Position numbers and translations under genes: made by a program
IMG/VR virus record: IMGVR_UViG_3300033153_009271
Span: 1-52,549 of that record
DNA length: 52,549 bases
Reading direction: 5' to 3' (one strand)
From: a virus
Shown here: in pieces, positions 1 through 52,549 of the stretch
Position numbering within the stretch: the first letter of the stretch is position 1
Layout of the letters: each line of letters starts with the position of its first letter
The notes under the pieces: model-generated
Database searches by the model: none
The model's input: the letters and a program-made list of their open reading frames with translations, nothing else
What the model was told of the DNA's origin: nothing

Positions 1-114
1 ACTATCGCAGCTCTGTAAGATGCCGCCAGTGGGAGTGATCAAAGTCACATACTTTTCTCCGAATACTCCAGTCATAACAGATTTACAATGGTTCCGAAGG
101 ATCATCCCGAGAAT
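1..114. repeat. Terminal direct repeat, left copy (circular-assembly overlap)
   Basis: These 114 bases are identical to the last 114 bases of the window. The repeat lies inside a continuous open reading frame (the Ro60-like gene) that reads through the join without a break. This fits a circularly permuted or circular genome cut arbitrarily by the assembler better than a physical terminal repeat. The unique genome length is then 52,435 bp. Confidence 0.95.
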
Positions 115-1164
115 GAGACCAACCTCACGTGTGCAAATCTTAGAGTGAGGAGAGATAGTACCTCTCATAGAGCCAGAGACGTCATTAGCGATCAAGACAC
201 GTGTATCACGATCGAACCCTGTAACGTTAGCAGCGGAGGCCTTCACGGCCTCTTCCAGAGCGTCGACAACCATCGCAGAGTCAGGAGAGGTAAGCTCTTT
301 AATTTCATTGTAGGCGGAGAGGAAACGGAATGGAAACTGCTTGGACTTGCGGACCTTCTCAGGATCAGCAAGCTGCTCACAGACAAGAGCAAGGTGCGTA
401 TGGTCTACCCCAGCTTCGATGAAGTTACGAAGATTCCGGAGGGTCGCCATGTAGCCCATCTTCCCTGAGTGGATCATATCTACCCAAGCCTTGAGCTTGG
501 CGGCCTCCTTCTCTTCGGGGGTCTTAACATCCTGACCTGCTTTAGAGAGCTTAGTCTCCCATGTCTCAGGAGTCTTAAGACCATCATCAACGATCTTATC
601 GAAGAGTGACTGGTTGGCATCTCCCTCAGGAGAAGGATGAACAAGAAACAGCGCATCACGGAGAGTGATGTCCCCCTTCCGGTTATACTTAGCGAACTGA
701 TATTCATCGAACTTATTGAATACACGAGCCAACCCCTTCTGTATTTGCTTTGAGAGAGGCTTAATCCGCCCATTCAGGTTCTGATAGTACGCCAGTATCT
801 CCATAATCTCATCAGGACGTTGTACAACACGTGAGAGAACCTTCTGGACCAGCTGATCACCACTATGTCGTCCAGCCAGCTCAACAACCAGCGCTATGGG
901 GACAGAACGGAGATACATCTTCTCACGTGCATAGACAGCAAGCTGTCCAATGAACTGAGAATCATCACGATCACAGAGTTCTGTGATCAAGGTACGGATA
1001 CGTGCGACACGATCATCACTGGACTCGTAGAACTTATCCTGAAATAGAAATGTTGCTACTGCAGAATACAACTCTACATCTTTAGGCATAGTATATGCCT
1101 CACCACCCTCATAGTTGGTGGTCTTGGTAGAAGGACGTCGGGAACGGGAAACGAAGGTTGCCAT
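1..1164 (-). CDS. rsr: Ro60/Rsr-like TROVE-vWA RNA-binding ring protein (N-terminal 388 codons; continues at 52435-52067)
   Basis: Joined across the circular ends the gene encodes about 510 residues, close to the usual Ro60/Rsr length of 520-540. The N-terminal part is the alpha-helical TROVE ring. A von Willebrand A domain follows, with the MIDAS motif DVSGSM (D328, S330, S332) and, past the join, ITDTQ (D422). Ro60 proteins bind Y RNAs and misfolded RNAs, and in bacteria they work with exoribonucleases in RNA decay. The ATG at 1164 follows a pyrimidine-rich leader (ACCTCCTACCACT) and a TATAAT box. It ends an early minus-strand block but has its own promoter. The frame runs off the window edge, so automatic ORF callers can miss it. 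Domain assignment is by motif and overall pattern; RNA partners are inferred. Confidence 0.9.
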   Translation of the reverse strand, partial: MATFVSRSRRPSTKTTNYEGGEAYTMPKDVELYSAVATFLFQDKFYESSDDRVARIRTLITELCDRDDSQFIGQLAVYAREKMYLRSVPIALVVELAGRHSGDQLVQKVLSRVVQRPDEIMEILAYYQNLNGRIKPLSKQIQKGLARVFNKFDEYQFAKYNRKGDITLRDALFLVHPSPEGDANQSLFDKIVDDGLKTPETWETKLSKAGQDVKTPEEKEAAKLKAWVDMIHSGKMGYMATLRNLRNFIEAGVDHTHLALVCEQLADPEKVRKSKQFPFRFLSAYNEIKELTSPDSAMVVDALEEAVKASAANVTGFDRDTRVLIANDVSGSMRGTISPHSKICTREVGLILGMILRNHCKSVMTGVFGEKYVTLITPTGGILQSCDS

Positions 1165-1190
1165 AGTGGTAGGAGGTAACGATGCTCTGC

Positions 1191-1196
1191 ATTATA
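1191..1196 (-). promoter_or_regulatory. -10 box of the Ro60-like gene
   Basis: A perfect TATAAT on the minus strand lies 26 nt upstream of the ATG at 1164. No good -35 element stands at 17 bp; the upstream DNA is AT-rich. It predicts a leader of about 20 nt ending in CCTCCTACCACT, with no Shine-Dalgarno sequence. Confidence 0.6.
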
Positions 1197-1231
1197 CGCT
1201 GATAAAAATAATTTGCTAGTAAAAGAAATAA

Positions 1232-1387
1232 TTACTTGCGGGTCTGGATGGATATCCCAAATCCAAGTAGTCCGAACTCAACGACTAACATGTCATCAAG
1301 TGAATATATAAGTGGGAGAGCACACCATGTCACTGTGCGTGAGTCACCGCTCCAATTTGAATAGAGGTATATTGTCATATTAATCAT
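1232..1387 (-). CDS. Small hydrophobic protein, 51 aa
   Basis: The ATG at 1387 overlaps the stop of the upstream 112-aa gene in ATGATTAA, an 8-bp overlap typical of translational coupling. An earlier ATG in the same frame (1444) would overlap the neighbour by 65 bp and is less likely. The product has two moderately hydrophobic stretches (around residues 20-28 and 33-46) and may be membrane-associated. No family is recognised. The coupling and tight packing are the main support for it being real. Confidence 0.45.
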   Translation of the reverse strand: MINMTIYLYSNWSGDSRTVTWCALPLIYSLDDMLVVEFGLLGFGISIQTRK

Positions 1388-1718
1388 TAGAAATAACAGA
1401 AGAGAGATATTCAAGTACCTCCTTTTGAAACGCGTCGAGTTCATCTGACTTTAAGGATGCAGCTTTATGTAGAAGGACTAGATGTGTTCCGACATCCTCC
1501 ATGAGAATACGAGCCATTTCCAGCAGCAATGGCATGTCCTTACCTATTAGTTGACCTATCTGCTGACTGAACGCTTCTTGATGCTCAGTTGGGATCGTGA
1601 GAGCCTCAGCTCTATTGTCCTTCTGTAACAGCTTTATGAATGTACGGAATGCCTTGTGTCTACCAGTGATTTGCTGGAGTTCAACTATGCCAGTGATTTT
1701 CTCAGTAGTATTACTCAT
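1380..1718 (-). CDS. Hypothetical protein, 112 aa
   Basis: A small helical, charged protein of no recognised family. Its ATG overlaps the stop codon of the ParB-like gene by 4 bp (ATGA), so the two are probably translated together. It contains no signal peptide, cysteine pairs or obvious catalytic motif. It sits between the ParB-like gene and Ro60 in the minus-strand early block, where a role in DNA or RNA transactions is possible but not shown. Confidence 0.7.
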   Translation of the reverse strand: MSNTTEKITGIVELQQITGRHKAFRTFIKLLQKDNRAEALTIPTEHQEAFSQQIGQLIGKDMPLLLEMARILMEDVGTHLVLLHKAASLKSDELDAFQKEVLEYLSSVISND

Positions 1719-2464
1719 AGTGCATCGATGCGATTTTTCCTCATACGAAAGTTATATGCATCTTGGAATTGAAGTAAATAATCTCTGTAGACTGGCTTCC
1801 GATGTAATTTCAAACCATACTTTTGAATCTTCTCAATGAGCCTTGTTTGCTTCATTCCTAATGCATTCATGCGTACGAGCGCACGAATAAAATCACTCTT
1901 ACCGATAAGTGGCCCTTCACAGTATTGCTGTAATTCCTTCAATTGTTTTGCCAGCGATGTAGCTTCATCCAAAGCGGTAATTTTAAAGTCACCACTCCGT
2001 ATAGCATACGGTACTCCATGAACGCTGCAAGCACCTGAAACAGAGTGAGGTGTAAGCCTTACCCCAGCAAGTAGATATGCCGAGATAGATAATGGGATGG
2101 AGAAGTTGTCCGAGAACTCCAATAGTGTACTGTAATTTTTATTACCAACCTTTGCATAGCTTTCTACAAAATCACGTAGGTTCCACACTTTCATGTTTGC
2201 ATTAAGCATTTGAATATCATTCAATTTGAGTTCCGGAACAATCGTATAATAAATAGGGATATCCAGTTTCTTTGCTGCTTCTATACGGTGTTGTCCATCA
2301 ATGATGAACATATCCCTAGTCACGATGACTGGTTGGTAGGGTAACAAGTTCTTTTCGAGAATGCTCTTCGATAGTTTTTCTACGTGACGATTCTTTATAA
2401 ATCTATTGCCGGTGACGGATTTAAACTTGCCATAGTCCGTAGTTTGCTTGACTTCTAATTTCAT
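1715..2464 (-). CDS. ParB/sulfiredoxin-fold nuclease-like protein
   Basis: This 249-aa protein carries a ParB-like N-terminal domain. VIVTRDMFIIDGQHR (around residues 46-60) matches the ParB/Srx box, in which the GQHR-type loop binds nucleotide. There is no clear ParB helix-turn-helix after it and no ParA partner nearby. Phage proteins of this type are usually DNA modifiers, nicking nucleases or regulators rather than segregation proteins. The leader is the pyrimidine-rich CACTCCTACCATC, almost the same as the one before the Ro60 gene. The function of the C-terminal 150 residues is unknown. Confidence 0.75.
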   Translation of the reverse strand: MKLEVKQTTDYGKFKSVTGNRFIKNRHVEKLSKSILEKNLLPYQPVIVTRDMFIIDGQHRIEAAKKLDIPIYYTIVPELKLNDIQMLNANMKVWNLRDFVESYAKVGNKNYSTLLEFSDNFSIPLSISAYLLAGVRLTPHSVSGACSVHGVPYAIRSGDFKITALDEATSLAKQLKELQQYCEGPLIGKSDFIRALVRMNALGMKQTRLIEKIQKYGLKLHRKPVYRDYLLQFQDAYNFRMRKNRIDAL

Positions 2465-2490
2465 GATGGTAGGAGTGTAGAGAAGTAGAA

Positions 2491-3045
2491 CTAAAATACG
2501 TCCGAGACCATTTCTGCAGCAGTCAGTTCACCTGCAGACTTATTTGTCCACTCAGCGAGATCTCGTGCGTCACGCTTAATGGCTAATACATCAGTCACAC
2601 CACTCTCGATAAGAGACTTCACATAGGCGCAGATAAGGACACGGTTATCCTTACGCTCCCACTTGGAGTCTTCATTTGTAGGAACCGATGCATCATTCTG
2701 TAGAGGCATATCTGTCCTATCTGACAGTACTGGAGCGGGCTGCTGTTCGGTCTGCCCTGGAACTCTCGGTCCAACGCCAACACTCTCGATAGCGTAATAT
2801 GTCCTACTAGGATCATTAGGTGATTTATTCTTTGAGACTTTAATCTTGTCTCCGGCATCGAGCCCTGCCGGAAAGAGTTCATCGAACCGCTGAGGCTTGA
2901 GCCACCAATCTAACTCAACACCTTGATAGAGAACCTTAACAACGTGCTGCGCCCCATATTGAGACTGCACATTATAGTTCACTGTAGCGATCGTGAAGGA
3001 GTACGGAACTCCTAGTTGCGCGAATGCGTCTGCGAATTTCGCCAT
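2491..3045 (-). CDS. Possible OB-fold / ssDNA-binding-like protein, 184 aa
   Basis: I chose the ATG at 3045, which follows the pyrimidine leader CCTTTATATTCCT. An upstream in-frame ATG at 3081 would overlap the preceding gene. The first 90 residues alternate hydrophobic and charged beta-strand-like segments. A proline/glutamine-rich linker follows, then a helical C-terminus ending in acidic and hydrophobic residues (SDVF). That layout recalls phage single-stranded-DNA-binding proteins with a flexible linker and acidic tip, and the neighbouring replication genes fit. No diagnostic motif is present, so the function is tentative. Confidence 0.6.
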   Translation of the reverse strand: MAKFADAFAQLGVPYSFTIATVNYNVQSQYGAQHVVKVLYQGVELDWWLKPQRFDELFPAGLDAGDKIKVSKNKSPNDPSRTYYAIESVGVGPRVPGQTEQQPAPVLSDRTDMPLQNDASVPTNEDSKWERKDNRVLICAYVKSLIESGVTDVLAIKRDARDLAEWTNKSAGELTAAEMVSDVF

Positions 3046-3067
3046 AGGAATATAAAGGGGGGAAAAA

Positions 3068-3847
3068 TTAGGGAGAAACACCCATGTAGACCTTCACGAT
3101 CTCTGCACCGTCACAGCGACCGAAATTGTCATTAGGGTCAAGTTTAAAAATATCAGCATGGAGATAATGCCGTGCATTCATAGTATCCATCACCTTATAC
3201 ACACCCTTGCACCAGATATTATCATGATTCACTTGCACGTAGTCCCCATACTTGAATGGCTTGTACTTTGCTCTGCCAACCAGCTCCTGTGAGAGTGCAA
3301 TTATCTTCACCCCGTCACGTGCCAGCTCACATAGATCTTGCCCTGATGCTCCTATACATGGAGAGCCATCTGTTTGCCCCGGTACAGGGTTATAATTAGT
3401 AACCGTTACCGTGTACGTACGACCAACAACAAGCGGACTACCTAGCTTCTCAAAGCCGAGAGGCTCAGCCTCTATTACTATTTCCTCAATCTCTGGACAA
3501 TAAAGCGTGGCTCCTTCTGCGCATAGAATACTGCGCGTAGTTTCTGCCATCTGATGAGTATAATCTAGTTCTTTATCCATAAATGCGACCTGACGTTCTT
3601 TTTCCTGAGTAATACGCTCAAACTGAGCTTTCAAATCGTTTTCTAAATTCTGTAGTTTACTGATAACACGCCTATCTATTGATTCGCTTTTCGCTCCATA
3701 TGCTGGCTCAGCTATACAGATGATTGCCACACCAATGAGAACGATGAGAGAGAATGCAAATACCATCTTATAAAGGAGAGGTATTTTTTCAATCTTGTGG
3801 AATTTGAAGCGAGAGTTCATGATTCTGCATGTAAATAAATAAATCAT
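3068..3847 (-). CDS. Secreted 3D-domain (MltA/Rpf-type double-psi barrel) protein
   Basis: 259 aa. The N-terminus carries a membrane segment or signal peptide (around residues 28-48, ending AEPAYGA), followed by a coiled coil (around 55-100). The C-terminal 110 residues fit the 3D domain of MltA and stationary-phase secreted proteins: G-D-YVQV, then GVYKVMDTMNARHYLHADIF with the conserved Asp residues. This fold acts on or binds peptidoglycan. The start ATG overlaps the stop of the upstream HTH gene (TAATG); an internal ATG at 3820 is also possible. A wall-active, probably exported protein inside an early block is odd. It may act in superinfection exclusion or wall remodelling (inference). 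Confidence 0.75.
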   Translation of the reverse strand: MIYLFTCRIMNSRFKFHKIEKIPLLYKMVFAFSLIVLIGVAIICIAEPAYGAKSESIDRRVISKLQNLENDLKAQFERITQEKERQVAFMDKELDYTHQMAETTRSILCAEGATLYCPEIEEIVIEAEPLGFEKLGSPLVVGRTYTVTVTNYNPVPGQTDGSPCIGASGQDLCELARDGVKIIALSQELVGRAKYKPFKYGDYVQVNHDNIWCKGVYKVMDTMNARHYLHADIFKLDPNDNFGRCDGAEIVKVYMGVSP

Positions 3848-4176
3848 TAAACCTTTTCTGGATCGAGCGTCTCTGTGAGGAACTCTGGGAAGACGTTCGG
3901 CGGTAGCTCAGCTGTCTTACCAAATGGTAGAACTGTTCCTCTTGGGAAGAGGAAATGCCTGCGGACCGGACTGGAACTGGGGGACATTTCGATGTACCCC
4001 TTTTGCTTGAGTCCTCTGACGAGTTCATTTGCCATGGCTGGCGAGAACCCGAGGATCTTCGAGATATATCTCTGTGTTGGCGAGTAACGTTTTTCATACT
4101 GGAATGTACGTATAAGATATAAGGCTTGCTTCTCACGTTCAGTGAGCTTTTTGCCAGCTTTAGACTTCTTGACCAT
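3847..4176 (-). CDS. LexA-type winged-helix DNA-binding protein
   Basis: 109 aa. Residues 11-62 match the LexA N-terminal winged helix: LTEREKQALYLI at the start, the SPTQRYISKILGFS recognition region, and ANELVRGLKQKGYI before the wing. The LexA peptidase domain is absent, so it cannot self-cleave. It is therefore probably a simple transcriptional regulator. The gene has its own promoter only a few bases upstream (TTGAAA, 17 bp, TATACT), predicting an almost leaderless mRNA. It is followed by the 3D-domain gene with an overlapping start. Confidence 0.8.
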   Translation of the reverse strand: MVKKSKAGKKLTEREKQALYLIRTFQYEKRYSPTQRYISKILGFSPAMANELVRGLKQKGYIEMSPSSSPVRRHFLFPRGTVLPFGKTAELPPNVFPEFLTETLDPEKV

Positions 4177-4184
4177 ACCCCCTC

Positions 4185-4213
4185 AGTATACACTATAGAA
4201 AAAGTTTTTTCAA
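4185..4213 (-). promoter_or_regulatory. Promoter of the LexA-like gene (near-leaderless)
   Basis: On the minus strand TTGAAA (4213-4208) and TATACT (4190-4185) are 17 bp apart. The ATG (4176) begins 9 bases after the -10 box, so the predicted transcript starts about 2 nt before the start codon. Confidence 0.65.
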
Positions 4214-4239
4214 GTTATTTAATGTTGACACACTGCCAT

Positions 4240-4302
4240 TGGAATACTCTAGCCACTCCTACCACCAGAGTAGCGCTTACACGCTAGGAACCAGAGTACT
4301 CC
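4240..4302 (-). other. Strand-specific long hairpin between minus-strand genes
   Basis: As minus-strand RNA, GGAGTACTCTGG (4302-4291) pairs with CTAGAGTATTCC (4251-4240) over 12 bp using two G-U pairs. On the plus strand the same two positions are A-C mismatches, so the structure favours minus-strand RNA. Inside is a second hairpin with a TAGCG/CGCTA stem. There is no T run, so it is not a classical terminator. It could be a processing site, attenuator or small RNA. The remaining DNA of the 4177-4318 gap holds the LexA-like promoter. Confidence 0.45.
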
Positions 4303-4318
4303 AAACCTACGCCTATGG

Positions 4319-4471
4319 TTAAGCACGCCGTCTCCGGCGGGTTGTTCTCTTCCCCGAGGTCTTCCGCTCAGGAAGATGCTTCCCTTTTGGGGTTTTCCTT
4401 GCAAATCGCTTCGCTATACGCGGGTAATTTGCGAACAGGAATTTGCGCTGAGCTTTAGACTTAAAAGGCAT
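4319..4471 (-). CDS. Small basic phage protein (MPFKSKAQRKFLF family), 50 aa
   Basis: A 50-aa lysine/arginine-rich protein starting MPFKSKAQRKFLF and ending in a run of arginines. Very similar short proteins with this start are common in phages and recognisable by sight. Their function is unknown, but nucleic-acid binding is likely from the charge. It begins 16 bases after the primase-helicase stop codon, so it belongs to the same minus-strand operon. Confidence 0.8.
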   Translation of the reverse strand: MPFKSKAQRKFLFANYPRIAKRFARKTPKGKHLPERKTSGKRTTRRRRRA

Positions 4472-4486
4472 AGGTTGTCTAACATT

Positions 4487-6460
4487 CTACCACGAAGATG
4501 CAACATTTGCCACTTTCTGTTCTATCGATTGCTGCATAATGAAGTTCCCATGCTTGAAGTCGCACAGTAATGAGAACTCTGATGGGGATTTGTACTTATG
4601 TTTGCGTATTTCCACATGCATAAGATTAGCTTCCATTGGATCATATTTATGGCGCTTTAGTATTCCCGCGATATCTGCGGACGAATACAAATGGCCCGAC
4701 CCCTTCATAGAAATAAACCCATAGCTACCCAACTCATCCTTGATAGAGTCATTCGCTATCTGTGAGAGATCAATGATGGCTATGTTGTGCTTCTGTGCTA
4801 ACTTCTGGACTTGAATAGCGTACCGTGACATCTGCTCATACTCACCCTTAAAGAAACCGTCAGGTTCCACAGCTTGACAGAAATCTATAATGATGAAATC
4901 TAATCCAGGGCTCTTCTCAACAACTTGTTCATACTTCTTGAGCGAGTTCCCTGTCTGGGTCACGTCGTATATTTGGAGAGGCTTTAATACCTCTAAATCA
5001 TCAGGAGTAATCGATACATTCTTGCGGATGATATCCCAAAACCCTACACCCTTGATGATGCACAACATATGCGCAAGGACGAGGGAGCGCTGAACCTCTG
5101 TAGAGAAGATGATGCCTTTCTGATCATTACAAAGCATTTGATGCGCAAGGAAGTATGCTAGCTTTGACTTACCAATATTGGAAAACGCAGCAAGCCTCGT
5201 TACAGCCCCACGAATGATGATCTCATGTTCATTAATATCCTCATTCACATTAAGATGTTCAAAATTCACATTTCTCAATTCATCAAGGATGGTACTTATT
5301 CCTGTTATCTCTACCTCATCCGTCTGTTCCTCTGCCGCATTGATTTTCCCCGATTTGACATATTCATCTTTTGATAACTCTCTAATATGTGGGTATCGGT
5401 CCTTGAACCACTGGAAGATTTCACCGTTGTTGTTACCAGTAACAACTTGCACAAGATCCCATGGCTTGTAACCGTTATACTTATTAGAAATATGAGACGT
5501 ACCACCATGGATCAGGAGTGAATCTGACTCATCTGAGATGAAACACGCAGCCTTTATAGAAGACCCTGGCTCGAAGAAGTGTTTCCCCCTCTGCTCCCAT
5601 CCCAACAGGGTGCACACCACAGGGCCTATAGGAAGCTCCTGAATCGCTTTAAAGGTATCCTGCTTACTTGGATACTTACCCTGTGTCGCAACAGCTTTCT
5701 GACGGGTTTCCTCCTCAATGCGTTGATGCTCTGATTCACCGATAGCCTCCAACGACTTGATCATATCAGAATAGACATCTTGGAAATGTAATATCTCAAC
5801 CTTCTTTGGCGGATCAGACTTATAATTACTACTTCCCGGCACCCTTGCAATACGCGAAACGTTCACACACGATTTGTCTACTTCCACGCCACACAACTTT
5901 TCAATCGCCTCGCATTTCTTAATCATTCCTAATTTCCAATATGTTTTATTATATACAGTAATAGGCTCATCTGAGAAAAAGTATATATGAATACCATTTC
6001 CTGTAAAAACAATGTATCTCCAGGGACTATTTTTGAGTGGTCCGTCAATACATTTTTTAGCAAATTCCTTTATTTCTTCATCTGAAATCTCTAACTTTTC
6101 CTCGCGCGCGTTAATTAAATTATTATTCTTAGAATTAGAATTTAACGCATGTTTAGACTTCGTAGGAGCGTACTGCTTATCGTTCTGCTTTATTTTTTTA
6201 AGATTATTGATATTAGATTTTCTAATATCTAAGTCAAAGTATACATAATTTTTCTTGTTAATATCTTCATCGGCAGCACGATGGTTTTTAGCAGAACGCT
6301 CCACCCCCCCAAGGAAGTACAAATCACTTGGATGCTTGGCTATCGTCGCCTCGATATCTTCCCATGTCTCCGTCAACGCCAGTACTTTGTTGACTGCGCC
6401 GACTTGAGTTGTGCAGCCGCCAAGCTGGAGGTCAGTGAAAAATTGTTGATAAGTGTTCAT
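4487..6460 (-). CDS. Primase-helicase (AEP-type primase fused to DnaB-like RecA ATPase)
   Basis: 657 aa from the ATG at 6460, chosen because it follows a TCCCTACC leader; an in-frame ATG at 6517 is possible. The N-terminal half has the three archaeo-eukaryotic primase motifs: YFDLDIR (around residues 73-80), GNGIHIYF (around 155), and VDKSCVNVSRIARVPGS with its acidic residue (around 195). The C-terminal half is a RecA-like helicase with Walker A NIGKS (around 427), Walker B IIIDF (around 523) and a DnaB-like DLSQ segment. It would unwind DNA and make primers. With no phage polymerase visible, it probably recruits the host replisome. It opens the minus-strand early operon and is divergent from the XRE gene. 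Confidence 0.9.
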   Translation of the reverse strand: MNTYQQFFTDLQLGGCTTQVGAVNKVLALTETWEDIEATIAKHPSDLYFLGGVERSAKNHRAADEDINKKNYVYFDLDIRKSNINNLKKIKQNDKQYAPTKSKHALNSNSKNNNLINAREEKLEISDEEIKEFAKKCIDGPLKNSPWRYIVFTGNGIHIYFFSDEPITVYNKTYWKLGMIKKCEAIEKLCGVEVDKSCVNVSRIARVPGSSNYKSDPPKKVEILHFQDVYSDMIKSLEAIGESEHQRIEEETRQKAVATQGKYPSKQDTFKAIQELPIGPVVCTLLGWEQRGKHFFEPGSSIKAACFISDESDSLLIHGGTSHISNKYNGYKPWDLVQVVTGNNNGEIFQWFKDRYPHIRELSKDEYVKSGKINAAEEQTDEVEITGISTILDELRNVNFEHLNVNEDINEHEIIIRGAVTRLAAFSNIGKSKLAYFLAHQMLCNDQKGIIFSTEVQRSLVLAHMLCIIKGVGFWDIIRKNVSITPDDLEVLKPLQIYDVTQTGNSLKKYEQVVEKSPGLDFIIIDFCQAVEPDGFFKGEYEQMSRYAIQVQKLAQKHNIAIIDLSQIANDSIKDELGSYGFISMKGSGHLYSSADIAGILKRHKYDPMEANLMHVEIRKHKYKSPSEFSLLCDFKHGNFIMQQSIEQKVANVASSW

Positions 6461-6569
6461 AAATAGCGTTCGGTAGGGACAATCGTGGATGCTACAGGTG
6501 CTGAGTTTCCCATGCAAAGAATTGGGATTGCCTGGTACCGATATGTAGTTTGATATAAATATTTTCCTC

Positions 6570-6598
6570 TTGCTTAAGAATTTTCACTGATGTATAAT
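6570..6598 (+). promoter_or_regulatory. Promoter of the XRE regulator gene
   Basis: TTGCTT (6570-6575) and TATAAT (6593-6598) are separated by exactly 17 bp. The first in-frame ATG (6597) lies inside the -10 box, so it cannot be the start. This fixes translation at the ATG at 6627. The same 166-bp gap must also hold the divergent promoter of the primase operon (a weak TTCTTA, 17 bp, TATATC lies on the minus strand), making it a likely control switch. Confidence 0.8.
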
Positions 6599-6626
6599 GG
6601 AGGCAAGTCCATTTCCCCAAACTCCT

Positions 6627-6914
6627 ATGCCACAGAAAAACAATGGACGAAACGCTAAATTAGACGGTATTGGCCGTCGTATACAAGTATATAGATTTGA
6701 GAATAAGATCAAGCAGCGAGCCTTCGCTAAGAAGCTCGGGATTTCTTCGACGTGGTTAAGTCTTGTCGAGCACGAACACCGTGCGCCGTCATTTGAATTT
6801 CTAAACCGTGTCAAACAGTATGTACCAGTTACTGATGAAGAGCTTATGGTGGCTGCAGAGTCTTCGACAGATAATAAAGTTCTAGCCTTCTTACGATCTA
6901 AAATTGATGACTGA
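6627..6914 (+). CDS. XRE-family HTH repressor-like protein
   Basis: 95 aa. Residues 12-62 are a Cro/CI-type helix-turn-helix: GIGRRIQVYRFENKIKQ, then RAFAKKLGISSTWLSLVE, where the second helix begins GISSTWLS. The start at 6627 is set by the promoter position and by the pyrimidine leader CCATTTCCCCAAACTCCT. Divergent orientation to the primase operon suggests it binds the shared intergenic region and controls early genes. It overlaps the nuclease gene downstream, so both are probably made together. Confidence 0.85.
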   Translation: MPQKNNGRNAKLDGIGRRIQVYRFENKIKQRAFAKKLGISSTWLSLVEHEHRAPSFEFLNRVKQYVPVTDEELMVAAESSTDNKVLAFLRSKIDD

Positions 6915-7713
6915 TATCCTACCGACAATTCAGAAGAGATATACAGAAGACAAACGGTTCTACCGGATTACTGAGCAAGGACTCAAGGAACCAATGTTTA
7001 TTCCATCAGTCACAACAATTCTCAAATCAGTAAAGATCAATTCTTTCCTTGATAACTGGAAGGAAGAGGAAGCTGAAAAGGTTGGTGTTCTCGGTAGTAG
7101 GCTCAACTTGTTCTTAGCAGCAGAGCGTGGAACAAATGTGCATAACGCTATTGAGGATTATAACTTAAGACACATCCAGCAGGATGGTGAGCCTATCGGA
7201 TGGAATATTTTCACCGACACAGAATGGAAATGTATCAACCGATATCACCATTGGTTCCACATACGGAATCCTCGTGTCCTTTCTGTCGAGTCCAATGTGT
7301 ATTCAAAGAAGCGTTGGTACGCAGGACAACTTGATGCTGTTATGGAAATCCAACCTCCAAAGAAAAAGAAGTCAGACCCAGACATGCAAACTGGCAAATA
7401 CGTCGTGGACTTCAAAACCAGCAAAGACATCTATGACGGTTCCGAGGAACAGGTCTCAGCATACATGGTTGCTTATGAAGAGATGCACAATGTGAAATTA
7501 GATGGTTGTCTGATCCTTGCTCTGCGCGTACAGACTCAGAAGGGATGGAAGGAACGATATATGACACGCGATGAAGCGTTGCACAAGTTCGAAGGATTCT
7601 TGCTTCGAAAACATGTATTTGAATTCTACAATCCTGACTTCCAACCACGGCGTGACCTCATGCCGGAAGAGATTTATCCGCTTGTTTCCCCAGAGGAAAT
7701 CATTACCCCATAA
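6907..7713 (+). CDS. RecB/Cas4-family PD-(D/E)XK nuclease
   Basis: 268 aa. The catalytic core is recognisable: RGTNVHNAIEDY (motif I-like helix, around residue 77), AGQLDAVMEI (the catalytic D, around 141), VVDFKTSK (the D-x-K pair, around 166) and EEQVSAYMVAYEE (the QxxxY-type helix, around 180). Phage enzymes of this type act as 5'-3' exonucleases in recombination or replication. The ATG at 6907 overlaps the repressor stop in ATGACTGA; a TTG just before it is an unlikely start. No Cas4-type Fe-S cysteine cluster is seen. Confidence 0.85.
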   Translation: MTDILPTIQKRYTEDKRFYRITEQGLKEPMFIPSVTTILKSVKINSFLDNWKEEEAEKVGVLGSRLNLFLAAERGTNVHNAIEDYNLRHIQQDGEPIGWNIFTDTEWKCINRYHHWFHIRNPRVLSVESNVYSKKRWYAGQLDAVMEIQPPKKKKSDPDMQTGKYVVDFKTSKDIYDGSEEQVSAYMVAYEEMHNVKLDGCLILALRVQTQKGWKERYMTRDEALHKFEGFLLRKHVFEFYNPDFQPRRDLMPEEIYPLVSPEEIITP

Positions 7714-7718
7714 TTATT

Positions 7719-7928
7719 ATGCGTACTTTTACAGTACTTACATCATCGGCATTTGTATTCATGTTCTGGTGGACATTTGTGCCAAACGCAGAACGTGATT
7801 GTGCGAAAGCCAATTGGCAGTTTGCTCATATTGGTTACTCGCAAGAGGAAAAGCTTGAAGCGGTACAGAAATGCAGAGATGACTTTTGTGAGCATGTGAA
7901 GCAGCACCCCCGCCCATCACGGAGATAA
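7719..7928 (+). CDS. Small membrane-anchored or secreted Cys-containing protein, 69 aa
   Basis: The N-terminus MRTFTVLTSSAFVFMFWW is a signal-anchor-like hydrophobic segment, followed by a short charged domain with three cysteines. It starts 5 bp after the nuclease stop behind CCCCATAATTATT. No family is recognised. It is probably exported or anchored with its small domain outside the membrane, next to an operon that seems aimed at the host surface. Confidence 0.65.
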   Translation: MRTFTVLTSSAFVFMFWWTFVPNAERDCAKANWQFAHIGYSQEEKLEAVQKCRDDFCEHVKQHPRPSRR

Positions 7929-7957
7929 CCTATTCCTGAAAGTGCAATCTAAAGTTA

Positions 7958-7986
7958 TTGTATTGTTCTTTAACATCATGTAAAAT
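7958..7986 (+). promoter_or_regulatory. Promoter of the phosphoesterase-sortase-sulfotransferase-Fic operon (leaderless)
   Basis: TTGTAT (7958-7963), a 17-bp spacer and TAAAAT (7981-7986), with an upstream TG. The start codon at 7993 begins 6 bases after the -10 box, where transcription should start. The first mRNA codon is then ATG at or next to position +1. Confidence 0.75.
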
Positions 7987-7992
7987 ACAGGC

Positions 7993-8496
7993 ATGAACAC
8001 TTGGATAATCACCGATACCCACTTCAACGATCCTAAGTTGATTAAGAAGGGATTCAGGCCGCCTGACTATCAAGACCAGATCATGAATCACTGGAGGAAG
8101 ATGGTGGCCGAGGATGACCTAGTTATCCACTGTGGAGATGTCATCATACAGAGCGCGAGCGGACTGCCTAAAATTATGAGCGAACTGCCAGGTCGTAAGA
8201 TACTCGTCTGTGGTAATCATGATAAAAAGCCAGACTGGTACATGAAGAATGGAACCTTCGACTTCGCTTGCTACGCGCTGGAATATGGTCATGTGTACTT
8301 TACCCATCAGCCCGCTCAGCATCTACCTGCCGGTTGTAATTGGAATATTCATGGACACTGGCATGATGATGATCACCGCAAGGATACTGATGATCTGATT
8401 TACTCGAAGTGGAACCGCCTCTTTGCGATTGAGAGCACTGGGTATAAACCAGTACTTCTACAAAACCTTATCGAACAATATGAAAATAATTCTTAA
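7993..8496 (+). CDS. Calcineurin-like metallophosphoesterase
   Basis: 167 aa with the full metal-site signature: DTHF (residues 8-11), HCGDV, CGNHD, a TH before QPAQH, and HGHWH near residue 119. These are the D-x-H, G-D-x-x, G-N-H-D/E and G-H-x-H boxes of the calcineurin-like fold. Small phage members act as phosphodiesterases or nucleotide hydrolases; the substrate here is unknown. It is the first gene of an operon with its own leaderless promoter, followed by a sortase, a sulfotransferase and a Fic protein. Confidence 0.9.
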   Translation: MNTWIITDTHFNDPKLIKKGFRPPDYQDQIMNHWRKMVAEDDLVIHCGDVIIQSASGLPKIMSELPGRKILVCGNHDKKPDWYMKNGTFDFACYALEYGHVYFTHQPAQHLPAGCNWNIHGHWHDDDHRKDTDDLIYSKWNRLFAIESTGYKPVLLQNLIEQYENNS

Positions 8497-8508
8497 TTCT
8501 CTCTTGTT

Positions 8509-8874
8509 ATGTATAACCTAATAATTCCATCAATGGCATTATTCACAGCAGTCAGCTTCGGCTCCGAAGATATCTGGGATGCGCAGAACTGGACTGCGGT
8601 CGAACAAGAAGCACAGGCAATTATGGAGCAGGTTCCCTACACGTTTCCGTATCACTACAATACGATCTTCGCACATTCTCACCATCACTTCTCCGGACTT
8701 AATAGTATTGAGGTAGGAGATCTTGTGATCTACAACCGTTCACGTTTTCGGGTAAAGTATTTCAGGTTCGTCAAAGAATGGGAGACTGATATTCTGAAAC
8801 AGAATCCTGACGGGGTTACCTTAATTACATGCACGAACAACCCCCATGTGCGTTTAGCTGTTATTGCGAAATGA
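8509..8874 (+). CDS. Sortase-like cysteine transpeptidase, 121 aa
   Basis: The protein has a hydrophobic N-terminus (residues 1-18) and then a compact sortase core: the catalytic His region AHSHHH (H56 or a neighbour), L-x-x-I-EVGD, a central strand FRVKYFRF, the active-site TLITC (C108), and the Arg in HVRLAV (R115). All three catalytic elements are in the correct order and spacing for sortases. At 121 aa it is shorter than typical cellular enzymes (about 200). It could attach or remodel surface proteins or pilins of the host. The leader is AATTCTCTCTTGTT. It overlaps the next gene by ATGA. Confidence 0.8.
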   Translation: MYNLIIPSMALFTAVSFGSEDIWDAQNWTAVEQEAQAIMEQVPYTFPYHYNTIFAHSHHHFSGLNSIEVGDLVIYNRSRFRVKYFRFVKEWETDILKQNPDGVTLITCTNNPHVRLAVIAK

Positions 8875-9491
8875 AACCACTCTTCATCACCGGCTGTCAC
8901 TGTAGCGGGACTACGTTCATGCAGAAGATGTTAGATCACTGGCGTAAAGAGCGCGATATATCTATAACAAATGAGCATGGTTACATTGGTATATGGGAAG
9001 CAGTAACGCGTAGTATTAAGGCAATAGATGATTCTTCTGATAAATTTGCTATCACGTCAATACCTACACATCATGTCGGGGAGACAAGACGATATATGAA
9101 CGTGGGGTTACGTGCTGCATATAAGCGCTTTCATCAAGATCGTAAGCCTGGTTGTAAGTACTATGGTGAGAAGAAGCCGAACATCTTATTGATGATTAAT
9201 TGGGTACGCAGACAATTCCCAGAAGCGAAGTTTATCATCATGGAACGTAATCCAGATGCGATAATGGAGTCATTGAAGACTCGTGACCTGCCGGAGTTCA
9301 CTGATGAAACACTGGAGTCCACAATGAAGGTATACCTTGATATCATTAAAAATCAGAAGGGTAAGGAAGACTGCCTGTTCGTTGATCTACATAGAATCCA
9401 AGGAGGAGAAAAGTTTGCTGTATTCAAGGAAGTTGCTAACTTCTTAGAAGTACCATTTGATTTTGACCTTTCCAAAGTACGGAACCAATGA
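8871..9491 (+). CDS. Sulfotransferase (PAPS-dependent family)
   Basis: 206 aa from the ATG at 8871, which overlaps the sortase stop (ATGA). An in-frame ATG at 8829 lies inside the sortase gene and is rejected. The N-terminus FITGCHCSGTTF is the 5'-phosphosulfate P-loop (G-x-x-x-S-G-T-T), and FIIMERNPDAIMESL is the 3'-phosphate-binding R-x-P segment. The family moves sulfate from PAPS to carbohydrates or peptides. In this operon a host glycan or envelope target is plausible, but the substrate is not evident. Confidence 0.85.
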   Translation: MKPLFITGCHCSGTTFMQKMLDHWRKERDISITNEHGYIGIWEAVTRSIKAIDDSSDKFAITSIPTHHVGETRRYMNVGLRAAYKRFHQDRKPGCKYYGEKKPNILLMINWVRRQFPEAKFIIMERNPDAIMESLKTRDLPEFTDETLESTMKVYLDIIKNQKGKEDCLFVDLHRIQGGEKFAVFKEVANFLEVPFDFDLSKVRNQ

Positions 9492-9955
9492 TTAAACGTT
9501 ATGAACAATTCATGCTGGCGAGTAATACTATTGAGGGAGAACCCCGCACGTATCCTGCAGATGTTCCTGCCGTTGAACATGTTGTTGATGGCTGTAATGA
9601 TGCGCGTGACCCTACACAAGAGGACTTGTTGATACTACATGCTATGTTGAGTAAAGATCGTACGCTTATATACAAGGGTGAATGGAGGAAGTGCAATGTA
9701 ACCGTAGGGAATCAAATATGCCCGCCGTGGAGGGAAGTACCGGCACTTATGGATAAATACTTTGAATTTTGGCATTCTTATGGCGCGTGGAAGGCTCACA
9801 ATGATTTTGAGAAGATCCACCCCTTCGAAGACTTAAACGGCCGTGTGGGGCGGTTACTGTGGCTTTGGAAGATGATCAGAGAATACGGTGAGAGTACTGC
9901 ATTCCAATTACCATTTCTCCATAGGTATTATTATCAGACCCTTACCCATATGTGA
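9488..9955 (+). CDS. Fic-domain protein (AMPylase-like) with N-terminal inhibitory motif
   Basis: 155 aa. The Fic motif HPFEDLNGRVGR (residues 111-122) keeps the catalytic H111, the acidic residue, and N-G-R-x-x-R. One position of the consensus (G before NGR) is Leu. The N-terminal SNTIEG (S12 to G17) matches the autoinhibitory (S/T)xxxE(G/N) motif, so the enzyme should be self-inhibited until activated. Fic enzymes transfer AMP or other phosphorylated groups to hydroxyl side chains. The gene overlaps the sulfotransferase stop (ATGA) and closes the four-gene operon. Confidence 0.88.
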   Translation: MIKRYEQFMLASNTIEGEPRTYPADVPAVEHVVDGCNDARDPTQEDLLILHAMLSKDRTLIYKGEWRKCNVTVGNQICPPWREVPALMDKYFEFWHSYGAWKAHNDFEKIHPFEDLNGRVGRLLWLWKMIREYGESTAFQLPFLHRYYYQTLTHM

Positions 9956-9970
9956 TTAATCTCCTCCCCC

Positions 9971-10453
9971 ATGACTAAGAACACCCTCTACCCCCTCAAG
10001 CCAAACTACACAGGCAAGAAGTCAAGCTGGAGCGGCTTTCCCTGGCATCAAGAACCCATTGCGTATGTGGAGGATATTCCCTATAGGGCAGAGGAGATAG
10101 TGCGGGAGAAGCCTGAGTCTGAACTTCCCGTAAGAGCCGAGCATTTCGTGGTAATCCCCGATGAACTTGTACCAAAATATTTGAAGAAGGCGGAGGAGGT
10201 AGAAAAGAGGGCATGGAAGGCACGGGAGAAGGCACGGGAGAAGACACGGAAGGCACGGGAGATATGGGAGAAGGCGCGGGAGAAGGCGCGGGAGGAATGG
10301 GAGAAGACACGGAAGGCACAGAAGGAGGCGCGGGAGGAATGGGAGAAGGTGAGAAAGAAAGCCTCCCGCAACCCCCGTATCATCAAATACCTCAAAGAAC
10401 ACACCCCCTACCAGTGGGACGGTAAAACTCTTATTTTCCCCCCAAGCCCGTGA
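9971..10453 (+). CDS. Charged-helix repeat protein, 160 aa
   Basis: Residues 75-135 are an almost pure Lys/Arg/Glu/Ala/Trp helix built from short repeats such as KAREKAREE and EEWEKTRKA, likely a single alpha-helix or coiled coil. The flanks are ordinary, with a proline-rich N-terminus and a short aromatic C-terminal segment. The start follows AATCTCCTCCCCC. No family is recognised. The long open frames on the other strand here come from the low-complexity repeat. Confidence 0.7.
   Translation: MTKNTLYPLKPNYTGKKSSWSGFPWHQEPIAYVEDIPYRAEEIVREKPESELPVRAEHFVVIPDELVPKYLKKAEEVEKRAWKAREKAREKTRKAREIWEKAREKAREEWEKTRKAQKEAREEWEKVRKKASRNPRIIKYLKEHTPYQWDGKTLIFPPSP
10202..10352. repeat. Purine-rich tandem repeat region
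   Basis: Degenerate 12-21-bp repeats of the type GGCACGGGAGAA. One 21-bp unit (GCGCGGGAGGAATGGGAGAA plus G) appears twice exactly, around 10283 and 10328. They encode the charged helix of the 160-aa protein and probably change in length by slippage. Confidence 0.8.
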
Positions 10454-10878
10454 TTAAAGACTCTATAGAAAAAACCTACTGGGAGCGTGTTGGCAAACTG
10501 CAACTAGACCTTGTTATGCAATACTATTGCAGGAAGCGTCTATGGTGGCAGTTTTGGAAGCCCAAATATTCCCCTCTTTCCCCTCCTACACCATCGGCAG
10601 AAGAGATAGAAAAATTCTGTGCTGTTAAAGGATGTAGGAAGCCATCAATCGTAAAAGGAATGTGCTGTATGCACTACACAAGATTAAGAAGAGGTGGGAG
10701 TGTTGGAGAGCCACAAGAGAGGGTGCATCACAATAAAAGAGCATTCCCAAAGTGCGAACATTTACCCAAAGCCTACAATAGCAAATGTTGTCTTCGATGC
10801 TATAACAAACATGCAAAACGAGCGGAAAGGAAACGCAAAATAACTGTTCTACATCATACTCACCACACAGATGTCTGA
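10450..10878 (+). CDS. Zinc-binding protein with an HNH-associated C4/C2HY module, 142 aa
   Basis: A GTG start overlaps the previous stop (GTGA). CAVKGCRKPSIVKGMCCMHY (around residues 57-76) is the same small Cys/His module found at the N-termini of the two HNH endonucleases in this genome (22361 and 34704). A second cluster, CEHL...CCLRCYNKH, lies near residue 100. No HNH catalytic motif follows. It may be a stripped homing-endonuclease remnant reused as a DNA-binding protein. The function is otherwise unknown. Confidence 0.65.
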   Translation: MIKDSIEKTYWERVGKLQLDLVMQYYCRKRLWWQFWKPKYSPLSPPTPSAEEIEKFCAVKGCRKPSIVKGMCCMHYTRLRRGGSVGEPQERVHHNKRAFPKCEHLPKAYNSKCCLRCYNKHAKRAERKRKITVLHHTHHTDV

Positions 10879-11143
10879 TACTGAAATAATTGAGAAATTA
10901 GCGGAATTCATAGGGTGGGAAGATGGTACACAGGGGGCATACTGGAATCCTATGGAAGATTGGAATGATTTTCGCATGGTGGAGGAGAGGATGATGGAAG
11001 ATGAGGAATTGTGGGAGGAGTATTGGAGAATACTAAACCATGAAGATATTAGTGATCTTACCAATGGTTATGGTGCTAAAGCTGACCTTCCCACGCGCTG
11101 CAAAGCTCTTGTTTCGATTCTCGATTCCCAATCAACCCCATGA
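10871..11143 (+). CDS. Hypothetical acidic phage protein, 90 aa
   Basis: A small acidic, tryptophan-rich protein ending in a segment (DLPTRCKALVSILD) that resembles short phage proteins of unknown function. Its ATG lies inside the end of the previous gene (8-bp overlap), and its end overlaps the next start by 4 bp (ATGA). Both point to a translationally coupled string of small early proteins. Confidence 0.7.
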   Translation: MSDTEIIEKLAEFIGWEDGTQGAYWNPMEDWNDFRMVEERMMEDEELWEEYWRILNHEDISDLTNGYGAKADLPTRCKALVSILDSQSTP

Positions 11144-11403
11144 CAACTAAGAAAACAGCACAGGCAAAGGTGTTTCATCTTATAAGGGATGAAGATGAAA
11201 CTGGTATTAGTGGGACTGGAATCGTGGCTGATGGGTGTGTTTTTCCATGTGGTACATGCGTACTTCGATGGAGGCAGGACACTAACGTAAAAGCGCAGTC
11301 TACTGGTGTATATGAATCGGTAGAGCATGTCGAACTTATACATGGACACAATGGGAAGACTAGAATGGTATTCCCTTCATCCCCATCTCATGACAACTCC
11401 TAA
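11140..11403 (+). CDS. Conserved small phage protein (FHLIRDxDETGxSGTG family), 87 aa
   Basis: The pattern FHLIRDEDETGISGTGIVAD, then VLRW, then VELIHGHNGKTR is a recurrent small phage/bacterial protein of unknown function with a compact beta-rich fold. It overlaps its upstream neighbour by ATGA, and the next gene starts inside its last codons. Confidence 0.75.
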   Translation: MTTKKTAQAKVFHLIRDEDETGISGTGIVADGCVFPCGTCVLRWRQDTNVKAQSTGVYESVEHVELIHGHNGKTRMVFPSSPSHDNS

Positions 11404-12016
11404 CTCCATCACCATTACAGAAGACAAAGAAAAGATAGTTTTGGACTTGTGCGGCGGTACAGGGTCATGGAGCGAACCATACAAAAATGCCGGATATGAT
11501 GTGCGACTCATCACGTTACCAATGTATGATGTTACCACTTATGTGCCACCAGACGGGGTTTATGGGATTCTCGCCGCTCCTCCTTGTACACATTTCTCTC
11601 TGGCCAGAACAACTGCAAAAATACCGAGGAATTTTAAGGAGGGACTTGTGCTTGTTGATGCGTGTCTTCATATCATCCGCCAGTGCAGGTTGGGAGAATC
11701 GTTAAAATTTTGGGCGCTTGAAAATCCTGTTGGATATTTACGACAATTTCTTGGAAAACCACCTCTCACATGGCAGCCGTGTGATTATGGCGACCCATAC
11801 ACAAAAAAAACCGATTTGTGGGGATATTACAAAGAGCCGAGGAAAACCCCAGTTACCATGACACAAGAGCAAATCGCCGCTTGTTCGATCAATAACAGAG
11901 AGCTACCTAAGCTCCCCGAATGGTACAAAGAAATTTGTCCCGAGAAGTTGCAAGCAGCCAGAAGGGCAATGACCCCACAAGGATTTGCCAAAGCCTTTTT
12001 TAAAGCTAACCCCTAA
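11390..12016 (+). CDS. C5-cytosine methyltransferase-like protein
   Basis: 208 aa from the ATG at 11390, chosen because it follows TTCCCTTCATCCCCATCTC. The SAM-binding loop is VLDLCGGTGSW (around residues 19-29), and APPCTHFS (around 63) is the Pro-Cys catalytic motif of C5 methyltransferases. FWALENPVGYL matches the following ENV-like motif. At about 210 residues it lacks a long target-recognition domain. It may methylate phage DNA against host restriction or act on a modified base. Its first codons resemble those of the next gene at DNA level. Confidence 0.8.
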   Translation: MTTPNSITITEDKEKIVLDLCGGTGSWSEPYKNAGYDVRLITLPMYDVTTYVPPDGVYGILAAPPCTHFSLARTTAKIPRNFKEGLVLVDACLHIIRQCRLGESLKFWALENPVGYLRQFLGKPPLTWQPCDYGDPYTKKTDLWGYYKEPRKTPVTMTQEQIAACSINNRELPKLPEWYKEICPEKLQAARRAMTPQGFAKAFFKANP

Positions 12017-12019
12017 TTT

Positions 12020-12274
12020 ATGAATATTCCCAACTCCATCACTATTACAGAAGAGCAAGACCTCTCGCAGATCCCCCTTGCTGACGTAACCGTTCTCGAC
12101 TTCTCAGAAGTCAGATGGATTACTTCCGTTAGGATGGGAGAATTTATCGCTCTCTTCAATCGAGCGAAAGATAAGGTGATCCGCATTGAAAATATGAGCG
12201 AAGAAGTCCGTGCGCTCTTTACGCAACTGGGGATAATTGAAGTTTATAAGCATACTGTTCCTTTACCCCAATGA
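12020..12274 (+). CDS. STAS-domain protein (anti-sigma-antagonist-like)
   Basis: 84 aa. TVLDFSEVRWITSVRMGEF (D27, S36) and the C-terminal IENMSEEVRALFTQLGI match the SpoIIAA-type STAS fold, with S36 at the usual phosphoserine position, although the preceding Asp is Thr. Such proteins bind anti-sigma factors or kinases. A phage copy could rewire a host partner-switch (inference). It starts 3 bp after the methyltransferase and overlaps the next gene by ATGA. Confidence 0.7.
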   Translation: MNIPNSITITEEQDLSQIPLADVTVLDFSEVRWITSVRMGEFIALFNRAKDKVIRIENMSEEVRALFTQLGIIEVYKHTVPLPQ

Positions 12275-12456
12275 AAGAACTCCTCTCCACCATCCTTGAC
12301 GGCATAGCAATAGAGCGCGAGGGTGCTCCCGAGCACTGCTGGCCTTCACTGGCAGAACGATGGCGGTACGACATTGCTTGTTGCCTTCAAGACGATTCAC
12401 TCACCCAGGAAGAGGCCGAGGAAGCGGAGAGAGCTTTAGATTCTAATCCGTCCTAA
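12271..12456 (+). CDS. Hypothetical protein, 61 aa
   Basis: A small acidic helical protein (LTQEEAEEAERAL near the end) coupled to the STAS gene by a 4-bp ATGA overlap. No family is recognised. Its stop codon overlaps the stop of a convergent minus-strand gene by 4 bp. Confidence 0.6.
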   Translation: MKELLSTILDGIAIEREGAPEHCWPSLAERWRYDIACCLQDDSLTQEEAEEAERALDSNPS

Positions 12457-12632
12457 CCCACACAGTATTCAATGCGACTGTGCTCAATGAGAAGTTTATA
12501 CAAACGTTCCCGCGCTTGCGCATCTACAACATTACGGATCTCATCATGAATTACTTGATCTATCCACCATCCAGCCTCTACCGGAGCATAATGCAATATC
12601 ATATTACTGATATCTTCCTCGCTGGTATCCAT
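12453..12632 (-). CDS. Hypothetical protein on the opposite strand, 59 aa
   Basis: A 59-aa acidic protein (MDTSEEDISNMILHYAPVE...) whose composition looks like a genuine soluble protein. A TATAAT box sits 10 bases before its ATG, predicting a leader of about 4 nt, the pattern seen at other promoter-proximal genes here. A plus-strand open frame over the same DNA has no leader or family support and is rejected. It is convergent with the small gene after the STAS gene. Function unknown. Confidence 0.65.
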   Translation of the reverse strand: MDTSEEDISNMILHYAPVEAGWWIDQVIHDEIRNVVDAQARERLYKLLIEHSRIEYCVG

Positions 12633-12642
12633 ATGGCTGCTT

Positions 12643-12648
12643 ATTATA
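12643..12648 (-). promoter_or_regulatory. -10 box of the 59-aa minus-strand gene
   Basis: TATAAT on the minus strand, preceded 17 bp upstream by ATGCTT as a poor -35. The predicted transcript begins about 4 nt before the ATG at 12632. Confidence 0.5.
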
Positions 12649-12715
12649 CAGTATCACTACCGATAAGCATGGAGCGGACTGATATCGAACTGCTCAGTAT
12701 TTAACACCACTACCT

Positions 12716-13042
12716 ATGCCTAAATTATTTGCCTACGGAACGTTACAAAGTCCACGACTACAAAAAATATTCTTTGGAAAGACAATCAAAGGGCAGTCCG
12801 CTCGCTTGCACGGTGTGAAACATGTAGGTGGGGACTATGACAAGGGAGAGATTCCTATGATCGCCACTACCTCAGTCAAAGGCAGTTATGTGGACGGTAA
12901 GGTGTATGAGGTTCCGAAGGACGTAGTACCGCGTTTAGACTCGTATGAAGGTAACGGGTATCGGCGTGTGAGCATGGCAGCTAGTTATGTGGATGGGACT
13001 CCTATGGACACGGTGTACGTCTATGTACGCAATGATTTTTGA
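12716..13042 (+). CDS. Gamma-glutamylcyclotransferase-like (GGCT/AIG2) protein
   Basis: 108 aa. FAYGTL (residues 6-10) is the substrate-binding Y-G-T/S-L loop, and DSYEGNGYRR (around 75-84) contains the catalytic Glu (E78) and the conserved YxR end. GGCT-fold enzymes release 5-oxoproline from gamma-glutamyl amides or act in isopeptide chemistry. It lies directly upstream of an amidoligase and a class II glutamine amidotransferase, an association known from predicted peptide-modification gene sets. The leader is TTAACACCACTACCT. Confidence 0.85.
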   Translation: MPKLFAYGTLQSPRLQKIFFGKTIKGQSARLHGVKHVGGDYDKGEIPMIATTSVKGSYVDGKVYEVPKDVVPRLDSYEGNGYRRVSMAASYVDGTPMDTVYVYVRNDF

Positions 13043-13044
13043 CG

Positions 13045-13096
13045 CGCCACTATCTAAGAACAGTGCCACTATGAATTAGTGATGCGCCACTACCGA
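13045..13096. repeat. Short GCGCCACTA-type repeats
   Basis: GCGCCACTATC (13045), GTGCCACTATG (13064) and GCGCCACTACC (13084) are spaced 19-20 bp apart in the gap after the GGCT gene. A further copy overlaps the promoter at 19137-19165 (TGCGCCACTATCG). Regular spacing suggests a protein-binding site array. Confidence 0.5.
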
Positions 13097-13099
13097 TGC

Positions 13100-13125
13100 A
13101 AAAAAACCTGAGAATAGGTTTTTTT
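13100..13125 (+). terminator. Rho-independent terminator (bidirectional)
   Basis: AAAAAAACCT, the loop GAGAAT, then AGGTTTTTTT: a hairpin whose A/T arms give a T run on either strand. It ends the operon after the GGCT gene. Confidence 0.8.
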
Positions 13126-13163
13126 ATTATGACATGATTCTCTTTCTTCGCTTCCTTAATGAT

Positions 13164-13192
13164 TTGTAATTTTCCTTAATCAAGAGTATAAA
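13164..13192 (+). promoter_or_regulatory. Promoter of the amidoligase-GATase operon
   Basis: TTGTAA (13164-13169), a 17-bp spacer and TATAAA (13187-13192). The predicted leader is about 30 nt and pyrimidine-rich (ATTTCCACTTCTACC), ending at the ATG at 13229. Confidence 0.7.
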
Positions 13193-13228
13193 GGGGGTGA
13201 ACTTTTATTTCCACTTCTACCATTATAT

Positions 13229-13399
13229 ATGATCCGTGTATCTGAACCACTATTCAATGTGAGGAGGAGGTATGGTGTGTTATTTGGTGATCATCCGGCA
13301 GAGGACGCACTAGAAGAAATGCTAGAATCTTCCTATTATACAGGAATTAGATACAAGAATCAAGATTTTACCCTTCCCTCTTACTTCTCTCATGTCTAA
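13229..13399 (+). CDS. Small protein upstream of the amidoligase, 56 aa
   Basis: First gene after the promoter at 13164. It begins MIRVSEPLFNVRRRYGVLF and ends with an 8-bp overlap (ATGTCTAA) with the amidoligase start, so the two are translationally coupled. No family is recognised. Its place suggests an accessory role in the amidoligase pathway, possibly as substrate or partner (inference). Confidence 0.7.
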   Translation: MIRVSEPLFNVRRRYGVLFGDHPAEDALEEMLESSYYTGIRYKNQDFTLPSYFSHV

Positions 13400-15437
13400 T
13401 TGTTACTATAACTACCATATAGACAGTGGAACCATTGAGGATGCAAAGCGTAAATGTGTCTATATAAAATATCATATTAGTGGTATAAGAGAGGAGGGGA
13501 AGACGTACAGAATTGATAATGTGTATATACATTTTCCTGTGATTGATGGGGTGCAGATTGAACCGGTTAAACTGCCTTCTTTCTATGCAGAAAATATATA
13601 CTGGGGTGAGACGCAAAGGTATCAAGTAGGGGTATGTTCTGATGTAAAAACACGCGGGGTGATTGAGCGAGATGTTTACGTGATCCCGTCAAGCCCGGAT
13701 GGAGTCAATTATATATTTAATGCAATTTTTCGATCGTACCGATGGCGTGAGGCTGATATTAGGTATGGTGAGAAGGTAAGATATGGTCAAAAGCGTCCAA
13801 TATTGAGTCAAGATTTGTGCCCGTATCTGCACATTCCTACAGATACCAAGCTCAAGTGTTACTACTCGGGAGAGGAGATGAGTGCTCCGCACTCTCTTGC
13901 CACTAAGATGGGAGCACCTAGACGTTGCGCACCTTATAGAATGCAGCAGATACTTACGCCGAAAGGAAAGCAATATGCAATATGGGAGAGAGAAATACGG
14001 AAGAATTGTTATTTTTGCGAGTCGCTAGGTGTGTATGTAGATAAGGAGTGCGTAGCGCACAAACAGGGGAAGAAGCATCCGAAGTGTTTAGGCTATTGTC
14101 TCTCAAAGAGAGCTGTAGCTAAACTGGGGATTGCGATATGTGGACGTTGCGGAAAAAACGCAATTACAAAGGAAAGGAAGCATAAGGTGAAAAAACAATA
14201 TCTGTGTGACGATTGCAGAAGAAAGATGAGTATGTGGGATAGTCGGGGCATTAGTTATACACCTATTGTTAAAAAGAATGGTGTGCGGACGTATGGTATA
14301 GAATTTGAGTTCAATGACATTGTTGCGCGTGGAGAAATGAAGAAAGATATAGTCGCATTGAACATTGATGGTGTGAAGTTTGGGGTTTGGGGGGATGGCA
14401 GCGTACACAATGGGTACGAGGTTGTATCACAGCCTAGTGATAGGAGAACGATTACAAAGGCAACGCGTGCCCTTTGTGCTGTAGTGAACGGATACCCCCA
14501 TACCTACAACGCCAGTGGGATTCACGTACACGTACAGGATAAGAATATAGCAGCAGAACAAGTGTTTAAGGTGTGGCTTATATTGGAGAAATTTGCTTAC
14601 TCCATGCTACCAAGGGAGAGGAGAGACGAAACTCATGTTCGTTTATTCTGTGAAGAGAGTTTTAGGAAAATACTAGACGTGACGAAAAACCTAACCGAAG
14701 CATTGAAGTATCAGAGACACATAGACGATAAGTACACTTCCATGAACCTAACCCCTATGATGCAAGGGGAAGCGAGGATTAACTGGGATAGTTTCTGGTG
14801 CAATAGGTGTGGAACAGGTGAGCCCGAAGAGTGCCAGTGTGGGTACGTTGCAGAATATGAGGAGGAAAACACCCGTCCGAATACAGGTGGAACAGTAGAA
14901 GTAAGAGCGCACCATGCGACTGCAGACGCGAGAGCGATAGTACACTGGCTCAAGTTCATTGATGCTATCTGGGATCTTGCAAAGACCGCTACAGACAGGG
15001 ACTGCAAGAAGTTGTACACGTTTTGTAAAAAGCCCATTGGACATTCTGACAAGATATGTAAGATGCTGAAACTTAACAAAGGGACTGTAAAATTTATTCA
15101 GGAAAAGCAAAGATTGTACTCCATGCCATATGAGGAGCGTATACCCTTATTGAATAAGTGGGAGCGTATTTACTACCATATTACGAATGAGGACGCGCAA
15201 GCGCGGGAGCTAAGCATCCAACAAGCACATGATGAGGCGGCTGCAATAAACGAAGAATCTTCTATGGAGATTGATGATGAAGACCCTACTCCAAGTAGAC
15301 TCAGAGTTGGAAACCAGGAGTCTGCATTCAGGTTTACGGAAGCTAATGGGTATATCTTGACGGTGGAAGAAACTAGAGAATGGAACAACCCCGTGGCGGA
15401 TTTTACAGCTGAAAACCCTATACCAGAAATCTTCTAA
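13392..15437 (+). CDS. Amidoligase (COOH-NH2 ligase, glutamine-synthetase fold) with Zn-finger N-terminal region
   Basis: 681 aa. The ATP/metal site shows as TYGIEFEF (around residue 302), WGDGSVHNGYEVVSQP (around 332-348), ASGIHVHVQ (around 376) and TVEVRAHHATADARAIVHW (around 500-518), the signature of the glutamine-synthetase-like amidoligase family. The N-terminal 290 residues carry cysteine clusters, including CGRCGKNA and YLCDDC. A second Cys-rich insert near residue 475 (CNRCGTGEPEECQCG) probably binds zinc. The family joins a carboxylate to an amine using ATP. A GATase follows directly and could supply ammonia. Confidence 0.88.
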   Translation: MSNCYYNYHIDSGTIEDAKRKCVYIKYHISGIREEGKTYRIDNVYIHFPVIDGVQIEPVKLPSFYAENIYWGETQRYQVGVCSDVKTRGVIERDVYVIPSSPDGVNYIFNAIFRSYRWREADIRYGEKVRYGQKRPILSQDLCPYLHIPTDTKLKCYYSGEEMSAPHSLATKMGAPRRCAPYRMQQILTPKGKQYAIWEREIRKNCYFCESLGVYVDKECVAHKQGKKHPKCLGYCLSKRAVAKLGIAICGRCGKNAITKERKHKVKKQYLCDDCRRKMSMWDSRGISYTPIVKKNGVRTYGIEFEFNDIVARGEMKKDIVALNIDGVKFGVWGDGSVHNGYEVVSQPSDRRTITKATRALCAVVNGYPHTYNASGIHVHVQDKNIAAEQVFKVWLILEKFAYSMLPRERRDETHVRLFCEESFRKILDVTKNLTEALKYQRHIDDKYTSMNLTPMMQGEARINWDSFWCNRCGTGEPEECQCGYVAEYEEENTRPNTGGTVEVRAHHATADARAIVHWLKFIDAIWDLAKTATDRDCKKLYTFCKKPIGHSDKICKMLKLNKGTVKFIQEKQRLYSMPYEERIPLLNKWERIYYHITNEDAQARELSIQQAHDEAAAINEESSMEIDDEDPTPSRLRVGNQESAFRFTEANGYILTVEETREWNNPVADFTAENPIPEIF

Positions 15438-15458
15438 TCCTTTTCTCCATTTTACAAT

Positions 15459-16733
15459 ATGTGTGGTTTAGTCACTTTATACAATCGGAAGCAGAACGTT
15501 GACCCCAGTTCATTGGTTCAGCTATATAATAACCAACGGTTACGTGGGGTTGAGGGTTTTGGATTTTCCTATCTAACGAGAGGAGGGCTAGTGAAGACAC
15601 GCAGATTTAAAACAGAAGCGGAGTGTTTTTATGCAGTATCACGGCTTCGTACTCAGTTGATACAATTCCATCACCGGACACCCACAAGCACAGAAAACGT
15701 GGAATTTCAGAATCACCCGATTTGCGATAGTAAATACCATCAGAGGACGTATGCACTAACGCATAACGGTATTATATGGAATAATGATATACTCAAGAAG
15801 GAGCATTATAAGGACGGTATCAAGTACACCACCAAGGACGGGAAAGGTAAGTACAACGATAGTGAGACGCTATTGCATGAACTCGCACGGTATATTGAGG
15901 ATGGAAAAACTGTAAACTGTAACGGTAGTATTGCCTTTGTGCTCCTAGAGATTGATACTGAAACACATAAACTCATAAATGTACATTACGGAAGGAACAA
16001 TCAGAACCCTTTGCATAGCTGGACATACGGGGATGATGTTGTAATAAGTAGTGAGTGTGGGTACAAGATCGAGGACAAGAAAGGTAAAGAGATAGATACT
16101 GAGTTACCAGCACTAACGCTACATACGCTACATTGGAAGAATGGGAAGGTGGATACTGATGATATTAAGTTTCGAGCATTCCCAAGTAGCTATTCCTCTT
16201 CTGTGAACAATGGAAATTATGGATATAGTGGATATGGGTATGACAGGTACGGTGGGTACGGTGAAAAGGGATGGGATGAATGGGAGGATGACGGTAGCGG
16301 ATTTTTGACACCAAGTACAAAAAAGAGTTCTATCATAAGTAAGAATAAAAACGCAGAGGAAGTATTAAGGATATTCGAGGAAGGAGAAAGTAATGATCCA
16401 ATAGTAAAGGGAAAAGCTGCAATAGACGTTCAGAACACGGCGAAAAACTTATATGCTGATAATAAAGGGCTTACAGAATTAGTGGAGGATATGCTGAGGC
16501 AAGAAGTTTGTAATGATGTGGAGGTACACAGGTTGTTATCTGATATTGATTTACAAATAAGTCTTTTAGTAAAACTCAATACGAGGAGAGCGAGAAGAAT
16601 GAGAAAGGGAATGTACCGGTTAAGGGTTACATTGTTGAACTGGGCTGATGAAGTACCTAAGTTGGGGGAGGGAAGCAGGGCTATATTGCCGCTCGAAGAG
16701 GTAGAGGGTGAAGTTTTAGGTTTAGGGAGGTAA
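15459..16733 (+). CDS. Class II glutamine amidotransferase (Ntn hydrolase)
   Basis: 424 aa. It begins MCGLVTLYN, where removal of Met leaves the nucleophile Cys2. RGVEGFGFSY, FHHRTPT and ALTHNGIIWN (around residue 101) match the glutaminase site of the PurF/GlmS class. The N-terminal 230 residues are the glutaminase. The C-terminal half has a Gly/Tyr-rich patch (around 250-270) and helices, with no synthetase domain. It would release ammonia from glutamine for a partner, most simply the adjacent amidoligase. The leader is TTTTCTCCATTTTACAAT. Confidence 0.88.
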   Translation: MCGLVTLYNRKQNVDPSSLVQLYNNQRLRGVEGFGFSYLTRGGLVKTRRFKTEAECFYAVSRLRTQLIQFHHRTPTSTENVEFQNHPICDSKYHQRTYALTHNGIIWNNDILKKEHYKDGIKYTTKDGKGKYNDSETLLHELARYIEDGKTVNCNGSIAFVLLEIDTETHKLINVHYGRNNQNPLHSWTYGDDVVISSECGYKIEDKKGKEIDTELPALTLHTLHWKNGKVDTDDIKFRAFPSSYSSSVNNGNYGYSGYGYDRYGGYGEKGWDEWEDDGSGFLTPSTKKSSIISKNKNAEEVLRIFEEGESNDPIVKGKAAIDVQNTAKNLYADNKGLTELVEDMLRQEVCNDVEVHRLLSDIDLQISLLVKLNTRRARRMRKGMYRLRVTLLNWADEVPKLGEGSRAILPLEEVEGEVLGLGR

Positions 16734-16820
16734 GAACTCCCCTTTCGATCTTTCACAACACAGGAAGTCAACGTGTATACGATGCTACTCTCTCCGTAAG
16801 ATAAGTTCCCCTTTAGAACT

Positions 16821-17081
16821 ATGTTTCAACACATTCCCCCTTTAGCCATGTCTGGTTCATCCCCACTTTCACGTTTTGTTCATCATCTTTTCGGGGCTGA
16901 TGAAGATACAAAACTTATCGTCGAACACTGCATTGACAGTGAAGGCAGACTTAGAATGTACAACCCCGAAGTCCAAGCAGCACTCTTAGAGTGTGACGAC
17001 TTCCGTAACCTTCTCGTTAAGAAGCTCCATGAGCGATATGATGAGAAGGAGGAAAAGAAAAATAGAGAAGTAGGAAGCTAG
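16821..17081 (+). CDS. Hypothetical protein, 86 aa
   Basis: A small charged helical protein of unknown family with a lysine/glutamate-rich C-terminus. Two starts are equally supported by pyrimidine leaders: the ATG at 16821 (after TTCCCCTTTAGAACT) and the ATG at 16848 (after CATTCCCCCTTTAGCC). The 87-bp gap before it has no clear promoter. Confidence 0.65.
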   Translation: MFQHIPPLAMSGSSPLSRFVHHLFGADEDTKLIVEHCIDSEGRLRMYNPEVQAALLECDDFRNLLVKKLHERYDEKEEKKNREVGS

Positions 17082-17101
17082 TAGACCCTCTCCTGCTAGC
17101 T

Positions 17102-17115
17102 ATCCTGCGCAGGAT
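17102..17115. promoter_or_regulatory. Perfect 14-bp palindrome, possible operator
   Basis: ATCCTGCGCAGGAT is a perfect dyad in the 77-bp gap before the 85-aa gene, a size and symmetry common for repressor operators. No matching second copy was seen. Confidence 0.4.
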
Positions 17116-17158
17116 CAACAAGAGAGTAGCATTGTGTACATTTTTTCCCCTCCACAAT

Positions 17159-17416
17159 ATGAGTACGCGCAACCCCTATATAATGGATGACCTACGAGAC
17201 AAGCCAGAAGCTACCCACGCCGTTCTATACATTCTTACAATGGAGGATGCTCAATATTACATTGAAAGACATCTAGGGCGAGAACCTACACGCAAGGAGC
17301 TAGACGAAATGGAGAGCAGCATCCGCAAGGGCGTAGAGAGTGGGTTAGAGTGTTGGGATGAAGTAATGAATACCGCATGTGAAATTGCAGTAGATAATTT
17401 GTTGAAGGCCAATTAG
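17159..17416 (+). CDS. Hypothetical protein, 85 aa
   Basis: I chose the ATG at 17159 because it follows TTTTTTCCCCTCCACAAT; an earlier in-frame start at 17132 lies upstream of that leader. The protein is acidic and helical (PTRKELDEMESSIRKGVESG in the middle) and resembles small phage proteins of unknown function. A hairpin (TAGGTA/TACCTA) overlaps its stop codon. Confidence 0.65.
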   Translation: MSTRNPYIMDDLRDKPEATHAVLYILTMEDAQYYIERHLGREPTRKELDEMESSIRKGVESGLECWDEVMNTACEIAVDNLLKAN

Positions 17417-17441
17417 GTACTAAACTACCTAGAAAACTTTT
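17414..17441 (+). terminator. Possible weak terminator
   Basis: TAGGTA, loop CTAAAC, TACCTA, then GAAAACTTTTT. The 6-bp stem is short and the T run is displaced by 6 bases. Confidence 0.35.
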
Positions 17442-17520
17442 TACGAGCTTAGAACGCATTGAGAGAAGCCGAATTTGCCACTTTACCCCTCAGCGTAGCA
17501 ATGTGCCGGGGAGGCTGGAG

Positions 17521-17550
17521 CGATCTGCTTCCGTGCTTAGAGCACGGTAT
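17521..17550 (+). ncRNA. Covarying hairpin element, copy A
   Basis: CGATCTGC, two bases, then a 7-bp stem CCGTGCT/AGCACGG with loop TAG, then TAT. Copy B at 18997-19026 shares the flanks and loop but has a different, still perfectly paired stem. This is evidence for a conserved structure. The 17417-17618 gap holds nothing else I can support. Confidence 0.5.
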
Positions 17551-17618
17551 CGTACTGCCCAGTGTTTATAGCTCAAAGAGTACGGAAAAGAAAAGCACAA
17601 GTGCTCCTCCCCATACGA

Positions 17619-17783
17619 TCATATGTTGCAACGTTTGCATGAGTCAGGGGAGTAAAGGGCACAAGTGCATTTAATTTCTTTGATCTTGCGTACACGTTTC
17701 CCGGCAGTACGCTCCATGACTTCACTTACACTTAGGGGGAGCTTGAGGGTGCGTTGTAGTGGTTGTGGTGCTGCAAGAGACAT
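17619..17783 (-). CDS. Small Cys-rich protein (MSLAAPQPL start), 54 aa
   Basis: A minus-strand gene of 54 codons beginning MSLAAPQPLQRTLKL and ending with four cysteines (CTC and CKRC patterns), possibly a small zinc knuckle. The leader ATAGCTCCCT fits the pyrimidine type. It lies 25 bp after the 82-aa gene and is probably cotranscribed. Its leader and first nine codons are duplicated at 18149-18113, where the copy runs into another promoter. Confidence 0.65.
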   Translation of the reverse strand: MSLAAPQPLQRTLKLPLSVSEVMERTAGKRVRKIKEIKCTCALYSPDSCKRCNI

Positions 17784-17793
17784 AGGGAGCTAT
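17757..17793. repeat. 37-bp direct repeat, copy 1
   Basis: Identical to 18113-18149. On the minus strand it holds the leader and the first nine codons (MSLAAPQPL) of the 54-aa gene. Confidence 0.9.
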
Positions 17794-17808
17794 GTGTGAA
17801 TAGACTCC

Positions 17809-18057
17809 TCACGTGGTGAACTTCTTGTAAGTGGCAAGAGAACAGGAGGCGCCATGATCTTCTAGTACACCTATTGTGACAGTGGGTATACCTTTCTCAG
17901 TAGGGGGATTTCCTTTCCAGTACATTTCTGTGTGAGGGTTTTTATTGGATACATCTTCGACACATGAGCCATCTTCATAGGCTCGTACGATTACTACAGC
18001 ATCAGGGCTTTCTTTTGTAAGCTTCTTAATAAGCTCTTTAACTAGCAATGGGGACAT
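17809..18057 (-). CDS. Hypothetical protein, 82 aa
   Basis: A small protein beginning MSPLLVKELIKKLTKESPDAV with a short beta-rich remainder (VTIGVLEDHG), resembling small phage proteins of unknown function. It has a pyrimidine leader (CTACTACATCTACTCTT) preceded by the repeated promoter element at 18077-18114. The 54-aa Cys-rich gene follows. Confidence 0.7.
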   Translation of the reverse strand: MSPLLVKELIKKLTKESPDAVVIVRAYEDGSCVEDVSNKNPHTEMYWKGNPPTEKGIPTVTIGVLEDHGASCSLATYKKFTT

Positions 18058-18076
18058 AAGAGTAGATGTAGTAGGA

Positions 18077-18114
18077 AGTAAAGAGAGTATAAAGATATTT
18101 TACTGCTGTTAATA
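18077..18114 (-). promoter_or_regulatory. Repeated promoter element, copy 1
   Basis: Thirty-eight bases identical to 18413-18450. On the minus strand it reads TTAACA, 15 bp, TATACT, then CTCTTTACT, which becomes the start of the leader. The spacer is short for sigma70, but an intact copy stands before each of two minus-strand genes, which supports a promoter role. Confidence 0.6.
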
Positions 18115-18149
18115 GTGGTTGTGGTGCTGCAAGAGACATAGGGAGCTAT
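18113..18149. repeat. 37-bp direct repeat, copy 2 (gene-start fragment fused to a promoter)
   Basis: Identical to 17757-17793. Here the duplicated start MSLAAPQPL reads directly into the promoter repeat, so the gene start is truncated. A 33-codon frame remains but is unlikely to be functional. Confidence 0.85.
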
Positions 18150-18161
18150 ACGTACGGTCAC

Positions 18162-18395
18162 TTAACCAGGACATATAAATGCGGACGGTGTAGTGTGGAC
18201 GGTGAATTGGTCAGGTGGAAAGGAGTTCATTGAGTGATTAGCCTCAGCTCTGATGAGCTTGAGCGCTTGTTCTAAGCTGGTGGCAAGGACACAGATCATC
18301 CCAGTAGAAGAACAATCTGGTAGCACACCCTCGCCTTCCCAGACGTAGAGCTTTAGTTTGGGAGGCGATAGTTTAGCTATGGCGTTCTTTATCAT
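18162..18395 (-). CDS. Hypothetical protein, 77 aa
   Basis: I chose the ATG at 18395, which follows ATACCCCACACACTCT and the second copy of the promoter element. Longer in-frame starts run through that promoter and into the divergent gene. The protein ends with VHTTPSAFICPG, similar in style to the end of the 80-aa protein at 19232 (VRSAPVCGGSA), so the two may be distant paralogs. Function unknown. Confidence 0.65.
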   Translation of the reverse strand: MIKNAIAKLSPPKLKLYVWEGEGVLPDCSSTGMICVLATSLEQALKLIRAEANHSMNSFPPDQFTVHTTPSAFICPG

Positions 18396-18412
18396 AGAGT
18401 GTGTGGGGTATG

Positions 18413-18450
18413 AGTAAAGAGAGTATAAAGATATTTTACTGCTGTTAATA
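18413..18450 (-). promoter_or_regulatory. Repeated promoter element, copy 2
   Basis: Identical 38-bp copy of 18077-18114, placed at the same distance before the 77-aa gene. It faces the divergent plus-strand gene at 18499. Confidence 0.6.
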
Positions 18451-18498
18451 ATGGAATACACTTGCGTTTGAGTATGAGAGTGGTGTAGCTTTAGGAAC

Positions 18499-18951
18499 AT
18501 GCCAAGAAAGAACGCATTAGGCAAGAAACAAAGGATTTTTGCAATGGAAAGTTTGAAAGGTAGCAATGCTGGGGTGATAGCAAAGACTAAAGGGAGTGGA
18601 TTTGAGCATAGGTCAAGTAGAGACATGAAAGTCATGTTGCCGGTGAATCAGGCTATGAGGGCAAAGATAAGGCAATTGGATTTGATATTGGAGGAGCTTG
18701 AGGCTTTAGCTAAGGAGCCGTGGAATCTAGGAGAGAAGATGCGGAACAGTGACAAGATCAAGGTCATTGAGTTGTTGATGAAGTATCATGGAGTGTTGGG
18801 AGGCGATGCAGTAGCAAACATCACACAGAACATTTTAAACGTGAATACCAAGGAACAAGGTGAGGATGAACTAGTCCAAGCACTAGAAGCCTTGCGGACT
18901 AAGCGTAAGGCAATAGAACACAATGATGATGTTAAGTCAAGCGCATCGTAG
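18499..18951 (+). CDS. Hypothetical protein, 150 aa (possible small terminase or DNA-binding protein)
   Basis: A lysine-rich N-terminus (MPRKNALGKKQRIFAMESLK), then helices, ending in a Glu-rich tail. KVIELLMKYHGVLGGDAVANI followed by NILNVN is reminiscent of the C-terminal half of some phage small terminases, but no HTH is clear. It is the first gene of the rightward late region and lies 2.5 kb before the large terminase, with small genes in between. Treat the terminase idea as weak. Confidence 0.6.
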   Translation: MPRKNALGKKQRIFAMESLKGSNAGVIAKTKGSGFEHRSSRDMKVMLPVNQAMRAKIRQLDLILEELEALAKEPWNLGEKMRNSDKIKVIELLMKYHGVLGGDAVANITQNILNVNTKEQGEDELVQALEALRTKRKAIEHNDDVKSSAS

Positions 18952-18996
18952 GCAGGAGGGTGGGAGAGTGAGACTACCGCACAGGAGCAGTAGGAA

Positions 18997-19026
18997 CGAT
19001 CTGCACCCGTCCGTAGCGGACGGTAT
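18997..19026 (+). ncRNA. Covarying hairpin element, copy B
   Basis: CGATCTGC, two bases, CCGTCCG, loop TAG, CGGACGG, TAT. Compared with copy A, two base pairs of the stem are changed on both sides (G-C to C-G and T-A to G-C), leaving pairing intact. It lies 45 bp after the stop of the 150-aa gene. Confidence 0.5.
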
Positions 19027-19136
19027 ATAAGAGTCCTCCTTATTATTCTATTGTTGTCTGTTATGCTCTGGGGAGAGAACAAGGGACTCAAGGAAGTAGC
19101 TCCATCCTCTCCTACATACCCCTAAAATACTTTCCC

Positions 19137-19165
19137 TTGCGCCACTATCGATAATGTTTTATAGT
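19137..19165 (+). promoter_or_regulatory. Promoter of the 80-aa gene at 19232
   Basis: TTGCGC (19137-19142), a 17-bp spacer and TATAGT (19160-19165). It overlaps a GCGCCACTA repeat like those at 13045-13096, so it may share a regulator. A leader of about 60 nt, C-rich near the start codon, follows. Confidence 0.65.
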
Positions 19166-19231
19166 ATTATTGCATGGTTATAGGATATTACCACCCACCC
19201 ATCTACTTACCCACTTTACCCACCTACTATC

Positions 19232-19474
19232 ATGCCTTTACAGCCTAATCTACCAGAGACAGCATTTATCGTAATTGTCAAGGACATAACTATATCGTCT
19301 GCAGAAAAAAATCCTCCACCTTCTCACTACTTCCTGTTCGCTAACAGCAAAGCGGACGCTCTTCAGACAATACAGGAATATATTGAAGGGGATCATGTGC
19401 TCACTTCATATCAATATACCGTGCGCTCGGCACCCGTTTGTGGTGGCAGCGCTATGACCATTTACGCTATCTAA
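19232..19474 (+). CDS. Hypothetical protein, 80 aa
   Basis: A small beta/alpha protein with no recognised domain. AFIVIVKD near the N-terminus and ANSKADALQTIQEYI in the middle resemble the layout of the 77-aa protein at 18395. The leader CCCACTTTACCCACCTACTATC is strongly pyrimidine-rich, and a promoter lies at 19137. Confidence 0.65.
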   Translation: MPLQPNLPETAFIVIVKDITISSAEKNPPPSHYFLFANSKADALQTIQEYIEGDHVLTSYQYTVRSAPVCGGSAMTIYAI

Positions 19475-19585
19475 CAAGGGTGGGCCCCCCGCAAATTATC
19501 ATATATACTTCATACGTGCTTCGGAGGCATAGCTAGCCCTGATGCATGAGTACGATTTATACTTACCCCCCTCTCCAGCTAAGTG

Positions 19586-19744
19586 ATGAGCAGCAGACGT
19601 CTTAAGAAATGGCCGGGTAAAAAGGTCCACCGAGGAAAGTGGAACCGTATTGATAGCTGGTCTGGCAAGCTGGACACTGAAGAGGAGCGTACTGCTGATG
19701 AAATAAAAGAATACTTTAATGTTGAACCTGCTGGCATAATCTGA
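19586..19744 (+). CDS. Hypothetical basic protein, 52 aa
   Basis: MSSRRLKKWPGKKVHRGKW starts a protein with a basic N-terminus and an acidic C-terminus (DTEEERTADEIKEYF). The leader contains TTACCCCCCTCTCCAG. No family is known. Its length and leader support it as a real small gene. Confidence 0.55.
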   Translation: MSSRRLKKWPGKKVHRGKWNRIDSWSGKLDTEEERTADEIKEYFNVEPAGII

Positions 19745-19789
19745 TGAGAGCCTTATAATGGTTATGTTATATTTTTCCCCATTTTTCTT

Positions 19790-19888
19790 ATGTTTGCTGA
19801 TGAAGAAACCCCGGTGGAGGCACCTGCGCAGGACACTCCGGAGAGAGCTCCGGGGGATGCGGTTGCCAAAGAGCCCAGTAAGGAATAA
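19790..19888 (+). CDS. Acidic proline-rich micropeptide, 32 aa
   Basis: An open frame MFADEETPVEAPAQD... ending KEPSKE, behind one of the best pyrimidine leaders in the genome (ATTTTTCCCCATTTTTCTT). A TATAAT box lies at 19754-19759. The peptide is disordered in character and matches no family. A terminator lies about 90 bp downstream. Confidence 0.5.
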   Translation: MFADEETPVEAPAQDTPERAPGDAVAKEPSKE

Positions 19889-19976
19889 AGTCTAAGAGCC
19901 CTGACTGGTAGGTAACAGTCTTGGTGTAGCTTGGTGATTCAGCTTGGTGGAGCACGGGGTCTGCAACCCCAGAGAG
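19889..19976 (+). other. tRNA-like / iteron-like segment before a terminator
   Basis: Three direct repeats of CTTGGTG (19920, 19930, 19943) are followed by GGAGCACGGGG, a loop TCTGCAA and CCCC. The last repeat plus hairpin resembles a tRNA D-arm and anticodon arm. There is no T-arm or acceptor stem and no T at the position 33 equivalent, so it is not a working tRNA. It may be part of a small RNA ending at the terminator, or origin iterons. Confidence 0.35.
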
Positions 19977-20001
19977 GCCCGGATTTTCCTCCGGGCTTTT
20001 T
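19977..20001 (+). terminator. Rho-independent terminator
   Basis: GCCCGGA, loop TTTTCC, TCCGGGC, followed by five T. It is among the strongest terminators in the window and ends the transcript through the 32-aa gene and the tRNA-like segment. Confidence 0.85.
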
Positions 20002-20325
20002 CTGTATGGTGGAATGAGGGACGGCGGAGGGAAGGAGCAACTGACGCTTAAGGAAGGCCCTCTAGATGGGGGGGTGGAGCGTTCTGATTAATTTTTATCG
20101 TTCTGCTTATTTTTTTAAAAATGTAAACTTGATTTATTATTATATTTAGTGTAGTTTTCCAGCGAGCGCGAGGCGACGCGTCGCTCGTCCTCGTCACTCC
20201 GGAGTCTCCTACACTCCTCGTTCCTCGCTCCGCTACGCCTCCCCCACGGAAGTGGGGGGCGCTAGGCTGACAGCGGCGCAAACCGAAGCGCGAGCTGGAA
20301 TAATAATATTAAAATTTTAAAGTGT
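20002..20325. other. Non-coding GC-rich palindromic island in AT-rich flanks
   Basis: No gene is supportable here. Positions 20090-20155 are very AT-rich. Positions 20157-20300 are very GC- and CpG-rich, with a perfect palindrome GCGACGCGTCGC, a hairpin CCCCCAC/GTGGGGG with a GGAA loop (20232-20249), and outer inverted ends TTCCAGC (near 20157) and GCTGGAA (20294-20300). AT-rich DNA resumes after it. This could be a replication origin, packaging site or a small transposon-like insertion. Confidence 0.5.
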
Positions 20326-20351
20326 TTGACAAAAAAAGAAAATATTATAAG
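20326..20351 (+). promoter_or_regulatory. Possible promoter before the 84-aa gene
   Basis: A perfect TTGACA (20326-20331) is followed after only 14 bp by TATAAG (20346-20351). The short spacing makes this tentative. Confidence 0.35.
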
Positions 20352-20417
20352 AAGAGATTGTAAGAAAAGCAGTACGCTCGTACTCTGTATGGTGTGTATT
20401 TCCTACCAACACTCATT

Positions 20418-20672
20418 ATGAAATTGAAGAATGTCGTCCTGAATCCTAACGAAGAATATGACGATGAATGCAGCTTCGAAGTTGTAGGTAAGGCTGAGAT
20501 AGATAAGGATGGTGTTGCGAGAGTTGTTATCAGGACTCTCCCGCTCTTGGAACATGAGAAAAAGCTCCGTGCGGCCTATGAATGGAGAGAGAGCCTACGA
20601 AGCTTTGTAGAAGGGGCTGAGAAGAATAAAGAGGATCGTGTGTCTATTAAGTTATTACATTCGCTATTATGA
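20418..20672 (+). CDS. Hypothetical protein, 84 aa
   Basis: Starts at the ATG following TTCCTACCAACACTCATT. An N-terminal beta-like segment with an acidic run (EEYDDEC) precedes two charged helices. No family is recognised. It is coupled to the following zinc-finger gene through a 4-bp overlap (ATGA). Confidence 0.65.
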   Translation: MKLKNVVLNPNEEYDDECSFEVVGKAEIDKDGVARVVIRTLPLLEHEKKLRAAYEWRESLRSFVEGAEKNKEDRVSIKLLHSLL

Positions 20673-20920
20673 GAAAATGGTGTAAAGGCATCAAAACACT
20701 GAGTGGGGCATTTCGGGTGTACTCATGTGAGACATGCGGCAGGAAGTTTTGGAGTCGTCCTACAAGCCCAAGAACGAAACATTACTGCCGGAAGCATTAC
20801 AGTGGAGTAGGGGTGGCGCCGTATCGTGAGTACACCGAGCAAGATGAGAGAAATAGGCTGGAGAGGCTTGCAAGGCAAGGGGTGAAGGTGTTTAATGTGA
20901 ATGTACCTTTGACAGTATAA
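20669..20920 (+). CDS. Small zinc-finger protein, 83 aa
   Basis: CETCGRKFW followed by KHYCRKHY (around residues 20-45) is a C-x2-C ... C-x2-H finger in a basic background, suggesting nucleic-acid binding. The rest is helical and charged, with a short hydrophobic end. It overlaps the previous gene. No closer family assignment is possible. Confidence 0.65.
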   Translation: MRKWCKGIKTLSGAFRVYSCETCGRKFWSRPTSPRTKHYCRKHYSGVGVAPYREYTEQDERNRLERLARQGVKVFNVNVPLTV

Positions 20921-21057
20921 CCGTTTTAAAGACGGATGATCTTACCAATAGATCAGCTCCTCCACCAATCCCTGTACAGATATGTCGAACTTACCTCTCC
21001 AATCGTTATAGTCCTTGGCTCGACCGCGAATTGTTAAGTAGCATAAAAAGTGGATAA

Positions 21058-21351
21058 ATGATACAATGCCCGGCAATGAGGTTCCCAACTGATGTCATTT
21101 GGACCGCTTTAGCCGCTGCTGGTGGAATTGCGAAGCAATTGCATATCTATGTGCGGACTGGAGAATTCAGCTGGCCTCTTTTGATTGCCAGGGCAGTCAG
21201 CTCAGGGTTCTCAGGATACATGGTGGCTTCTGCTATGAGCATCGTGCGGCCTGAATATGCAATGGTTGCGGCTGGTGTTGGCGGGTATATAGGAGCGGAG
21301 GCTATGGATTTTCTCTACTCAGGTGTCAAAGCCTACTTCTCCAGGAATTAA
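21058..21351 (+). CDS. Holin-like small membrane protein (LydA/holin superfamily III type)
   Basis: 97 aa (90 if the ATG at 21076 is used). It has hydrophobic segments around residues 14-24, 40-62 and 67-90, glycine-rich in the last (GVGGYIGAEAMDFL), and the internal GGIAKQLHIYV typical of the LydA-type phage holin family. It would form membrane lesions for endolysin release. It lies before the terminase gene and far from the endolysin, and a second candidate holin sits next to the endolysin at 49450. It may be an antiholin or an accessory membrane protein. Confidence 0.55.
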   Translation: MIQCPAMRFPTDVIWTALAAAGGIAKQLHIYVRTGEFSWPLLIARAVSSGFSGYMVASAMSIVRPEYAMVAAGVGGYIGAEAMDFLYSGVKAYFSRN

Positions 21352-21425
21352 AGTCCTTATCCTCGTACACCTAGTGTTAATAGGGATATTGTGTGTTACA
21401 CTCGTAATCAGCCTACCATGAACTT

Positions 21426-23798
21426 ATGTCAATTCAACACGTCGCTAAGAACCTTAATGCACAGACTGCGGAGCATAAAATCCTTGAAATTGAAGAAGAA
21501 CTTACCCGCATCAAGCTTGGAAGGCTTAAACTTCGGTACTTTATCGAGTACTGTTTCTCTCAATATCAGCACGCAAAGCATCACTCTATCCTCTGTGAGC
21601 ATCTTGAAGGACTCGAAAGGTATGTAGCGAGTGATGGGAAGGAGGGTATCGGTAGACTTATTGTCACGTTGCCGCCCCGGCACGGGAAGAGTTTGCACGT
21701 GTCTTGGTTCTTTCCAGCTTGGTTTTTAGGGCGTAATCCAGATAAACGTGTTATGATCTGTAGCCATGGAGCAGAACTTGCCGAAGGTTTTTCTGGGAAA
21801 GTGCGTAGTCTCGTTGAGACCACCGAATATCAAAAGCTCTTCGGTAAGATGGCGACGAAGAATAACATCCCGCACCCCATCACCCTCGATCCTGACACAC
21901 GCAGCAAACAAGCATGGGATATCGCTGGAAGATATGGAGGAGTGTTTGCTGCTGGAGTTGGAGGCCCTATTACAGGACGCGGTGCAGACATCCTTATCAT
22001 TGACGACCCGATCAAGAACAGAGAGGAGGCAGATTCTGAGACTGTTAGATCAAATATTAAGGATTGGTTTACGTCAACAGCATTCACAAGACTCCAACCG
22101 GGAGCAGCAGTAATTATTATGATGTGTATGACGGGGGATACGCCTGTTTTGATGTGGGACGGAACAGAGAAGCCATTGAAGAATATCAAGGTTGGGGACT
22201 ATGTTGCGACTCACGACAACGGGCGCATCACAACAGCTCGGATTATGAATTGGAAGAATCAAGGTCTTGATTTATGCTATGAAATCAAGATGAGTTCTGG
22301 TATAACTGTTAAAGCAAACAAGAGACATCCGTTTCTCGTTCGGCGTAACGGTAAACAAGAATGGGTACGACTAAAGAATCTCAAGATAGGCGACAACATC
22401 CTGCGGGCTATTGGGGCAAGTGGAAAGGTAAATTATGCTCAGCAGAAGGCTGTGATAAGCCAGCAAAATGTAAGGGATACTGCGATTCACACTATAACAA
22501 GCAGCGGTGGAAAGATGGTGTTCGTCCACCTTCGAACAATCCCCGTTCGAATCGCGAGGCACGTTTGCGATACCGTTATGGTATTGGCGTCGACGAGTAC
22601 GAAGCAATGGTCGAGGTTCAGGGGGGGCGTTGCGCAATTTGCAACAAGCTTCCCGATACCCAGGCCAAAGTGTACAGGAATCGACGACTCTTTGTTGACC
22701 ACTGTCATAACACAAAACAGGTTAGAGGGTTGCTCTGCAACAATTGCAACCTCGTCATTGGATATGGTAAAACAGAAGCTAATCTGCTTGCAGCCGCTCG
22801 ATACTTACGAGATCGTTCCTGATACTATTGCATCAATAAAACCTGTTGGTAGAGAGGATGTATTTGATATTCAGGTAGATAGAACAGAAAACTTTATTGC
22901 TAACGGATTGATTAGCCACAATACTCGATGGCACGAAGATGATCTCATTGGATGGCTTCTTTCTGAGAAAAATGAGAACAATACGTGGAAGTTGTTAAAT
23001 TTCCCCGCAATTGCTGAGGATAATGATGCCTTTAGGGCGCCTGGGGAGGCTTTGTGGCCTGAGTGGTTTTCACTTGAATATCTGGAACAGAACTACAAGA
23101 CGCTTCTCCCGCCGCGGGACTGGAATGCGATGTACCAACAACGTCCTACCAGTGATGAAGGAGAAGTGTTTATTAGAGATTGGTTCGTGTACGGCAACCT
23201 TCCTGAAAAGGATGAAATCAGCTACGCCCTGCAGGTCTGGGATTGTGCTCTTACAGAGAAGGATGAGGGAGATTATAGTGCTGGAGTAACTATGTTCGTT
23301 ACGAAGAGCGGAGTGTTTGTAGCAGATGTAGTCCGTGGACACTGGAACTTCCCAACTTTGAAACAGAAAATGTTCGAACAATATGAATATTGGTCAAGAC
23401 ATCACCGTGTCTCCAGAGTGTGTATTGAGAATAGGGTAGCAGGACAGTCTATGATCCAATCATTGAAGAAAGAGTCAAGTCTTCCTATTATCCCAATGGA
23501 ACCTGAATCTCGGCTGGGAAGATCCAAACGTCTACGAGCTGAAGCGGTAGCAGGTTATGTACAGTCTGGACGTGTGATCTTTCGAAAGAACGCTCCGTTC
23601 CTGCATGACTTCGAACATGAACTTCTGAGCTTTCCCCATGGAAAACACGACGATATGGTGGATGCATTTGTTTATGGTTTAATACAAGTTCAGGGTGGCG
23701 GAAGAGCGACACGTAGTGTTGTTCAAAAACACAAGAACCGTATGATGAATATGGGTGGTAGAAGGGATCGACTCTCGTTGTTAGTTGGAGGACTTTGA
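21426..23798 (+). CDS. terL: Terminase large subunit with in-frame intein
   Basis: 790 codons: 524 residues of terminase split by a 266-residue intein. The ATPase has Walker A PPRHGKS (around residue 85) and Walker B ILIIDDP (around 190). The intein interrupts the coupling motif, between IIMM and TRWHEDDL. The C-terminal RNase-H-like nuclease has LQVWDCALT and HDDMVDAF acidic residues. It packages DNA into the prohead and cuts it at headful or specific ends. After splicing, the conserved MM-TRWH junction is restored. The holin-like gene precedes it and the portal follows. Confidence 0.95.
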   Translation: MSIQHVAKNLNAQTAEHKILEIEEELTRIKLGRLKLRYFIEYCFSQYQHAKHHSILCEHLEGLERYVASDGKEGIGRLIVTLPPRHGKSLHVSWFFPAWFLGRNPDKRVMICSHGAELAEGFSGKVRSLVETTEYQKLFGKMATKNNIPHPITLDPDTRSKQAWDIAGRYGGVFAAGVGGPITGRGADILIIDDPIKNREEADSETVRSNIKDWFTSTAFTRLQPGAAVIIMMCMTGDTPVLMWDGTEKPLKNIKVGDYVATHDNGRITTARIMNWKNQGLDLCYEIKMSSGITVKANKRHPFLVRRNGKQEWVRLKNLKIGDNILRAIGASGKVNYAQQKAVISQQNVRDTAIHTITSSGGKMVFVHLRTIPVRIARHVCDTVMVLASTSTKQWSRFRGGVAQFATSFPIPRPKCTGIDDSLLTTVITQNRLEGCSATIATSSLDMVKQKLICLQPLDTYEIVPDTIASIKPVGREDVFDIQVDRTENFIANGLISHNTRWHEDDLIGWLLSEKNENNTWKLLNFPAIAEDNDAFRAPGEALWPEWFSLEYLEQNYKTLLPPRDWNAMYQQRPTSDEGEVFIRDWFVYGNLPEKDEISYALQVWDCALTEKDEGDYSAGVTMFVTKSGVFVADVVRGHWNFPTLKQKMFEQYEYWSRHHRVSRVCIENRVAGQSMIQSLKKESSLPIIPMEPESRLGRSKRLRAEAVAGYVQSGRVIFRKNAPFLHDFEHELLSFPHGKHDDMVDAFVYGLIQVQGGGRATRSVVQKHKNRMMNMGGRRDRLSLLVGGL
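22125..22922 (+). mobile_element. Intein in the terminase ATPase, 266 aa
   Basis: It starts with Cys1 (CMTGDTPVLM, block A), continues with KANKRHPFLVRRNG (block B), and ends with DVFDIQVDRTENFIANGLISHN-type blocks F and G. The terminal His-Asn is followed by Thr as the +1 nucleophile. Every splicing residue is present, so self-splicing is expected. The middle (around residues 100-225 of the intein) has no homing-endonuclease motif in this frame. An HNH endonuclease is encoded there in another frame. Confidence 0.92.
22361..22822 (+). CDS. HNH (endonuclease VII-type) homing endonuclease nested out of frame in the intein
   Basis: 153 aa, read in a different frame from the terminase and wholly inside the intein. 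It has the N-terminal module CSAEGCDKPAKCKGYCDSHY, then the recombination endonuclease VII/HNH core: CAICNKLP, LFVDHCHNTK and GLLCNNCNLVIG, with paired zinc cysteines and catalytic DHCH. All family residues are intact while the intein frame also stays open. It should cut intein-free alleles and drive intein spread. The ATG at 22361 overlaps real intein sequence (block B end), and the true start may lie a little downstream. No pyrimidine leader is evident. Confidence 0.88.
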   Translation: MGTTKESQDRRQHPAGYWGKWKGKLCSAEGCDKPAKCKGYCDSHYNKQRWKDGVRPPSNNPRSNREARLRYRYGIGVDEYEAMVEVQGGRCAICNKLPDTQAKVYRNRRLFVDHCHNTKQVRGLLCNNCNLVIGYGKTEANLLAAARYLRDRS

Positions 23799-23827
23799 TT
23801 GTAAGATTGGACAGGATATGCTATAGA
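23799..23827 (+). promoter_or_regulatory. Promoter of the portal/capsid operon (near-leaderless)
   Basis: TTGTAA (23799-23804), a 17-bp spacer and TATAGA (23822-23827). The portal ATG (23836) begins 8 bases after the -10 box, so the leader is 0-2 nt. Confidence 0.6.
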
Positions 23828-23835
23828 GTAAAGTA

Positions 23836-25932
23836 ATGGCTGAACAAGATATCACATTCAAGGCTGGTTCCCCACTTCCTGATGCAGAAGATCAGCTTAA
23901 TAAGAATGTGGGAGTATGGCCAGCCACCGAAGAAGAGAAAAAAAAGGTTATCCGAATAGTCAACAGAATCGAACAGGAAATGATACCAGCCCGCTCTGAC
24001 TTTGAGGATGAATGGGATGATGCCAGACAGACGTATGAGGCATACATCGCCCCGGTACAAAACCGACCGAACCTACGATTCCCACTGTCATATATGGTGA
24101 TTGATGCAGCGATGGCCGAGGAGGTCGATGCCTTCCCGGACATTGAGTTCGAGCCCGTTGAGGAGGATGACAAAGCGAAAATGCCTATTATAAATGCACT
24201 TAAGAAGCATATGCTCGACAGAACAAATTGGGAAAAAATCAAGATGAAAGCTCGAAGGTTGTGTCGGATCTATGGATGGTGTGTCATCAGGATTCATTAC
24301 TCAAAGGAAACACGGTGGATTAGTGAGCGTGTTCCGATGAAAGGAGATGAAGGAATCCAGATTGGTCTTAAAAAGAAGCTGGATCACCCAAAGGATGATG
24401 TGATGATAGAAGTTATTGATGATCCGCACCGATTTATGATCGATGATACGGCAACCGAACTGGATGAGGATACTGAGGATTGTGCTCTTATCACGAAGAT
24501 CAGGTGGAATAAGTTCAAGCAGAAGGTGCAGAACGATAAGCGATACAAGAATCTGAAGTATGTGAAGCCCGGTGTAACCTATAGTGTGGATTATACAAAG
24601 GGCGAGGTTGTTCCTCCTTCACAGGACATTGAAGCAGATGAGACTCAGAAGGTAGAGATGGTCGAGTACTGGAATAAGTTCACAGATGAGTACGTGATGA
24701 TTGTTAATGGTGTCATCATTAGAGATGTTCCTCTGGTAGATGACCACAAGGAGCTGCCATTTGCAGCCTTGCACATGTACCGCAGGCCACACTCCTTCTA
24801 TTCGAAGGGTGTACCGAAGCTGATTGAGTCTGTTGAGGCGGCGTATGACAAACTGCTTAACTCAGCTGTGCAAGCAACTGGTCTGGCATTCCCGATGCTC
24901 TTTACCGCAGAGGATTCCGGTATTGACCCGTATGCTCTGGCCCCATATCCCGGTGTTGTTCTTGAGAATGCGATGGGGAAGGCGGAACTGGGGCAGCTTA
25001 CTCAGGTACCACAGGAGGTATGGCAGCTCAAGCAGGAGCTTGAGACTATGCTCATCTGGCTAACCGGAGTGAACTACCAGCAAATATTCTCTCCAGAAGG
25101 AGAATCTGATCGTGTGGGTATTGAGGCACTTAAGAAGGAATCTATGCTGGGCAGGGTGAACTTTAACCTGCGGGAGAATGAATCTGATTTCATCGTGCGC
25201 ACCGGGCAATTGCTTATTCAGGATGGCCAACAGTATTATTCCACACCGTTTGTTCGTGCGATCACTGACGATCTTGATATTAAGAGCATCTCTAAGAATG
25301 ACCTGATTATTAATGATGATGGAGAGCCTGTAGGATTCTTCGAATATAGGAAGATCCCCGTTGATGCCGGTATGAAATTTGAAGAACAATTCAATAATGA
25401 CACTGGCATCTTCACTCTTGAACCGAAGATATCTGATGAGAAGAGCTACCTCCTTGCGCGTCCTGAATACATTCGTACCCATGGACGATTGAATGCCCGT
25501 CCTGTCAGACCATCTGCAATGGGAGCAAGCAAGGAGGCGAAGAAATTGTTGTTTGCTGAGGTACTGAATGTAGCACTTGATGTGAATGGAGCGGCGCGAG
25601 AAATGAATGCACAGACCGATCCAAATACAGGAGTCGTAACTCCGGGAGGGGCCATCTGGGATATACAACAACTTTCTAAGATGTACGCTGAAATCAATGA
25701 GCTTTCTGTCAAGAAAGTTATTGTCGCTGAGCAGGATGATAAACGTACAGCCGCGCAGGACGCTGCTCGCAGGATCTCGCAGTCTGTGATCCAGCCATTC
25801 AGGGATCAAAGTGCAAAACAAATGGAAATCATGAATTTTGCAAGTCAACAGAATCCATTTGCAGCAGAGCTGGGGGCGGGTACTATATCTCCTGATCAAG
25901 CTCAAGATCTTACTGCCCAATCTACCGGATGA
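23836..25932 (+). CDS. Portal protein
   Basis: 698 aa, directly after the terminase, with the composition and layout of large podovirus-type portals: an acidic N-terminus, a long clip/wing region with helices, and a glutamine-rich helical C-terminus. It contains RFPLSYMVIDAAMAEE and PHSFYSKGVPKLIESVEAAYD, a portal-like conserved segment. It forms the dodecameric DNA entry ring at one capsid vertex and docks the terminase. It begins a long rightward morphogenesis operon and overlaps the next gene by ATGA. Confidence 0.88.
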   Translation: MAEQDITFKAGSPLPDAEDQLNKNVGVWPATEEEKKKVIRIVNRIEQEMIPARSDFEDEWDDARQTYEAYIAPVQNRPNLRFPLSYMVIDAAMAEEVDAFPDIEFEPVEEDDKAKMPIINALKKHMLDRTNWEKIKMKARRLCRIYGWCVIRIHYSKETRWISERVPMKGDEGIQIGLKKKLDHPKDDVMIEVIDDPHRFMIDDTATELDEDTEDCALITKIRWNKFKQKVQNDKRYKNLKYVKPGVTYSVDYTKGEVVPPSQDIEADETQKVEMVEYWNKFTDEYVMIVNGVIIRDVPLVDDHKELPFAALHMYRRPHSFYSKGVPKLIESVEAAYDKLLNSAVQATGLAFPMLFTAEDSGIDPYALAPYPGVVLENAMGKAELGQLTQVPQEVWQLKQELETMLIWLTGVNYQQIFSPEGESDRVGIEALKKESMLGRVNFNLRENESDFIVRTGQLLIQDGQQYYSTPFVRAITDDLDIKSISKNDLIINDDGEPVGFFEYRKIPVDAGMKFEEQFNNDTGIFTLEPKISDEKSYLLARPEYIRTHGRLNARPVRPSAMGASKEAKKLLFAEVLNVALDVNGAAREMNAQTDPNTGVVTPGGAIWDIQQLSKMYAEINELSVKKVIVAEQDDKRTAAQDAARRISQSVIQPFRDQSAKQMEIMNFASQQNPFAAELGAGTISPDQAQDLTAQSTG

Positions 25933-26321
25933 TATTGATCGACTTCATAAAGCGATTACTACCGACCAAGACTATCTACGTATCAGAGACCGTGGAGATA
26001 GAACGGAAGCCCGGCTTCACAGTGGAGAAGAAGAAGCAGTTCGTGAATCTTACCAAATCAAAGCAGTTCCAGATCTTCTGGGAATACATTGCCTATAAGA
26101 TTGATTTCTTCACACGTGAGGCAATGCAGTGTGAGGATGATAGTGAGACACACGACTGGAAAACGCGGTGTCGTGCGATGGGGAAGATTATCCTCGACAA
26201 TGAGAACTACAAACGTGATATTGCACAGTCGGAGCGACCTGCGGGGATTTCTGTGCCAGAGAAGAAGAAGCGTAAGCGTTTGTTTGAATTGCCAGAGGGA
26301 ATTAATGTCAAAGAAGAATAG
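25929..26321 (+). CDS. Hypothetical protein, 130 aa
   Basis: A charged protein with a basic C-terminal patch (PEKKKRKRLFE), coupled to the portal gene by an ATGA overlap. It is of unknown family. Position between portal and scaffold suggests an assembly or virion-associated role. Confidence 0.65.
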   Translation: MILIDFIKRLLPTKTIYVSETVEIERKPGFTVEKKKQFVNLTKSKQFQIFWEYIAYKIDFFTREAMQCEDDSETHDWKTRCRAMGKIILDNENYKRDIAQSERPAGISVPEKKKRKRLFELPEGINVKEE

Positions 26322-26700
26322 TCGCTTTCGGCCAGAGTTGTATAAGTTCTTTGATCATATAGAACGTTCCACGCACCCTTGTCAAAAGTGCAGCAAGGTA
26401 ACTGGGTTCCGAATGCCTGGTGATGTCTTTGTGCAGAACGTTAATTCTGTAATGTCCATAGATGGGGAAAAGGCGTATCGTGTGTACTTTGTATGTGAGA
26501 GATGTAAGAACATAAATTTTGTCGGGTATACAAAGCCGGTGGATTTTGAGAAGAATCTTGGAAAGTATGAAGTAGGAGATGATCTACCTGATTATGATGC
26601 ATCAGAAGAAGTATGGGAGGATTGGGCGCGGGAACAACAGCGACAAGATTTGGGTAATAATCCAAAAGTGCCAGGTAGTGGTCTAATCTTGACTATCTGA
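26305..26700 (+). CDS. Zinc-ribbon-like protein, 131 aa
   Basis: I chose the ATG at 26305 (MSKKNSRFRPELYKFF), which overlaps the previous gene by 17 bp; a longer in-frame start would overlap by over 200 bp. Cysteine pairs CQKC and CERC (around residues 24-70) form a probable zinc ribbon, followed by an acidic C-terminus. No family recognised. Confidence 0.6.
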   Translation: MSKKNSRFRPELYKFFDHIERSTHPCQKCSKVTGFRMPGDVFVQNVNSVMSIDGEKAYRVYFVCERCKNINFVGYTKPVDFEKNLGKYEVGDDLPDYDASEEVWEDWAREQQRQDLGNNPKVPGSGLILTI

Positions 26701-26829
26701 TAGAGTTAGTGTATGTATTAGGGGAACGTTCTTTCTAATCATTGCACGTCATGTCGATGGCTGCGTTATGGGACCCTACCACCCTATGCCGGAGCCATTG
26801 GCTTCTACTATTTTTTTCTCATCTCACCA

Positions 26830-27705
26830 ATGCCCAATGCGCAAGGTTCTGGGGATTCGCAAGGACAGCCCCAGACGGCAGACCCAGCCGGAACAGGTCA
26901 CGCAGTTCTTGATGAACCGGAAGCAGGTACTCCTAATGATCCAGGTGTGTTTGGTGAAATCGCTCCAAGAGTTGACTACACCACCCCACCACCCGATAAG
27001 AAGGAACCAGCACCTCAATCGGCGGTACCACCGCCAGCTCCGGTCTCAACACCGCCGCCATCGCCTAAAGATGAGCGACACGCTCAAACGAAGATCAACG
27101 ATCTTGTTGATCAGAAGATTGCAGTAGCAGAGAAGTTAATAGAGAAGGATGCAGATGCTATCTATGAGATAGCAGAAAGCGATCCGGATCTTGCAGTATC
27201 ATTGCTAAAGCGACATTCTGAATATGAGACTAACAATGTTGAAGATCTCCTTGCTCGCAAGGAGGCTGGAACAGTAGATCTCGAAGGAGTCGCTGGAAAA
27301 GTACAAGCAACATCCAAAGAGGTTAAAGAACTTCGTAATGAGCTGATGGAGTCGCGCATCAGCGAGATGAGAACTAAACACCCTGACCTCAAGGGTGAGC
27401 TGGAGCAGAAATTCCGTGAGATGTACAACGATCCGAGGTTTAAGGATTACGGTCCTGACAAACTCTATAAGGTCGTCAAGGCTCTACACGGGAAAGAGCA
27501 ACAGCCGTCTATGGCTAACGACGTGGGCCTAGACATCCTCAAGCAGCAAGAGGGTGCTACCGTTCATATCCGTGGTGGGGAAGAGCCTCAGAAGAAGAGC
27601 AAGCTAACGCCTGATCAGCGTAAAGTGATGGAAGGATTCGATCATTCTGAGAAAGACCTTGAAACGTTCCTGCCAGAGAATATTGACGAGATACTGAACG
27701 AATAG
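26830..27705 (+). CDS. Head scaffolding protein
   Basis: 291 aa: a disordered Pro/Gly/Gln-rich N-terminus (residues 1-80), a long charged helical region (around 85-200), then a short basic/hydrophobic end. This, and its place just before the decoration and major capsid genes, is typical of phage scaffolding proteins that guide prohead assembly and then exit. The start follows TTTTTTTCTCATCTCACCA. A strong terminator lies immediately downstream. Confidence 0.75.
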   Translation: MPNAQGSGDSQGQPQTADPAGTGHAVLDEPEAGTPNDPGVFGEIAPRVDYTTPPPDKKEPAPQSAVPPPAPVSTPPPSPKDERHAQTKINDLVDQKIAVAEKLIEKDADAIYEIAESDPDLAVSLLKRHSEYETNNVEDLLARKEAGTVDLEGVAGKVQATSKEVKELRNELMESRISEMRTKHPDLKGELEQKFREMYNDPRFKDYGPDKLYKVVKALHGKEQQPSMANDVGLDILKQQEGATVHIRGGEEPQKKSKLTPDQRKVMEGFDHSEKDLETFLPENIDEILNE

Positions 27706-27728
27706 TACGACATTTGTTTCCTGCAAGA

Positions 27729-27756
27729 GGGCGAGTCGAAAGGCTCACCCTTTTTT
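27729..27756 (+). terminator. Rho-independent terminator after the scaffold gene
   Basis: GGG-C-GAGTC, GAAA tetraloop, GGCTC-A-CCC and six T. It probably gives partial termination, setting capsid gene levels separately. Confidence 0.85.
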
Positions 27757-27780
27757 ATATCGCTTTTCTCTTTAATTATT

Positions 27781-28212
27781 ATGCCTACACGACCTGGCTT
27801 TCAGCCTTACGGAGGCGCTCGTCTCAGGACGACACGTGGAAAGATGGTCGCATCAGAGGCTAAGAGTATTGGTGATGTGCTAGTTCACACTTCTGGTGCG
27901 AACACCTTTGAACTCGGCGCAACAGACGGAGTATTCGCCGCTGTCTATCATGATGCAGATCGCTCTGCGGCTCTGACGGACACTCCATACAAGACCATTA
28001 TCCCTATCACTCCAGACATGGAGTGGTACGCGCCTATCGAATCTGGCACTGGTGCAACTACGCTCGTTGGTACATATGTTGATCTTAATTCAGCAGATGG
28101 ACTTGACGTTGGTACTTCCACCAAAGATGACTTCATAATCACGAAGCACATCTCTACAACACTTTGTGTTGGCAGATTCAACTCCACGACAGCTACGCTG
28201 CCTGGAGCATAG
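27781..28212 (+). CDS. Probable capsid decoration/stabilisation protein, 143 aa
   Basis: A threonine/alanine/glycine-rich beta protein (GDVLVHTSGANTFELG, later ATTLVGTYVDLN) directly before the major capsid gene, where head-decoration proteins usually lie. The leader CGCTTTTCTCTTTAATTATT is nearly repeated before the capsid gene (CGCTTTTCTCTTTTTTAACTC), suggesting matched high expression. No enzymatic motif. Confidence 0.65.
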   Translation: MPTRPGFQPYGGARLRTTRGKMVASEAKSIGDVLVHTSGANTFELGATDGVFAAVYHDADRSAALTDTPYKTIIPITPDMEWYAPIESGTGATTLVGTYVDLNSADGLDVGTSTKDDFIITKHISTTLCVGRFNSTTATLPGA

Positions 28213-28240
28213 TTTTATTCGCTTTTCTCTTTTTTAACTC

Positions 28241-29224
28241 ATGCCTGCACCGTTATCCAATCCGTTTACCGGTGGTCAAATCAATGACATTCGAAAGAAT
28301 GGCCTTGTGTCGTGGCATAAAGGAGCACAAGTGAATATGGCTAAGATTCAGGGTATTCGTAGTCTTTTCTGGGAGAAAGGAGCGGCTGAATATACTGAGG
28401 AGCACAGCTCATTCGATGAGTCTGGCTTCGGTTCAAAGACCGGAGACGGTGAAGATTATAAGTTGACTCAAGATACCCAGGGAGATACGCAGAACTTCAC
28501 ACAGCAGAAGCGCACGGCGCGAAAGAAGATCACTGAGGATCTTTTGGAATTTTCCAAATATCCAGAGGTTGATCGAAAACTACGCGCGGTGGGTGGAAAA
28601 CTGTGGAGAGGTTACGCTCTCGATTTAGCACATCGTTTTACTTTTGCTTTTGACACGACTTACGATGACCGCGATGGAGAAGCCGTCGCAACAACCGGTG
28701 GTGATGCTGCTGCACTCTGTGCAGACACGCACACCCTTAACTCTGGAGATAGCTTCGACAACAAAATCACTGCACGCCTTTCAGAGGGTGCTTCTGAGTC
28801 TGCCGAAGATCTATTCGACGCAGTTATAAATCATAATGGTGATCTCGTTCATCCATCCGCTGACACTCTTGTCACTGGTACGCACGCGGCGACGCGTCAC
28901 GTTGCAATGAGGCTCACCAAGCAACCAATGCAGTTGGATACTGATTTTAATAACATCAGTGTCTATGCTGGCGAATTGCGCCATGTCGTTGTTCCGTATC
29001 TGGCCACGACAGCAGATGGTGCGAAGAACACAGCCAAGAGCCGTTTTTGGTTCTTGATTGATTCTTCACTCAAGGACAATCTTATGTCTGTTGTCCGCAG
29101 GTTCCCCAACCCGGAACGCCCAACTGTTGACCCTGATAACAACTCGGTACAGTTCAAGGCGAAGATGTGGTACGACATTGGTCATTTGGACGCGACGTTT
29201 ATTGTCGGTTCAAATGCTACTTAA
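28241..29224 (+). CDS. Major capsid protein
   Basis: 327 aa in the canonical order scaffold, decoration, capsid. It has an N-arm rich in Gly/Glu, a central spine-like helix (KRTARKKITEDLLEFSKY), and a C-terminal axial domain (DTDFNNISVYAGELRHVVVPYL; KMWYDIGHLDATFIVGS) consistent with the HK97-like fold. The gene lies between a terminator and a GC-rich hairpin, which fits separate strong expression. Confidence 0.82.
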   Translation: MPAPLSNPFTGGQINDIRKNGLVSWHKGAQVNMAKIQGIRSLFWEKGAAEYTEEHSSFDESGFGSKTGDGEDYKLTQDTQGDTQNFTQQKRTARKKITEDLLEFSKYPEVDRKLRAVGGKLWRGYALDLAHRFTFAFDTTYDDRDGEAVATTGGDAAALCADTHTLNSGDSFDNKITARLSEGASESAEDLFDAVINHNGDLVHPSADTLVTGTHAATRHVAMRLTKQPMQLDTDFNNISVYAGELRHVVVPYLATTADGAKNTAKSRFWFLIDSSLKDNLMSVVRRFPNPERPTVDPDNNSVQFKAKMWYDIGHLDATFIVGSNAT

Positions 29225-29229
29225 AACTC

Positions 29230-29248
29230 GGGGGGTGAAGTGCCCCCC
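29230..29248 (+). terminator. Hairpin after the major capsid gene
   Basis: GGGGGG, loop TGAAGTG, CCCCCC, then TCTATTTCTTTCC. It is a stable stem with an interrupted T tract: a partial terminator or an mRNA-stabilising hairpin. Confidence 0.55.
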
Positions 29249-29272
29249 TCTATTTCTTTCCATTTCTGACCT

Positions 29273-30811
29273 ATGCCACCCAATGCATATAACCTGAAAT
29301 CCTCAAACCTTAAGGGACAAATCCCAGAAGTCACTGGAGAGGTCTACTTCGTGAATAACACGAATGGCAACTCTAATGCTGATGGTAGTCTTCATAATCC
29401 TTTCTCTTCGATCGAGAACGCGTTCAATGTCGCCGGTCTTTCGTCAGGTGATGCAATCATCTGTACAGAGGGACATGCGGAAACTGTCTCTGGTGCCGCC
29501 GGAATTGTCGCCGACGTCGCCGGTGTTCGCGTTATTGGTATTGGAGAGGGGGCAGCAACTCCAACGATTACTTTCTCAGCGACAGCATCCACAATCACTG
29601 CCACTGCTGCGAGTATTACGTTCGAGAACTTCATTATTATACCGAGTATCGACTCGGTTGTGAGTCCATTTGTCGTTTCGGCGGCAGATGTGACTATTGG
29701 GACTAAGGAACGTCCCGTTCAATTCCGCGATGCTTCTTCAACCGTGGAAATGGTACGAGGCATCCTTACAACCGCTGCAGCAGACAACTTTAATGCAAAC
29801 ATCATTTATAAAGGCTACACAGGAGGAGATGCTGGCGTGAATGCAATCCGACTTGTCGGTTGCGACAACGCGAACATTAATGTGGACTACTACGGAGTGG
29901 TAACTACCGGTGTAGTTGAATTCCACACAACCCCATGTACCAACGTGCATGTTACCGGACGGTTCTATGTTCACGGTACAACTGACCTCTCGTTGAATGT
30001 TGTTGACACTGTTACCGGTTCAACATGGTCTGTCGATGCCTTTGATGCAACTGCGGATGTTGAATTCTCTGGAGGTGATGCGGCGGCCGTTGCGTCTGAT
30101 GACGTAGCGACCATCCTCACTGAAATTGGAGGAGACGACGCTACAACGACTGACAGTCTTAATGGTAAGATCGGTACTGACACCGAAATGGCTGACAATT
30201 CGCTCTATGATCTGCTTGGCTCTGGATCGAAGACTCTCGACCTATCGGCAGCGATTGGCTCATCAGTAGACGGAGCCACAACGGATACCCTTCATGGGAA
30301 GGTTGGAACCGATACTGAAATGGCTGACCACTCCCTATATGATCTTACAACTGGCGCAGACGGCTACTTTGTACCCGGTCTTGGTTTCAAAGTAACTAAG
30401 ACTCAGGATGCCACAGCGGCAACCGATGACCTCTTTGATGTCACTGGAAAGGTAGCTATTACACTCTGGATCGGCGAAGTGATCGCGGCAATTACTAATG
30501 ATTCAATTGATCTTGACCTTCGTGTCAAGACATCAAATGAGCCACTTGTTGCTCAGACGGTCATTGATAATGATGGTGTCGGAACTCACTACCTTGTTGA
30601 TGGTGATGTGGGTTCGACCCTGAATGCTGGAGATGCTCCTACAACAGATGTTGCTTGGAGTGCCACCGGGGCAAACTCTCCGATTATTATCAACGGAACT
30701 AACACCATTGAGAGCGCTATTACAGGTACCCCAACTGGCTCTGATGCAATTCTTTGGGAACTGTGGTATCTCCCACTTGAATCTGGTGCTTCCGTAGCTG
30801 CAGCCGCCTAG
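29273..30811 (+). CDS. Beta-helix virion structural protein with C-terminal repeats, 512 aa
   Basis: The first 250 residues look like a right-handed beta-helix (VYFVNNTNGNSNADGSLHNP start, then repeated short strands rich in Ala/Thr/Val). Two copies of a motif close to K(I/V)GTDTEMAD(N/H)SLYDL follow near residues 300 and 345, then a beta-sandwich-like end. No catalytic site was identified. It is probably a capsid or head fibre/decoration protein. The leader is TTTCTTTCCATTTCTGACCT. Confidence 0.65.
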   Translation: MPPNAYNLKSSNLKGQIPEVTGEVYFVNNTNGNSNADGSLHNPFSSIENAFNVAGLSSGDAIICTEGHAETVSGAAGIVADVAGVRVIGIGEGAATPTITFSATASTITATAASITFENFIIIPSIDSVVSPFVVSAADVTIGTKERPVQFRDASSTVEMVRGILTTAAADNFNANIIYKGYTGGDAGVNAIRLVGCDNANINVDYYGVVTTGVVEFHTTPCTNVHVTGRFYVHGTTDLSLNVVDTVTGSTWSVDAFDATADVEFSGGDAAAVASDDVATILTEIGGDDATTTDSLNGKIGTDTEMADNSLYDLLGSGSKTLDLSAAIGSSVDGATTDTLHGKVGTDTEMADHSLYDLTTGADGYFVPGLGFKVTKTQDATAATDDLFDVTGKVAITLWIGEVIAAITNDSIDLDLRVKTSNEPLVAQTVIDNDGVGTHYLVDGDVGSTLNAGDAPTTDVAWSATGANSPIIINGTNTIESAITGTPTGSDAILWELWYLPLESGASVAAAA

Positions 30812-30823
30812 TTTGAGGCTCCA

Positions 30824-30849
30824 CTCAGTCCCGCTTCTGCGGGATTGAG
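30824..30849 (+). other. Stable intergenic hairpin
   Basis: CTCAGTCCCGC, loop TTCT, GCGGGATTGAG: 11 bp with one G-U pair. A second small stem (TGGGG/CCCCA) follows. No T run, so likely an mRNA processing or stability element. Confidence 0.5.
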
Positions 30850-30894
30850 ATGGGGTCTCACCCCAATCTCCTATCACTTACCCCCTTTACTCTC

Positions 30895-31665
30895 ATGGCA
30901 GAGCTAAAAATGAAGCAGTATCGTAAGCTGCAATCTCTAGGCGCAGAACCAATACCGCGTCCGAGTGATATTAATTTCGCTGATAACCTATCATTACAAA
31001 AGACTCCTGGCAGACATCATAGGCCAGAATTTAGAGAGTGTGGTACATATCTACACCCAAATCTAATTGCGTATCGCTTGCGCGTCGCTAAGGATAGAAT
31101 CAAGAGATTCGATGCAATGATCGCTACAGATACAGAGATGAAGAAGTATTCATCAAACCGTACAATTTTAGAAGATAACGTGAGAACTGAGCAGAAGAAT
31201 CTACGTGAAACTATTAATGGTAAGACACCGATTGGAAAAATCCTACGCTCAGAAGAGCGTGATTACCCATACCGTATTGTTGGTATGGACTACGTATCTA
31301 TCCTTGAAGACTTTGAAGAGGCAGAAGCAGAGGATCACGATGTTCAGGTAACGATACAGAAGCCCGAGATTGTTGATGAGACAGTAGAGGAGCGTACTGT
31401 TATCGATGTGACAGATTCTCCGGTGAATCCAAATGCATCTTGGGAGGAGGTTCAGGCGATGAGTGATAGAGATATGCGAGAGTTTTGTAGAGCTATAGAC
31501 CTTGATGTTCATCACGCCACAGGAAGAGACAAGCGTTTGGAAGCCATCCGTGAAAAACTGTTAGGTGCTGAGCCTGTAAATCCGAACGAACCTGATGATG
31601 TCGCAAAAGCTGCTGCTGCAGCAACTTCTACTCCGAGAGAGGATCTATCTTCTGATGATGAATAA
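30895..31665 (+). CDS. Hypothetical structural-region protein with SAP/Rho-N-like C-terminus
   Basis: 256 aa from the ATG at 30895 after TTACCCCCTTTACTCTC. The N-terminal half is basic and helical. The stretch AMSDRDMREFCRAIDLDVHH plus RLEAIREKLL matches the short two-helix SAP/Rho-N-like fold seen in phage head-gene clusters, and the end is acidic and disordered. It lies between the capsid genes and the head-tail adaptor. Function unknown. Confidence 0.65.
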   Translation: MAELKMKQYRKLQSLGAEPIPRPSDINFADNLSLQKTPGRHHRPEFRECGTYLHPNLIAYRLRVAKDRIKRFDAMIATDTEMKKYSSNRTILEDNVRTEQKNLRETINGKTPIGKILRSEERDYPYRIVGMDYVSILEDFEEAEAEDHDVQVTIQKPEIVDETVEERTVIDVTDSPVNPNASWEEVQAMSDRDMREFCRAIDLDVHHATGRDKRLEAIREKLLGAEPVNPNEPDDVAKAAAAATSTPREDLSSDDE

Positions 31666-31679
31666 TCTTTGTTTCTCCT

Positions 31680-32477
31680 ATGACTGATTATAACTTCAAT
31701 ACATTCGGCGATGTAGTAACAGAAGCATATAATGAGATGTCTCTTAATAGCTCGAATCCAGTCGCCGGTCTTGGGCAATCAGACATGGAAAAGTGGGCTA
31801 ACAGATTTAGTAAAATATTTATCGAGAAGACTCGACTGAAGACGCAGGACGCCACGTGGACTTTCCGCACGGTTGCGGATACTACTCTGGCGTCCGACGC
31901 GGCTTCTGGTGCTACATCACTTTCAATGACATCGGCGACTGGTTTTCCAACTACTGGTGGGCTTGTGTTGCTTGACAATATCCCTTATGTGTATACTGCT
32001 ATTGTTGGTACTACAATGACGGTCTCGGCCATTGCTAGAGGATTTGATGCTGGAGATAGTATGCAACTTGGGTATGCGCTACCAACTAACTTTGGGAAAC
32101 CTCGATCATTCTTCGTTGATGGTGCTCTTTATAGGTATGCGAAATGGGGTGTGGAAGAGAATGTAGAAGCAAGGTTCTTCTCTATCTTCTCGACATATAT
32201 AGTATTGCCGCCTTCGATGGGTGCGGGTAGTGATGTGACTGTGAGTTATTACAAGAAGGCAACGAATACTCTTACGAGTACTAGCACGATGGAAATCTAT
32301 CAAATGTGGGATGCTTATGTGATTTATCGTTTGGCCGCGCGGGGGTATCGCAAACTCTATGATTCAGGTAAGGCTTCCGAATATGAAGCTCTTGCTAGAG
32401 AGATGCTTAATGCAGCTCGCTCCCAGATTGCGACTGAGGATGATTCTGTACATCGTTCCTTTTCACCAGGTTGGTAA
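31680..32477 (+). CDS. Probable head-tail adaptor protein
   Basis: 265 aa. Helical N- and C-terminal segments flank a beta-rich insertion (ASGATSLSMTSATGFPTTGG...), the design of P22 gp4-like and related adaptors. WDAYVIYRLAARGYRKLYDSG near the end is the helical clamp that packs on the portal. Its stop codon overlaps the next gene start (TAATG). Assignment rests on layout and position. Confidence 0.65.
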   Translation: MTDYNFNTFGDVVTEAYNEMSLNSSNPVAGLGQSDMEKWANRFSKIFIEKTRLKTQDATWTFRTVADTTLASDAASGATSLSMTSATGFPTTGGLVLLDNIPYVYTAIVGTTMTVSAIARGFDAGDSMQLGYALPTNFGKPRSFFVDGALYRYAKWGVEENVEARFFSIFSTYIVLPPSMGAGSDVTVSYYKKATNTLTSTSTMEIYQMWDAYVIYRLAARGYRKLYDSGKASEYEALAREMLNAARSQIATEDDSVHRSFSPGW

Positions 32478-34216
32478 TGCCTAGAGAGAAGTTACTCGTC
32501 GGCGAACATATGGCGGGTGGTCTGAACCTAGCCGCGGGAGAGAAGAATGTGGGAGAAGAACAGAATATTGAGTCTCGTCATATGTCGTATTCTCCTGATG
32601 GAGCTGTAGTTGCGAGTCTTGGGTATTCAATGCCGTCTGCTTGGACAGTAGCGGAGACTGGGGAGGGGATTGATGGTCTCTATGAGATGGGAGAATACCC
32701 GCTTGTGTTCAAAGCTGTAAACGGCAAGATTCTCTATACGAATGCGACGACAGTGGATTGGATGGAGGCGGATACAGGAATATCCTTGACGAAGGATAAC
32801 CCTGTGTTCTTCACCGAGTTCCGTGGGAATATCTACTACTGCAATGGTGTGGAAGATGCAGGTGTGATTGCTGTAGGAAGACTGGACACTGCTATAACAG
32901 TTGCTTCTACTACGATTGAACTTGCAGATGATAATGGATTCAGATTTAACAATGGTGTAGATAAGGTTTATATTGAAGGAGACGAGATTGATTATACTGC
33001 TGTATCGACTGATGATCTTACGACTGTAACGAATATCACTGCCTCTCACGATGCGGATACATATGTCACACAGGCGCGGACTATCACTGCTCCAGCGAGT
33101 ACCTCATTAAAATGCAAGACTATGGCGATGTGGCAGAGCACTCTTTGGCTTGGTGGCCTTTCTGATTTTCCGGGTGCTATTCCATATAGTAAAAGCACTA
33201 CAAATATTGGGAATGTAGACAATGTGAAGGATTTTACGGATGACAATAACTATCTGCTACGCAAGGGTGCGGTAACAGCATTGCTTCCTACGCGTGATCG
33301 TCTCTACGTCTTCTCTGAAAAGGAGGTGTATTATATTACGATTGAGATTACCTCCAATGGTTTGCGTGTTTTCTCTGAGATTCGTCTCTTCACACCGAAT
33401 TATGGAACCCCTAATGCATTTACAGTGGAGGAGATGGAGGATGTCGTGACGTTTTATACTGGAGATCGCTTCATTCGTATTGGATATGATCCAGATATTG
33501 ATCAACTCCTTCCTGATGAAAAATTTGATGAAGAGGTTTATCCTATCCTTGATATATCACGTCGATACCCGCAAACTGCAGCACGTCTTAAATATATTCC
33601 TCACGAAAAGAAAAATAGGCTTACTCTGAATATTGATGGCAAACTAAAAACTATCACCTATGATAATAGGCTTGATGAGTATAGCTATCCAGATGAACAA
33701 GATGTGGCATTTTATGTCGCGTTCGATGGTTTCACGTACTTTGGAAATCCAGATGATGACAAGGTATATAGGGTTGGAGGTGACTATGAAGCGGACGGTC
33801 TTGCAGTTCCTCATTCTTATACTACAGGCCGATATGATCTTGGAGATCGTAATTCGAAGTTTTTTAGAGATGGAGTGATTGAGGGATTTATTGGCGCGAA
33901 CACTACAATCAATTTTGAAGTGCTTATAAATGATGTGGTAGTCGGTGGGATACGAACGATTACCGGTCAGACTCATGGAGACTTAGCTTCTAATGCTAAA
34001 GCGATAGGAGATCTTCTTGTTGGATCTGGTACGGAGGTTGGTGGTGGTGGTGATACAACAGCTTTGTATCCTTTCAGATATCCGTTCGTTATTGCCGGAC
34101 GAGGCGAAGATATCAAGTTACGTTTCTCTTCTTTTACAGAAGGTTCAACATGGGCCATCGATAAGTGGCAAGTCAGTGTTGTTCTCTTCGATGATGTACC
34201 AGACACCGCATATTAA
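32477..34216 (+). CDS. Tail stabilisation / tubular protein (P22 gp10-like)
   Basis: 579 aa. It is beta-propeller-like, with repeated segments such as TLWLGGLSDFPGAIPYSKS and RDRLYVFSEKEVYYITI that recur in podovirus tail needle-hub and nozzle proteins. It would form the short tail extending from the adaptor ring. The ATG at 32477 overlaps the adaptor stop by one base; a TTG at 32471 is less likely. It ends against a convergent HNH gene (4-bp overlap). Confidence 0.75.
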   Translation: MPREKLLVGEHMAGGLNLAAGEKNVGEEQNIESRHMSYSPDGAVVASLGYSMPSAWTVAETGEGIDGLYEMGEYPLVFKAVNGKILYTNATTVDWMEADTGISLTKDNPVFFTEFRGNIYYCNGVEDAGVIAVGRLDTAITVASTTIELADDNGFRFNNGVDKVYIEGDEIDYTAVSTDDLTTVTNITASHDADTYVTQARTITAPASTSLKCKTMAMWQSTLWLGGLSDFPGAIPYSKSTTNIGNVDNVKDFTDDNNYLLRKGAVTALLPTRDRLYVFSEKEVYYITIEITSNGLRVFSEIRLFTPNYGTPNAFTVEEMEDVVTFYTGDRFIRIGYDPDIDQLLPDEKFDEEVYPILDISRRYPQTAARLKYIPHEKKNRLTLNIDGKLKTITYDNRLDEYSYPDEQDVAFYVAFDGFTYFGNPDDDKVYRVGGDYEADGLAVPHSYTTGRYDLGDRNSKFFRDGVIEGFIGANTTINFEVLINDVVVGGIRTITGQTHGDLASNAKAIGDLLVGSGTEVGGGGDTTALYPFRYPFVIAGRGEDIKLRFSSFTEGSTWAIDKWQVSVVLFDDVPDTAY

Positions 34217-34704
34217 TGCTTAATCTTATCTCTATATATCTGGCAACAATCATGACACCAATCTTGGTGGGTATCTCCTCTATATACGGAATGATCACGT
34301 TTCCTCCAATAAAAATTGCTTCTTGGGAGGGTATTTTTACAATGATGGCATTGTTTGTCAGTGCTTCCATAGTAGTATCTCGCGTGCGCACGTTGATGTT
34401 TGGTATGATTAGTTACCTCAAGGTTCTCAATATTGTTATTAAGAATATTGCCATCAATATGATGAACGTATTCCTTCCGCGTCAACTTTCTCCCAAGGTG
34501 ATCTTCCATGATCTTCCTGTGAAGAAGTTTTCTCTTCTTGCCTACTTTAATACAAAGATATCCTTGCTCATTAGGCCATCCTTCGCCTGGCATACGATTT
34601 ATTCTGTCCAATCTGCCGTAGAGACGTTTTCTGTCATAATGAATGCTGCAATATCCTTTTGCCAAGACCTCTTTGGGGCAGTTATCAACAGAACACGTAT
34701 TCAT
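34213..34704 (-). CDS. Free-standing HNH homing endonuclease, inserted antisense
   Basis: 163 aa on the minus strand within the plus-strand tail operon. The N-terminal module CSVDNCPKEVLAKGYCSIHY matches those at 22361 and 10450. The HNH core is YVHHIDGNILNNNIENLEV, and a zinc cluster (CHHC ... CHDC) closes the protein. Its own promoter gives a leaderless mRNA. Such genes move between phages by cutting uninterrupted loci. The insert replaces an intergenic gap and breaks no gene. A long hydrophobic plus-strand frame on the same DNA is its shadow. Confidence 0.88.
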   Translation of the reverse strand: MNTCSVDNCPKEVLAKGYCSIHYDRKRLYGRLDRINRMPGEGWPNEQGYLCIKVGKKRKLLHRKIMEDHLGRKLTRKEYVHHIDGNILNNNIENLEVTNHTKHQRAHARYYYGSTDKQCHHCKNTLPRSNFYWRKRDHSVYRGDTHQDWCHDCCQIYRDKIKH

Positions 34705-34710
34705 ACGGTG

Positions 34711-34740
34711 ATGTTACCTTCTATTCATTACTAAAGTCAA
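34711..34740 (-). promoter_or_regulatory. Promoter of the HNH gene (leaderless)
   Basis: On the minus strand TTGACT (34740-34735), an 18-bp spacer and TAACAT (34716-34711). The ATG at 34704 begins 6 bases after the -10 box, that is at about position +1. Confidence 0.6.
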
Positions 34741-34742
34741 TT

Positions 34743-36065
34743 ATGGCTAATATTACTACACCACAGGATGTTAAATCTGGCGACAAGACAACGTTGGCCG
34801 TGAATATTACTGCTACTCAAACGTCAGGGATTAAATTTTCTGCTATTACACGCAATGGAACAACAACGAACTGGCAAACGGAATCTGGTATTGCCGAGAT
34901 TAGAGAGGTTGTTGGTGGTGATGAGAAAGTTGAGTGGATGAGCTTTAACGGATTGACAGTCAATTCAGATAGTTCTATTACGCTAACCGCTGCTGGCGTT
35001 GGTCGTGGGCTTGATCCTACGGCAGACAACCTTACCGCGTCTGGTACTGGTCAGGCATTCTCCAAGAATGCTGAGGTGAGGCTTGTTGTCTATCATCACT
35101 CATTGAACCAGAAAGCAGATGTGGATCGGGCAAATACTTTCTCTAAGGATCAGACATTCACAGAGGATATTGACATGGCAGCCAACAAGGAGTTGCGATT
35201 TGATACTCAGGAGAAAATCTACTCTGATGGAGTTGATCTTATACTTGCTTCTAGGACCACAGCAGCAACATCGCTGGAAGATCTTGCCGCTGCCGCAGGA
35301 ACAGATGAGAAAAGTAAGGTATCATCTAATGATACCAATACAGGATATCTTTCTGAGAAGATTACTGGTGGGGATGGTATTACTGTGACGGAGATCAATG
35401 ATGCAGGGGATGAAGATTTGGATATTGATGTGGAACTTGCTACGGACTCTGGGCTGGAATTTTCCAGCAACAAGTTGAGGGCAAAAGTGAAAACTAATGG
35501 TGGAGTTACGAGAGACAGTGATGGATTATCTGTTGATCTCAGTAATGAAGTTCTTGTCATTCCGAAGTATTCAAATACTGCCGATTCAACAACCGTTGTC
35601 AGCACTACATCGGAGACGGATTTGGATAAGTATTACACAATTCCAGCGAATGATCTTGCCATTGGTGATGTGTATAGAATGAAAGCCAGTCTAATAATCA
35701 GCACAGCAAGCGGCGGTTCTGGTCACATGACACTACGTTTGAAATTCGGAAGCACAACACTCGCCACATGGGTAGATTATCAGGATACAAGTACCCCGGG
35801 AGATGATGTTCTTGAAATTGAAGCGTGCTTCATTTGCAGGACAATAGGTGGGACAGGAACGATAAGCCCTGTCATGAAAATGATTTTGGAGGGTTCTGTG
35901 AACTGGCAGCTTGGAAATACTTTCTTCTCTTCTCCGACACCTGTCACTGTAGATACTACAGCGAATGCAGCATTCAAACTCACTGCTCAACCTGAAAACA
36001 ACAGTGTAAACGATTCTGCGATTTTGCGGAACATTATTATTGAAAAGGTTATTAACCCTAATTAG
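34743..36065 (+). CDS. Tail fibre/appendage-like structural protein, 440 aa
   Basis: The start ATG at 34743 (MANITTPQDVKSG) replaces a longer frame that would overlap the HNH gene. The protein is Thr/Ser/Asp-rich. It contains fibre-type phrases (NKELRFDTQEKIYSDGVDLIL; NGGVTRDSDGLSVDL) typical of phage fibre shafts, and ends in a beta-sandwich-like domain. It is probably a tail spike, collar fibre or receptor-binding accessory. Confidence 0.65.
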   Translation: MANITTPQDVKSGDKTTLAVNITATQTSGIKFSAITRNGTTTNWQTESGIAEIREVVGGDEKVEWMSFNGLTVNSDSSITLTAAGVGRGLDPTADNLTASGTGQAFSKNAEVRLVVYHHSLNQKADVDRANTFSKDQTFTEDIDMAANKELRFDTQEKIYSDGVDLILASRTTAATSLEDLAAAAGTDEKSKVSSNDTNTGYLSEKITGGDGITVTEINDAGDEDLDIDVELATDSGLEFSSNKLRAKVKTNGGVTRDSDGLSVDLSNEVLVIPKYSNTADSTTVVSTTSETDLDKYYTIPANDLAIGDVYRMKASLIISTASGGSGHMTLRLKFGSTTLATWVDYQDTSTPGDDVLEIEACFICRTIGGTGTISPVMKMILEGSVNWQLGNTFFSSPTPVTVDTTANAAFKLTAQPENNSVNDSAILRNIIIEKVINPN

Positions 36066-36067
36066 TT

Positions 36068-39040
36068 ATGGCTACTGGACTTACACCGGCTGAACGAAGA
36101 GGTCTGGATAGAGCTCGTAGGAATATAGCGTCCGGTACAGCAAACCAGGCGGCCAGAGATCTAGTGGCTCGTGCGGATGCTTTGGCACAGCAAAGCTTGC
36201 CTAGTAGAACTCCAACTGTGCCGATTCAACAATCGATTGGCCCTATACGAACCCCAGATCCGACTCTGACTCCACAGCAGAAAGCTGATTTGGTTGCGGC
36301 TGGTGTACCACCAAGTATCGATCCAAGTAATCTACTGAGTGGTGGTAGGAGTGGTCGTAGGGCTGCACAGGAAGATGTCACAAGACAACGACAGCAGCGG
36401 CCAGATGTGGGAATACGGCCCGGGCAATTCGGAGAGATCGATGAAGCAGCGGGAGAGCGTGTTGTGTTTAAAGTTGTTGATCCTAAAAATCCGGCCGCAG
36501 GGACAAGAGCATATGTGGAAGATGCAGAAGGGAACATATTGAGAGATGCAGGTCCAGTGTTCTCACCAGGACAGCGAACCGCTGAGACGCAGCAACCGGC
36601 AGGGGCACCATTACAGAGTCCTATTGCAAGGGCTGGTGGTGCACCAGGATTCAGCTTTACCCAAGGGCGATTCACAGAGCAAGATTATGCAGATCTGCAG
36701 CAGCAGCGTCAGCAGGATATCAATGCCATTAATATTAGGAAATTGGTACCATTCACTAATAAGGAAGGTGTTACGGTATGGAGAAACGTCGATGATCCTG
36801 GTGAGACTGAAAAGCAAAGGAATGCTCTTAGGATTCAACATAGCCAGGAGGACATCGCACGTGGGGAAGCAAAGAGAGAATCGATGCGTGATAATCCACC
36901 AACTCCTTCTATTGAGACTATGATTAGTGGTCTGCCAGAGGATCAACAAGGACAGGCCTCATCTCTTTATCAGCCAATCTTTGATTATCTGGATCAAGCA
37001 GAAGCATCTGCATTTCAGCAGTATGGAAACTCCGCGAGGGCTATAGAAGTAGGAGATGCGATGCTTGAAAAGTATATCAATGAGACAAGTGACAGGCTTG
37101 CTACTTTTGCTGCACGCCATGATGTGTTTAATCAGACTATTCTGCAGAATCAACTTGATGCGTCTGAGAGACTACGTGATAACGAGAATGCAATAGTAAA
37201 CCGCAACTACGATAGAGCAGATAGTCTGCTTGAGAGACAGATTAGGGATCAGCAGGTTAAGAATGAGCGTGACCGTAAAGATCTCATGCTTGATCTGGCT
37301 ATTGGTAGTAGCAGTGCGGAATCCTCTGCGCATGTAGGGCGTGTATATGAAGCTCTAAAAGCCGGAGACCGTATACTCTCTGATCTTGTATCTGATAGGG
37401 CGTTCTTGAGCCGTGAAGCCTCAGAGAAGTCTCAGGAGGTTGAAAGGAACTTCTTGACTAATGAGAGTAATGCTTATGATAACTACAGAGCATCTGCTAT
37501 GCAGTTGGAGGATAAGATGTTCGACCGTGCGTTAGAGATCGATAAGACTGTGTTTAATTACACAAAGGACAGGAATGATGCGATCACGAAGATGGAGAAC
37601 GATTACTTGAAAGCATTCAGTGAGATAGCTGGCAAGCGTGCGGATGCCGCTGTGGAGAACAATAAGTTCGTGCAGACACAGATGCTTGAGATTGCTAAGT
37701 TCGAGCACAAGAAGGATAATGATAAGTTTAACCAAGTAATTGACCTTGAACGCCTTGATATTAGTCAGGGGAATCTGCAGGTCGCTCAGAGTAGGTACTC
37801 GCTTGATGTAGCGAAGTGGAATAAGACGTTTGATAAAGTCGACCTGAAATTGTCTGAGGCGATGGGTGGGCTCATGGTCAATGAGTATGGAGAGACTGTC
37901 CTTATTGATGGTTATCCGGGGTATATGCCGGGGGCTGGTGGCAGCTACTTTGATGACCCGAGGCTGGATAGCTTGTTCTTCTCTCCGGAAGATTTGTACT
38001 CACGTACGGCTGTGACATTCGGCAAGTGGTCTGGCACCATAGGTACGGGGGATATAATAAGCGGATCGCCAAATCATACTGGTGTGGATAAATATGCGAT
38101 TGATATCGATGGAATGGTTAATGATAAGATTACTCCATTCGTCAATGGATATGTGCAGGAGATTAATGCTCCGGGCTTTGCTAACTATGACCCAAACAGC
38201 CCATACGGGAACTTTGTTACTGCCGTTGACAATAATCGGAATGTCCATCTATACGCACACTTAGATAGGGTTAATTGTAATGAAGGTGATGAATTAAAGC
38301 GTGGCGTCCCGTTTGCTACCATGGGAGCAACTGGCAATGTTATTGACCTTGGTGGTGGCGGTTCGCATTTGCACTATAGGGTGACAGATATCGATGGCAA
38401 TCCTGTCCAGCTAGATAAGTTCATTCCTGCTAGCTCAGATACAGCCATTCCTCTCTCTGGGAAGAGTCCGTATGTGGACAACTTGTGGAATCAGATCACA
38501 GCGCAGAATCCGGGCTTATCAGCCCAGCGCAAAGCTGAGGAGATTATCTCTCGCGCCAACCTTGAAAGTGGTGGCAATCAGAAATTTGTGAATGCTGTCA
38601 AACAGCAGTTGGTTTACGAGTATGGGCAGGGGGATCTCTCAATCTTAGAGCCGTCATCAGAGAGCCGTGTTGCGGGCCTAACGCAGAAGAGGCAAGACGA
38701 AGTGGCTAGGAGTCTGATTGACTTCGAAGAGCGTCTTAGGATGGCAAGGACGAGTAAAGAAGCTGTCTCTATCGGAAAGGAAATTATGAAAGAGAATCGA
38801 GATATTCCTGTCGATCAAATCTATGCTCTCTATGAAACTCAGGGGTACTTCTTCTCTAATAAAACTGGTATGCCAATGCTTCTCAACTTGATACAGTCAC
38901 CATTCCTGGCTCCTTTGCTCGGCAAGGGGCAACAGGCTAGCACAGATATAATCCGCAACCTACGTGTACCGCGATTTGATCCAACAATCACATTGGGAGC
39001 CCAGTCAGGGCTGACCTCTCTTCCGCCTAACTTTAGATAG
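36068..39040 (+). CDS. Large virion protein with M23 (LytM-type) peptidase domain
   Basis: 990 aa. The N-terminal 200 residues are Pro/Gln-rich and disordered, followed by a long coiled-coil region (around 300-590). An M23 metallopeptidase follows: HTGVDKYAID (around residue 670, H and D zinc ligands), HLYAHL (around 728) and SHLHYRV (around 767, H-x-H). It probably travels in the virion and cuts peptidoglycan cross-links during DNA entry. The neighbouring 1447-aa protein is likely ejected with it. Confidence 0.85.
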   Translation: MATGLTPAERRGLDRARRNIASGTANQAARDLVARADALAQQSLPSRTPTVPIQQSIGPIRTPDPTLTPQQKADLVAAGVPPSIDPSNLLSGGRSGRRAAQEDVTRQRQQRPDVGIRPGQFGEIDEAAGERVVFKVVDPKNPAAGTRAYVEDAEGNILRDAGPVFSPGQRTAETQQPAGAPLQSPIARAGGAPGFSFTQGRFTEQDYADLQQQRQQDINAINIRKLVPFTNKEGVTVWRNVDDPGETEKQRNALRIQHSQEDIARGEAKRESMRDNPPTPSIETMISGLPEDQQGQASSLYQPIFDYLDQAEASAFQQYGNSARAIEVGDAMLEKYINETSDRLATFAARHDVFNQTILQNQLDASERLRDNENAIVNRNYDRADSLLERQIRDQQVKNERDRKDLMLDLAIGSSSAESSAHVGRVYEALKAGDRILSDLVSDRAFLSREASEKSQEVERNFLTNESNAYDNYRASAMQLEDKMFDRALEIDKTVFNYTKDRNDAITKMENDYLKAFSEIAGKRADAAVENNKFVQTQMLEIAKFEHKKDNDKFNQVIDLERLDISQGNLQVAQSRYSLDVAKWNKTFDKVDLKLSEAMGGLMVNEYGETVLIDGYPGYMPGAGGSYFDDPRLDSLFFSPEDLYSRTAVTFGKWSGTIGTGDIISGSPNHTGVDKYAIDIDGMVNDKITPFVNGYVQEINAPGFANYDPNSPYGNFVTAVDNNRNVHLYAHLDRVNCNEGDELKRGVPFATMGATGNVIDLGGGGSHLHYRVTDIDGNPVQLDKFIPASSDTAIPLSGKSPYVDNLWNQITAQNPGLSAQRKAEEIISRANLESGGNQKFVNAVKQQLVYEYGQGDLSILEPSSESRVAGLTQKRQDEVARSLIDFEERLRMARTSKEAVSIGKEIMKENRDIPVDQIYALYETQGYFFSNKTGMPMLLNLIQSPFLAPLLGKGQQASTDIIRNLRVPRFDPTITLGAQSGLTSLPPNFR

Positions 39041-39042
39041 CT

Positions 39043-42000
39043 ATGGCTAACCAGCTTATGACACCGGCTCAGAACATGACTCCGGTAGGCGGGATGACTC
39101 CTGCACCACGTATCCCAAGTACGACTATCAATCCACAGTTTGCTGAGGCGATCAGAGCAGTTGAGAGCGTTGGAGTGCAGAATATGTCTTCTGTGGATGC
39201 TCGCATACCATCACCGACAATTAGCTCGGCATTCCGTAGAAATCTCCCGTGGGGCAATCCTGTGAAGAACGCATTGGAGGTCTCAGATCGTGAAAATCTA
39301 CGCAACTTCCAACAGAAGAAGCTTAATGATACGTACAACAATTGGGTCAAAAGATGGACTGGGCGCGGCAGGGAACTTGAAGTTGATACCTTACTCGATG
39401 AGAGAGGTAGACTGCAGTATCTCAATAGAGCAACTGGGATCATGTCTGATCTCAAGAGTGTGTATGACAACCTTGATACGTGGGCAGAAGAACTCCAAGG
39501 GCAACTGAATATCCTTGATTACTCAAGGGACATGGAGAGTGCATTTGATAAAACCCTCACGCCTGACTTCCGGAATGTCAGCGGGGATATGGAGGCGTTC
39601 TTCAATCGGGAGAAGCAAAGGTTGAATATCAACAGACCACTTAAGCGTAGTGAGCGCAATGCTTTGGCAACTAAATATATGAATCGTATTGCTAAAGGGG
39701 TAGATCCTCAGACAGGAGACTTCTTCGAGAGACTTGCAGATTCTCATCTCCCTGCTATTGATATCTCTGCCAAGATTTCAAATACTTTGATGGGCATCGC
39801 ACAGAGGGCTGGTAGAGGAGCAGCAGAACTAAAGAGGCTTTCTCCGGAAGACAGGGCAGGAGTCGTTCCTGCCTTCACAAAGAGCACGGTGCAGGGGGCA
39901 TTCGATGCCATCCCTTTGCTTAATAAGCTTACGCAGAAGAAAGTGGGAGATCTGGTGGTGAGAGGTGACGCACTATACTACGACGGATTCTACGTTGGGA
40001 ATCTGAATATGACGGAAGGAGAAAGGATTGGTACGCGCGGTGGACAGGTCACTGGTGGTCTACTCGGCAACATTGCTCTTTATACAGCCTTGTCTCCTAT
40101 TCTGGAGGCGCAAATACTCAGAAGTAGTGCATTTATAGGTAAATACCTACGCACACCCGTTAAACTTGCCGCAATCCGTGGCTCAAAGATTGAGCAGAGG
40201 GTACTAAAGGCCATTGATACAACCACAGCTTCAGGTCTACACAAATGGGCGAAGCAAAACCCTCTAGCTTTCAGAATGTCTCTTGTGAATCTCGCCGAGG
40301 AAACTGTTCAAGCCACTACAAGCAAGTTGTCTGGATATGAATACACAAAGGATGACTTTTATATGGGTATGCTGCTTGGCGGCGCATTCGAGGTAGTTTT
40401 CTCATCCATGCGCGGTCGCCCAAAGTTCAAGAACTTCGATAGCCCTAACGTCAAGAATGTCGCAATGAGGGAATTGGAGCAACATGTATCTGATTACTAT
40501 GACGCCACTGGATCGTTTAGAAATGTGAGACAATTCAGTCACTTCATGGGGGATACAGAGATTGGACGGACCGGTAGGACGTGGAATGATCTCTTCCAAG
40601 AGCACCGACTAATCTACTACAACGATCCTAACCTCCGCAGGAAAGCTCAATTACCGGAAGACCCAGAAGTTAGGTTCTGGAGTGCCATCGGTGACAGTGA
40701 TGGAAACTTCTCACGATTCGAACCTCGCCCACAGGCAAGACGTGTGAAGGCTATTACAGACGTAGATGCATTCTCATATAAAGGAGACGACGGAAGATGG
40801 CATGTAGTAGAGGAGCGGTCTGGTGTCGGACTGACGACACGTGGTGGATTTGATACTAAAGGTGCAGCCATTGTTGATGCGCAGGCTAATATAGCAAGGC
40901 TCAAGGCAGAAGGTGGTGATGTTAGATCTTCTATCCAAAAGAAGATTGATGCGCATGGTACTACTCCTGCATTCAAAAGGATAGACAAGACTCTTCCAAA
41001 AGGAGATCCTGAGACACCAAAACAATTTAATGACTTTCTTGACGATATTCGACAAAGGATTCCTGTTACTAAATATCCTGAGAAACCAAGCATCCGTGAT
41101 GCTGATGCTGTGCAACATTCTTTGGAGATGACAGGAGATGACCTTGCTTATCGTCCTGTTGGTGGAGATGAGGGTAAGAATCTGCCGGATACCGTAAAGA
41201 AAGTCGATGAATCACCAGAATCAGATATCGAAAGATTGTCAAAGAAGCATAACGGTGACATACGTAAAATTAAGCGAGAGCTGGAGCGCAAGCATGGCGT
41301 TGAGATGCGTCCGGAGAGAGAATTACTGTTAATGACCAGCGAGGCACGCCGTGCTCTCCCTGCGGACTTTAAAGGCTCTATAGAACAGGTCAGAGGAGAC
41401 CTTAAGAAGAAAGGTATCTCAGATGAAGCTATTGATCAATTAATGATGGATGGTTACTCACTGCGTGACAATATAAGGATGGATGAGAGTGGACGCATGA
41501 AGGTAGATGAAGAGGTATGGACGCAACTAAGAACCTTGAAAGATAATGGAGGAATCGTAGAACCGCCAGATCCGAGAGAGTTACCAGATGACTTCTGGGG
41601 AAAGATGCGTGGTGGGTTTACTAGCGTGATGCAGTCGCTTATGCCAACAGAGGTTTATGCCAATATGGTTGATAAGGGGAAATTAACGTATGATGGGCCG
41701 TTTATGAGGATGATGATATGGCCTGTCCAGGATGCTGCGACAAAAGCCGCTCGAAGGACGCACGCATGGAGTCTCGAACATAGTAAGATGCGTGGTGACC
41801 TGACACCTGATCAGATCCGTGATACAGATCTATGGGGTCTTACTCAGATGGACCCACCGGCGGAGAGTGCGTTTCGTAGTATGCGGGAGTATGTACAAGT
41901 TCAGCTTGCTAAGGCTAACGCGGAGATGCGCAAGGCTAATCCAGAACATGTTGATATTGTTATTCCAGAAAAGCCCTCACCGGCGCAGCAGAAGATATAT

Positions 42001-43386
42001 GATTACTGGAGGAATTCTATGGATGATATCCATCCGGAACTTAAGCAGGCCGCTCTGGATTCAACTGGTGAGGACATTGGATTCATTGAGAGATATCTCC
42101 CAATCCAACTTGATCGTGATGAGCTTATCAATGCTGGGATCATCGACAAGAATAATCAGATTAGCCATTTCATACGCAGGCGCACGCCAGATATGTCGAA
42201 TCTAAAGGAGAGGAGACTTTCTGACATTTTGATTAAGATGGATGCCTATGAGTTGATGGAAAGGTATATGGAGAAGGCTCACTACTTCATAGAGATGGGA
42301 CCGCTTTGTGCACGCATAAAGCATTTTGTAGAGCAGCCTGAATTTGGGGATATCTATGGTGCGGGAGCCCAAAAGTATTTCCGAGATGACTGGATTCAAG
42401 ATGTGTTGCGCGGTAATAAAACTGTGTCCTCCCCAGCGTGGAAGGCTGTAGCGATGCTCCGTACGAACCTAAGTAGGTTCGCTCTCTCATTCCGTGGTAC
42501 GTCTATTGCAAAGCAGGCGATTGCTGCGCTTAATACGTCTGCGAAGATCGATTTGGTTTCTGGGAAGCCCGGAACAGGTCTTAGTTATCTGCAGTCAAAC
42601 ATAGGTAAACTTAGGGACCCGAATGTCCGGAAACTCCATCTGGACAACTCACAGCATCTTATGAGAAGGCTACCAGATATCGCATTTGAGAGGATCGAGA
42701 AGCCAAAGGCCGGCTCTCTTGCAGGTAGAGCTGAAGAGATTTCTGAGATTGGTCTTAAGCCACTGAAGGTAATTGACTTTGAGGCAGCAATGTTGGGGCA
42801 TATTGCAGCAAAAGAATTTGCGGTGCGGGAACTTGGCATGAGCTTCGATGATGCTATGAGATTCGCAGACTCGACCGTGCGCACGACTCAAGGATCTACA
42901 GAGCTTGAGAACCTGCCAAAGGCGTTCAAAAATGACATGGGTCTTGTATTCTTGCAATTTAATACGTTTGTAAATGCTAACTTTAACTTTGTCAAGCAGG
43001 ATTTGCTAAGGGCTGGTTTGATAGAGAAAGGTGCACCACCTTCAGCGGTAGCCTCGGCATTCTCAACGGTGATGGTAGGAGTGATGATGGAGAAGGCTAT
43101 CTCTGACGAGTACTACAAGCTTAAGACAGGAATGGCACCACGTTTCTCTGGGAATATGTTTAGCTACAAATACTTCTCTACACTCGCAACAGACTTCGTA
43201 CCTGGTCTGAGTGCAACAGCAGAGGGATCACCAATTGGACGATCATTCGGGAACCTACTTACAAGCTTTGAAGCTGGCCCAGGTGCTCGACAAGGAATTC
43301 GAGCGGCAAAGGGTGGAGCCGCACTGTTCGGTGTGCCAGGTGGTGCGCAGATGATAGATCTATTTGAATTCGGAATACGGCAGTAA
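39043..43386 (+). CDS. Giant internal virion (ejection) protein, 1447 aa
   Basis: The largest gene. It is mostly helical with a Thr/Pro-rich start (MTPAQNMTPVGGMTP), amphipathic and moderately hydrophobic stretches in the last third (RTNLSRFALSFRGTSIAKQA), and several predicted membrane-interacting helices near the C-terminus. Length, position after the M23 protein and helical character match podovirus internal core proteins that form a channel across the cell envelope. No known enzyme motif was found. Confidence 0.75.
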   Translation: MANQLMTPAQNMTPVGGMTPAPRIPSTTINPQFAEAIRAVESVGVQNMSSVDARIPSPTISSAFRRNLPWGNPVKNALEVSDRENLRNFQQKKLNDTYNNWVKRWTGRGRELEVDTLLDERGRLQYLNRATGIMSDLKSVYDNLDTWAEELQGQLNILDYSRDMESAFDKTLTPDFRNVSGDMEAFFNREKQRLNINRPLKRSERNALATKYMNRIAKGVDPQTGDFFERLADSHLPAIDISAKISNTLMGIAQRAGRGAAELKRLSPEDRAGVVPAFTKSTVQGAFDAIPLLNKLTQKKVGDLVVRGDALYYDGFYVGNLNMTEGERIGTRGGQVTGGLLGNIALYTALSPILEAQILRSSAFIGKYLRTPVKLAAIRGSKIEQRVLKAIDTTTASGLHKWAKQNPLAFRMSLVNLAEETVQATTSKLSGYEYTKDDFYMGMLLGGAFEVVFSSMRGRPKFKNFDSPNVKNVAMRELEQHVSDYYDATGSFRNVRQFSHFMGDTEIGRTGRTWNDLFQEHRLIYYNDPNLRRKAQLPEDPEVRFWSAIGDSDGNFSRFEPRPQARRVKAITDVDAFSYKGDDGRWHVVEERSGVGLTTRGGFDTKGAAIVDAQANIARLKAEGGDVRSSIQKKIDAHGTTPAFKRIDKTLPKGDPETPKQFNDFLDDIRQRIPVTKYPEKPSIRDADAVQHSLEMTGDDLAYRPVGGDEGKNLPDTVKKVDESPESDIERLSKKHNGDIRKIKRELERKHGVEMRPERELLLMTSEARRALPADFKGSIEQVRGDLKKKGISDEAIDQLMMDGYSLRDNIRMDESGRMKVDEEVWTQLRTLKDNGGIVEPPDPRELPDDFWGKMRGGFTSVMQSLMPTEVYANMVDKGKLTYDGPFMRMMIWPVQDAATKAARRTHAWSLEHSKMRGDLTPDQIRDTDLWGLTQMDPPAESAFRSMREYVQVQLAKANAEMRKANPEHVDIVIPEKPSPAQQKIYDYWRNSMDDIHPELKQAALDSTGEDIGFIERYLPIQLDRDELINAGIIDKNNQISHFIRRRTPDMSNLKERRLSDILIKMDAYELMERYMEKAHYFIEMGPLCARIKHFVEQPEFGDIYGAGAQKYFRDDWIQDVLRGNKTVSSPAWKAVAMLRTNLSRFALSFRGTSIAKQAIAALNTSAKIDLVSGKPGTGLSYLQSNIGKLRDPNVRKLHLDNSQHLMRRLPDIAFERIEKPKAGSLAGRAEEISEIGLKPLKVIDFEAAMLGHIAAKEFAVRELGMSFDDAMRFADSTVRTTQGSTELENLPKAFKNDMGLVFLQFNTFVNANFNFVKQDLLRAGLIEKGAPPSAVASAFSTVMVGVMMEKAISDEYYKLKTGMAPRFSGNMFSYKYFSTLATDFVPGLSATAEGSPIGRSFGNLLTSFEAGPGARQGIRAAKGGAALFGVPGGAQMIDLFEFGIRQ

Positions 43387-43422
43387 TGCTATACTATATT
43401 TGTTATCTTTACCCCCATTCTC

Positions 43423-43812
43423 ATGTCTTCTACAAGAGGATATCCAGTCCCCAAGCCAGAATCAATACCGGGCCTCAGCACATTATTCGATGCTGATGGA
43501 GACAATACTGCCCAAGTGTGTTCTACGACTGCAGGTAAGTTGTATGCACTCAGTGTGTCAAATATCAACGCAGCAGACGCATTTATTCAGCTACACGATG
43601 TAGTTGCCGGTAGTGTTGTAGTTGGTACTACGACACCGTTGTGTTCAATACACATCCCAAAGGGGGATGCCACAGATGCTGCGAATACAACAATAGTATT
43701 CCCGATACCTATTGATTTCGGTACAGCAATCACGTACGTCTGTACTACAACTGCTGCAGGCAGTACTGACCCAGCAGCTGGGCTAGTAGTGAATCTGTTC
43801 TATGCAAACTGA
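43423..43812 (+). CDS. Small beta virion protein, paralog of the gene at 44318
   Basis: 129 aa. The central block (LYALSVSNINAADAFIQLHD ... VGTTTPL ... AITYVCTTTAAGST ... LVVNLFY) aligns along its length with the protein encoded at 44318-44698. It is probably a jelly-roll-like decoration or fibre-adaptor protein. The leader is TTACCCCCATTCTC; a TATACT lies at the end of the preceding gene. It overlaps the pseudo-amidase start by one base. Confidence 0.7.
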   Translation: MSSTRGYPVPKPESIPGLSTLFDADGDNTAQVCSTTAGKLYALSVSNINAADAFIQLHDVVAGSVVVGTTTPLCSIHIPKGDATDAANTTIVFPIPIDFGTAITYVCTTTAAGSTDPAAGLVVNLFYAN

Positions 43813-44402
43813 TGCCTCTCATTTATCCGCCGAAGACTAAGGTGTTTCTACACCGCTTGGAAATCAAGCTGGACGAAACTCGTAAAGTATTCAATGAGGT
43901 CAAAGATAGTCAGGGTGGTGAAGTACAATGTCATTATTTCATTGAACAAGACGGTACTGTCGTACAATCGAAAAATGAATGGTATCCAGTGAAGTATCCT
44001 GATAAGCGCATTGATCGATACACAGTATTGAGTATCTGGCTTGCTGGATCTCAGACTTCCCAACACCAGTTAGTATCTCTCCTGCGTCTACTGGACATGG
44101 CTAAGAGACGCTACCGTATTAAACTCTCGCGTGTATATGACAATACGAAGAATGCAGATATTCTGAGAGCGCTAATTACATATTTCAACGATGAGCAGAT
44201 TAGTCGTCGGTGGATACTTGAGTTGTCAAAAAGTAAGAGCTCTCATCGGAGCGATCTGCTATCGATCTGCCGGGATAATCTTAAAAATACGAATCTTAAA
44301 TCTTTTACCTCTCAATCATGCCCGAGTATTCGTACATCGCAGCGCATAATGCCGCAGATGGATGCGAGACCCACTTCAATGCAAGCGCGGCAGCTGGCTT
44401 AG
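43812..44402 (+). CDS. Degenerate amidase-like protein (probable pseudoenzyme), 196 aa
   Basis: The sequence follows the N-acetylmuramoyl-L-alanine amidase (amidase_2) fold. VFLHRLEIK corresponds to the first zinc His, HYFIEQDGTVVQ to the central strand, and VLSIWLAGSQTSQHQLVSLL to the SIGI..AG region. The two remaining zinc ligands are missing: where the active paralog at 48872 has HHWD...CPG, this one has VYDNTKNAD. A structural role in the tail is likely. It ends 85 bp inside the next gene, an unusually long overlap here. Confidence 0.65.
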   Translation: MPLIYPPKTKVFLHRLEIKLDETRKVFNEVKDSQGGEVQCHYFIEQDGTVVQSKNEWYPVKYPDKRIDRYTVLSIWLAGSQTSQHQLVSLLRLLDMAKRRYRIKLSRVYDNTKNADILRALITYFNDEQISRRWILELSKSKSSHRSDLLSICRDNLKNTNLKSFTSQSCPSIRTSQRIMPQMDARPTSMQARQLA

Positions 44403-44698
44403 TTGCTGTCACAACATACGAGGTTAATCTCTATGGAATTGTATCTTACAATTCCAATGCTGTTGATGCGTTTCTACAGATATTCGATGCGATTGCTGCT
44501 GATATTACGCTCGGGACTACAACACCGACCTTAAGTCTGCCTATACCGGCAGGTGGAAGTTCTACTGGAGGAGGTATGGATAATATTCTTGTCGTCCCTA
44601 CACATTTTAGTACAGCGATGACATATGCTGTTACAACTACTGCTACTGGATCTACACCACTTGGAGCGAATCTTATAGTCAATATTCTCTTCAAATAA
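44318..44698 (+). CDS. Small beta virion protein, paralog of the gene at 43423
   Basis: 126 aa. EVNLYGIVSYNSNAVDAFLQIFD, then LGTTTPTLSLPIP, then AMTYAVTTTATGST and LIVNILF align with the 43423 protein. The two copies flank the degenerate amidase gene, suggesting local duplication. The start follows CTTTTACCTCTCAATC, inside the end of the upstream gene. Confidence 0.7.
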   Translation: MPEYSYIAAHNAADGCETHFNASAAAGLVAVTTYEVNLYGIVSYNSNAVDAFLQIFDAIAADITLGTTTPTLSLPIPAGGSSTGGGMDNILVVPTHFSTAMTYAVTTTATGSTPLGANLIVNILFK

Positions 44699-44699
44699 A

Positions 44700-47600
44700 A
44701 TGGGACATTTTACGCCAGAGTATACGGATGAAGAAGCCCAAGATTCGATTGGCGGTATTCTTGATGATGGGACTATTGGTAATATTGTTTTCACTTATGA
44801 TGATGCAGGAAATACCATATCGGCAGTAACACAAGATGGTGAGATTGATCATGATCAATTGATGAATTTCGTTGCTAATGAACATATTGATTGGACCAAT
44901 ACTTCATCTGATATTTCCACAACTGGTACTGGATCATCATTTGGTGGGATCACAGACACCTCGATTACAAATCACCATGTGGTTTTTTCTAAGAGTGGCG
45001 TACTTTCTGGTGAAGCTAGAATGACGTATGACGATGATACAGATATATTAGAAGTTTGGATTGTCAAAACAACCGCGCTAGGAGTTAGTGGATGGACCAC
45101 CAATTCTATTCCCTTCATGGCTGCTACCGATTATTTTACAGAAGATACAGATTTTAACTTTGTATCTGCTACAGATACGTTATATGTACCAAACATCATC
45201 AACACAATGGCTGCTGATGATACTTATGCAATTTATATAGATGGTGTTACTAATGCTAATACCGTAGCAGGTACTACATATGGAATTCATACAGAACTAG
45301 AGAATAGTTCTGCTAGCGGTACTCATATTGGGCATAAAATAGGTTTGGATCTACTTACTACCGCTGGTGCTTCGACAATCGGATATGGAATATGGTCTGA
45401 TGTATCGAGAGAGGCTACAGGTTCTTATTCTAATACTACAGGTATTGGTAAAATGGTAGCTGTAATTGGTAATGTTACTTCAAACCCCGTTGCTTATGAA
45501 AATACTGGAGCTGTGAATAGAACAATTGTGAATGATGGTGTTACTGGTGCAGTTACTGTCGGTGGGGTTATGACTCAAAGTGGAGCAGGCACGATAAAAC
45601 AATTGGCTAGAGGTGGTGTTTTTACGGCCGTCGGCCTTGCATCTGGAGATGTTATATCAGATACGATTGGACTACGAACAAGCGCACAAGGATCTGCTGC
45701 TGGCACAAGTACTACTTATGGTGTGTATGCTGAAGCTTCCGGTGCTGATACTAATTATACCTTCTATAACGCTTCTGTTGCCGTTGATTATGCTTTCTAT
45801 TCTCTTGGTGGCGATGTAGAGCTTACAGGAGGCAACCTTACAACTACAGGGCTTGGGACGTTTGCTGATGTCGATCTTACAGATATGAAATATAGCACTC
45901 CGACATATACTTCACTGCACGACTGGGCTTCTATCACGCAATCATCAGGACTTATTTCAGGCGGAGTGATATCTGATGCCACTGGTGGGAATATAAATGT
46001 AACTGCAGGTTGTGGAATAGCTAAAACTGGAGCAGCCGAAATTGACCCTGCTGTATTTGTAGATTTTGATGCAAGAAACGGCATAGCGATAGCTTCTGGC
46101 ACAAAGCATACGGTTTATGTTGATTATGATGCTTCTCCTCAAGTTGCGGTTACTACAACCCCCTCTGTTGACATAGATCACACGACTAAGTTCTCAATAG
46201 GTTCTGTCTTCTATGATGGGACTACAATGCACATTTTGAATGAAGCAGGAATGCGAATTTATAACCTTGCGAGACGTGTTCATCATAGGGCAAAACAATT
46301 AAGAAGATTTGAGAGAGCTTCAGGTTTAGTAATCAGCGACAAAGGAACAAGACATTTCGCAATAACTAGTGGTGTGATATACGCTGGATTGAATTCAATA
46401 AGTATCACAGGAGTAGACACCACCACGCCTACTGATTATATTTCCTGGTATTATGATGCTGATGCTGGACCCGCTGCTTGGGTTACCGATACTACAAATA
46501 CCCAACTGGATAATGTTTACTACAATGACCCTGAAACAGGAGCAGGTGATGCCTTATTAGCATTAGGCACTAACAGATATGGAGTCCATTGGATATATAT
46601 GGATGTGGATAACCATTGCAATGTAATTTACGGACAAGGGAGTTATACGCTTACACAAGCACAAAACTCTACACCACCTGCTTTTATCCCGCCTTTGTTA
46701 GACCAGTTTGCTATTTTGATAGCAAGAGTCATTGTCCAAGAGGGCGAAGCTGAAATTATTGAACTATCAACTGCTTTTGATAAATTGTTTGCGGTATCTA
46801 CCCCTACCCAACATGATGAGTTGGGGACATTGGCTTGGACTTCTGCCGGACACACGGGGACAGTTTCAACTCTAGCGGGGTTTGACGGAGCAGGAGCAGC
46901 AACTAATTATACAGAGGCAAATTATATTTTAGCAGACGGATCAAGACCAATGACTGCTAATTGGAATGTTGGGAACTTTAATCTGACAACAGCTGGAGAT
47001 ATAACAGGGGACAAAGTAAATATAAATGGATTAGTTGGTGAAATTGGGGGAATAGTTTTTATCGGCTCTGCAAATGGAGAACTTCAAGCAGATAATGAAG
47101 CTCTAAAATGGGACAACAATAATTACAAGCTGATCAGAGGGACATTAGAATTAACAAGTGGAGAGATAACTGATACGAGCGGTGCTATAAGTTTTGGAGA
47201 TGAAAATTTATCTACAACAGGGGCAGGAACTTTTGGTGGTGGAGCTAATGCTGTTCAACTAACAGTTACAGGCAACGCTTCACAGACAGCAGATCTGGTA
47301 TATGTAGAGAATAGTGCTTCCGACCCGTTGCTTGTTGTAACTTCCACAGGGCAACTTGGAGTAGGGGCTTCTCCCACCGCTAACTATCGAGCACATATCG
47401 TTATGGCAAGCACAGACACAACAGGCTTGTATGTTGATGGTTATACAAATGGTTTTACAACCTCCGCCACAGATACCAAAACCATGAATGTATTGAGCAA
47501 AATAGATTTGGGTGCTGGCGGTATAATTGCAAACCATACAGCTTTTCAGGGAACTCTTGCATTTACAAACGATTCAATAGAAGTACCTGTTTATAAAACT

Positions 47601-48413
47601 TGCAGAGCATTATTTTTCAAACTTGCAACTGGCGCGCCAACAATTACTTGGACGGAGGCAACTCCTGTAAATCTTTATTTTATGTCAAGCGACACTGTTT
47701 TAGATGTTGACGCGACTTTTGATTCCTCAGCGGCGGGTGCCGCGCAGGTTACCCTTGCAGGAGCTAGGAGTAAGGTAGATGTAGACTGTACTTTTACAGA
47801 TACAGGAGGGAACACACCTGCGAGTACACTTACTACTTATGGCTCTTGGATACAGTTGTTTAGTACTCCAACATTAACAAGTGGTTCTCTTACTGTTGAA
47901 AATAGAGGTCTCAATATTGATATTGCAGGTAATAGTGCAGGGAATTCTACTAATTATGGAATCTATTTTTACAGAGTCCGCAGTGCAGATATCAACTGGG
48001 GGATCTATGACGCAGAGGGATTAGACCACTATTTCGATGGAAAGATAGTTCTGGCGCAGACCGATAAGAACGAGTTCATAGCCAGCCTGAATGACGGCTA
48101 TATAGATATAGGAGCAACCACCGCCATACGGCTGCTTCAAGATACAAACATCACTGGCAATTTATTCTTATCAGAAAATTACTCGGTACAATTCAGGGAT
48201 GCACTGCTCTATGTGAACTCTGATGCTGATGGGTATTTGGATTTACATGCGGATACAGCTGTTAGGATAAATACAGGGCTTATCATTCCGAGTGGGACAA
48301 CACCTACTCCTGCTGTAGAAGGAGCACTCTACTTAGATACAGATGCTGGAACCAATGGAACATTAGTTTGCTATAGTAATGGTGCATGGAGAACTGTTCA
48401 GGCATTATTCTAA
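44700..48413 (+). CDS. Tail fibre / spike protein, 1237 aa
   Basis: A long Thr/Ser/Gly/Ala-rich protein with repeated beta segments of fibre type. DHDQLMNFVANEHIDW lies near the N-terminus, TTTGLGTFADVDL in the middle, and repeated PTVNIDH-like and NNTNYGIY-like strands elsewhere. A C-terminal region ends VEGALYLDTDAGTNGTLVCY before the stop, a common trimeric fibre tip pattern. It is the likely receptor-binding fibre. No glycosidase motif was identified. Confidence 0.78.
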   Translation: MGHFTPEYTDEEAQDSIGGILDDGTIGNIVFTYDDAGNTISAVTQDGEIDHDQLMNFVANEHIDWTNTSSDISTTGTGSSFGGITDTSITNHHVVFSKSGVLSGEARMTYDDDTDILEVWIVKTTALGVSGWTTNSIPFMAATDYFTEDTDFNFVSATDTLYVPNIINTMAADDTYAIYIDGVTNANTVAGTTYGIHTELENSSASGTHIGHKIGLDLLTTAGASTIGYGIWSDVSREATGSYSNTTGIGKMVAVIGNVTSNPVAYENTGAVNRTIVNDGVTGAVTVGGVMTQSGAGTIKQLARGGVFTAVGLASGDVISDTIGLRTSAQGSAAGTSTTYGVYAEASGADTNYTFYNASVAVDYAFYSLGGDVELTGGNLTTTGLGTFADVDLTDMKYSTPTYTSLHDWASITQSSGLISGGVISDATGGNINVTAGCGIAKTGAAEIDPAVFVDFDARNGIAIASGTKHTVYVDYDASPQVAVTTTPSVDIDHTTKFSIGSVFYDGTTMHILNEAGMRIYNLARRVHHRAKQLRRFERASGLVISDKGTRHFAITSGVIYAGLNSISITGVDTTTPTDYISWYYDADAGPAAWVTDTTNTQLDNVYYNDPETGAGDALLALGTNRYGVHWIYMDVDNHCNVIYGQGSYTLTQAQNSTPPAFIPPLLDQFAILIARVIVQEGEAEIIELSTAFDKLFAVSTPTQHDELGTLAWTSAGHTGTVSTLAGFDGAGAATNYTEANYILADGSRPMTANWNVGNFNLTTAGDITGDKVNINGLVGEIGGIVFIGSANGELQADNEALKWDNNNYKLIRGTLELTSGEITDTSGAISFGDENLSTTGAGTFGGGANAVQLTVTGNASQTADLVYVENSASDPLLVVTSTGQLGVGASPTANYRAHIVMASTDTTGLYVDGYTNGFTTSATDTKTMNVLSKIDLGAGGIIANHTAFQGTLAFTNDSIEVPVYKTCRALFFKLATGAPTITWTEATPVNLYFMSSDTVLDVDATFDSSAAGAAQVTLAGARSKVDVDCTFTDTGGNTPASTLTTYGSWIQLFSTPTLTSGSLTVENRGLNIDIAGNSAGNSTNYGIYFYRVRSADINWGIYDAEGLDHYFDGKIVLAQTDKNEFIASLNDGYIDIGATTAIRLLQDTNITGNLFLSENYSVQFRDALLYVNSDADGYLDLHADTAVRINTGLIIPSGTTPTPAVEGALYLDTDAGTNGTLVCYSNGAWRTVQALF

Positions 48414-48452
48414 TCATTTTCCAGCCAATAGAAGATAATACCCGCCAGAGAC

Positions 48453-48482
48453 TTGCATTACTCTTAATAATAATTATATAAT
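48453..48482 (+). promoter_or_regulatory. Promoter of the lysis cassette (near-leaderless)
   Basis: TTGCAT (48453-48458), an 18-bp spacer and a perfect TATAAT (48477-48482). The start codon at 48492 lies 9 bases downstream, giving a leader of about 3 nt. Confidence 0.75.
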
Positions 48483-48491
48483 CTAAATACT

Positions 48492-48860
48492 ATGAATAAG
48501 AAAATTGATATTTCTCAACCAATGAACACCTTAGAAGGCGTCCAAATGAATATGATAATTGATGGTACAAATGACACGAAAGCTATCACACTGAAAGACA
48601 TTCTTATGAGGTATATCGTGAATGCTAATTCAATGAATATTACAGATAGTGATAGAGAACCATTGTATTCTGCTGGTATCGCATTGGCCACCGCGACAAA
48701 AGAGCTGATCTTAGATCCTGCACAATACAATGTTATTAAAAAACTATGTGATCACGGGAAGGTCAGTATACAAGATAAGGAAATAAATCTATGGAACTTC
48801 ATTGCAACTGAGCAAGCACGACAAATGGTAGATGAAGCTGAAAATGTTAAGGAGAAATAA
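48492..48860 (+). CDS. Hypothetical protein, 122 aa (first gene of lysis cassette)
   Basis: A soluble acidic helical protein beginning MNKKIDISQPMNTLEG. The layout (short N-terminal strand, TDSDREPLYSAGIALATA, helical end) resembles small phage proteins found near tail fibre genes. Function unknown. It is driven by a clear promoter and followed 11 bp later by the endolysin. Confidence 0.7.
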   Translation: MNKKIDISQPMNTLEGVQMNMIIDGTNDTKAITLKDILMRYIVNANSMNITDSDREPLYSAGIALATATKELILDPAQYNVIKKLCDHGKVSIQDKEINLWNFIATEQARQMVDEAENVKEK

Positions 48861-48871
48861 CCATCACTCTT

Positions 48872-49423
48872 ATGTCCAAAAAGCGACAGATCATCTTACA
48901 CCACACAGCGATTAAGCAGTCGGAATTTGGTAGACAATTTGACATTATAAATGCTGTACATAAAAGGAGATGGAACTTCCGCAGTTCGCTCGGGTACTAT
49001 GGCGGATATCATTACTTCATCGAGAAGAGTGGAGAACTAAAGCGGTATAGAGTTGAGTCGGAGCGAGCTGCCCATTGTGTTGTGCCAGGATTTGATTATA
49101 ATAATACTTCAATAGGAATTTGCCTTGCTGGCAATCTGGTTTTGGAGAAGCCTACAAGAGAACAAATAGAGACAATGACAAGCTTAGTCCTTGATGTGCA
49201 ACGTAGATATGGGATACCGAGTACAAAGGTCTACCATCACTGGGATCTAAAAGCCACGCAGTGTCCTGGTGTTGACCTGAGAGCGTTGATAGAGGAGCAA
49301 CAGATAAAAGACCTTAAGAGTAGGCTGGGACGCGCACAAGCCTATTTACCACGCGCTAAGGGGGCACGTAAGAGGAGAGTACAGAGACTCATTCGTCGCA
49401 TTCTCTCTATCATTGGAGTATAA
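48872..49423 (+). CDS. Endolysin: N-acetylmuramoyl-L-alanine amidase (amidase_2)
   Basis: 183 aa. Zinc and catalytic residues are all present: IILHHTA (first His, residue 10), SERAAHCVV, TSIGICLAGNL, and YHHWDLKATQCPG (His and Cys ligands). The C-terminal 45 residues are very basic (LGRAQAYLPRAKGARKRR) and may bind wall polymers or DNA. It would cleave the amide between muramic acid and the peptide stem. A candidate holin follows directly. Confidence 0.9.
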   Translation: MSKKRQIILHHTAIKQSEFGRQFDIINAVHKRRWNFRSSLGYYGGYHYFIEKSGELKRYRVESERAAHCVVPGFDYNNTSIGICLAGNLVLEKPTREQIETMTSLVLDVQRRYGIPSTKVYHHWDLKATQCPGVDLRALIEEQQIKDLKSRLGRAQAYLPRAKGARKRRVQRLIRRILSIIGV

Positions 49424-49449
49424 TTCCCAACAACTTTCCCCTTTTATCT

Positions 49450-49725
49450 ATGGATGCACTTTCACCTGAGACACTAACGCTTCTAACCGTCCTTGTGGGT
49501 GGTATCATCTCCGGTATTACACAGATATTAAAGAAATGGTCACCCATTCAATTCCATCCCATGCTTATCGTTGCCATTCTGTCAATAGCAGGAGGTATCG
49601 GTTATGCGTTCCTTGTAGAACAGGGTATTTGGGTTGCAATCTTCCAGCGTTCCACCGTCGCATTCACGGGTGCCGTAGCAATCTACGAGCTTGTGAAGAA
49701 TAGCGGCGTTCGGGATGACAATTAA
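49450..49725 (+). CDS. Putative holin
   Basis: 91 aa with three hydrophobic segments (around residues 9-25, 38-60 and 62-84) and a short charged C-terminus. It lies directly downstream of the endolysin, the classical holin position. The leader is CCCAACAACTTTCCCCTTTTATCT. It shares no obvious sequence with the holin-like protein at 21058. Confidence 0.7.
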   Translation: MDALSPETLTLLTVLVGGIISGITQILKKWSPIQFHPMLIVAILSIAGGIGYAFLVEQGIWVAIFQRSTVAFTGAVAIYELVKNSGVRDDN

Positions 49726-49745
49726 TTCTTTCCCTTATTTCTATC

Positions 49746-50219
49746 ATGCCCCCTAAAAAGCGCTCAGCTACTAATAAAAAGGTAGGTACAAAGAAGGCTA
49801 CTCAGAAGAGGCAAGCCGCAAGAAAACTGACGCCGAAGAAGAAGCCAATGAGAGACTATACGAAAGGTCACGTAGGTCCAAAACGGAGGAAGCCACCCAT
49901 TAAAGTTACTGTCACTCCAGAGCCTCAGCTTGCTCCTGACGTACCGAAGACATACTTCGCTACTATTAGAGAAGTAAAACAGATTCGTGCTCTTGTTAGG
50001 AATGAGGGTCCGGTTCTTGTAGACGTAGTTTCCGTCTGTGATATACCTGAGTTAGGCCTCTTTGAGGACCTCTATGTTCTACTCGTTCAGTTCTCTGGTA
50101 AGTACTACGTAGATACTGTCACTGTAAACGAGAAAATCGAACCGAGCGACAGCTGCCGCATTTCTATGCAGGGTGGGCATTCATTCCCGCACGCGGTAAA
50201 GTATGAGCAAGCTTCTTGA
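49746..50219 (+). CDS. Basic-tail protein, 157 aa
   Basis: The first 55 residues are Lys/Arg/Ala-rich and histone-like (MPPKKRSATNKKVGTKKATQ start), followed by a compact beta-rich domain. It could bind DNA, or wall teichoic acid-like polymers given the lysis cassette context. No family is recognised. It is the last gene of the rightward late operon; a terminator is 70 bp downstream. Confidence 0.65.
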   Translation: MPPKKRSATNKKVGTKKATQKRQAARKLTPKKKPMRDYTKGHVGPKRRKPPIKVTVTPEPQLAPDVPKTYFATIREVKQIRALVRNEGPVLVDVVSVCDIPELGLFEDLYVLLVQFSGKYYVDTVTVNEKIEPSDSCRISMQGGHSFPHAVKYEQAS

Positions 50220-50243
50220 CTACTCGATAATAATCTTATAGGT

Positions 50244-50534
50244 TTAATTCGCCTTTATAGGCGACGACATTAGCGTTTCGTCATTAGGGATAACCCGGCA
50301 GGAATGTCGGGTTTTTCTTCTACGTTTTCTAATCTCTGTGACGTCGATGTGGTGAGGTGGCTTTGTTACATGCCTCCTAGTTCCTATATGCCATTTGAAA
50401 CACATCTCACACTTGTAGGCATGTGCGTTCTTGAACTTCTTTCCATGTTTACCGCAGGCTCGCATCGCATGATGGGCTTTAGCTCTTGAGCTGAATGAAG
50501 ACTTCCCAGCACATCCTGTATCAGAATATTCCAT
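50244..50534 (-). CDS. Small zinc-binding protein (CxxCxxWHIG type), 96 aa
   Basis: Starts at the ATG at 50534; an upstream TTG in frame would overlap the neighbour. AYKCEMCFKWHIGTRR is a recurring small phage protein signature, with CGKHGKKFKNAH just before supplying further metal ligands. It is the last gene of the leftward 51574-50244 operon. Its 3' end runs through the terminator of the opposing late operon. Confidence 0.7.
   Translation of the reverse strand: MEYSDTGCAGKSSFSSRAKAHHAMRACGKHGKKFKNAHAYKCEMCFKWHIGTRRHVTKPPHHIDVTEIRKRRRKTRHSCRVIPNDETLMSSPIKAN
50292..50316 (+). terminator. Rho-independent terminator of the late operon
   Basis: AACCCGGCA, loop GGAA, TGTCGGGTT, then a T run. 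A second small hairpin (TCGCC/GGCGA) lies just before it. It stops rightward late transcription before the leftward genes. Confidence 0.85.
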
Positions 50535-50538
50535 TATA

Positions 50539-50670
50539 TTAATAGGTAACCTTACCGGAACGTCTTCGTCTCTTGTGTCGCTGTCCAATCTTCTTCACAC
50601 CCATCCTTGCCCTCTTTGTTGGGGCATTCCTTCTGCGTGCGCTGCGGTTTGGAGTACGGAAGTTTGCCAT
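50539..50670 (-). CDS. Very basic small protein, 43 aa
   Basis: MANFRTPNRSARRRNAPTKR starts a 43-aa protein with almost half Arg/Lys and a short C-terminal strand (SGKVTY). The leader TCATATTCCT matches that of the gene at 3045. It lies between RusA and the zinc protein, 4 bp upstream of the latter start. A nucleic-acid-binding or phage DNA-condensing role is plausible. Confidence 0.6.
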   Translation of the reverse strand: MANFRTPNRSARRRNAPTKRARMGVKKIGQRHKRRRRSGKVTY

Positions 50671-50682
50671 AGGAATATGATA

Positions 50683-51159
50683 CTATTTTGCATCAGTATT
50701 GTCATGAATATCTTTCTTCTTGGCAGGAAAGTCATGATATGAAATATGAATAGTCAGCATCGGGTCCACTGAGTAGAACTTCTCACAACTAACAGCAATC
50801 ACCTGAGAATCATCTTTGAAGGCAATACCATTCAGTGCATCCAAAACAATCTTCACAATATTGTCAATATCTGGTTTAGATACTTTTGGGATAACGCCTT
50901 TCTCCACGGCCTCCTTCCACCACTTAGGCTTACTCTTTGGAATAGTAAAACCAGCCTGTAGTTTGATCACAACAGCACAATCTTCCTCTGCTATAGCACC
51001 AGCTTCCTTGGCACACACTTGGATCTTATGCTCATACTCAGCAGTAGCATCTGGTGTATACGTGGAGACAAAGTTCCCCCTGCGTGCGAAGCGTGGTCTA
51101 CCTTTACCACGTGGTTCACCAGGAACTACGATGTAGAACATATCATTTGAAGGTGGCAT
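50683..51159 (-). CDS. rusA: RusA-like Holliday-junction resolvase
   Basis: 158 aa (152 if the ATG at 51141 is used). GEPRGKGRPRF (around residues 14-24) and KPDIDNIVKIVLDALNGIAFKDDSQV (around residues 94-119, with three catalytic Asp) are the complete RusA signature. It resolves four-way junctions made during replication, recombination and packaging. It is one of the few starts with an AGAAGG-like purine run, but placed too close to the ATG to act as a Shine-Dalgarno sequence. Confidence 0.93.
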   Translation of the reverse strand: MPPSNDMFYIVVPGEPRGKGRPRFARRGNFVSTYTPDATAEYEHKIQVCAKEAGAIAEEDCAVVIKLQAGFTIPKSKPKWWKEAVEKGVIPKVSKPDIDNIVKIVLDALNGIAFKDDSQVIAVSCEKFYSVDPMLTIHISYHDFPAKKKDIHDNTDAK

Positions 51160-51180
51160 CCTTCTCTTACCCTATAGTAG

Positions 51181-51393
51181 TTAAGAATTAAGTTCAATAA
51201 GTCTCTGCAGGAAATACTCTGCCTTTCTAAGATCTTCTACACCACCCTTGCGAGACCATCGTGAAAGGTACTTGAGTATGTTTCCCTCGTGGTATGTCAG
51301 GTTCCAGTCTTCTATGATTGTAAGCGGTTCAATCATTCGCCCCTCGGTATAGTGCGCGGGTCTTGCGATGTTGTCTGGTTTTACTTCTTTCAT
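51181..51393 (-). CDS. DUF3310 (SaV-like) protein, 70 aa
   Basis: RPAHYTEGRMIEPLTIIEDW, then GNILKYLSRWSRKGG and DLRKAEYFLQRLIEL, is the full DUF3310 pattern widespread in phages, nearly always next to replication or recombination genes. Its role is unknown; it may be nucleotide-related. It overlaps the preceding gene by 65 bp and sits just before RusA. Confidence 0.88.
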   Translation of the reverse strand: MKEVKPDNIARPAHYTEGRMIEPLTIIEDWNLTYHEGNILKYLSRWSRKGGVEDLRKAEYFLQRLIELNS

Positions 51394-51574
51394 TGGTGGT
51401 ATTGAATCCGATAGAAGGTTTAGATTTCTTTGATTTGTCAGTATCCTCTTTCTTCATTAGAACTAGATATGCAGCTCCGGTAGACCGCTCCAGTATCGAT
51501 GTCTGATGAATCTGCCACCCATCGGGAACCTTAATTTGTTTACCTCTGGTGACGAGTTCGCATCGCAGCTTCAT
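51329..51574 (-). CDS. Hypothetical protein, 81 aa
   Basis: First gene of the leftward operon, with its own leaderless-type promoter. The N-terminal half looks folded (CELVTRGKQIKVPDGWQIHQ) and the C-terminal half is a Lys/Arg/Ser-rich tail that overlaps the DUF3310 gene in another frame. No family is recognised. Confidence 0.65.
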   Translation of the reverse strand: MKLRCELVTRGKQIKVPDGWQIHQTSILERSTGAAYLVLMKKEDTDKSKKSKPSIGFNTTNERSKTRQHRKTRALYRGAND

Positions 51575-51581
51575 AGAGATA

Positions 51582-51611
51582 AGTATAGATTATCCGAGGC
51601 AATAACTGCAA
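51582..51611 (-). promoter_or_regulatory. Promoter of the leftward RusA operon (leaderless)
   Basis: On the minus strand TTGCAG (51611-51606), an 18-bp spacer and TATACT (51587-51582). The ATG at 51574 begins 7 bases after the -10 box. Confidence 0.65.
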
Positions 51612-52080
51612 AGGGTAGGTGATATCGTCTCACGCACGCGACGTCGGAAGATTTAGCGACCGAACGAGCTGGGTCTTTCTCCCAGCTACAAATCAGAAGT
51701 CAGCCTTGTGAGGCTGTATTCAGGAGGCTTATGCATAAGATAAGCGAAGGAACCCTGTGCACCGGCACTCGGATTATTGGGATGTTACCACCCACCTTAT
51801 GGTGGACCTAATCGGTTAAACGTCTGAGAGGGCATTAAGAGGCGAAGCAACTCTTCTCTACTGGCACCTCAATGTGGATTCCTAACCAATTGAATATTGG
51901 AGGTAACAAGCGAGTAAAGGTAGGTAGGGGACTTGCACCCCTAAGTCGTTTTTCAAAGCGAAGTAACTTTACTCTAACGACACTCCAAGGAGGGGGTAAC
52001 GGTGTGAAGGAACAATTTAGGATCTGTGAGGCTATAACTGGGGAGGGTTCTCAATCCCTACGGCACTCACAGCTTGATCC
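51612..52080 (+). ncRNA. Large structured non-coding region, candidate ncRNA next to Ro60
   Basis: About 470 bp with no credible protein gene and many inverted repeats: AGCTGGG/CCCAGCT (51668-51688), CAGCC/GGCTG, GCTTAT/ATAAGC, GTGC/GCAC, CCACC-TTAT-GGTGG, AAGAG-GC-GAA-GC-CTCTT, TTGGAG/CTCCAA enclosing GAGTAAAG/CTTTACTC, which in turn encloses AGGGG/CCCCT and TCGTTT/AAAGCGA. The last stem, GGATC-TGTGAG/CTCACA-GCTT-GATCC (52020-52080), covers the stop codon of the Ro60-like gene. The TCGTTT/AAAGCGA stem pairs through G-U only as plus-strand RNA. It could be a Y-RNA-like or large phage ncRNA. The 5' and 3' ends and the promoter are not identified. Confidence 0.55.
52020..52080 (+). ncRNA. Bulged terminal stem with T-arm-like hairpin (possible Y-RNA-like module)
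   Basis: GGATC plus TGTGAG on the 5' side pairs with CTCACA, a 4-nt bulge GCTT, then GATCC. The enclosed hairpin AGGG/CCCT has the loop TTCTCAAT, resembling a tRNA T-loop with one extra base. Known Y RNAs bind Ro through a bulged stem formed by their ends, with the 3' strand containing CUUGA; here the 3' strand contains GCTTGATCC. The resemblance is suggestive only. Confidence 0.4.
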
Positions 52081-52549
52081 TGCGAATCTCCTCAATAGCG
52101 CTTGAGCCATTTTCAATTGCATCGAGGACATCGAAGACTTTATCAGACCAGCCGGCGACATAGTACACGTCTGGTGCCATGATGGAAACAGGGGTATTCC
52201 CATAGCCTGCCACATCAATGATGTAGAGCTTGGCCTCTGGTGAGATATTCTTCTTGTAATCACTCCAAGCAGCCTTGAGAGCATCGGCATTTCCACCTCC
52301 CCACATGTAACTATCGCTATTCCATAGCTGAGTATCAGTGATAAGAAAGACCTTATCGAAGACATCCTTTTCCATCTCGTGGGCACGGAGCACGAGGTGT
52401 CCGTTGGTAGAATGCCCCACATTAGGAGTATTCATACTATCGCAGCTCTGTAAGATGCCGCCAGTGGGAGTGATCAAAGTCACATACTTTTCTCCGAATA
52501 CTCCAGTCATAACAGATTTACAATGGTTCCGAAGGATCATCCCGAGAAT
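52067..52549 (-). CDS. rsr: Ro60/Rsr-like protein, C-terminal part (joins the gene at 1-1164)
   Basis: The same reading frame as 1-1164, entering through the repeated 114 bp and ending with TGA at 52067-52069. It holds the second half of the vWA domain: TGVFGEKY, then the MIDAS-type VFLITDTQLW and a Rossmann-like AKLYIIDVAGYGNTP. Codons 389-510 of the full protein lie in 52435-52067. The last four codons fall within the terminal stem of the candidate ncRNA on the other strand. Confidence 0.9.
   Translation of the reverse strand: MLGMILRNHCKSVMTGVFGEKYVTLITPTGGILQSCDSMNTPNVGHSTNGHLVLRAHEMEKDVFDKVFLITDTQLWNSDSYMWGGGNADALKAAWSDYKKNISPEAKLYIIDVAGYGNTPVSIMAPDVYYVAGWSDKVFDVLDAIENGSSAIEEIRRIKL
52436..52549. 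repeat. Terminal direct repeat, right copy
   Basis: Exact copy of 1-114; see the left copy. It is best read as the overlap left when a circular assembly is linearised. Confidence 0.95.

Follow-up and report, generated by a model that had tools for sequence, protein, structure and literature searches.

Canonical large inteins carry a LAGLIDADG or HNH endonuclease in frame between blocks B and F, the endonuclease being part of the intein polypeptide. Split inteins of the gp41-1 type have a free-standing homing endonuclease gene between their two halves. A further arrangement, an out-of-frame HNH gene within a host frame that remains open, was published for phage methylases (2025, PMC11855218). 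In this ShiLan-type insertion there is no splicing domain, and the insert stays in the host protein as a result; its HNH gene begins with GTG and has no detectable ribosome-binding site, and the arrangement is known from few phages. The same paper cites Gorbalenya 1998 for overlapping frames, as well as a preprint (Gosselin et al., 2025, bioRxiv 10.1101/2025.01.02.630785) that deals with overlapping frames and with inteins of “non-canonical architecture” in actinobacteriophages. By its title, we take the scope of this preprint to be limited to actinobacteriophages, and it is possible that the Gordonia and Mycobacterium phage members of the family described below are already known through it. 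The open-access literature searched, which excluded Gorbalenya 1998 and the Gosselin preprint, contained no intein with a nested endonuclease.

Among phage terminases, the TerL6-f intein of Chandler gp6 sits in the ATPase coupling motif, and its splicing has been demonstrated with a reporter (Kelley et al., 2016, PMC5050341). That study ties endonuclease activity to TerL1-b and TerL1-c (LAGLIDADG), and those main-text sections that bear on the question do not mention a nested HNH gene in TerL6-f. The Chandler intein is 99.9% identical to the intein of Phlyer (L009), which does contain a nested HNH gene. Phage terminase inteins that are supposed to lack an endonuclease, TerL6-f for instance, may conceal endonuclease genes.

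The locus analyzed here lies in a viral DNA of 52,549 nucleotides (IMG/VR record IMGVR_UViG_3300033153_009271; the whole stretch is referred to as the window). It is very likely an intein of class-1 type, inserted at the ATPase coupling motif in terL, with a separately translated, overlapping HNH homing gene; translation of the HNH protein, cleavage of the terL site and homing are inferred. The intein belongs to the same site class as mycobacteriophage TerL6-f and is homologous to it, and its splicing is inferred by analogy with this Chandler relative (PMC5050341). With canonical inteins it shares the splicing domain and the place of the endonuclease coding, which, however, forms a separate overlapping gene. 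As in gp41-1 type systems, the endonuclease would be a separate protein, but the intein is unsplit and terL remains one ORF of 790 aa. Like the ShiLan-type insertion (PMC11855218), the locus combines an HNH gene in an alternative frame, an open host frame and a patchy distribution; unlike it, the inserted element is an intein, with start codon and Shine-Dalgarno sequence of the nested gene lying in conserved intein codons. Besides fusion and placement between split halves, overprinting would thereby be a third means of linking an intein to its homing enzyme.

Layout of the terL intein and the nested HNH gene

The terL gene is interrupted in frame between ...VIIMM and TRWHEDDL, and comprises the following features:

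21426-23798, + strand: terL ORF, single and uninterrupted, 790 aa, containing the in-frame intein
21426-22124, + strand: terL N-extein with ATPase domain (Pfam Terminase_6N; PHROG terminase large subunit), ending ...VIIMM
22125-22922, + strand: intein of 266 aa, from Cys1 to His-Asn, followed by Thr
22125-22418, + strand: N-terminal splicing domain of the intein, residues 1-98, with Cys1 and RHPF block (Pfam Intein_splicing/Hint)
22350-22360, + strand: ribosome-binding region of the HNH gene, in the window only a weak GGTAAA
22361-22822, + strand: nested HNH/endonuclease VII gene, 153 aa, ATG start, in the -1 (= +2) frame of terL
22361-22364, + strand: ATGG, HNH start codon overlapping the TGG of the invariant intein Trp (residue 80)
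22419-22784, + strand: intein-frame linker, residues 99-220, overlapping the HNH gene, predicted disordered
22785-22922, + strand: C-terminal splicing domain of the intein, residues 221-266, ending NGLISHN before T
22820-22822, + strand: HNH stop codon TGA, overlapping a Pro-Asp codon pair of the C-terminal intein part
22923-23798, + strand: terL C-extein (Pfam Terminase_6C), beginning with TRWHEDDL (ATPase coupling motif), then the nuclease domain

The isolated intein matches the Pfam family Intein_splicing (PF14890, E=2.4e-19), and the HNH frame, in which a zinc-finger-like motif at the N-terminus precedes the catalytic domain, matches Endonuclease_7 (PF02945, E=4.5e-20). PHROGs agree with Pfam on the terL, intein and HNH assignments, and the middle of the intein frame (22419-22781) has no family match in either collection. 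The first-pass annotation had placed the intein at 22125-22922 and the HNH gene at 22361-22822 within an open terL frame, and had proposed intact splicing ends and a complete endonuclease VII/HNH protein in the other frame. All of this held; the profile search of both frames, which it had put forward as a check, matched both families and nothing in the linker. Across 6,459 bases the window shows 100% identity with a second IMG/VR contig, L004, whose length differs; this makes a frameshift error in the window unlikely. No direct DNA similarity to the window terL was detected in the phage collection.

Structure prediction is consistent with this division. AlphaFold2 (56 family members) yields a confident Hint domain built from residues 1-98 and 221-266 (pLDDT about 95), while residues 99-220 remain below a pLDDT of 50; the linker is hence only predicted to be disordered. 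The best PDB match of the intein model in Foldseek is the Ssp DnaB mini-intein (E 4.8e-9), and the Npu DnaB mini-intein was matched as well. The HNH model reaches a pLDDT of 84 and gives weak fold matches to Hpy99I and T4 endonuclease VII (E about 0.01-0.03), which the sequence profile also matches (E 4e-7 to 9e-6). The sequence and fold criteria for a class 1-type intein (Cys or Ser at position 1, C-terminal Asn, Thr, Ser or Cys at +1, Hint fold) and for an endonuclease VII/HNH protein (profile match, D-H...N, zinc-binding CxxC pairs) are fulfilled.

Conservation of the frame relation and of the translation signals

Homologs were collected by IMG/VR scans with four seeds (extein plus N-terminal intein part, HNH, intein N block alone, and mini-intein), by a scan of genome contigs, and by tblastn of phage records with the HNH protein. 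The same order, with the HNH gene in the -1 frame and no stop anywhere in the intein frame, was found in at least 258 loci representing 177 distinct inteins from actinophages, IMG/VR phages and bacterial genomes. An HNH gene in frame with the intein was found in none of the loci from the four seeded scans and the genome contigs. Each scan returned only its best 80 loci, and rare in-frame forms could have been missed. The scan with the intein N block, which does not depend on HNH sequence, recovered the arrangement intact in 74 of 79 loci. The frame relation is kept even at 36-45% GC.

In the phage records, the best tblastn matches lie within the terminase genes of phages of Gordonia and Mycobacterium. 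The HNH gene again occupies the -1 frame of terL, in an intein at the homologous site, in each of Angelicage, Nordenberg, Affeca, Fosterous, AlanGrant, Phlyer and phi1_186018; the annotations of these seven records leave it unmarked. The nested HNH of AlanGrant (L002:1669-2253) is longer, at 194 aa, and possesses a second zinc-finger-like motif at its N-terminus; the intein frame is open across the extra stretch as well. The genome-contig scan added Bradyrhizobium, Nonomuraea, Mycolicibacterium, and MAGs of Chloroflexi, Eremiobacterota and others. In two contigs among the homologs, L152 (=L265) and L268 (=L339), the intein frame is closed by a 1-nt indel, which may reflect misassembly or a dead allele.

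Residues expected for function are conserved in both products. Cys1, the terminal Asn and Thr at +1 are present in 177 of 177 distinct inteins, with C-terminal dipeptides HN (169), SN (7) and KN (1), and the HNH residues C91, C94, D113, H114, C126, N127, C129 and N130 are invariant among 58 sequences.

The start of the inner gene is equally fixed. In 118 of 118 nonredundant homologs it lies at one exact position and consists of the base before the invariant Trp codon TGG plus the first two bases of that codon, giving ATG in 96 and GTG in 22 cases, against a third-codon-position background of 21% A and 24% G. A Shine-Dalgarno core (GGAG/GAGG/AGGA) is found 4-18 nt upstream in 71/118, compared to 9% of control stretches. 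The Gly codon that precedes the Trp in the intein is GGA in 67/129 cases versus 99/733 elsewhere. The window itself has no good core, only the weak GGTAAA. The HNH stop codon is TGA in 110/118 and overlaps an Asp or Glu codon where the C-terminal splicing part begins, and 22/118 homologs have a stop in the HNH frame no more than 9 nt upstream of the start. Sequence comparison thus shows that the signals for translating the inner gene, which occupy invariant host-domain codons, are conserved and selected; translation of the HNH protein itself is inferred, as there are no expression data.

Selection on the two overlapping frames

The window alone does not support a strong claim about the open intein frame. 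The first-pass annotation had estimated, by uniform-codon arithmetic, a chance of about 1 in 1,600 for its 154 codons without a stop. This argument failed because it used the wrong null: when synonymous codons are shuffled with HNH amino acids and codon pool fixed, the intein frame stays open with P=0.42, and a comparative test is therefore needed. Across 83 nonredundant homologs (below 85% nucleotide identity), the same kind of shuffling predicts 91.4 stops in the intein frame over the HNH gene and none is seen, whereas the third frame, serving as a control in the same sequences, has 776 stops against 782 expected. Such P-values multiply sequences with shared ancestry. For 29 sequence-disjoint pairs, random synonymous HNH changes, as many as separate the pair, were added to one member: 41.9 stops are expected in total and 0 are seen (log10 P = -19.9). 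The pairs reduce the problem of shared ancestry but do not remove it. Free-standing HNH relatives, which the homolog searches also recovered outside inteins, are closed in the equivalent frame in 24/24 cases, with 1-11 stops each. The comparison shows that openness of the intein frame is under selection across the family and that both messages are maintained.

The two frames are constrained very differently within the overlap. In the 29 pairs, differences per site at HNH codon positions 1/2/3 amount to 0.130/0.093/0.358. HNH position 3 corresponds to intein-frame position 2, where most substitutions of the overlap consequently fall. Outside the overlap, intein-frame positions 1/2/3 differ by 0.131/0.111/0.362 in the N block and by 0.085/0.050/0.414 in the C block. 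From these codon-position differences it follows that the HNH protein and the splicing domain are under purifying selection and that the linker, the absence of stops aside, is not; a codon-position comparison had been proposed in the first-pass annotation. Column identity agrees with the substitution pattern (intein N 0.67, overlap 0.43, intein C 0.75, HNH core 0.70). The earlier suggestion that the central part of the intein frame has no role beyond keeping the frame open is supported by the substitutions concentrated at intein codon position 2, the low pLDDT (<50) and the missing family match. Its broader claim of a distinct, dual-coded arrangement also held: the arrangement is real and conserved, while the function of the HNH protein as a homing enzyme remains inferred. 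What is shown by sequence comparison is a conserved dual-coding intein, i.e., the frame relation, its conservation, and selection on both products. The family thus offers many natural examples of long regions coding in two frames, where strong selection acts on one protein and the other need only stay open.

Mobility, decay and alternative explanations

Patchy presence with intein-free alleles, a criterion for homing endonucleases, is fulfilled, the evidence coming from actinophage relatives only. In cluster B3 of the mycobacteriophages, 14 records have the intein and 37 do not, at extein identities of 97.7-99.5%. The junction in Heathcliff, where the insert is absent, matches the flanks of Phlyer in 60/60 and 58/60 bases, and Gordonia phages exhibit the same presence/absence pattern. 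For the empty site of Paries, exact 20-mers gave no match because the exteins differ. Intein and HNH gene move together as a unit: L014 and L016 are alike in the insert (87% identity in the splicing domain, 83% in the HNH) and divergent in the extein (34%). Distances of HNH and splicing domain also correlate (Mantel r 0.44, permutation maximum 0.15).

The HNH gene decays in several loci that retain the intein. An early stop in the HNH gene (L026, L179, L257) or deletion of its catalytic core (L209, L289-291) leaves the intein frame open, and in L249 and L286 the HNH gene is wholly absent. This asymmetry fits the prediction of a homing cycle, although homing itself is inferred. Three of these loci (L289:1081-1590, L290:2501-3010, L291:1600-2109) are mini-inteins from which a deletion that preserves the frame has removed the catalytic core; they retain the HNH start site, the zinc-finger motif and the C-terminal tail.

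The following mechanism is proposed. Ribosomes reading terL would produce a precursor, in which residues 1-98 and 221-266 fold into the Hint domain; this domain would splice itself out and restore TerL, the segment in between being a loose loop. Internal initiation at the Trp-overlapping ATG or GTG would yield the separate HNH protein, which presumably cuts intein-free terL, and repair from an intein-bearing copy would spread intein and HNH gene together. A bolder reading, which we consider likely as a whole, is that these loci represent a worldwide unrecognised class of inteins whose homing endonuclease is an independently translated overlapping gene, with start and ribosome-binding site within conserved codons of the splicing domain and stop at the beginning of the C-terminal part, and with a disordered intein-frame linker that is merely a by-product of the second gene.

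Four other explanations need to be weighed. The one that survives best, even though we regard it as unlikely, is that the nested HNH serves the phage, e.g., by aiding the terminase in DNA packaging, rather than homing. Its location within terL and the fact that phage HNH proteins can aid terminases (PMC11855218) speak in its favor. However, close phage relatives lack the whole insert, which makes it dispensable, and the HNH gene is broken or deleted in several loci that retain the intein. No nested HNH has expression or cleavage data behind it, and homing is not distinguished from another nuclease role. Less plausible still, and in our view very unlikely, is production of the HNH by -1 ribosomal frameshifting off terL, giving a TerL-intein-HNH fusion without internal initiation. 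The HNH gene indeed sits in the -1 frame of terL, but an ATG or GTG occupies a single position in all 118 homologs, Shine-Dalgarno cores are enriched, and the stops shortly upstream of the start in 22/118 leave almost no room for a shift.

The remaining two explanations are all but excluded. That the intein frame is open by chance, through HNH codon composition and without dual-coding selection, would be compatible with the window alone (P=0.42), but not with 0 versus 91.4 stops in the 83 sequences, 0 versus 41.9 in the 29 pairs, the closed frame of all free-standing relatives, or the maintenance of the frame at low GC. That an ordinary in-frame endonuclease was displaced by two compensating frameshifts, as sequencing errors or recent mutations, can point to the single-base indels in L152 (=L265) and L268 (=L339), but is contradicted by the identical contig L004 and by 258 loci sharing the -1 relation with 0 in frame. 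The first-pass annotation had named two observations that would refute dual coding: in-frame homologs, of which the scans described above found none, and a frameshift error, which is unlikely.

Beyond the intein, the window contains an ORF at 10450-10878 (+ strand, 142 aa) without Pfam match, whose zinc-finger-like motif CAVKGCRKPSIVKGMCCMHY resembles the N-terminal motif of the nested HNH. A second HNH gene at 34213-34704 (- strand; Pfam HNH_3, E=2.1e-9) is free-standing, and its N-terminal zinc-finger-like motif resembles that of the nested HNH as well.
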